From Anaerolineae bacterium (GTDB taxonomy: Bacteria; Chloroflexota; Anaerolineae; Anaerolineales; Villigracilaceae), in assembly GCA_017303655.1 (NCBI GenBank), contig JAFLCE010000050.1, forward strand, positions 1 to 32,433: a DNA stretch of 32,433 nt, read 5' to 3'. Of the stretch, positions 1 to 32,433 are shown one piece after another; within the stretch, counting starts at the first letter, position 1, and each line of letters starts with the position of its first letter. A model generated the notes under the pieces. That model did no database searches, had not been told where the DNA came from, and saw only the letters and a program-made list of their open reading frames with translations. Position numbers and translations under genes: made by a program.

Positions 1-320
1 AATACTTCAAGACTGTCGTCACTGAAAATCAGATGTGGGTCTACGAACTAGACAGTGTTCCCGTTGGTTTTCTTGGCATCCAAAACGATTACATTGACCG
101 CCTATATGTTGCCACAACCTTTCATCGCCGCGGCATTGGCAAAGCCTTGCTTGACCATGCCCGCACTTTATCGCCACAACATCTTTGGTTGAAGACCGAT
201 CAAGCTAATAAACTGTCACGTCCGTTTTACGAAAAGAACGGCTTTGTCGCCACCAAGTTTGGCGTCAGCCCGCCGCCCGAATCTGAACCCGATGTGGAAT
301 ACCACTGGTACTCAAAATAA
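1..320 (+). CDS. GNAT-family N-acetyltransferase, 5' truncated by window edge
   Basis: This is the C-terminal part of a GNAT acyltransferase, which moves an acetyl group from acetyl-CoA to an unidentified amine. The reading frame is open from base 3 through the TAA at 318-320, so the true start lies outside the window and the ATG at 33 is probably internal. The acetyl-CoA pyrophosphate-binding motif A is visible as RRGIGKALLDHA, preceded by the beta strand IDRLYVATTFH. The C-terminal strand has the usual FYEKNGFV pattern. One base separates its stop from the start of alr, so the two are probably co-transcribed. The substrate cannot be predicted. Confidence 0.85.
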   Translation, partial: YFKTVVTENQMWVYELDSVPVGFLGIQNDYIDRLYVATTFHRRGIGKALLDHARTLSPQHLWLKTDQANKLSRPFYEKNGFVATKFGVSPPPESEPDVEYHWYSK

Positions 321-321
321 T

Positions 322-1449
322 ATGCGACCAACATATCTCGAAGTCAATCTCACGCAACTGCAAAAAAATATTGAAGCCATTCGCGCGCATGTCGGCGGCG
401 CGAAGGTCATGCCAATGGTAAAAGCCAATGCCTATGGTCACGGCATCGAAGGCGTTGCGCCTTTCATCGAACCGCACGTGGATATGCTCGGCGTCGCTTT
501 GGTGGAGGAGGGTATTCAACTTCGTCAACTCGGAATCAAGAAACCGATTCTAGTTGCCGGTGGGACGTTGATCGAGCAATTGCCATTATTCCTTGAACAT
601 GACTTAACTCTCACCGCATCCTCTCTCGACTTGTTACTGGCTGCTGACCATCTAGCCGAATCTAACCGAAAGCGACTCACCATCCACCTCAAGATCGATA
701 CCGGCATGGAACGAGTCGGTGTCCGCGAATATGAAGCGGAAGAGTTCATCTTGAAGTCCGTTGCGTGTAGTCACTTGAGGGTAGAAGGGATTTATACACA
801 TTTGGCAAACTCAGAATTGGTCGAGCTGAATGGTTTGCCTTCGTATGTTGTCACAGCTCAAGAACAACTCGAACGTTTTCAAGAAGTGCTTCACTTATAT
901 GAAAAACATAGCCTGCCTGTCCCACCGATTCGACATGTCTGCAATTCTGGCGGGATTCTGAATCTACCCCAAGGTCACTTGGATATGGTTCGTCCCGGCG
1001 TGTTATTTTATGGTGTATACCCCGGGCGCGATATTCCGCGGACAATTGACGTGAAACCTGCGCTCACTTGGAAATCACGAGTTGCTTATAGTAAAGTCAC
1101 ACAGCCTGGACGTGCTGTCAGCTATGGGTCGTTGTGGCAGGTCGAAGGGAGTCCGAGGCGCGTGGTCACCATCCCATGCGGGTATGCCGATGGCTACTTT
1201 CGTCGCATGACCAATCAAGGACGAGTCATAATAAATGGAAAGTCGTATCCGCAGGTAGGGCGTATTTGCATGGATCAATTCATGGTGGATGCAGGCGAGG
1301 ATGATGTTAAAGTGGGGGATGAGGTGACGCTGCTCGGCGGCGGCATTGCGCCGGAGGAACTGGCAGATTGGGCGGGCACGAATGAATACGAGGTGATGAC
1401 GAACATCAGCGCGCGCGTGCCGAGGGTTTTTGTGGGTGGGGTACAATAG
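322..1449 (+). CDS. alr: Alanine racemase
   Basis: Pyridoxal-phosphate enzyme interconverting L- and D-alanine, the source of D-Ala for peptidoglycan. The frame is open further upstream, but the ATG at 322 gives the canonical start MRPTYLEVNL and follows the GNAT stop by one base. It yields 375 residues, normal for the family. The PLP lysine is K34 in the motif MVKANAYGHG. The second catalytic residue is the tyrosine in AVSYGSLW, followed by PCGYADGY and the GRICMDQFMVD strand that is typical of Alr. It heads a cluster with two signal peptidase genes and a pseudouridine synthase, consistent with envelope housekeeping. Confidence 0.96.
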   Translation: MRPTYLEVNLTQLQKNIEAIRAHVGGAKVMPMVKANAYGHGIEGVAPFIEPHVDMLGVALVEEGIQLRQLGIKKPILVAGGTLIEQLPLFLEHDLTLTASSLDLLLAADHLAESNRKRLTIHLKIDTGMERVGVREYEAEEFILKSVACSHLRVEGIYTHLANSELVELNGLPSYVVTAQEQLERFQEVLHLYEKHSLPVPPIRHVCNSGGILNLPQGHLDMVRPGVLFYGVYPGRDIPRTIDVKPALTWKSRVAYSKVTQPGRAVSYGSLWQVEGSPRRVVTIPCGYADGYFRRMTNQGRVIINGKSYPQVGRICMDQFMVDAGEDDVKVGDEVTLLGGGIAPEELADWAGTNEYEVMTNISARVPRVFVGGVQ

Positions 1450-1475
1450 GCGCACTATTTGTTTTGAGGTGAGAG

Positions 1476-2036
1476 TTGAATTCCAAGGTAAAAGATTATT
1501 TATTGCTGTTGGGTGTGGCGACTGTGTCGGTCACACTGGATCAGTGGACGAAGTGGTGGGTACGGGAAAATGTTGAGTACGGGGGACAATGGCTGCCGGA
1601 GTGGTTGAGCTGGCTCAGTCCATACGCGCGGATCGTGCATTGGTATAACAGCGGCGCAGCCTTTGGCATCTTTCAGGATGGAAATTTGGTCTTTACGATT
1701 CTGGCGTTCGTGGTCATTGGCGCGATTCTTTATTATTTTCCACGTGTAGAAGACGAAGGCTGGCTACTTAAGTTTGCGATGGGTTTGCAATTGGGCGGCG
1801 CGGTCGGTAACCTGATCGACCGTTTGCTGATGCAAAAAGTGACCGACTTTATTTCGATTGGGATTTTTCCCGTGTTTAATATTGCCGATGCCTCCATTTC
1901 GGTGGGTGTGGCGGTGCTCTTGTTCGATGTCTGGTTGAAAGAGCGGGCTGAGAAGTTGAAAGCAGCAGAAACGGCTGGTGAAACTCCGCTTGAGCCGTTG
2001 AACGATGTAGTACAAGAATCTGTGAAAGAAGGTTAG
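1476..2036 (+). CDS. lspA: Lipoprotein signal peptidase (signal peptidase II), copy 1
   Basis: Aspartyl protease of the cytoplasmic membrane that cleaves signal peptides from diacylglyceryl-modified prolipoproteins. Start is TTG at 1476 with a GAGGTGAG Shine-Dalgarno just upstream; no nearby ATG fits. The protein has 186 residues and the expected four hydrophobic segments. The conserved blocks are DQWTKWW near residue 22, NSGAAFG near 58, GGAVGNLIDR at 107-116 and FNIADASI at 134-141. The catalytic aspartates should be D124 (VTDF) and D138 (NIAD). The C-terminus carries a charged tail of about 30 residues. A second intact copy follows four bases after the stop. Confidence 0.95.
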   Translation: MNSKVKDYLLLLGVATVSVTLDQWTKWWVRENVEYGGQWLPEWLSWLSPYARIVHWYNSGAAFGIFQDGNLVFTILAFVVIGAILYYFPRVEDEGWLLKFAMGLQLGGAVGNLIDRLLMQKVTDFISIGIFPVFNIADASISVGVAVLLFDVWLKERAEKLKAAETAGETPLEPLNDVVQESVKEG

Positions 2037-2040
2037 TATT

Positions 2041-2592
2041 TTGACGAACGAAGAATTGGCGTTGCAGGAAAAAGAGCAGCCTCGCAGCAGGCGCTTTTTA
2101 ATTATATTTATCATCGCTGGGGCGATCATTGCTTTTGATCAATGGACGAAGTGGTGGGTGATCCAAAACATCCCGTTGAACACAGCTTGGTTGCCCGATT
2201 CACTGGAGTGGCTGTCTGCTTATGCGCGTCTGTTGCACATCAAGAACACCGGCGCATCATTTGGTATGTTTCAGAATGCGAACTTTATTTTCATACCGCT
2301 AACGGTGTTGATCGTGGGTGGCATTCTTTATTACGTCTCAAAGCTTGAACAAGATAACGATTGGATGTGGGTGGCGGCTGGCTTGTACCTGGGTGGTGCC
2401 GTGGGCAATTTGATCGACCGCCTCACCATTGGTGCGGTAACTGATTTTGTTTCTGTGGGTTCGTTCTACATTTTCAACGTTGCCGATGCGAGTATCAATT
2501 GTAGTGTGGCGCTGTTAATTCTTTTGTGGATTCGTGAAAACAGAAATTCACAACCTGTGTCGCCCGCCGAACCGGAGGAAAACCATGAGTGA
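2041..2592 (+). CDS. lspA: Lipoprotein signal peptidase (signal peptidase II), copy 2
   Basis: Tandem paralogue of the preceding gene, 183 residues. It also starts with TTG, at 2041, with AGAAGG upstream inside the end of copy 1. It carries the full set of family motifs: DQWTKWW, NTGASFG, GGAVGNLIDR and FNVADASI, with catalytic aspartates D135 and D149. By eye roughly half the core residues match copy 1, so this is an old duplication, not a recent or assembly-generated one. It has a longer charged N-terminal extension of about 18 residues before the first membrane helix. Its last codons overlap the start of the RluD gene by 8 bases, implying translational coupling. Confidence 0.94.
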   Translation: MTNEELALQEKEQPRSRRFLIIFIIAGAIIAFDQWTKWWVIQNIPLNTAWLPDSLEWLSAYARLLHIKNTGASFGMFQNANFIFIPLTVLIVGGILYYVSKLEQDNDWMWVAAGLYLGGAVGNLIDRLTIGAVTDFVSVGSFYIFNVADASINCSVALLILLWIRENRNSQPVSPAEPEENHE

Positions 2593-3511
2593 CCGTGTAG
2601 AAAAATTTCATTTTGATGAACGAACCCCAGACCGACTGGATAAATTTCTCGTTTCGACCCTGCCAGAGTTTTCGCGTGCACGCCTTCAAGGCTTGATCGC
2701 AGATGGCTTTGTCTTGATTAACAACGTCCCTGCCAAAAAGGCAGGGCAATTAATCGAAGATGGTGATGATATCGAAGTGCATATCCCGCCGCCTGTGCCA
2801 AGCAGTTTGGTGGCAGAGAATATTCCGCTTGATATTATTTTTGAGAATGATGATTTGATCGTAGTCAATAAACCGGCTGGGATGGTCGTTCACCCGGCGG
2901 CTGGACATTATTCCGGCACATTGGTCAATGCAGTTCTTGGCTACGACCCAGACATAGAAGGCATTGGTGGCGAAGAGCGCCCCGGCTTGGTGCATCGGCT
3001 GGATAAAGAAACCTCCGGCTTGATCATCCTTGCCAAAAATGAACGCGCACATAACTGGCTGCAAGACCAATTCCGTTTGCGGCAGGTAGAGAAGACCTAT
3101 CTTGCATTGGTGGATGGCAAGCCGCCTACACCTACTGGACGGGTGGAAGCGCCGATTGGGCGTGACCCAAGCCATCGTAAAAAGATGGCAATCGTTTCAC
3201 AGGGTAAAGGTCGTGAAGCTGTGAGTGAATACAAGACGCTTGAGTCTTTTAAGAATCACACCTTGCTGGAATTTCATCCACATACCGGGCGGACGCATCA
3301 GATTCGCCTGCATTGTCAGTTTTTGGGTTGCCCGATCGTCGGCGATGCCATCTATGGGAAACGAGCGATCACCGTGACAATTGACCGTCACTTTTTACAC
3401 GCGTTTCGGTTGAAGATCGTTTTGCCAGGTGAAAAACAGCCCAGGACTTTTGAAGCAGAATTGCCGGAAGAGTTGAAGAATGTTCTTGAAGAGGTGAAAC
3501 GCTATGAATAA
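2585..3511 (+). CDS. rluD: RluA/RluD-family 23S rRNA pseudouridine synthase
   Basis: Isomerises specific uridines of large-subunit rRNA to pseudouridine. The ATG at 2585 overlaps the end of lspA copy 2 and gives 308 residues; an in-frame ATG further upstream would lie deep inside lspA and is unlikely. An S4 RNA-binding domain occupies residues 14-70 ([16 protein letters not shown]). The catalytic domain follows, with the motif [10 protein letters not shown], in which D140 is the nucleophile, then the GRTHQIR motif near residue 240. The S4 domain plus the HRLDKETSG motif match RluD more closely than RluA or RluC, but the exact uridines modified are inferred. The frame overlaps the threonine aldolase gene by 8 bases. 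Confidence 0.92.
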
Positions 3512-4544
3512 TGATTTTGTCGATCTACGTTCCGACACCGTTACCAAACCCACTCCTGAAATGCGCGAAGCCATGGCGGAGGCTGAAGTAGGGGATGACG
3601 TCTATGGCGATGACCTGACCGTGAATACGTTGCAGGAAAAAGCCGCGGATATGCTTGGCAAGGAAGCAGCTTTATTCGTCCCTTCGGGCACGATGGGGAA
3701 TTTGCTGGCGATCCTTGTCCATTGCGCGCGCGGCGAGGAAGTTATCTGCGGTGATAAGTCTCATATTTATGTGAATGAAGCGGGCGGGATGGCGGCGTTG
3801 GGCGGGATTTTTCCCCATCCTATTCCGAATCAAAAAGATGGGACGTTGCGCTTGGAGGATATCCGCGCCTCGATCCAGCCGGATGATTCACATCGCACCA
3901 TTACGCGTTTGGTTTGCATCGAGAACACGCAGAATATGTGCGGCGGTGTGGTCTTGAGCGTGGACTATACACAACAGGTTGGTCAGTTGGCAAAAGAGAA
4001 TGGTTTGAAATTCCACATTGATGGTGCCCGTATTTTCAATGCAGCGGCGGCATTGAGTGTGGATATTAAAGAACTCGTTGTACCTGCGGACTCAGTCATG
4101 TTTTGTTTGAGTAAGGGCTTGGTGTCACCGGTCGGGTCGATGCTGGTAGGTAGTAAGGATTTTATTGCGCGGGCACACCGTCTGCGCAAAATGTTGGGTG
4201 GGGGGATGCGGCAAGTGGGCGTGATTGCGGCAGCAGGGCTTGTGTCATTGGAGAAGATGACGGGCAGGCTTAAGCAGGATCATGCCCGGGCGAAGAATCT
4301 GTATGAAGCGCTGAAACAGATCCCGAGATTAAGACTCGCGGCGGAGCCTTCATCCAATATGGTGTATTTTGATTTGGATGATTCGATCCAACTGACCGAG
4401 AATCAGATCGTTGCAGAAATGAAGAAACATGGCGTATTGGTAGATTGGTCTGCACCACGACAGTTTCGTTTGGTGACGCATTATTGGGTGGATGATGCCG
4501 GAGTGGAAAAAACGGTAAAGGCGTTTGCTAAGGTGTTGGCTTAA
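3504..4544 (+). CDS. ltaE: Low-specificity L-threonine aldolase
   Basis: PLP enzyme splitting L-threonine or L-allo-threonine to glycine and acetaldehyde. The ATG at 3504 overlaps the end of the pseudouridine synthase gene, and GAGGTGAAA lies just upstream. The 346 residues begin with [16 protein letters not shown], the family hallmark, followed by GDDVYGDD and the PSGTMGN phosphate-binding turn. The PLP aspartate is in [10 protein letters not shown], near residue 173. The Schiff-base lysine should be K204 in [14 protein letters not shown]. It is the last gene of the alr cluster and converges with the HD-GYP gene, with their stop codons overlapping. Confidence 0.95.
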
Positions 4545-7500
4545 TCTGCTGATTGCGAAGTAAGGTCGGCTTGAATCATTTCACTGAATGAATCTACGAT
4601 TTGCGGGTCAAAGAGAATTCCCGCTTCGCTTTTGAGGTATTCAAGCGCTTCTTGTGGTGTGATCTTTTGGCGATAGGGACGATTGCTGGTCAATGCGTCG
4701 AAGGCGTCGATGACGGAAAATAAGCGGGCGAGTAGGGGGATCTCTTCGCCTTTTAGCCCGCCGGGATAGCCTGTGCCATCCCAACGTTCTTGATGATGAA
4801 GAATGAGGGGAATGGTATCTTCAAGAAATGGAATGCCAGCCACAATTCGCGCACCGATATTGGGGTGTAGTTTCATAACATCCCACTCGGCTTTATCTAA
4901 TGGACCCGGTTTGTGCAGGATGGTATCGCTGACGCCAATTTTGCCGATATCATGCAAGAGCGAGCCGCGTTCGAGGATTTTCAATTGTTCTGCCGAATAG
5001 CCCAGTTTTTCTCCGAGCCGTTTAGCAAAGTCGGTGACGCGCATACTGTGACCTTCTGTTTCGCGATCACGAGCATCCAATGCAGAAGAGAGGGAGGCGA
5101 GCGTTTGATCGTAGGTGGCTTCGAGAGTATCATACGCAACTTTGATCTCGGCTGCCTGGCGTCTTGATTCAACTAATAATAATGAGCGTTCGAGGGCGAT
5201 GGCTGCTTGATTCACTAGGGCTTGCAAGTCGTTCGGGTTGGTGGATGGGTTATGTGCAGGATCATCAGGAGCATCCATCCAAATGGCGCCATATTTTCGG
5301 ATCGGCGTTTGAATGGGCAGGCAGGTTCGCAGGGTGGATTCTCCCTGTGAAAAATAGATCATCTGCCCTGAATTCATCGCATCCAACACCAGATTCATTG
5401 GGTGGTCATACGAAGCATGTACACCGTTGTCATCGATCTGTACTTGAGCGATGATGCTGTTATCTAGATCGAGCAATACAATACCCGTTGCAGTATTTTT
5501 GGCGAGTTTATGAGCGGTCTGCGCAATGTCGGATGCGGCATCTTCAATATTTTCCGACTGGATGATTTGATTACTCAAACGATAGAGCAGAGATGTGATG
5601 CGTAATGAAGAGCGCAATTCCTGTTGCAGCCAGGCGCTTTCAAACGCGCCGCTGGCTTGAATGGAGATCAATTCTGCGAGGGATTCATCGTTTTCAGTAA
5701 AAAAGACTTCGTTCATTTTTCCAAACACGAAGATGGCACCAATGTTGACATGATGCAAACGGATCGGAATGGTCAATAAACTGCGAAGCCCAGAGCCGTC
5801 GATCTGAAGGGTGAAGGTCTTTTCATATTTTCGAATATCTCGAATACGAAAAGGCTGGGACGCATGCAAAGCCAGATTGAACAGATCTTGTGAAATATCT
5901 GGGTCTTTCAACGACCGCAGCAATTGCGGCGCCTCACCAGATGAGGCGCTGTGAATGTAATTACGCTCCTGCCCAAGCTGGATGTAAACGAATGTGAACT
6001 TTGCCTGAACGATGTTCCTTGAGATCAAGGCAACTTCCCGCGCGGTTGCTTCCGGGTCAAGCGTCGAGGATAGCTGGCTGCCAGTCTGAAGCAGTTCCTT
6101 TAACCGTTGGTGATACCCAGAACGTTCCCAGGCGCGCACGAGTTCCGCCGCAACTGATTCTGCCATACCAACATCGATGCTCCCAAACGCGTTAGCATTT
6201 TCACTATGCAGAGAGAGCATGCCATTGATGTGACCGTTAAAGATCAACGGAATGATGAGGGCAGAGAGGTGAGTTTCCCTTTCGAATTTTATATAATCTG
6301 AATCAGCCTGAATATCGCCGATCACCTGAGTTTTTCTTTGGCGAAAGGCACGTCCGATCACGCCGGTGGTCGCTTCTTGACGATAGCCAGATGGAACCAA
6401 GCTGTTATTTCGCCCGGCAGCGGCGATCAACATGAAGTCTTTTTTATCTGGTTCGTGAATGTATAGAGTAGCAAGGGAACAATTCAGAACCCGCTCCAAT
6501 GTGTTGACAGCAAGCTGTGCTGATACGGGCTGATCGAGTTGGTTTTCCAACTGCTGGCTGAGTTCCAAAAGCAGGGTTAACTGCGCGTTTTTCTTTTTTT
6601 CAAGGTTTGATTGCCTTGCAAGAATGTTGATCTGGTCTTCCTGGGCATTCAGCCGAATTCGAGTATCTTCTTGTGTCAACATGAACGGCTTTATGTAGCG
6701 GATCAGTCTATTGTTCCATGAATGCGATTCTTCTTCGCTGGCGGTGAGCGCATCTTCAAGTTCCTCATCAGAATGAGCCAACCCCAAGATCAAGCCATTA
6801 ATGGTCATAATCACTGTAGAAGTGATGTAATAATTCATTATAGAAAGAATGATGAAGAAGACCACCGAGGCTACCCTTGCACGGAGGGTCATATGGTGAA
6901 TTAGAAGACTTCCTGTATCTGGGTCGATCAAGTAAAGTAGCGCCCCCAGAAAGATCAGGAGTGCCACCTCAACTGTGAAAGCGATCATGATCACGCGTCG
7001 GCTGAGAATATCTTCTTGTAAAACCAGCAGGCGATTCCATGGAATATTACGTTCGAGCACCAACATGGTTATCACTGCAGCAGGGACGATCAAATTGCCG
7101 CTCCTGACACCGGTCACATAAACGAGACCCCATGCCAGCCACGGCAGCATTTGTGATTTTGTAAACAGCCCGTCATGCCTAAAAGAAGGTAGAACCACGG
7201 CAACAATTCCCATAAATGCTGTAATGAGAAAGATAACCGCAATCAAGGGCTTAAACATCTCGGCTTGAAGTTCAGAAGCAGCTGGCGTCGAAACAACCAG
7301 AGTGATGCCTGCTACAAACGTAATCACTGCAATCGTAAGCCTGAAAAAGTTGAGTTGTTTGTGCCATGATAAGAGTGCAATCAATAGAAAAATGCCGCAA
7401 ATAGCAAAAGCTTCACTGGTAATATATTGCTCTCCACGCCAAAATAGCCAGGTCAGCACCGCCAGCAAAAACAAACCAAACCCTTGAAGAATGAAAAAAC

Positions 7501-7723
7501 GAACATGCGAGGAACGCCAGATCGAAGCAATTTGCAGTGAAAGTGCTGTAATAAAACAGATCGCCCCCAAAATACCTGCCATCAGGTACGAGATTGTGCC
7601 CTCTTTCAGCCCCAGATACCCGGGAATGAAAATCAACCCGGCGGCAGCCCCTTCCAGCATCAACGATATAAAAATGGTGAAGTTCTTTTCAAGAGACTGG
7701 CTCATCGCACTAGAGGATAGCAT
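4541..7723 (-). CDS. Membrane receptor with three GAF-like domains and HD-GYP c-di-GMP phosphodiesterase
   Basis: A 1060-residue sensor expected to hydrolyse cyclic di-GMP in response to ligands. Residues 1-310 contain about eight hydrophobic helices and form an uncharacterised membrane sensor region. A likely coiled coil (355-395) follows. Three GAF-like domains lie at about 395-535, 545-700 and 710-850; the third is the least clear. A helical linker leads to HD-GYP at about 875-1055. Metal and catalytic residues are intact: HDIGKIG (H924, D925), the HH pair at 976-977 and [10 protein letters not shown] (G985-P987), then [13 protein letters not shown]. The first ATG (7723) is used; a second Met at codon 7 is possible. 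No Shine-Dalgarno lies at normal spacing. No diguanylate cyclase is visible in the window. Confidence 0.93.
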
Positions 7724-7774
7724 AAGAGCCGAATTTTATCTACCTCTCCTCATAAAATTTCCAATGATTATTTC

Positions 7775-7783
7775 TGTTATAAT
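7775..7783 (+). promoter_or_regulatory. Extended -10 promoter for purine nucleoside phosphorylase
   Basis: TG-T-TATAAT is a perfect extended -10 element, about 63 bases upstream of the punA ATG. No convincing -35 hexamer lies 16-18 bases upstream, as expected when an extended -10 compensates. Predicted transcription start is near 7790. The interval 7724-7846 separates divergent genes, so the HD-GYP promoter must also lie nearby, but I could not identify it. Confidence 0.5.
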
Positions 7784-7846
7784 TTTGTCGCAATCGGCTT
7801 GAAGGGGATGCGCCGTTTGTAATCCTTAGCGAATAGAGTTACAAGA

Positions 7847-8683
7847 ATGCAAACCTACATTTCCCTTGCACAAATTGATGAGATCGCAGAAAAGATTCGA
7901 AAACAAATCTCCATTCAACCCGCAGTCGGATTGATCCTCGGCTCAGGGCTTAACGGGTTGGCTGATTCTGTCCAGAATCCTGTTCACATCCCCTACAATG
8001 ACCTACCGAATTTCCCCGTCTCCACAGTTCATGGGCATGTCGGGCGCTTTGTCATTGGTGAGCTGGAAGGCAAACCGGTCATCGTCATGCAGGGACGCAT
8101 TCACTACTATGAAGGCTACACTATGGGCGAAGTGACCCTGCCAGTGCGCGTCATGCACCGTTTGGGAGTCCATAGCTTGTTTGTAACCAACGCCGCTGGC
8201 GGAGTCAACGCTGAATTCGTTCCCGGCGACGTGATGCTGATCACAGATCAATTGAACCTAATGGGCATGTCTGGGTTGAATCCCTTAATGGGACCCAACT
8301 TGGATGAGATCGGTCCCCGCTTCCCGGATATGAGCCAACCCTATGACCGCGAATATTGCGACATTGCCCGAAAAGTGGCGGCATCGAATAACCTTACCTT
8401 ACGCGAAGGTGTCTACGCAGGGCTGAGCGGACCTTCATTTGAATCTCCCGCCGACCTGCGTTTCTTGCGTCTTGCTGGAGCAGATGCAGTTGGGATGTCC
8501 ACTGTGCCGGAAGTGATCATTGCCCGTCATGGCGGAATGCGTGCGCTTGGGTTTTCAGGCATTAGCAACAAAGCCAACCTGGATGGGTCTACGATCACCA
8601 CGCACGAAGAAGTGATCGAAGCAGGTAAAGTCATCACTCCCAAGGTCGAGGCGATCGTTCGGGGCGTTCTTCGCGAAATCTAA
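7847..8683 (+). CDS. punA: Purine nucleoside phosphorylase (trimeric, PunA/human-type)
   Basis: Phosphorolyses purine (deoxy)nucleosides to free base and (deoxy)ribose-1-phosphate in purine salvage. Its 278 residues carry the low-molecular-mass PNP motifs in order: GLILGSGLNGLAD (28-40), the phosphate-binding STVHGHVGRF (59-68), QGRIHYYEGY (82-91), VTNAAGGV (113-120) and AGLSGPSFESPAD (191-203). E199 and N241 (ISNKANLD) correspond to the base-recognising Glu and Asn of guanosine/inosine-type enzymes. This argues for 6-oxopurine specificity and against methylthioadenosine phosphorylase, which has a different residue set. The ATG start has only a weak Shine-Dalgarno. Confidence 0.95.
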   Translation: MQTYISLAQIDEIAEKIRKQISIQPAVGLILGSGLNGLADSVQNPVHIPYNDLPNFPVSTVHGHVGRFVIGELEGKPVIVMQGRIHYYEGYTMGEVTLPVRVMHRLGVHSLFVTNAAGGVNAEFVPGDVMLITDQLNLMGMSGLNPLMGPNLDEIGPRFPDMSQPYDREYCDIARKVAASNNLTLREGVYAGLSGPSFESPADLRFLRLAGADAVGMSTVPEVIIARHGGMRALGFSGISNKANLDGSTITTHEEVIEAGKVITPKVEAIVRGVLREI

Positions 8684-8694
8684 TTGCAGGGAAA

Positions 8695-9372
8695 ATGGTA
8701 GAACTCGTAAAGTTCCTCGCTTTGTACGAGGGGTTGATTTATATTGTGCTTGCCATCGGCGCGTTATTTTCTTTTCGCTGGTTGTATCGCTCATGGAGCG
8801 AGTGGCGTATCGCAGTATTCAGTTTGGAACGTGAATTTTCAGCCCGCCGTTTAGGGCGCTCTGCCTTGATCTCCGTCTTGCTGGTCATTTTCTTTTGTTT
8901 TGAATTTTTTATTACATCCTTTTTGGTGCCCGGGCTTCCATCAGATTTTTTCCTTGCCACCCCAACCCTCGATTTGATCTCAACGCCTACAGGCACCCTA
9001 TCCGCAGAGTTCATGACTCAAGTTGCCAATCTTCCGGCAGTACCCGCTGCAGGCAGTACTGGATGTATTCCGGGGCAGATCAGCTTTACATTTCCAGAGT
9101 CTGGTACAGAAATTAAAGGCATCGTCGAACTGACTGGTACCGTGAGTATTCCTAATTTTGGCTTTTATAAATACGAGATCGCACCGGCAGGCAGTGATAC
9201 CTGGGCAACCATCGCCGCCGGACGAGAAGCTGTCGTCGAGGGTCCGTTGGGGCGTTGGGATACATCCGCGTTGACGCCCGGCGATTATCAATTGCGGCTG
9301 GTGGTGGTGGATAATCAAGGCATTCTTCTGCCGCCTTGTGTTTTGCAGTTGCAAGTAGTCCCAAATCAATAA
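8695..9372 (+). CDS. Membrane-anchored protein with extracytoplasmic Ig-like domain (uncharacterised)
   Basis: I do not recognise a specific function. The ATG at 8695 follows punA by 11 bases with a GCAGGGA Shine-Dalgarno. Of 225 residues, 9-31 and 56-80 are membrane helices separated by a short charged loop. A Ser/Thr/Pro-rich linker (85-123) precedes a beta-rich domain at about 125-222. That domain has the pattern PESGTEIKGIVELTGTV ... YKYEIAPAG ... LTPGDYQLRLVVVDNQG, as in Ig-like and FlgD-type repeats of penicillin-binding proteins and surface proteins. C124 and C215 bracket the domain and could form a disulfide. It is probably co-transcribed with punA and the following GNAT gene. Confidence 0.8.
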   Translation: MVELVKFLALYEGLIYIVLAIGALFSFRWLYRSWSEWRIAVFSLEREFSARRLGRSALISVLLVIFFCFEFFITSFLVPGLPSDFFLATPTLDLISTPTGTLSAEFMTQVANLPAVPAAGSTGCIPGQISFTFPESGTEIKGIVELTGTVSIPNFGFYKYEIAPAGSDTWATIAAGREAVVEGPLGRWDTSALTPGDYQLRLVVVDNQGILLPPCVLQLQVVPNQ

Positions 9373-9389
9373 ACAGGTGAATTGTCTCC

Positions 9390-9929
9390 ATGTCTGAATT
9401 ACAAATTCGTCCCACGGTTGCCACCGACCTCGCCCGCTTGATGGGTCTCGATCACTCGATTGTCAGCGAGTCGGTCTGGCAATTGGAGTTCCGCCGCGAT
9501 TCGGGACAGGTCTCCACTACATTCCGTGAAGTACGTTTGCCGCGTGCGATCCAAGTTCAATATCCTCATAATCACTTTGCTCTGGCAGATGATTGGGTTA
9601 GGCGTTCGATGATGTATACCGCGGTCCAAAATAATGATCCGGTGGGCTATATCAGTCTGCTGGAGCGGGGCACGGCTTCTACAGTATGGGTAACGGATCT
9701 GGTCACTGACCCTGCCAGTCGTCGCCGGGGGGTGGGTACCGCTTTATTAGCTGCCGGGCAAGCCTGGGCGGAGTCCCGATCGCACCGTCGCTTTATTTTG
9801 GAGATGCAGTCGAAGAATGTCCCCGCGATCCACTTTGCGCAGAAAAACGGGTTTGAGTTCTGCGGGTATAATGACCATTATTACATCAATAAGGATGTAG
9901 CCTTGTTCTTTGCAAAGATCTTAAAATAG
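9390..9929 (+). CDS. GNAT-family N-acetyltransferase
   Basis: A complete GNAT acyltransferase of 179 residues with unknown substrate. The acetyl-CoA motif is VTDPASRRRGVGTALLAAGQAWA, given here in part as RRRGVGTALL (about residues 111-120). It is preceded by the VTDLV strand and followed by LEMQSKNVPAIHFAQKNGF, the usual N-P-A-x-x-F-x-x-K-x-G-F core of RimI-like proteins. The N-terminal half (residues 20-85) lacks clear motifs and presumably shapes the acceptor site. The ATG at 9390 lies 17 bases after the previous stop. Confidence 0.9.
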   Translation: MSELQIRPTVATDLARLMGLDHSIVSESVWQLEFRRDSGQVSTTFREVRLPRAIQVQYPHNHFALADDWVRRSMMYTAVQNNDPVGYISLLERGTASTVWVTDLVTDPASRRRGVGTALLAAGQAWAESRSHRRFILEMQSKNVPAIHFAQKNGFEFCGYNDHYYINKDVALFFAKILK

Positions 9930-9962
9930 GCAAGGCATTTACATTCATTTTGATTTTATTGG

Positions 9963-11882
9963 ATGGGCCGTATGATTACAGGTTGGCCGGAAACATTGTT
10001 GGTGGGGCTTCAAACACTCAATCAAATTCTGACGGCGGGGATTGCCATCACGGCGTTTTCGCTTTTCCTTTACGCTCTCTCGTTCAACTTACGCGACAGG
10101 GTGGCTCGTTCTTTTGCAATTATTCTCCTTTGTGTTGTCATTGTATTTACGGCTGAAGCATTACAAGACTCCAGTATTTCGATTCGCGCACTTGATATCT
10201 TGATGCGCTTGCAGTGGTTTGGCTTGGCGTTTCTACCCGCAGCGTACTTACATCTTTCTGATGCCTTATTGGTCACGGCAGGACGTCCTTCACGTGGACG
10301 GCGTCGGGTTGCTGTGCGTGGCATGTATACCCTGGCAGCTGGCTTTTTGATCTTGTTGGCATTCGGCTATTTGTTGGGTCCGATTGTGCCGGATGGTAAA
10401 CCGGCTCCTTATTTAGAACGGACTCTTTGGACAGAAGTATTCACAATTTTTTATGTGATCGCTATGGTCTGGGCGGGCATCAACTTTTTGCGTGCTTATA
10501 GACTGATGCTGACCCGCTCTGGCAGACGCCGCATGATCTACCTGATGGCGGGTGCGACCGCCCCAGCGCTTGGTTCTTACCCTTATCTTTTATTTGGTTA
10601 TTCGCTGGCAGCCCAACATCAATTTTTGTTTTGGAGCGCTGCCACGATCATTAACGTTTTGGTTGGGGCATTGGTGGTCGTGATGGCGTATGCGGTGGCA
10701 TTCTTTGGCGTCTCCTGGCCAGACAGGGTGATCAAGAGCCGCCTCTTCAAATGGATCATGCGCGGACCTGTCACTGCGTCTGCCACACTGGCGTTGATGA
10801 CTGTGGTTCGTCGTGGCGGTGAATTATGGGGAACGCCCTATAGCGCTTTTGTCCCTTTTACAGTGGTGGCAACTGTTCTGTTGTTTGAACATGCCATTAC
10901 CTTTGCGGCTCCTGTTTGGGAGCGTTGGCTGTTCTTTGGGCGCGACCGCAACGAATTGGAATTATTGCAAAATGTGGAAGAACGCCTGCTAACGCAAAGC
11001 GATCTTCAGCAATTTTTAGAGGCGGTTCTGGCGGCGGTTCGCGATCATTTACAAGCGCCGTCTGCTTTTGTGGCCGCACTTGATGATGAAACCTTATTGC
11101 CGGTAGTAGCTGCGGGCAACCGTGCTCTATTGGATCAGGAAAGTCTGACCGAGGCTTTGGAAAATATTAACGGCGATGTTCGTCATGAATTCCAATGGGG
11201 CAACTTCTGGGTGTTACCGTTGTATAGTCGCCGTCGCCCCGAAATGGACCGGGATGAACTTCCACCGTTGCTGGGGTTGTTGGGTGTGGCGTGGGATGGA
11301 AACAAAGAAATGGAAAGCGATCAGCGCGAAGCCTTGTGGTTGCTGGCAGACCGTGCGGCACTTGCCTTGGAAGACCGGCAATTACAGCAACGGGTTTTCC
11401 GCTCTCTTGCGGACCTTCAACCGCAAGTGGAAATGATCCAACGTATGCGTGCTGCCGGTCGCTATGACGCGCGTGCAAGCCTGTTAAACGAACCGTTGCC
11501 CCAGGAAGCTGACTTGGCAAATTGGGTCAAAGACGCATTAACCCATTACTGGGGCGGACCTAAATTCATCAACAATCCGCTCATCAAATTACAGGTCGTG
11601 CAAGAGCTTGCTACTGCCGAAGACGGCAACGTCTCTAATGCCTTGCGTACTCTCCTGCGCCGCGCCGTGGACCAGGTCAAACCGCGCGGAGACCGTAAGT
11701 TCACTACTGAATGGATCTTGTTCAATATTCTTGAAATGAAATTTATCGAAGGCCGCAAGGTACGCGATGTCGCAGCCCGGCTGGCTATGTCTGAAGCGGA
11801 TCTCTATCGCAAACAGCGTGTCGCTATTGAAGCTGTGGCAAAAGCGATCCTTGACATGGAAGTCAATAAACTGGATAGTTAA
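9963..11882 (+). CDS. Multi-helix membrane protein with GAF-like domain and C-terminal helix-turn-helix
   Basis: A 639-residue protein that I do not recognise by name. Residues 10-315 hold about eight hydrophobic helices; the first seven resemble the 7TM sensor region at the N-terminus of some histidine kinases (QWFGLAFLPAAYLHLSDALL). A GAF-like domain spans about 330-475. No histidine kinase, cyclase or phosphodiesterase motif follows. Instead, residues 500-639 are helical and end in KVRDVAARLAMSEADLYRKQ (599-618), with the spacing of a helix-turn-helix of the LuxR/sigma-region-4 kind. A membrane-tethered one-component regulator is therefore plausible, but this is inference. The ATG at 9963 or the Met at codon 4 may be the start; neither has a strong Shine-Dalgarno. 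Confidence 0.78.
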   Translation: MGRMITGWPETLLVGLQTLNQILTAGIAITAFSLFLYALSFNLRDRVARSFAIILLCVVIVFTAEALQDSSISIRALDILMRLQWFGLAFLPAAYLHLSDALLVTAGRPSRGRRRVAVRGMYTLAAGFLILLAFGYLLGPIVPDGKPAPYLERTLWTEVFTIFYVIAMVWAGINFLRAYRLMLTRSGRRRMIYLMAGATAPALGSYPYLLFGYSLAAQHQFLFWSAATIINVLVGALVVVMAYAVAFFGVSWPDRVIKSRLFKWIMRGPVTASATLALMTVVRRGGELWGTPYSAFVPFTVVATVLLFEHAITFAAPVWERWLFFGRDRNELELLQNVEERLLTQSDLQQFLEAVLAAVRDHLQAPSAFVAALDDETLLPVVAAGNRALLDQESLTEALENINGDVRHEFQWGNFWVLPLYSRRRPEMDRDELPPLLGLLGVAWDGNKEMESDQREALWLLADRAALALEDRQLQQRVFRSLADLQPQVEMIQRMRAAGRYDARASLLNEPLPQEADLANWVKDALTHYWGGPKFINNPLIKLQVVQELATAEDGNVSNALRTLLRRAVDQVKPRGDRKFTTEWILFNILEMKFIEGRKVRDVAARLAMSEADLYRKQRVAIEAVAKAILDMEVNKLDS

Positions 11883-11903
11883 AAGCGCTACTGCGCTTAT
11901 TTT
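11883..11903 (+). terminator. Probable intrinsic terminator after the GAF/HTH gene
   Basis: Directly after the stop codon, AAGCGC (11883-11888) and GCGCTT (11893-11898) form a six-pair stem with a TACT loop, followed by ATTTTATAT. The stem is short and the T-run interrupted, so termination may be partial. Confidence 0.5.
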
Positions 11904-11997
11904 ATATGTACGAATCCATCTCATCTATTTTGTACGCATTAACCAGTGGAGGGCGTGTGTGCAGAATGTGGATGGGTTCAGAAACAAGGAGAATAAA

Positions 11998-12951
11998 ATG
12001 GTTGGCGGAAAACTAAAGTACGAAAAAGAAATTCCTGTGGTCGATGAAGGCTGGTGGGCGTCTGTGTTGGCAGAGGAGAATCGCTATACGGCGCATGCCA
12101 AGGCTGAGGTCGAGAAAGAGGCGAGCGGTGGAACTGTCACAGTTGCAGCCACTCAGGAAACGGTCAACTGGAATCAGATCAAAGATATTTATATGAACGA
12201 CCGGATCGTTGCACTTTCTGTTACGGGTCACAACCGGGGTGGGTTGTTAGTGGAAGGCAATGGCTTATTTGGTTTCGTGCCGTTCTCGCATTTGATCGAT
12301 CTGGCAGGCAGAGAAAACCCAAACCGTGAAAACGACCTTGAGCCCTATATCGGACGCACTCTTCAACTTAAAGTGATCGAATGCATTCCTGAAGATGGAC
12401 GCGTGGTTTTCTCTGAACGCGCGGCACAATCGGAACCGGGCAAGCGTGCCGAATTATTTCACTCTTTGCATACCGGGCAATGTGTTTCCGGTACCGTCAC
12501 CAATGTGACTGATTTCGGTGTCTTCGTAGATTTGGGTGGCGTTGAAGGCTTGGTGCATATTTCTGAATTATCGTGGGGGCGGGTAACTCACCCCTCACAG
12601 TATGTAAAACTTGGCAGTTCCATTGATGTACAAGTGTTAGATCTGGCACCTGAGCGTTGCCGGGTTGCCCTGAGCATTAAACGTCTCATGCCAAACCCAT
12701 GGACGAATGCCACGAATGAATTCCCGATCGGCTCTGTTCATTCTGCCACGATCTCAAGTGTGCTTTCGTATGGTGCCTTTGCGCGGCTTGACCAGTTCGG
12801 TGTGGAAGGTCTGATCCACGTTTCTGAAATTCCACAAGCAGAAGGCAAATTGCTCAAAGACGTTTTATCCGACGGGCAGTCGATTCAGGCGCGCGTTCTA
12901 CATCTGGACCCGGCTCACCATCGCCTCGGATTTAGCATGAGGTTGGACTAA
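11998..12951 (+). CDS. S1-domain RNA-binding protein (three S1 repeats)
   Basis: RNA-binding protein of the ribosomal protein S1 family, 317 residues from the ATG at 11998. That start has an AAGGAG Shine-Dalgarno nine bases upstream, whereas the frame is open back into the preceding gene. Three S1 OB-fold repeats lie at about 62-142, 157-229 and 243-315. The second is the most canonical (VSGTVTNVTDFGVFVDLGG ... EGLVHISELSW); the first is divergent (GHNRGGLLVEGNGLFGFVP), as in the first repeats of S1. An acidic, low-complexity N-terminus precedes them. It is shorter than the six-repeat E. coli S1 and could be the organism's bS1 or an auxiliary RNA-binding protein. It ends three bases before ftsK. 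Confidence 0.88.
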   Translation: MVGGKLKYEKEIPVVDEGWWASVLAEENRYTAHAKAEVEKEASGGTVTVAATQETVNWNQIKDIYMNDRIVALSVTGHNRGGLLVEGNGLFGFVPFSHLIDLAGRENPNRENDLEPYIGRTLQLKVIECIPEDGRVVFSERAAQSEPGKRAELFHSLHTGQCVSGTVTNVTDFGVFVDLGGVEGLVHISELSWGRVTHPSQYVKLGSSIDVQVLDLAPERCRVALSIKRLMPNPWTNATNEFPIGSVHSATISSVLSYGAFARLDQFGVEGLIHVSEIPQAEGKLLKDVLSDGQSIQARVLHLDPAHHRLGFSMRLD

Positions 12952-12954
12952 CGA

Positions 12955-15156
12955 ATGCCGCGATCTCATCCCCAAGATTCGCGACGCTATCAGCAAATGG
13001 ATGATTCGCCGCGAAACGACTGGCTCGAACGGTTGGCGCAATTCTATTCGCAGTTTGGGCGTTTTCTGCGTGACGGTTTAGGCGTGGCATTGATCGCCTT
13101 TGCAGTCATGTCATTTTTCGCACTCTGGAATTGGACCGACGGTTTTCTTCTCACCCCAATTGCCACCGTTCTGCGCATTTGGTTTGGGTGGGGCAGCCTC
13201 TTTATCTTGCTCGGCATCGCCTATCTTGGATATATCCTGCTCCAACGCGAGCGGACCGAGATCAAATGGGATCGCATCATCGGACTCGAGCTCGCCTCTC
13301 TCTTAACCCTGGGCTTGCTCGCTGTTTTCTCGGGCAACAACCTCTTCCGAGCCGAGTCCGGCATGGACGGTGGCCGTTTGGGCTGGGGATTAGTACGCCT
13401 CTTATGGCAAAGTATGGGCGAGATCGTTGGCACCTTGGTATTGCTTCTCTTTTGGGCGCTTGCTGTTGCCACTGGTTTTGGGCTTTGGGCAAGGCTTGAA
13501 GCCTGGTTGCTAAAGCTCGCAGGAGAAGAAGCGCCAGTTGTGATCGCAACGCCGACATCGGTTGAGATCATAGAATCTGAACAACCTCACATCAAACAGG
13601 TTGCACCGAAAAAGAAATCGCAGCCGTTACCGCCTGAGTTTCGTACTCAATTGAAAGCCGCAGATAAAAAGCCGGAGAAATCTGCCAAGCCCGTCCAGCG
13701 TGGAGAAGATCTTCCACCTTTGACCTTATTAATGGGTGACTCTGCTGCTCGCGCTGACGAACGCACCATCAATCAAACTGCTGGCTTGATCATGAAAACT
13801 CTCTCCGAGTTTGGCATCCCCGCCACAGTAATCGGCTATCGAGTTGGTCCATCGGTGACTCAGTTCGCCGTCCAGCCGGGCTTCATCAAAAAGGGAAATG
13901 AAGAAGAAGATGCTCAGCAAATGAAAGTCCGTGTGGCGCAGATCGCCTCACTTGAGAAAGATCTTGCTTTGGCGCTCTCAGCTCAACGTCTACGTATTGA
14001 GGCGCCAGTGCCAGGGAAACCGTATGTCGGCATCGAAGTCCCGAACGTAAATAGCACCGTCGTGCGCATGCGTGCCTTATTGGAAAGTGATGCTTTCTAT
14101 AAGGTGGGTGCGCCGCTTGCGGTTGCCTTGGGACGAGATGTTTCTGGCAACCCGCTCAATGCCGACCTTGCCCGTATGCCGCACTTGTTGATCGCTGGTT
14201 CCACAGGTTCGGGTAAATCGGTTTGTATCACAGCCATTGCGGCTTGTCTGGCGATGAACAACACGCCTGAAGAACTTCGCATGGTGATGATCGACTCGAA
14301 GATGGTGGAGTTGATCCGCTTTAACGGTCTGCCACACCTATTTGGAAAAGTTGAGACGAATCTAGACCGCATCCTTGGTGTGTTACGCTGGGTGGTGCTC
14401 GAAATGGAACATCGTTATCGCTTGCTTGAATCCATGCATGCCCGTGATTTGTCCTCGTACAATAAGAAAGTTTCTCGCTCTGCAGACGGAGAGACCCTGC
14501 CGCGCATTGTGGTTCTGATCGATGAACTTGCCGACTTAATGATGTCTGCACCCGACCAAACGGAGCATAACCTTGTGCGCCTTGCACAGATGGCTCGTGC
14601 TACCGGCATTCATCTTGTAGTTGCCACGCAACGCCCTTCAACCGATGTAGTCACGGGTCTCATCAAAGCCAACTTCCCGGCTCGTCTGGCGTTTGCAGTC
14701 GCTTCCGGCATCGATAGCCGCGTCATCCTCGATTACACCGGGGCAGAGTCACTGCTCGGGCGCGGAGATATGCTCTTCCTTAACCCCGAGGTAGGTAACC
14801 CAGTTCGCGCGCAAGGTGTCATGATCACTGATATGGAGATCGAACGCATCATCTCCCATTGGCAAAAGAATTGGGATGGCGATGCAGTTGAAGTCCCACC
14901 ATGGGAGACACTTCTGCGTGAGCCTGACGAAAATGAAGACGATGGCTTGGTGGAACAGGCAGTTTCCATCGTACGCCAACAGCAACGCGCATCGGCATCC
15001 ATGTTACAGCGCCGCCTTCGTATCGGCTATCCACGCGCAGCCCGCCTGCTTGACCAATTGGAAGACATGGGAGTCGTCGGTCCCTCACAAGGTGGCGGCA
15101 GAGAGCGTGAAGTGTTAGTCAGTGATGAAGATGAATTAAACAATGAGAATGGATAA
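12955..15156 (+). CDS. ftsK: DNA translocase FtsK/SpoIIIE
   Basis: Septum-located ATPase that pumps chromosomal DNA during division. In its 733 residues, 40-180 contain about four membrane helices, then a short Lys/Pro-rich linker (195-255). The alpha/beta motor follows, with Walker A GSTGSGKS at 415-422, the MVMIDSKMVEL strand near 443-453 and Walker B VVLIDELADL near 519-528, then ATQRPSTDVVTG. The C-terminal gamma winged helix (about 664-722, SASMLQRRLRIGYPRAARLL) that reads polar DNA motifs is intact. The linker is much shorter than in E. coli FtsK, as in SpoIIIE-type proteins. Start is ATG 12955; a Met at codon 15 is an alternative. Confidence 0.95.
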   Translation: MPRSHPQDSRRYQQMDDSPRNDWLERLAQFYSQFGRFLRDGLGVALIAFAVMSFFALWNWTDGFLLTPIATVLRIWFGWGSLFILLGIAYLGYILLQRERTEIKWDRIIGLELASLLTLGLLAVFSGNNLFRAESGMDGGRLGWGLVRLLWQSMGEIVGTLVLLLFWALAVATGFGLWARLEAWLLKLAGEEAPVVIATPTSVEIIESEQPHIKQVAPKKKSQPLPPEFRTQLKAADKKPEKSAKPVQRGEDLPPLTLLMGDSAARADERTINQTAGLIMKTLSEFGIPATVIGYRVGPSVTQFAVQPGFIKKGNEEEDAQQMKVRVAQIASLEKDLALALSAQRLRIEAPVPGKPYVGIEVPNVNSTVVRMRALLESDAFYKVGAPLAVALGRDVSGNPLNADLARMPHLLIAGSTGSGKSVCITAIAACLAMNNTPEELRMVMIDSKMVELIRFNGLPHLFGKVETNLDRILGVLRWVVLEMEHRYRLLESMHARDLSSYNKKVSRSADGETLPRIVVLIDELADLMMSAPDQTEHNLVRLAQMARATGIHLVVATQRPSTDVVTGLIKANFPARLAFAVASGIDSRVILDYTGAESLLGRGDMLFLNPEVGNPVRAQGVMITDMEIERIISHWQKNWDGDAVEVPPWETLLREPDENEDDGLVEQAVSIVRQQQRASASMLQRRLRIGYPRAARLLDQLEDMGVVGPSQGGGREREVLVSDEDELNNENG

Positions 15157-15177
15157 AACAGGAATTTTCCTTAACCC

Positions 15178-15810
15178 ATGAGCACAAAACTGACATTTTC
15201 AGACCGGGCAAGACTCATTTTCAAAGGTATCCTCGACCCGATCGGGGCATTCCTTAATCGTTTGGGGCTTTCTCCGAATACCATTACCTTGTTGGGTTTG
15301 GTAGGCACAACTGTCGGCGCGTACGTGATCGCCCAGGGACGTATGACCACTGGTGCATTTATCCTACTAGCATCTGTCCTAGTCGACGCCTTTGATGGCA
15401 CCATGGCACGTTTACGCGGCGAACCCAGCGACTTCGGCGCCTTCGTCGATTCCGTCAGCGACCGCTATGCAGAGTTGGTCACGTTTGGCGGCTTGCTGTA
15501 TTACTTCCTCACGCAAAGTGATTACCCGGGTGTTGTGGTTTCTTTCATCGCAGCCGCAGGGTGTGTGTTGGTCTCATACGTCAAAGCCCGCGCAGAAGGA
15601 CTAGGCTTTACTGCAAAGGTGGGCATCTTAACTCGTTTTGAGCGTTATCTCGTCCTGATTCCCTTGCTTGTGTTCAACCAACCTTTTCTAGCTGTTGCCA
15701 TCATTGCCGTGCTGGCAAACATTACTGCGTTTCAACGAATTTTTCATGTACGCACACAAGGTCGTGAACGCATTAACGAAAGTCGCAATTCAAAGGACAA
15801 AGCCGCTTAA
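15178..15810 (+). CDS. CDP-alcohol phosphatidyltransferase (PgsA-like)
   Basis: Membrane enzyme exchanging CMP of CDP-diacylglycerol for an alcohol headgroup. The family signature is perfect: D-G-x2-A-R-x8-G-x3-D-x3-D runs from DGTMARLRGEP through GAFVDSVSD, at about residues 73-95. Several hydrophobic helices cover the 210 residues. The N-terminal pattern (LIFKGILDPIGAFLNRLGLSPNTIT) resembles phosphatidylinositol-phosphate and archaetidylinositol-phosphate synthases as much as PgsA, so the headgroup (glycerol phosphate or inositol phosphate) is open. The stop overlaps the lgt start in TAATG. Since Lgt consumes phosphatidylglycerol, the pairing favours a role in supplying that lipid, but this is inference. 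Confidence 0.9.
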   Translation: MSTKLTFSDRARLIFKGILDPIGAFLNRLGLSPNTITLLGLVGTTVGAYVIAQGRMTTGAFILLASVLVDAFDGTMARLRGEPSDFGAFVDSVSDRYAELVTFGGLLYYFLTQSDYPGVVVSFIAAAGCVLVSYVKARAEGLGFTAKVGILTRFERYLVLIPLLVFNQPFLAVAIIAVLANITAFQRIFHVRTQGRERINESRNSKDKAA

Positions 15811-16607
15811 TGGAAGGCGTCTCGCTCGGTTTCATCCTGCTACGTTGGAATGGCTTGTTGATCGCTTTTGGCATCGTCTGTGGGGCACTGCTTGCAGCAC
15901 TGGAAGCTAAACGTCGTTTTCAAGATGCCGAGGTTGTCTATTATCTCTTTGTGCCGTTAACAATTTCAGGATGGGTTGGAGCGCGGCTTTGGCATGTTCT
16001 CACCCCGCCTCTTTCTTCGGTTCAGCTTGGTCTGACCACCCAGTATTATTTATCCCACCCGTTAGATATCCTCTCCCTTTGGACAGGCGGATTTGGAATC
16101 CCCGGCGCTTTGCTTGGCGGAATACTCGCCTTGTTACTGATCGCCCGCAAAGAGAAATTCCCATTTGGGGATTTGGCAGATATGCTCGCCCCGGGCATTA
16201 TCCTCGCTCAAGCCATTGGCAGGCTTGGGAATTATTTCAATCAAGAATTGTATGGCTTGCCTACGAACCTGCCATGGGCGATCTTTATTCAGCCACAGAA
16301 TCGTTTGCGTGGATTTGAACAGGTCGAGTTCTATCATCCGTTATTTGCATATGAGATCTTTCTAAGCCTAGTGAGTTTAGTGTTATTGCTTTGGCTTGCT
16401 CGTGGCAGTCTTGCCTGGCAGCTCAAGCCGGGGGATGTATTTCTCACCTATCTGGTTTCTTACTCCCTCATCCGCTTTTTACTTGAAGCGCTTCGCTTGG
16501 ATGTTTCGCTGGTTAACAACATAAATATCAATCAGGTATTTTTTGCCTGTGTATTTATTATTGCCGGTGGAATGTTGGTACGCCGCCGTCTTGCACCGGT
16601 TTTGTAA
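15810..16607 (+). CDS. lgt: Prolipoprotein diacylglyceryl transferase
   Basis: Transfers diacylglycerol from phosphatidylglycerol to the lipobox cysteine of prolipoproteins, the step before LspA. The 265 residues form about seven membrane helices. The Lgt signature is present as GRLGNYFNQELYGLPTNLPW, starting at G137, with the essential Arg in GRLGN. The conserved C-terminal arginine block is represented by SYSLIRFLLEALRLD. In the position corresponding to E. coli His103 (GGMSFHGG) this protein reads GGFGIPGALLGG, without histidine; several non-proteobacterial Lgt proteins also lack it. The start overlaps the previous stop by one base, so translation is coupled. Confidence 0.94.
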   Translation: MEGVSLGFILLRWNGLLIAFGIVCGALLAALEAKRRFQDAEVVYYLFVPLTISGWVGARLWHVLTPPLSSVQLGLTTQYYLSHPLDILSLWTGGFGIPGALLGGILALLLIARKEKFPFGDLADMLAPGIILAQAIGRLGNYFNQELYGLPTNLPWAIFIQPQNRLRGFEQVEFYHPLFAYEIFLSLVSLVLLLWLARGSLAWQLKPGDVFLTYLVSYSLIRFLLEALRLDVSLVNNININQVFFACVFIIAGGMLVRRRLAPVL

Positions 16608-16686
16608 GGGGTTTGAGAGGGAGAAGCACGGGGGATGGGTAATAAAATGGATATAGCCTTTTTCTAGAACAAGAGGACCTACATCC

Positions 16687-17622
16687 ATGATCGAGACCAA
16701 TGATCTGAGCAAGCAATTCAATGATTTTTCTGCTGTCGATGGCGTAAACCTATCTGTAGAAGCGGGGCAGATATTGGCGCTGTTAGGGCAGAATGGCGCT
16801 GGGAAGACAACCACGGTTCGGATGCTGACCGCTCTTTTACAGCCCAGCCGAGGCTCAGCCCGAGTCGCCGGGTACGATGTGACCAAGAACGGACCCGATG
16901 TCCGCGCTTCGGTGGGGGTGTTGACCGAACATCACGGTTTATACATGCGCATGACCGCCTTGGAATATATGGATTTCTTCGGACAAGTCTACAGCCTTGC
17001 GCCTGCGCTTCGAAAAGCTCGCACAGAAAATTTACTCGAATATTTCGGGTTAGCTGAAGCTGCCAAACGCCGCATTGGTGAATACTCGAAGGGGATGCGT
17101 CAAAAACTGGCATTGGCACGCGCCATGATGCATGAACCCAGCGTCCTCCTGTTGGATGAGCCGACTTCTGCAATGGACCCTGAATCTGCGCGATTGGTGC
17201 GGGATGAGATCGCGCGCTTAAAGTCGAATCAACGCACGATCATGCTGTGCTCGCATAACCTCACCGAAGTAGAAGCCTTGGCAGATAAGATCGCCGTGAT
17301 CTATCGCGGCAAGATCCTTATTCAAGGTTCACTGGAAGAACTTAAAAGAAAGGTGCTTGGCGCATCTGAATATAGAATTCTTTTTTCCGAAGCGTGGAAC
17401 GCCGATGGGTTGGAACTGCCCACGGGTGTGGAACTGCTCCTGAAAACGCCAACCAGTTTAAAGGTCCGGGTGGAGGCGCCTGAGCAGTCGAATCCGCAGT
17501 TGGTTCAGCGGCTCACGTCCAAGGGGGCATCCATCGTGGCGTTTCAAGAAGAGGCGCGCACTCTTGAACAGGTTTATTTAAAAGTAATGGCTGAGGCAAA
17601 AGGAATCGAATATGTTCAATAA
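16687..17622 (+). CDS. ABC transporter ATP-binding protein (ABC-2/NatA-like)
   Basis: Cytoplasmic ATPase of an exporter, 311 residues. Walker A is GQNGAGKTT (34-42), the signature is YSKGMRQKLALARAM (134-148), Walker B is VLLLDEPTSAMD (154-165) and the switch histidine is H191 (CSHNL). The YSKGM variant of LSGGQ is typical of the NatA/CcmA-like ABC-2 group. A C-terminal extension of about 90 residues, DUF4162-like in position, ends the protein. Its last codons overlap the permease gene by 11 bases. Cargo is unknown; sodium, drug or lipid export are all possible. Confidence 0.93.
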   Translation: MIETNDLSKQFNDFSAVDGVNLSVEAGQILALLGQNGAGKTTTVRMLTALLQPSRGSARVAGYDVTKNGPDVRASVGVLTEHHGLYMRMTALEYMDFFGQVYSLAPALRKARTENLLEYFGLAEAAKRRIGEYSKGMRQKLALARAMMHEPSVLLLDEPTSAMDPESARLVRDEIARLKSNQRTIMLCSHNLTEVEALADKIAVIYRGKILIQGSLEELKRKVLGASEYRILFSEAWNADGLELPTGVELLLKTPTSLKVRVEAPEQSNPQLVQRLTSKGASIVAFQEEARTLEQVYLKVMAEAKGIEYVQ

Positions 17623-19045
17623 CCTTCGACCGGTTTGGCTTGTGGCGCAACGCGAATTGCGTGACCAGTTTCGTGATTGGCGTGTGATCCTGCCAATGGC
17701 GATACTGACTTTTTGTTTCCCATTTCTAATGAATGAATTTGCAAAACAAACTGTGGAGTTCCTGAATCAATTCGATGCGAATTTGATCCTGGAAGGGTTG
17801 GTGCCCTTTTCCATTATGATCATTGGCTTCTTTCCGATCACTGTATCGTTGGTGGTCGCGCTTGAGTCCTTTGTAGGTGAAAAGGAACGTGGCACGATTG
17901 AGCCGTTGTTGACGGCTCCGTTTGAAGATTGGCAATTGTATTTTGGAAAGCTGCTGGTGGGTGTGGTAACCCCATTGGCTGCCAGTTATCTTTCGATCGG
18001 GCTGTATCTGGCAATGATCTTTCGGCAAGGCTTGGCGATGCCGAAAGGTTCTGTGATGCTGCAATTGTTTCTGCTTACTTCGGCGCATGCGGTTTTGATG
18101 GTCAGCGCAGCGATTGTGATCTCAGTGCAGTCCACTTCGGTCAAGGCGGCAAATTTACTTGCTTCTTTCATCGTCATCCCAGTTGCTTTGTTGATGCAGG
18201 GTGAAGCGGTCATGCTTTTCTGGGGAAATGACGAAGTCTTATGGTTGGCGATCATCGGCGTGTTGATCATTTCACTTTTATTGATCCGGCTGGGTATCGC
18301 TCATTTTGAACGTGAATATTTGCTGGGACGTGAGATCGACACCCTTAATTTCAAGTGGACGGTGCGAACGTTTTGGTCGCAGTTTACCGGCGGCGCTTTA
18401 TCTTTGGGAGAATGGTATCGTAAGACCCTAGTCGGTTCGCTTCGGCGAACCGTGCCTGCGATCGGGTTTATGGTGCTGATTGCTTTAGTAACATTGTGGT
18501 TAAGCTATGACTGGATCATCACCAATGTTTCAGGCACTCTTGCCAATGCCTCAGCGGAAGACCTTGCAAAACTTCAAGAGAATGTGGGCGAATTTTCAAA
18601 TGTTGATCAGTTGAGTGAAAACTTGAACGCGCCATTCCTGTTCTTAAACAACACGCGAGCAGTAGCTCTTATTTTCCTAGCTGGGCTGGCTTCTTTTAGT
18701 GTTTTGGGCATTTTACTGTATATGGTCAACATTTCCTTGATAGGTGGTGTGTATGCCCTCTTTGAGCTTTTAGGAGTCGCGCCTCTACCGATCTTTGTGG
18801 CAGGTGTTTTGCCGCATGGAATCTTCGAACTCCCAGCATTGTTGCTGGGAAGTGCGGTTGTGCTTTACATTGGCGCAGCACTTGTGACTCCCCAAACAGG
18901 CAAATCCATGGGCGCGATCATCATTGATCTGATGGCAGACTGGGCGATCATTTTTGTCGGTTTGGTGGTGCCTTTATTGGCGGTCGCGGCGCTCATTGAA
19001 GCGTATGTCACCCCGGCTATCTTGATGGGTGTGCTGGTAAAATAA
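17612..19045 (+). CDS. ABC-2 type transporter permease (NatB-like)
   Basis: Membrane partner of the preceding ATPase, 477 residues. The first cytoplasmic stretch VAQRELRDQFRDWR leads into a first helix (about 26-42) and a large loop with the ABC-2 motif ESFVGEKERGTIEPLLTAPF (near 88-107), as in NatB-type subunits. Hydrophobic helices then cluster at about 115-230. A second block of helices (280-300, 345-475) includes a region of VAGVLPHGIFELPALLLG. That block is the SpoIIM/DUF95-like pattern, so this may be a fusion of an ABC-2 permease with a SpoIIM-like membrane domain. The gene ends at a strong terminator. Confidence 0.88.
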   Translation: MFNNLRPVWLVAQRELRDQFRDWRVILPMAILTFCFPFLMNEFAKQTVEFLNQFDANLILEGLVPFSIMIIGFFPITVSLVVALESFVGEKERGTIEPLLTAPFEDWQLYFGKLLVGVVTPLAASYLSIGLYLAMIFRQGLAMPKGSVMLQLFLLTSAHAVLMVSAAIVISVQSTSVKAANLLASFIVIPVALLMQGEAVMLFWGNDEVLWLAIIGVLIISLLLIRLGIAHFEREYLLGREIDTLNFKWTVRTFWSQFTGGALSLGEWYRKTLVGSLRRTVPAIGFMVLIALVTLWLSYDWIITNVSGTLANASAEDLAKLQENVGEFSNVDQLSENLNAPFLFLNNTRAVALIFLAGLASFSVLGILLYMVNISLIGGVYALFELLGVAPLPIFVAGVLPHGIFELPALLLGSAVVLYIGAALVTPQTGKSMGAIIIDLMADWAIIFVGLVVPLLAVAALIEAYVTPAILMGVLVK

Positions 19046-19046
19046 T

Positions 19047-19080
19047 AAAAATTCCCGAAGCTCTCACTTCGGGAATTTTT
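19047..19080 (+). terminator. Intrinsic terminator after the ABC exporter operon
   Basis: AAATTCCCGAAG (19049-19060) pairs perfectly with CTTCGGGAATTT (19067-19078) around a CTCTCA loop and is followed by Ts. The flanking A-run makes it potentially bidirectional, but no gene converges here. Confidence 0.92.
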
Positions 19081-19129
19081 ATATTAAATCACAATTAACA
19101 ATTGGGAGGATTTCGATTAATATTCAAGC

Positions 19130-19885
19130 ATGGTAAAGGTGATCATTCTTGGCGCTTCTAACGCCATTCCCACAGCTCAAAGCGAAAATACCCATATGGT
19201 CATTGTGGGGCAGGACCGCACCGTTTTGGTTGATTCGGTCAGTAATCCCATTTTGCGTCTTGAACAAGCTGGGTTGGATTTCAACGATCTGACCGATATT
19301 ATTGTGACTCATTTTCATCCTGACCATGTCTCTGGGGTTCCGCTCCTACTTATGGATATGTGGCTGATGGGTAGGCAGAAGCCTTTGAATATTTATGGTC
19401 TGCATTACACCCTCGACCGTTTAGAAGGGCTAATGGGCTTTTACAATTGGTCGGAGTGGCCCGACTTTTTCCCGGTGGTCTTCTATCGCCTGCCTTCAAA
19501 AGAAATGACACCCGTCCTTGATTGCGGAGACTTTGTCATCCATGCCTCGCCAGTTCACCATATGATTCCCAATATCGGTCTGCGATTCGGTTTCCCTCAG
19601 ACCCAAAAGATATTGGCGTACTCTTGTGACACTGAACCGTGTGATGAGGTCGTGCGCCTCAGTGCTGGGGCAGATGTGTTGATCCACGAAGCGACGGGTG
19701 AATCACCCGGTCACTCCTCGGCGGCACAGGCAGGTGGCATTGCCTCAAAAGCAGAGGTGAATAAGCTTTATCTCATTCACTATCCCACAGGCAGATTTGC
19801 AACTGGAGACCCTGTCGCTGAAGCATCTACGACCTTTCAGGGTAATATTCAACTGGCAAAAGATTTTATGGTTTTGGAATTCTAG
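19130..19885 (+). CDS. MBL-fold metallohydrolase (RNase Z/arylsulfatase-like subgroup)
   Basis: Zinc-dependent hydrolase of 251 residues. The metal-binding motif THFHPDHVSG (H61, H63, D65, H66) is intact, followed by H143/H144 (PVHHMIPN), D167 (YSCDTEP) and H217 (LIHYPTG). The HEATGESPGHSSAAQAG segment is the loop shared by RNase Z and related phosphodiesterases. The exosite arm of true tRNase Z is not obvious, so tRNA 3'-end processing is only one possibility. None of the three tRNAs in this window encodes CCA. The ATG at 19130 has a GGGAGG sequence about 20 bases upstream, unusually far; a stop codon at 19118 rules out a longer start. Confidence 0.88.
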   Translation: MVKVIILGASNAIPTAQSENTHMVIVGQDRTVLVDSVSNPILRLEQAGLDFNDLTDIIVTHFHPDHVSGVPLLLMDMWLMGRQKPLNIYGLHYTLDRLEGLMGFYNWSEWPDFFPVVFYRLPSKEMTPVLDCGDFVIHASPVHHMIPNIGLRFGFPQTQKILAYSCDTEPCDEVVRLSAGADVLIHEATGESPGHSSAAQAGGIASKAEVNKLYLIHYPTGRFATGDPVAEASTTFQGNIQLAKDFMVLEF

Positions 19886-19910
19886 AATTTTCAGTTAGTG
19901 TATCTTGCAA

Positions 19911-19940
19911 TAAAAAATCCCCTCATGCGAGGGGATTTCA
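19911..19940. terminator. Bidirectional terminator between convergent genes
   Basis: AAATCCCCTC (19915-19924) and GAGGGGATTT (19929-19938) form a ten-pair stem with an ATGC loop, preceded by an A-run and followed by TTTCAATTT. It lies between the MBL hydrolase (+) and the HNH nuclease (-) and can serve both. Confidence 0.9.
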
Positions 19941-19942
19941 AT

Positions 19943-20446
19943 TTACCAACCAGAGACATACGGTACCCACTCCTGATTTTCACTCAGGTGTTTTCCAAAT
20001 ATATACGAAGCTTCTGCAGGCGGCTCTTTGGGAATGTGTAACAGGCGCATATGGGCTTCTTCCACTTTACGCCCGCCCTTGCGATGGTTGCATGTGGAGC
20101 ATGCCGTGACCAGATTTGTCCAAATATGTTTGCCACCCATATGGCGTGGAATGACATGGTCGATCGTCAGGCTACCTTCACGTTTGCCGCAATACTGGCA
20201 GGTATAATTATCGCGACGGAAGAGTTCGCGGCGCGATAACTTGACGCGCGGGCGCGGTCGATGAATTTGCGCTTCCAACCGAATGACCGAAGGACGAGGA
20301 ATCAGTTGTGAAATCGTGCGGATATGTCCGCGTCCGTTTGCGATCATACCGGCTTTTCCCGCAAGGATCAAAGTGACTGCCCGTCGTGTCGAACAGACGT
20401 GGATTGGCTCAAAATTTGCATTGAGCACCAATACGGGTTCATTCAT
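19943..20446 (-). CDS. HNH endonuclease domain protein
   Basis: Stand-alone HNH nuclease of 167 residues from the ATG at 20446, the start giving MNEPVLVLNANFEPIHVC, the usual beginning of this family. A longer frame from 20476 would place its start codon next to a TATAAT box and is less likely. The core shows CxxC (C83, C86), LTIDHVIPRHMGGKHIWTN with D96-H97 and N111, and ACSTCNHRKGG with C116, C119 and H121. The metal and zinc ligands are therefore complete. This family is widespread in bacterial chromosomes without an adjacent methylase or integrase, and none is present here. Substrate is unknown. Confidence 0.88.
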   Translation of the reverse strand: MNEPVLVLNANFEPIHVCSTRRAVTLILAGKAGMIANGRGHIRTISQLIPRPSVIRLEAQIHRPRPRVKLSRRELFRRDNYTCQYCGKREGSLTIDHVIPRHMGGKHIWTNLVTACSTCNHRKGGRKVEEAHMRLLHIPKEPPAEASYIFGKHLSENQEWVPYVSGW

Positions 20447-20463
20447 AGGTTTCCGGTAACTCG

Positions 20464-20470
20464 CGTGATT
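20464..20470 (-). promoter_or_regulatory. Possible -10 element for the HNH gene
   Basis: On the minus strand GTATAAT lies about 20 bases upstream of the ATG at 20446, with GGAAA as a weak ribosome site between them. No recognisable -35 hexamer is present. The placement supports 20446 over 20476 as the start. Confidence 0.35.
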
Positions 20471-20522
20471 ATACATCCAGAAAGTTAAATCGTTTTAAGC
20501 GATACCATTGCAGGAGCATAAA

Positions 20523-21419
20523 ATGAATATCATCATCTCAGGTGGTTCCGGGTTGCTTGGAACCGCTCTCACCAAATCTCTACTCGCCGATGGGCACAAA
20601 GTTTTTATCCTTTCTCGCGGTGCTTCCAATAATAAAACTGACGCACAACATATCCAATGGGATGGGCGCACAACCACTGGGTGGGGGCAGCTCGTTAATG
20701 AAATGGATGCGGTCATTCACCTTGCCGGAAGGAGCACCTCAGACTGGCCCTGGACTACAACCCGAAAAAAATCCTTTGAGGATTCACGCATCCTGCCCGG
20801 GCTCGCGCTTGCTCAAGCTATTCGGGAGGCGACTCATCGCCCAAGCCTTTTCGTGCAAGTCTCAGGCATCAATCACTATGGCTTGCAAGGTGACCTCGCC
20901 GATGAATCCACACCGCCCGGCGATGATTTCCTTGCACAGTTAACCGTCAAATGGGAAGATGCCACCAAATCTGTAGAAGAGTTGGGCGTTCGAAGGCTTG
21001 TCTTGCGCACGTCTCCAGTTTTGGCAAAAGATAGCATCATTATGAAATTGATCGCCCTGCCAGTTCAATTGTTCTTTGGCGGACCGATTGGCTCTGGGAA
21101 ACAGGCATTCCCTTGGATTCATGTTCAAGATTGGGTAAGCGCCACCCGCTATTTGATGTCCAATGAGAATGCACAAGGCTCTTACAACCTGATTTCACCC
21201 ACGTCAACATCCTTGGCAGATTTTACAAAAGTGCTTGCAAAAGTGCTTCATCGTCCATATTGGTTTCCTGTCCCTGCCTTTTTGATGCGGAACGTTTTGG
21301 GGGAAATGAGCGTCTTGATCCTCGAAGGTCGCTTTGCACAGCCTAAACGGTTGCTTGAGTCTGGGTACAAGTTCCAGTTTCCAGGTCCGCGAGAGGCGTT
21401 GACCGATTTGTTTGAATAA
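20523..21419 (+). CDS. NAD(P)-binding SDR-type epimerase, TIGR01777/YfcH-like
   Basis: Predicted nucleotide-sugar epimerase-like oxidoreductase of the YfcH family; reaction unknown. The ATG at 20523 has AGGAG seven bases upstream; an in-frame TTG 15 bases earlier is less likely. The 298 residues begin with IIISGGSGLLGTALTKSLL, the Rossmann GxxGxxG loop. Family-specific features follow: IQWDGRTT, AVIHLAGRS, SFEDSRILPGLALAQAI, VSGINHYG and KWEDATKSVEE. The C-terminal FGGPIGSGKQAFPWIHVQDW is a hallmark of TIGR01777. The Tyr of the active site is in the INHYG segment. Confidence 0.92.
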   Translation: MNIIISGGSGLLGTALTKSLLADGHKVFILSRGASNNKTDAQHIQWDGRTTTGWGQLVNEMDAVIHLAGRSTSDWPWTTTRKKSFEDSRILPGLALAQAIREATHRPSLFVQVSGINHYGLQGDLADESTPPGDDFLAQLTVKWEDATKSVEELGVRRLVLRTSPVLAKDSIIMKLIALPVQLFFGGPIGSGKQAFPWIHVQDWVSATRYLMSNENAQGSYNLISPTSTSLADFTKVLAKVLHRPYWFPVPAFLMRNVLGEMSVLILEGRFAQPKRLLESGYKFQFPGPREALTDLFE

Positions 21420-21440
21420 GTCTAAGGAGAATTAAATCCC

Positions 21441-22112
21441 ATGAAGAAGTTTATCCTCGTACTTTTATTGTTGCTTACTGCTTGTGCTCCGGCGCAAGAT
21501 TCACAAGTTGTGTTGCCTGAGTTGTTGCCCACTGCCACCGCGTATATTGATGCCTCTTATCCGACGGCGGCGGCGAATGTCAGTGCGCCTCAGCAAACGG
21601 CTGCCGGGATTAATGTCAACCTGAGCCGTGCATGGATGGATGGCAAAAATGTCAACGCCGATGTTTGCTTTACCCTACCCGATGCGTCGGATTGGTCGAT
21701 CTGGGCTGCGAGTTTGAGCTATAGCGGAATTGTGCTTCAAGAATATGGCACGACGCTTGTCAGTGTACAAGAAGCCGCCAATGGACAGCCCGGGTTGCGT
21801 TGCGATACTCTGACCTTTGTCGTAGCGCCCGATGCTGACCTCACAAACGCCACAATCATCATTGATGCGATTGCTGCGCCGCCGCAACCCAGCGATTATT
21901 GCGATATTTATCTGCCAAAGATCCAGCAAGTTTTGCTTGAACGCGGAACGGGCATTTCTGTGGATTGCGTGGATGTGAACGGCACTTTGACCATGCAGAT
22001 CCTCAGCAAACCGGCAGAGATGTCGCAAGAACAGGCAGAACAACTCGTATACAGTGATGAGTTCTACACGGTGCGTGGTCCGTGGAGTTTCCCCTTCAAT
22101 TTGTCGCAATAA
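21441..22112 (+). CDS. Predicted lipoprotein, uncharacterised
   Basis: A 223-residue secreted protein with a typical lipoprotein signal: MKKFILVLLLLLTAC, lipobox LTAC with C15 as the lipidated residue and Ala at +2. Lgt and LspA encoded elsewhere in this window would process it. The mature part has a Thr/Ala/Pro linker (20-50), then a compact, beta-rich region with four cysteines (near C77, C117, C154 and C175) that could form disulfides. I recognise no catalytic motif. An AAGGAG Shine-Dalgarno lies upstream. The -35 element of the tyrS promoter overlaps its last sense codons. Confidence 0.82.
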   Translation: MKKFILVLLLLLTACAPAQDSQVVLPELLPTATAYIDASYPTAAANVSAPQQTAAGINVNLSRAWMDGKNVNADVCFTLPDASDWSIWAASLSYSGIVLQEYGTTLVSVQEAANGQPGLRCDTLTFVVAPDADLTNATIIIDAIAAPPQPSDYCDIYLPKIQQVLLERGTGISVDCVDVNGTLTMQILSKPAEMSQEQAEQLVYSDEFYTVRGPWSFPFNLSQ

Positions 22113-22129
22113 AATTCCTGATGTATAAT
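22101..22129 (+). promoter_or_regulatory. Sigma70-type promoter of the tyrS leader
   Basis: TTGTCG (22101-22106) and TATAAT (22124-22129) are separated by exactly 17 bases. The -10 is perfect and preceded by TG. Counting the last -10 base as -7 puts +1 at 22136, which is the A of the leader-peptide ATG; a start a few bases earlier is also possible. The -35 lies within the end of the lipoprotein gene. Confidence 0.75.
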
Positions 22130-22135
22130 ATTGAT

Positions 22136-22186
22136 ATGTCAATCAACTTTTTCACCAGCCGCTATTACTATTATTACCTCCTGTAA
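22136..22186 (+). CDS. Tyrosine-rich leader peptide controlling tyrS
   Basis: A 16-codon ORF encoding MSINFFTSRYYYYYLL and ending in TAA at 22184-22186. Five consecutive Tyr codons (TAT TAC TAT TAT TAC) occupy 22163-22177; two Phe codons occur earlier. It lies directly upstream of tyrosyl-tRNA synthetase, with an intrinsic terminator between them, so slow decoding of Tyr codons would report low charged tRNA-Tyr. No Shine-Dalgarno precedes it, and its ATG falls at or within a few bases of the predicted transcription start, suggesting leaderless initiation. Five Tyr codons in a row at precisely this site are very unlikely by chance. The peptide itself probably has no function after synthesis. 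Confidence 0.82.
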   Translation: MSINFFTSRYYYYYLL

Positions 22187-22234
22187 CATATTGCGATGGT
22201 GTGATTTGAACGCGCCCCATCATCGCGGGCGCGT
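22153..22234 (+). promoter_or_regulatory. trp-type attenuator: mutually exclusive pairings upstream of tyrS
   Basis: Three alternative pairings can be drawn by hand. Pairing 1:2 joins CACCA and CGC (22153-22162) to GCG and TGGTG (22193-22201), with the Tyr codons in its loop. Pairing 2:3 (antiterminator) joins GATGGTGTG (22195-22203) to CGCCCCATC (22213-22221), with one mismatch and one G-U pair. Pairing 3:4 is the terminator, 22210-22217 with 22227-22234. A ribosome stalled on Tyr codons would cover segment 1 and release segment 2 to form the antiterminator. One that reaches the stop codon would cover segment 2 and allow termination. Positions fit this model; stability and expression are not shown. 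Confidence 0.72.
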
Positions 22235-22242
22235 TTTTGTTT
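22208..22242 (+). terminator. Attenuation terminator before tyrS
   Basis: ACGCGCCC (22210-22217) pairs perfectly with GGGCGCGT (22227-22234) around a nine-base loop, followed by TTTTGTTT. It sits between the leader peptide and tyrS, about 60 bases before the tyrS start codon, so it can only matter for transcription entering tyrS or leaving the lipoprotein gene. Confidence 0.88.
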
Positions 22243-22302
22243 GCATAGTACCGATGAATATCAAATTACGACCCGAGCAGGGTCTTGCATGAGGAGAAAC
22301 GA

Positions 22303-23514
22303 ATGAACATCGAAGAACAGGTCGAATTATTGATGCAGGGAACCGACTATGGCGATGAAGATCTGCAGAAAGCCATGGCATCGGAACTGCGCGAACGCTT
22401 GAAGATCGCAGAGAAAGAGAATCGTCCGCTACGGGTATATTGCGGTTACGACCCCACATCTACGGACTTGCATTTGGGTCACACGATATCCATGCGCAAA
22501 CTGCGTCAGTTTCAAGACCTGGGTCATGAAGTCACGTTCTTGATCGGGAATTACACGGCTTTGGTGGGGGACCCTTCCGATAAAAACAAGGCGCGCCCGA
22601 TTCTGACTCAGGAGAAGGTTGCCGAGAATGCGTTGACGTATGCCGAGCAAGCTTTCCGCGTCTTGGATAAATCCAAGACCAAGATCCGTTACAACAGTGA
22701 ATGGCTCTCAAAGTTGAACTTGGTTGATCTGATTCGCCTTGGGCAGAATTTCACCGTTCAGCAGTTTTTGGCGCGCGAAAACTTTGCCAAGCGACTCGAT
22801 AAAGGCGAGCCCATCTACCTGCATGAAACTTTCTACGCTTTAATGCAAGGTTATGACGCTGCTGCCATGGAAACCGATATTCAAGTCGGCGGCTCAGATC
22901 AGTTATTCAATATCATCGTAGCTGGGCGTAAACTTCAAGAAGCGCTTGGGCAAAAGCCTCTGGTGGGTATCATTACCGGTATTTTGCCCGGCACCGATGG
23001 CACCCAGAGAATGTCCAAGTCCACGGGCAATATTGTGCCGATCAACTCGGGCGCAGATGATATGTTCGGCAAGTTGATGTCTGTCCCTGATTCAGCGATG
23101 GGTACCTATATGCGTCTCGTCACTCGTTTCAGTCCGCATGAGATCGCGCAGATTGAAAAAGATGTTGCCTCTGGTGCATTACATCCGCGTGATGCTAAGA
23201 TGAAAATGGCGAAGGAAATCGTCAGCATTTTCTACACAGACTTAGAAGCACAGTCCGGACAGGATAATTTCATCAAGATGTTCCAGCAAAAGGAAATCCC
23301 TGACGAAATGCCGGAGTACGAACTGCAATCTGGTCAGACAGTAGTGGATGTGATCCTTGCAGCCAATATGGCAGAAAGTAAAAGCAAGGCACGACAATTG
23401 ATCGACCAGAAAGGCGTACGCTTGGATGGGGAAGTCCTGGAACGTGGTGATGCGCCGTTTCCACATCCTGGGGTGTTGCAAGTTGGGAAGCGACGTTTTC
23501 TACGTGTGAAGTAA
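22303..23514 (+). CDS. tyrS: Tyrosyl-tRNA synthetase
   Basis: Class I synthetase charging tRNA-Tyr. The ATG at 22303 has GAGGAG at ideal spacing; an in-frame TTG 18 bases upstream is rejected. The 403 residues contain the HIGH-type motif HLGHT (57-61), the KMSKS-type loop RMSKST (236-241) and the tyrosine-binding VGGSDQLFNI (195-204). A C-terminal S4 domain, about 340-400, ends in GVLQVGKRRFLRV. The LHLGHTISMRKLRQFQDLGH segment resembles the TyrZ branch of bacterial enzymes. Expression appears to be controlled by the Tyr-codon attenuator upstream. I see no T-box elements. Confidence 0.97.
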   Translation: MNIEEQVELLMQGTDYGDEDLQKAMASELRERLKIAEKENRPLRVYCGYDPTSTDLHLGHTISMRKLRQFQDLGHEVTFLIGNYTALVGDPSDKNKARPILTQEKVAENALTYAEQAFRVLDKSKTKIRYNSEWLSKLNLVDLIRLGQNFTVQQFLARENFAKRLDKGEPIYLHETFYALMQGYDAAAMETDIQVGGSDQLFNIIVAGRKLQEALGQKPLVGIITGILPGTDGTQRMSKSTGNIVPINSGADDMFGKLMSVPDSAMGTYMRLVTRFSPHEIAQIEKDVASGALHPRDAKMKMAKEIVSIFYTDLEAQSGQDNFIKMFQQKEIPDEMPEYELQSGQTVVDVILAANMAESKSKARQLIDQKGVRLDGEVLERGDAPFPHPGVLQVGKRRFLRVK

Positions 23515-23517
23515 ACA

Positions 23518-23550
23518 AAAGCGAGTCTCATTATGAATGAGACTCGCTTT
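23518..23550. terminator. Bidirectional terminator after tyrS
   Basis: AAAGCGAGTCTCATT (23518-23532) and its perfect complement (23536-23550) form a 15-pair stem with an ATG loop, three bases after the tyrS stop. The T-run is better on the minus strand (TTTTGTTT) but usable on both. Confidence 0.88.
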
Positions 23551-23571
23551 ACTTATTCAGGTATTAATTGA

Positions 23572-23602
23572 TAAAAAAACAGACTCACTTATGAGTCTGT
23601 TT
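23572..23602 (-). terminator. Terminator of the tRNA operon
   Basis: An 11-pair stem (23577-23587 with 23592-23602) with a four-base loop. On the minus strand it is followed by an uninterrupted run of seven Ts, directly downstream of tRNA-Cys. It terminates the Phe-Gly-Cys transcript, with the tyrS terminator as backup. Confidence 0.92.
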
Positions 23603-23605
23603 CAG

Positions 23606-23677
23606 AGGCGTCGACGGGATTTGAACCCGTGAATGAGGGTTTTGCAGACCCTTGCCTTACCACTTGGCCACGACGCC
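23606..23677 (-). tRNA. tRNA-Cys (GCA)
   Basis: A 72-base cloverleaf. Acceptor arm GGCGTCG pairs with CGACGCC, the anticodon loop is CTGCAAA with anticodon GCA, and the T-arm loop is GGTTCAAATCC. The discriminator is U73, as in bacterial tRNA-Cys. CCA is not encoded. It is the last tRNA of a three-gene minus-strand transcript. Confidence 0.97.
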
Positions 23678-23732
23678 ATATAAACAAAAGGATTGCGACC
23701 GAAAGTCTATTTCAATCTGCAATCCTCCAGTT

Positions 23733-23805
<73 letters not shown>

Positions 23806-23829
23806 GTTTTCGACCAACTTGGTCGAGAG

Positions 23830-23902
23830 TGCCGAGACCCAGGATCGAACTGGGGACACCGCGATTTTCAGTCGCGTGCTCTACCAACTGAGCTATCTCG
23901 GC
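23830..23902 (-). tRNA. tRNA-Phe (GAA)
   Basis: A 73-base cloverleaf with acceptor arm GCCGAGA/TCTCGGC, D-arm AGCTCAGTTGGTAGAGC, anticodon loop CTGAAAA with anticodon GAA, T-arm GTTCGATCC and discriminator A73. CCA is not encoded. First tRNA behind the minus-strand promoter at 23933-23961. Confidence 0.97.
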
Positions 23903-23932
23903 CAAACATTATTCTTTTGTTAAGCGCGGGTG

Positions 23933-23961
23933 ATTTTACACGCACTTATATATATTGTCAA
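23933..23961 (-). promoter_or_regulatory. Promoter of the tRNA cluster
   Basis: On the minus strand a consensus TTGACA (23956-23961) and TAAAAT (23933-23938) are spaced by 17 bases, placing transcription start near 23926, about 24 bases upstream of tRNA-Phe. It is back to back with the rpoB promoter. Confidence 0.85.
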
Positions 23962-24010
23962 GAAATAATGCGACTCAATACAAAGACACTTGAATGAAAA
24001 CAAAAATTTC

Positions 24011-24039
24011 TTGACTTTTTATGCTCTGTTCGATATAAT
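24011..24039 (+). promoter_or_regulatory. Promoter of rpoB
   Basis: TTGACT (24011-24016) and a perfect TATAAT (24034-24039) are spaced by 17 bases. Predicted start near 24046 gives a leader of about 64 bases. The leader opens with a hairpin, CTGTCC (24049-24054) pairing with GGACAG (24060-24065); no T-run follows, so it is not a terminator and may stabilise the 5' end or bind a regulator. Confidence 0.85.
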
Positions 24040-24109
24040 GTTTAGTCGCTGTCCATCCGGGACAGTTCTCGTTGTTAATATCGTCATTCAAAACCGTTAG
24101 GAGAGAAGA

Positions 24110-27100
24110 ATGGCATCTTCTTTGCCCCAAAAAAGCTACGCACGAATTCCCGTAAGTCTCGATTTACCTGATCTGATCGAAGTACAACTTGATTCATTTG
24201 AAAGGCTCAAAAAGGAGGGATTGGGAGACCTTTTCCATGAAGTTTCCCCAATTGAGTCCTATAACAAGGGAATGAAGCTATTCTTCCCAAGCCGCAGCCC
24301 CGAATCACAGCAGTGGGGGCTCAAGTATTGGTTTGGTGACCCCAAGCATACCATTGAAGAATGTGTAGAGCGCGATCTGACTTATGCCAGCCCGCTTTAT
24401 GTTTCCGTTCTCCTTGCCGGTCCAGATGTCCCTGAACCCATCAAACAGGATATCTTCCTGGGCGACTTCCCCGAAATGACCGATAAGGGCACCTACATCG
24501 TCAATGGAACGGAACGCGTCGTCGTCTCGCAGTTGATTCGTTCTCCTGGCGTGTACTTCGAAGCTCCTGCGGATCGTGCTACGGGACGCCTGCTCTCCAT
24601 GGCCAAGCTGATTCCTGACCGTGGAGCTTGGATGGAGTTCGAAACCCGTAAGTCCGACTACATCATCCTCAAATTCAACCGCAAACGCACCGTTCCGATC
24701 ACGGTGTTCTTACGCGCTCTCGCCGCCGTTAGTGACGGCATCAAAGATTCTCCCATCAAGTATGGTACAGACGAGGAAATTCTCTCCCTGTTCAAGGATG
24801 TGGATAATAACCCCGAGCGCATGTTCATTGCTTCTACTATTAAACAGGAACCGGATTGGGACCTGAGCAATCACACCATCGCCGAAGCGGCTTTGATCGA
24901 ATTCTTCAAGAAAATGCGCCCCGGTGACCCAGCTACTCTGGACAACGCTCGCCAATTCCTTGAAGAACAACTTTTTGATCAGCGTCATTATGACCTCGAA
25001 CGTGTGGGGCGTTATAAGCTCAACCAGAAGCTCGACCTGAATATTCCCATCCCGCATCGCACTGTTTCCAAGAGCGATATTCTCCGCTTGCTTCGCCGTA
25101 TGATCCAGATCAACAACGGCTCGGAGCGCTCAGACGATATCGATCACCTTGGCAATCGCCGCGTCAAGACAGTGGGTGAGTTGATCCAGAACAAACTCCG
25201 CATTGGTCTGCGCCGTATGGAACGCGTTATTAAAGAACGCATGTCCATTCGCGATCAGGAACAACTTTCGCCGGTGACCCTCGTCAACATCCGTCCGGTT
25301 GTGGCTGCGTTGCGCGAGTTCTTCGGTTCTTCCCAACTTTCCCAATTCATGGATCAGACCAACCCGTTGGCAGAGTTGCGTCACAAACGCACACTTTCTG
25401 CTCTTGGTCCAGGCGGTCTTCGCCGCGAACGCGCCGGATTCGATGTCCGCGACGTTCATCACTCTCACTACGGACGTATCTGCCCGATCGAAACGCCGGA
25501 AGGTCCAAACATCGGTTTGATCGGTCGTCTTGCGTCGTTCGCTCGTGTGAACGAATACGGCTTCATTGAGACTCCATACCGAAGGGTTTACAAGGCTCTT
25601 CCTTCCGATAGCGAATTGTTTGAAGGTCGCACCCTGCGCGAAGATATTTACGATCCCAAGTCTGAAGAACTGCTCTTCAAATCTGGTACGGAAATCGACT
25701 CCAAGATCGCCAAACGCCTTGCGCGTCTTGATGGTGAGATTGCGATCATCCCGTTCGTTTCTGATGAAATCGTTTATCTTTCCGCAGACGCAGAAGATAA
25801 ATATACGATTGCGCAGGCAAATTCCACACTTACAGAGAAGAAAGAATTCTCCCGCGAACGTATTTCCTGCCGTTACCATTCCGGCTTCATGTTCTCCAAT
25901 GCTGAAAGCTTGGACTTCATGGATGTGGCTCCTCACCAGGTTGTGGGTATTAGCGCTGCGTTGATCCCCTTCCTTGAACATGACGATGCCAACCGTGCGC
26001 TCATGGGTTCGAACATGATGGCGCAAGCGGTTCCCTTGGTGCGCCCTGAAGTTCCGCTCGTCTCTACAGGGATGGAACGCCACGCCGCGATCGACTCCGG
26101 TCAGGTTGTGGTCGCTGAAGCGGACGGGGAAGTGGTCTCTGTAACAGGATCAACCATCACTGTTAAAGAGAAGCGTTCCGGCAATCGAGTTTATCAGCTC
26201 CGCAAATATCAGCGCTCCAATCAGAGCACTTGTATCGATCAGCGTCCTTCCGTTGTAAAGGGACAGTTGATCAAGGCTGGCGATATCATCGCTGACTCGT
26301 CCTCGACCGATAATGGTCAGTTAGCTCTCGGTCAGAACGTCGTCATTGCCTTCCTTTCTTGGGAAGGTGGTAACTTCGAAGATGCTATTCTGCTTTCTGA
26401 ACGACTTGTGCAGGAAGACCGCTTCACTTCTGTCCATATTGAGAAGTATGAAGTCGAAGCCCGTGATACCAAGCTTGGACCCGAAGAGATCACTCGTGAC
26501 ATCCCGAACGTAGGTGACGATGCCATCAAGGACCTTGATGAAAATGGCATTATCCGCATCGGTGCCGAAGTTGGTCCGAACGACATCCTCGTCGGCAAGA
26601 TTACGCCGAAGGGTGAAAAAGAACTTACCCCTGAAGAACGCCTGTTGCGTGCCATCTTCGGTGAAAAGTCTCGCGATGTGAAAGACACCTCTCTGCGCAT
26701 GCCTCATGGTGAACGCGGTAAGGTCGTTGACGTCAAAGTCTTTACCCGCGAAGAGAATTCAGATCTCGCTGCTGGCGTGGATATGATGGTTCGAGTCTCT
26801 GTTGCTCAGCGTCGTAAGATTACTGCGGGCGACAAGATGGCAGGACGCCATGGTAACAAGGGCGTGGTTTCCAAGGTTGTGCCTGTGGAAGATATGCCTT
26901 TCCTTGAAAATGGTATGCCTGTTGATATCATTCTAAATCCGCTTGGTGTTCCTGGTCGTATGAACATCGGTCAGGTGTTGGAAGTCCACCTTGGGTGGGC
27001 AGCCAAGCGTCTCGGGTATCGAGCCGTGACTCCCGTCTTCGATGGTGCCAGTGAAGAGCAGATCGAAGCCGAACTCGCTCGCGCGTGGATCGTCGATCAG

Positions 27101-28009
27101 GCTTGGAAGGAAGCCGGAGTCCGCGCTTGGGAATGGCTTAAAGAACAGGAATACGACCCAACCACAATCGAAGATGACGATGAAGTTCGCCGCCTCTATC
27201 TGGAGGAATGGTTGGACAAGCGTCGCTACGACGTTTACAGTTTGAACGACCAAGCGTACGCGCATCGTGCCACCGCTCGAGAATGGTTGCGCGAAAAGGG
27301 CTATTCTGACCCTGATGAAATTCTGCTTGAAGACCGTCAGGTTGCCCATGATCCCAAGATGGACGACTTGGCGATCACTGCCTGCTTGCGTTTGTGGATG
27401 GAAGTAAATGGCATTACCCGCCGCGTAGCTGAAGATAAAGTCTACGAAACTGCCCAGGAACTTGCTAAAGAAAAGGGCATCCCGCTGCCGATCCTTGGCA
27501 AACAGACTCTACGTGATGGCAAGACCGGTTTGCCGTATGACCAACCTGTCACAGTAGGTGTGATGACCATTCTCAAGCTTCACCACTTGGTGGAAGACAA
27601 GGTTCATGCACGTTCCACGGGTCCTTACAGTTTGGTGACCCAACAACCGCTTGGTGGTAAGGCTCAATTCGGTGGTCAGCGCTTTGGTGAAATGGAAGTG
27701 TGGGCACTGGAAGCTTATGGTGCTGCTCATACCTTGCAGGAAATGCTCACGGTCAAATCGGATGATGTTCAAGGTCGTGTGAATACCTATGAAGCGATTG
27801 TGAAGGGTGACCCGATTGAAGAGCCCAGCATCCCTGCATCTTTCCGGGTGCTCGTGAAAGAATTGCAATCGTTGGGGCTTGCAGTGGAAGCCATCAATGA
27901 AAACGGTGACGTGGTTAAATTCGGAAAGGATGAAGAGAAGACTCATCCACCGAAACACGATACCGGTCTGCTTAGTTTGGGTGAAGGGCAATCCAGAAAA
28001 AAGCAGTAA
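24110..28009 (+). CDS. rpoB: RNA polymerase beta subunit
   Basis: Catalytic subunit of RNA polymerase, 1299 residues, starting at an ATG with AGGAGAG upstream. The rifampicin pocket (405-437) is wild type: [16 protein letters not shown] and [13 protein letters not shown], with D415, H425 and S430 at the main resistance positions, so sensitivity is predicted. The active-site segments [16 protein letters not shown] and [38 protein letters not shown] are intact. Between TPVFDGA (974-980) and [11 protein letters not shown] (from about 1134) there are about 150 residues where B. subtilis and E. coli have about 20: a lineage-type insertion of charged helices. rpoC does not follow, and rplJ/rplL do not precede. 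Confidence 0.97.
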
Positions 28010-28015
28010 ATTCTA

Positions 28016-28044
28016 TTGACTTGATGGGTACAGCATGATAAAAT
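28016..28044 (+). promoter_or_regulatory. Promoter of the rpsL-rpsG-fusA-tuf operon
   Basis: TTGACT (28016-28021) and TAAAAT (28039-28044) are spaced by 17 bases, seven bases after the rpoB stop. Predicted start is near 28050, giving a 5' region of about 157 bases before rpsL. The ribosomal-protein operon can thus be transcribed independently of rpoB; I see no terminator after rpoB. Confidence 0.82.
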
Positions 28045-28066
28045 GTTGTGCCTTTGTCAAGAAAAA

Positions 28067-28092
28067 GGAGCGGCAATTGCTAACCCCGCTCC
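28067..28092 (+). promoter_or_regulatory. Hairpin enclosing ribosome site and start of the small ORF before rpsL
   Basis: GGAGCGG (28067-28073) pairs perfectly with CCGCTCC (28086-28092) around a 12-base loop. The stem contains most of the AAGGAG Shine-Dalgarno and the loop contains the TTG start of the 42-codon ORF. No T-run follows. It could repress translation until opened, or bind a ribosomal protein. Confidence 0.6.
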
Positions 28093-28205
28093 GAGAGAAA
28101 TTGGCAGCTACAGATGAGGCCATCAGGGAACGAATTGATGGTCTCATTTATTGCGAAAAAACAAAAATAAATAATCAATTAGAAGAATTTGTAATCGGAG
28201 GCTGA
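28077..28205 (+). CDS. Small ORF (42 residues) upstream of rpsL, uncharacterised
   Basis: I do not recognise this peptide. Start TTG at 28077 has AAGGAG six bases upstream; the TGA at 28203-28205 ends two bases before the GTG of rpsL, so it would be translationally coupled. It begins [20 protein letters not shown] and continues with a mixed charged segment including YCEK and QLEEFVIGG. The pattern is helical and acidic/basic, unlike random translation. It also carries the rpsL Shine-Dalgarno (GGAGG) in its last codons. It may be a real small protein, a coupling leader for operon control, or a chance frame; the ribosome site and precise junction favour the first two. Confidence 0.55.
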
Positions 28206-28207
28206 TC

Positions 28208-28624
28208 GTGCCGACAGTAAATCAAATGGTCCGCAAGGGCCGCAAAGATAAAAAATCCAAAAGCAAGGCGCCTGCTCTGCAGTTCACATTGAACAGCTTT
28301 AAGCAACGCCGGTTCCGTCAGGATAAGGGTGCTCCTCAGAAGCGCGGTGTTTGTACCGTGGTTCGCACCATGACCCCTAAGAAGCCAAACTCTGCGCTTC
28401 GTAAGATTGCTCGTGTGCGTTTGAGCAATGGTATCGAAGTGACGGCGTACATTCCGGGTGAGGGTCATCAGTTGCAAGAGCACTCCGTGGTGCTTGTCCG
28501 TGGTGGTCGTGTTAAGGACCTTCCGGGCGTGCGTTACCACATTGTGCGTGGCACCCTCGACACCACCGGTGTGGCCAATCGTAAGCAGGGCCGCTCAAAG
28601 TACGGCGCGAAGCGTCCCAAGTAA
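28208..28624 (+). CDS. rpsL: 30S ribosomal protein S12
   Basis: Decoding-centre protein of the small subunit. The GTG start at 28208 has GGAGG upstream. The 138 residues open with [13 protein letters not shown] and include a segment of about 14 residues, absent from E. coli S12 but typical of the Bacillus-length form, before PQKRGVCT. The streptomycin-relevant lysines are wild type in [11 protein letters not shown] and [10 protein letters not shown]. The C-terminus [10 protein letters not shown] is complete. First recognised gene of the str-type operon. Confidence 0.97.
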
Positions 28625-28644
28625 TATTGATGGAGTGATAAAGC

Positions 28645-29112
28645 ATGCGTAGAGCTAAACCCGAAAAACGGGAAATCCTTCCCGACGTCCGTTTTAATAG
28701 CCTCAATCTTCAGATCGTGATCCAACATGTGCTGAAGAGCGGTAAGAAGAGCGTTGCCATTGGATTGGTCTATGATGCCATGGATCTGATCAAGGAACGC
28801 ACTGAGAAGAATCCGATCGAAGTCTTCGATTCTGCTCTTAAGAATGTTGGTCCTATAATGGAAGTTCGCCCGCGTCGTGTGGGTGGTGCAACCTATCAGG
28901 TCCCGATGGAAGTTTCTACCGATCGCCGTACAACCCTGGCGATCCGTTGGCTTCTTGGTGCCGCCCGTGACCGTTCTGGCAAATCCTTTGCTGATAAGCT
29001 CGCTTCAGAATTGATCGATGCTTCTAACGAGACTGGCGCTTCGATCCGCAAACGCGACGAAACTCATAAGATGGCAGAAGCCAACCGCGCTTTCTCCCAT
29101 TATCGTATTTAA
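28645..29112 (+). CDS. rpsG: 30S ribosomal protein S7
   Basis: Primary 16S rRNA-binding protein that nucleates the head of the small subunit and, in E. coli, represses its own operon. The ATG at 28645 has GGAG nine bases upstream. All 155 residues are present, including the start MRRAKPEKREILPD, the RRVGGATYQVPMEV beta hairpin (near 77-90), RWLLGAARDR and the C-terminal RAFSHYRI. The 20-base gap from rpsL is too short for the long S7-binding site of the E. coli intergenic region, so autoregulation, if any, is arranged differently. Confidence 0.97.
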   Translation: MRRAKPEKREILPDVRFNSLNLQIVIQHVLKSGKKSVAIGLVYDAMDLIKERTEKNPIEVFDSALKNVGPIMEVRPRRVGGATYQVPMEVSTDRRTTLAIRWLLGAARDRSGKSFADKLASELIDASNETGASIRKRDETHKMAEANRAFSHYRI

Positions 29113-29139
29113 TTTAGAAGAAATAGGTAATCGATAGCA

Positions 29140-31212
29140 ATGGCACGCGTTCATCCGTTGGAAAAATACCGAAATATTGGCATTATTGCCCACATCGACG
29201 CCGGGAAGACGACAACTACCGAGCGGATCATGTTCTATACCGGTTTAACTCACCGCATTGGGTCTGTTGACGATGGAAATACCGTAACCGACTGGATGGT
29301 GCAGGAGCGTGAACGCGGTATTACCATTGTTTCCGCGGCGGTCTCTGCCGAGTGGAAGGGTTATCAAGTTAACATCATTGATACCCCCGGTCACATCGAC
29401 TTTACTGCTGAAGTTCAGCGCTCCCTTCGTGTTCTTGATGGTGGCGTTGTTGTTTTCGATGCTGTTCAAGGCGTGGAACCCCAGTCTGAGACCGTTTGGC
29501 GCCAGGCTGATCGTTACGGTGTTCCGCGTATTTGTTTTGTTAATAAGATGGATCGTGTTGGCGCCTCATACGAGCGCACCATTGAGACCATTATTGACCG
29601 CCTCGGCGCCAAGCCGATCCCGATGCAGGTTCCGATTGGGTTTGAAGCGACTTTCAAGGGAGTTGTTGATCTTCTTTCTATGACTGCTATTGTATGGGAA
29701 GACGATCTCGGTAAAGATCCCCATGTAGTAGAAATTCCTGCTGATTTGAAGGATCAAGCTGTAGAAGCCCGTGCCAAGATGGTTGAGCGGATCGCTGAAC
29801 TTGACGACGAACTCACTATGAAGTTCCTTGAAGCACAAGAAATTGGCGTGGATGAACTCAAAGCCGCACTTCGAAAAGGTGTAATTGCAAATAAGGCAAC
29901 GCCTATTTTCTGTGGTTCTTCCTTAAAGAATAAAGGTGTCCAGGTAATGCTTGACGCAGTAGTAGATTACCTGCCTTCTCCTATGGACAAGGCAACTATC
30001 ACTGCATCAGAGCCTGGTAACGCTGAAAACACCTTTGAAATCCCGACAGTTGATGATGCACCATTGAGTGCACTGGTTTTTAAGATTGTTACCGATCCTT
30101 ATGTAGGTCGTCTTGCGTATATCCGTGTTTATTCGGGTGTTTTAAGCCAGGGACAAACTGTTCAAAACAGCACCAAAGGCAAGAAGGAACGCATTGGTCG
30201 TCTGTTGAAAATGCATGCTGATCGCCGAGAAGACATTACTGAAATTCGCGCTGGTGATATTGGTGCTATTTTGGGTTTCAAAGATAGTTTTACTGGCGAT
30301 ACCCTTTGTGATACTAAGTCATTAGCTCTTGAAAGCATTACGTTCCCCGAGCCTGTAATCTCCATCGCGATTGAGCCGAAAAGCTCCAGCGATCAGGAGA
30401 AAATGGGTGAGGCGCTTCGTAAACTTGCTGAAGAAGATCCCACATTCCGTGTTAATTCAGATGATAGCACCGGTCAGACCGTGATCCGCGGTATGGGCGA
30501 GCTTCATCTCGATATCATCGTTGACCGCCTTCTGCGCGAATTTAAGGTGCAGGCGAACGTTGGTACGCCTCGTGTCGCGTATCGCGAATCCATCACCAAG
30601 CCGGTCAAGGAAGTCAATTACAAGTATGCCAAGCAGTCTGGTGGTAAGGGGCAATACGGTCATGTCGTGTTCGCTCTTGAACCCGGCGAGCGTGGCAGCG
30701 GTATTATCTTTGAAAACAAGATCGTCGGCGGTTCCATTCCAAAGGAATACATCAACCCGATCGAAAAAGGTTTCCGCGAAGCAACTGAAAGTGGTATTCT
30801 CGCCGGTTACCCGGTGGTGGATTTGAAGATCACCTTGTTCGATGGCTCGTTCCATGAAGTCGACTCCAGCGAAATGGCGTTTAAGCTTGCCGCTTCGATG
30901 GGCTTCAAAGAAGGTATGCAGAAGGGCAATGCAATTCTGCTCGAACCGATGATGAAGGTTGAAGTTGTTGCGCCTGAAGAATATCTCGGTGATGTAATGG
31001 GACAGGTCAACAGCCGCCGCGGTTTAATCCAGGGCATGGACGTTCGCCCCGGTAATGCTCAGGCTGTCCGTGCTATGGTGCCGTTGGGCGAAATGTTCGG
31101 GTATGCTACCCAACTTCGCTCTGCCACCCAGGGACGCGGTGTATTTAGTATGGAATTCGACCACTACGCGCCAGTTGCGCAGTCGGTTGCTGAAGAAATT
31201 TTGAAATCGTAA
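29140..31212 (+). CDS. fusA: Elongation factor G
   Basis: Translocase GTPase, 690 residues. G1 is [14 protein letters not shown] (H18-T24), switch I includes [10 protein letters not shown]3 is DTPGHIDF and G4 is FVNKMDR. Domain IV (about 480-600) carries [17 protein letters not shown], and domain V ends in [17 protein letters not shown]. Only a weak ribosome site (AATAGG) precedes the ATG at 29140. It sits in the conserved S12-S7-EF-G-EF-Tu order. Its codons are richer in T-ending choices than those of the following tuf gene. Confidence 0.97.
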
Positions 31213-31237
31213 CGGTTATTACCTAAGGAGTATTATC

Positions 31238-32433
31238 ATGGCGAAAGGGAAGTTTGACAGAAGCAAGCCGCATTTGAACGTAGGGACGATGGGCCACATC
31301 GACCACGGCAAGACGACATTGACAGCCGCGATCACGAAAGTGGCGGGATTGTCAGGACAGGCTGATTTCAAAGCCTACGATCAGATCGACAATGCCCCCG
31401 AAGAAAAAGCGCGTGGCATCACGATCAACATCGCACACGTAGAGTACCAGACCGACAAGCGCCACTATGCGCACGTCGACATGCCGGGACACCGCGACTA
31501 CATCAAGAACATGATCACCGGTGCGGCACAGGTCGATGGTGCCATCCTCGTCGTGGCAGCCCCCGATGGTCCGATGCCCCAGACCCGTGAACACGTCCTC
31601 CTGGCTCGTCAGGTGGAAGTACCCTCCATCGTCGTCTTCCTGAACAAGGTAGACATGATGGACGACCCTGAATTGCTCGAACTCGTGGAACTCGAACTGC
31701 GCGAACTGCTCAGCAGCTACGGCTTCCCCGGCGACACCACCCCGATCGTGCGCGGCTCCGCCAAGCAAGCCTTGGAGAGCACCTCGACCGACCCGAACGC
31801 CCCCGAATACGCTCCGATCAAGGAACTGCTTCGTGTGGTGGACGAATACATCCCCGAACCCAAGCGCGAGACCGACAAGCCGTTCATGATGGCTGTGGAA
31901 GACGTGTTCTCGATCAAGGGACGTGGAACCGTAGTAACCGGACGTGTAGACCGCGGCGTCGCCAAGAAGGGCGAACCGATCGAGATCATTGGTCTGCGCG
32001 ACACCAAAGCCTCCGTCATCACCGGCATCGAAATGTTCCACAAGGAACTGGACGAAGCCGTGGCGGGTGATAACGCAGGCGTGTTGCTGCGTGGTATTGA
32101 ACGTGAAGATGTGGAACGTGGACAGGTGTTGGCAAAGCCCGGATCTGTGACCCCACACAAGAAGTTCCTTGCCGAAGTGTACGTATTGAAGAAGGAAGAA
32201 GGTGGACGTCACAAGGCGTTCTTCAGTGGCTATCGACCTCAGTTCTACATCCGCACCATGGATGTGACGGGTGACATTGCCCTTCCCGAAGGTGTCGAAA
32301 TGGTAATGCCTGGTGACAACGTGAACCTGACGGTGGAACTCATCGTGCCGGTGGCGTTGGAGCAGGGCTCCAAGTTCGCTATTCGCGAGGGCGGTCTCAC
32401 CGTCGGCGCGGGTGTCGTTACCAAGATCATCTC
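31238..32433 (+). CDS. tuf: Elongation factor Tu, 3' end cut by window edge
   Basis: Delivers aminoacyl-tRNA to the ribosome. The ATG at 31238 has AAGGAG seven bases upstream. About 398 codons are visible, up to [10 protein letters not shown], so only a few residues are missing. G1 is GHIDHGKT (19-26), the switch I threonine is T62 in RGITI and G4 is NKVD. Switch II reads [13 protein letters not shown] (80-92), where most bacterial EF-Tu proteins have VDCPGHADYVKNM; the catalytic H85 is kept. Codon choice is strongly C-ending (GAC, ATC, CCC), more biased than in fusA. Many bacteria carry two tuf copies, which could explain a separate codon history. Confidence 0.97.

Follow-up and report, generated by a model that had tools for sequence, protein, structure and literature searches.

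The tyrosyl-tRNA synthetase gene (tyrS) of an Anaerolineae genome was found to be preceded by a short ORF containing a run of tyrosine codons and by an intrinsic terminator, and these elements very probably make up a tyrosine-specific, ribosome-mediated transcription attenuator of tyrS. The stretch of DNA analyzed (32,433 nucleotides, here called the window) corresponds to contig C119 in a Chloroflexota MAG of 4.6 Mb (Anaerolineae, Villigracilaceae-like), and the named relatives of its TyrRS are mostly MAGs of Anaerolineales and other Chloroflexota. A first-pass annotation had listed a promoter, a 16-codon ORF with five consecutive Tyr codons, a GC-rich terminator, and tyrS; all were present by direct reading (Table 1), with the intrinsic terminator lying between the leader ORF and tyrS. 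The observation of a leader-terminator arrangement before tyrS is therefore confirmed, and its interpretation as an attenuator appears well supported by the comparisons of related sequences presented below.

Table 1. Features of the tyrS leader region in window coordinates
Feature	Position	Strand	Remarks
Promoter, TTGTCG-17 nt-TATAAT	22101..22129	+	TTGTCG 22101-22106, TATAAT 22124-22129; direct reading
Leader ORF, 16 codons, MSINFFTSRYYYYYLL	22136..22186 including stop	+	ATG at 22136; probably leaderless
Five Tyr codons in a row, putative sensor	22163..22177	+	Direct reading
Segment 1, CACCAGCCGC	22153..22162	+	Partner by RNAfold is segment 2 (1:2, predicted to favor termination)
Segment 2, GCGATGGTG	22193..22201	+	6 nt past leader stop
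Segment 3, CATCATCGC, apical loop of the terminator	22218..22226	+	Partner is segment 2 (2:3, putative antiterminator)
Intrinsic terminator, GC-rich	22210..22238	+	Arms ACGCGCCC 22210-22217 and GGGCGCGT 22227-22234; T-run 22234-22238
Shine-Dalgarno-like GAGGAG of tyrS	22291..22296	+	Direct reading; 105 nt past leader stop
tyrS, tyrosine--tRNA ligase	22303..23514	+	ATG at 22303; TIGR00234, 352.4 bits

The leader ORF is probably leaderless, since the -10 box ends 6 nt before its ATG, a point absent from the first-pass annotation. In relatives, TATAAT was located 6 to 7 nt before the start codon in 66/66 short leaders, with a classifier that demanded merely TANNNT rather than TATAAT. The genome of the window contains the pattern TATAATN6-7ATG 149 times compared with 37 times for the reversed pattern, and 25 of the first 30 of these 149 sites begin open frames of at least 93 codons; given this excess and these long frames, leaderless starts look normal in this genome. 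No second attenuator was apparent among the same 30 sites. Judging by title, a leaderless attenuator ORF has precedent, as the leaderless polycysteine short ORFs of mycobacteria (Canestrari, 2020) are reportedly amino-acid-responsive attenuators. Those ORFs involve cysteine and are described as acting by translation attenuation (PMC13236596), whereas the tyrS element would use an intrinsic terminator as its switch.

Three mutually exclusive pairings had been proposed for this leader. The coordinates hold for the pairing of 22153-22162 with 22193-22201 (1:2), in which segment 1 of the window precedes the Tyr codons as had been described, and for the terminator stem (22210-22217/22227-22234). 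The antiterminator, however, had been placed at 22195-22203 with 22213-22221, a pairing that contains a mismatch; the unbroken 9-bp helix is formed by 22193-22201 with 22218-22226, making the apical loop of the terminator segment 3, and not mainly its 5' arm. As the two arms directly flank segment 3, which is itself the loop, the full 9-bp 2:3 duplex and the closed hairpin should be mutually incompatible on geometric grounds.

In the mechanism we propose, transcription would start at or beside the leader ATG, and ribosomes would initiate on the leaderless end. With ample Tyr-tRNA, the ribosome would proceed to the stop codon with its leading edge over the start of segment 2, the terminator would form, and tyrS would be off. 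With Tyr-tRNA scarce, the ribosome would stall on the Tyr codons, masking segment 1 and leaving segment 2 free to capture the emerging terminator loop, such that nucleation of the hairpin would be hindered and the polymerase would continue into tyrS. With no ribosome on the leader, the 1:2 pairing would favor termination. The element is in this way predicted to respond to the level of tyrosyl-tRNA.

RNAfold analysis of the window RNA without a ribosome on the Tyr codons gave 22193-22197/22222-22226 plus 22198-22203/22211-22216. When the RNA was folded at successive lengths, occupation of the Tyr codons yielded the antiterminator up to 22232, occupation of the stop codon yielded the terminator (partial by 22230), and the absence of a ribosome yielded 1:2 plus the terminator. 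From 22234 on, the terminator was the favored structure even when the Tyr codons were covered, and since it is the more stable structure at full length under this condition, the switch must be kinetic.

Conservation was assessed in the tyrS upstream regions of 107 family genomes (the window's own included) out of 108 with a match, G069, in which the matching gene ends at a contig edge, being left out; together with named contigs, this gave 138 distinct regions. The strict search sought an ORF whose last 12 codons include one or more Tyr codons, a segment 2 shortly after the stop, and a terminator loop pairing with segment 2. The stop was allowed from -2 to 21 nt before segment 2 with 6 nt preferred, and the leader stop-segment 2 spacings are therefore partly conditioned by the search. 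The 138 regions were classified as 66 short, 21 long, 14 other, and 37 none, corresponding by genome within the family (n = 107) to 59 short, 18 long, 13 other, and 17 none. A lack of conservation in relatives had been named beforehand as evidence against the attenuator; the arrangement was kept before tyrS in 90/107 family genomes, one of them doubtful. Within the genus (n = 25), 24 genomes had the short form and 1 had none. In G044 (L009), the genus genome without the element, a Shine-Dalgarno-like stretch separates the tyrS start from a TATAAT located 26 nt ahead of it.

Some of these class labels need qualification. Among the 18 "long" genomes, 15 have the protein-tail form described below, G091 and G096 really have short leaders, and G011 is doubtful. 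Among individual loci, L164 and L170 are mislabeled as "long" (their leaders are short, with the frame open upstream), and the label is doubtful for L064; all three stay in the 99-locus counts used here, which omit the doubtful L085 and L088. The "none" regions L122, L155, and L171 still carry Tyr leaders by eye, and some "none" regions are short pieces.

The Tyr codons themselves proved to be conserved in relatives, as the first-pass annotation would lead one to expect. Counting from the end of the 66 short leaders, Tyr was found at position -5 in 62, at -4 in 54, and at -6 in 51, while the first half of the peptide was variable. Scanned with a covariance model of the element, 29 of 31 genus genomes had a single match and two had none (with at most 150 candidates scored per genome), and the match was just before tyrS in all 15 of the 29 genomes that were compared (G000, G008, G063, G071, G076, G092, G102, G106, G108, G110, and G115-G119). 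The ribosome's leading edge was set 12 nt past the first base of the A-site codon, an assumed footprint. On this assumption, a ribosome on the last Tyr codon covered no segment 2 base in 98/99 loci, and a ribosome at the stop codon covered at least one such base in 94/99 and at least four in 75/99. Three sense codons lay between the last Tyr and the stop in 75/99 loci.

The specificity of the search was evaluated with the 135 of 138 regions that were at least 400 nt long. The strong form was found in 75/135 real regions, 0/522 windows from other loci, and 0/405 dinucleotide shuffles, and any form in 101/135 tyrS upstream regions compared with 13/522 native control windows and 3/405 dinucleotide shuffles. 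A simple scan of the region showed no excess of promoters (3 versus 2.4 in shuffles) or terminators (3 versus 2.1); it missed the terminator of the window, which has a loop of 9 nt, the scan's loop range being 3 to 8 nt. These controls bear on the possibility that the hairpin merely ends transcription of the lipoprotein-like gene upstream (21441-22112), with the Tyr ORF being a product of chance. That gene is indeed on the same strand and ends approximately 100 nt before the hairpin, but the Tyr ORF is conserved family-wide together with its -10 spacing and the 2:3 pairing, though the N-terminal codons vary, and the strong form was never matched in the control windows, making this explanation highly improbable.

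For the attenuator, compensatory change in the alternative stems had been suggested as a check, and both helices (1:2 and 2:3) were found to covary in relatives, backing the mutually exclusive pairings, with some measures not above shuffles. To score covariation, 42 loci of the main subfamily, out of 47 listed, were aligned with MAFFT (A1), leaving out L040, L079, L126, L137, and L145. For the 2:3 helix, 94.4% of cells were paired (slid versions, at most 54.4%), and the covariation score was above 500/500 shuffles. For the 1:2 helix, formed by the codons after the Tyr run with segment 2, 78.2% of cells were paired (slid versions, at most 61.1%), and 20 cells were changed on both sides versus 8.4 in shuffles, with 0/500 as high. 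A second 1:2 register was 80% paired with a weaker score, 26/500 shuffles being as high. Neither the number of pairs altered on both sides nor that of additional pair types was above shuffles for 2:3 (145 and 424 of 500, respectively), for 1:2 (254 and 353 of 500), or for the second 1:2 register. In alignment columns 12-35-61, 27 rows have C-G-C and 6 have U-A-U, so that one segment 2 change is matched by both partners; the six U-A-U rows, which include close relatives, may represent one event. Unconstrained RNAalifold picked the 2:3 helix, and outside the main subfamily this helix persists with other letters (GTTTTACGAC/GTCGTAAAAC, CTGTGGAG/CTCCACAG, and CGCTGCGG/CCGCAGCG).

At single loci, the real loop was better than shuffled loops at p 0.05 in 74/99 and the post-Tyr segment in just 31/99. 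When partners were swapped between loci, the real partner was among the best 5% in just 22/99 for 2:3 and 16/99 for the post-Tyr pairing. The swap controls were weak, perhaps because the loci share letters, and covariation on the alignment was therefore used. The window's own post-Tyr codons pair poorly (-5.1 kcal/mol). Apart from the apical-loop segment 3 and the probably leaderless start, the design departs from the first description in that in most relatives segment 1 consists of the codons following the Tyr run, whereas in the window it lies before the Tyr codons, and in that one variant has a whole protein whose tail acts as the putative leader.

The leader might alternatively encode a nascent-chain arrest peptide, or translational coupling rather than the terminator might control tyrS, given that a short ORF precedes the gene and that [TSA][HR]P often follows the Tyr run. 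Against these readings, the N-terminal half is not conserved, both Tyr codons are in use (199 TAT and 85 TAC in the short leaders), RNA pairing can explain the conserved end of the leader, and tyrS has a Shine-Dalgarno sequence of its own, well past the leader stop (Table 1). We regard both as very unlikely. Least probable of all is a leader RNA that senses uncharged tRNA-Tyr directly (a T-box or similar), as, despite T-box matches in this genome before valS, leuS, thrS, and serS and reported Tyr T-box control of tyrS in Bacillus (PMC2494555), the T-box model (RF00230) gave no match at or below threshold within 21900-22400, and the distance from the inferred start site to the terminator end is only approximately 100 nt compared with the 219 positions of the model.

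The T-box matches before valS, leuS, thrS, and serS had E values of 1e-12 to 3e-18, all below Rfam's curated score. At pheS, scanned in relatives with the own genome's fragments L274 and L276 left out, a T-box above the curated score was present in four genus relatives (L263, L268, L269, and L271), just below it in L272, and absent from L264. No T-box reached the gathering threshold for trpS (L001 and L003), cysS, proS, or hisS, and for cysS there was none at an E value of 0.01 either. A simple scan before pheS and other synthetase genes returned no convincing codon-run ORF, with T-box matches instead. With four other synthetase genes having T-box matches, the question therefore arises of why tyrS would use the ribosome instead. 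At tyrS, other Rfam families gave nothing at threshold, and the sub-threshold matches to P9, GcvB, betaproteobacterial sRNA, and Atu_C9 were judged to be chance. A pattern for Trp-run leaderless leaders matched in 4/25 genus genomes, and none of the strings looked like a Trp leader by eye.

Several other features of the genome were observed. By eye, a TrpRS-like gene follows a trpE-like gene (L001, G000:C110), and a near-copy of its end occurs on a second contig (L004, G000:C40) before a trpG/trpD-like gene; the second copy may reflect strain mixture. Just downstream of tyrS are three minus-strand tRNA genes (Cys, Gly, and Phe; window 23605-23902), none of them tRNA-Tyr. Farther on, rpoB is followed after approximately 200 nt by an rpsL-like ORF without rpoC between, and the genome's sole RpoC-family match sits on a contig other than that of rpoB (window 24110-28624; G000:C118:28822-30333). 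Two adjoining similar ORFs of 186 and 183 amino acids (window 1476-2036 and 2041-2592) resemble, by eye, tandem copies of lspA (signal peptidase II).

In some genomes without a short leader, the Tyr codons are the last codons of the upstream gene. The encoded protein, here termed bPH-like for its weak likeness to bacterial PH domains (best E value of 0.002, below cut-off), has approximately 165 to 175 residues and, by eye, a hydrophobic N-terminal half. Its gene was found in 32/120 family genomes, none of them in the genus of the window. In 18/30 bPH-like loci, two to three of the last six residues are Tyr, and all 18 are directly before tyrS with no separate leader; the other 12 have one or no Tyr in the last six residues (relatedness uncorrected). 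Among these 12 loci, tyrS is preceded by a separate short Tyr leader in 6 and was not seen on the stretch in 3, and L253, L261, and L262 lie before tyrS with no recognized leader. The strict search was passed by 14 of the 18 Tyr-tail loci and failed by L237, L245, and L246 (tyrS regions L152, L147, and L156, respectively); L238 was not included in it.

On a TyrRS tree of 81 rows, the long form required 4 changes without L064 and 5 with it. Sister lineages on this tree (L030 and L031 versus L048, L049, and L050) have the short leader and the protein-tail form, with wholly different attenuator letters. Our reading is that a native tail, often xYSRx, has been enriched in Tyr where it serves as a sensor. 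We consider it reasonably likely that the Tyr attenuator of Anaerolineae works through a loop-capture antiterminator and that several lineages sense via a Tyr run at the C terminus of an upstream protein, full-length and probably membrane-bound, this run having evolved from a single-Tyr tail. If so, the last codons of this protein would double as an amino-acid gauge for the next gene. The variant resembles the rph-pyrE attenuator of Escherichia coli, in which a full-length upstream gene is the translated leader, but rph-pyrE senses UTP via polymerase pausing and not through a codon run.

Beyond the family, 60 of 65 class-level loci were readable. By eye, different Tyr-rich ORFs precede tyrS in other Anaerolineae families. 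Y-x-Y-x-[SG]-G-L endings before tyrS were seen in L317, L325, L335, L337, L338, and L347. In L333, L343, L345, L348, and L350, a Tyr-containing ORF has a -10-like box near its start. The two kinds together account for 11/58 regions read outside the family. In the Y-x-Y-x-[SG]-G-L ORFs, the last codons look complementary to a segment approximately 40 to 70 nt downstream.

In the trp attenuator of E. coli, segment 3 is mainly the 5' arm of the terminator. The tyrS element differs from the trp/his/pheST type in its Tyr codons, its target gene tyrS, its occurrence in Chloroflexota, its probably leaderless start, and its use of the apical loop as segment 3, while sharing the run of regulatory codons, the alternative 1:2, 2:3, and terminator pairings, and the intrinsic terminator (PMC1262725, PMC2965389). 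Leader-peptide attenuators are reported for trp, his, and pheST and for trpS and leuS of Streptomyces (PMC1262725), as well as for hisS of bacilli (PMC2965389). In the mycobacterial ilvB1 leader, a ribosome at the stop codon is reported to mask approximately 26 nt and so to prevent the antiterminator (PMC13236596). The aroR leader before aroF of Corynebacterium glutamicum contains Tyr and Phe codons and is described as exerting control by ribosome stalling; it differs from the tyrS element in being a Phe-Tyr-Phe leader that is reportedly unaffected by Tyr availability (PMC11802643). In Bacillus subtilis, a Tyr T-box controls tyrS by transcription termination, and T-boxes are reported for the ile synthetase and trp genes of Dehalococcoides (PMC2494555). 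The B. subtilis T-box shares its gene and signal with the element described here but involves direct tRNA binding and no translated leader.

The sensing principle is therefore already known. In the parts of the open-licence PMC literature consulted, we found no Tyr-specific leader-peptide attenuator and none in Chloroflexota, and the amino acid, the phylum, the loop-capture antiterminator, and the protein-tail sensor are new to us. Together, the replacement of all pairing letters between relatives, the geometry of loop capture, and the protein-tail variant offer a natural series on the origin and movement of attenuators, and this series suggests how the regulation of a neighboring gene can shape the C terminus of a protein.
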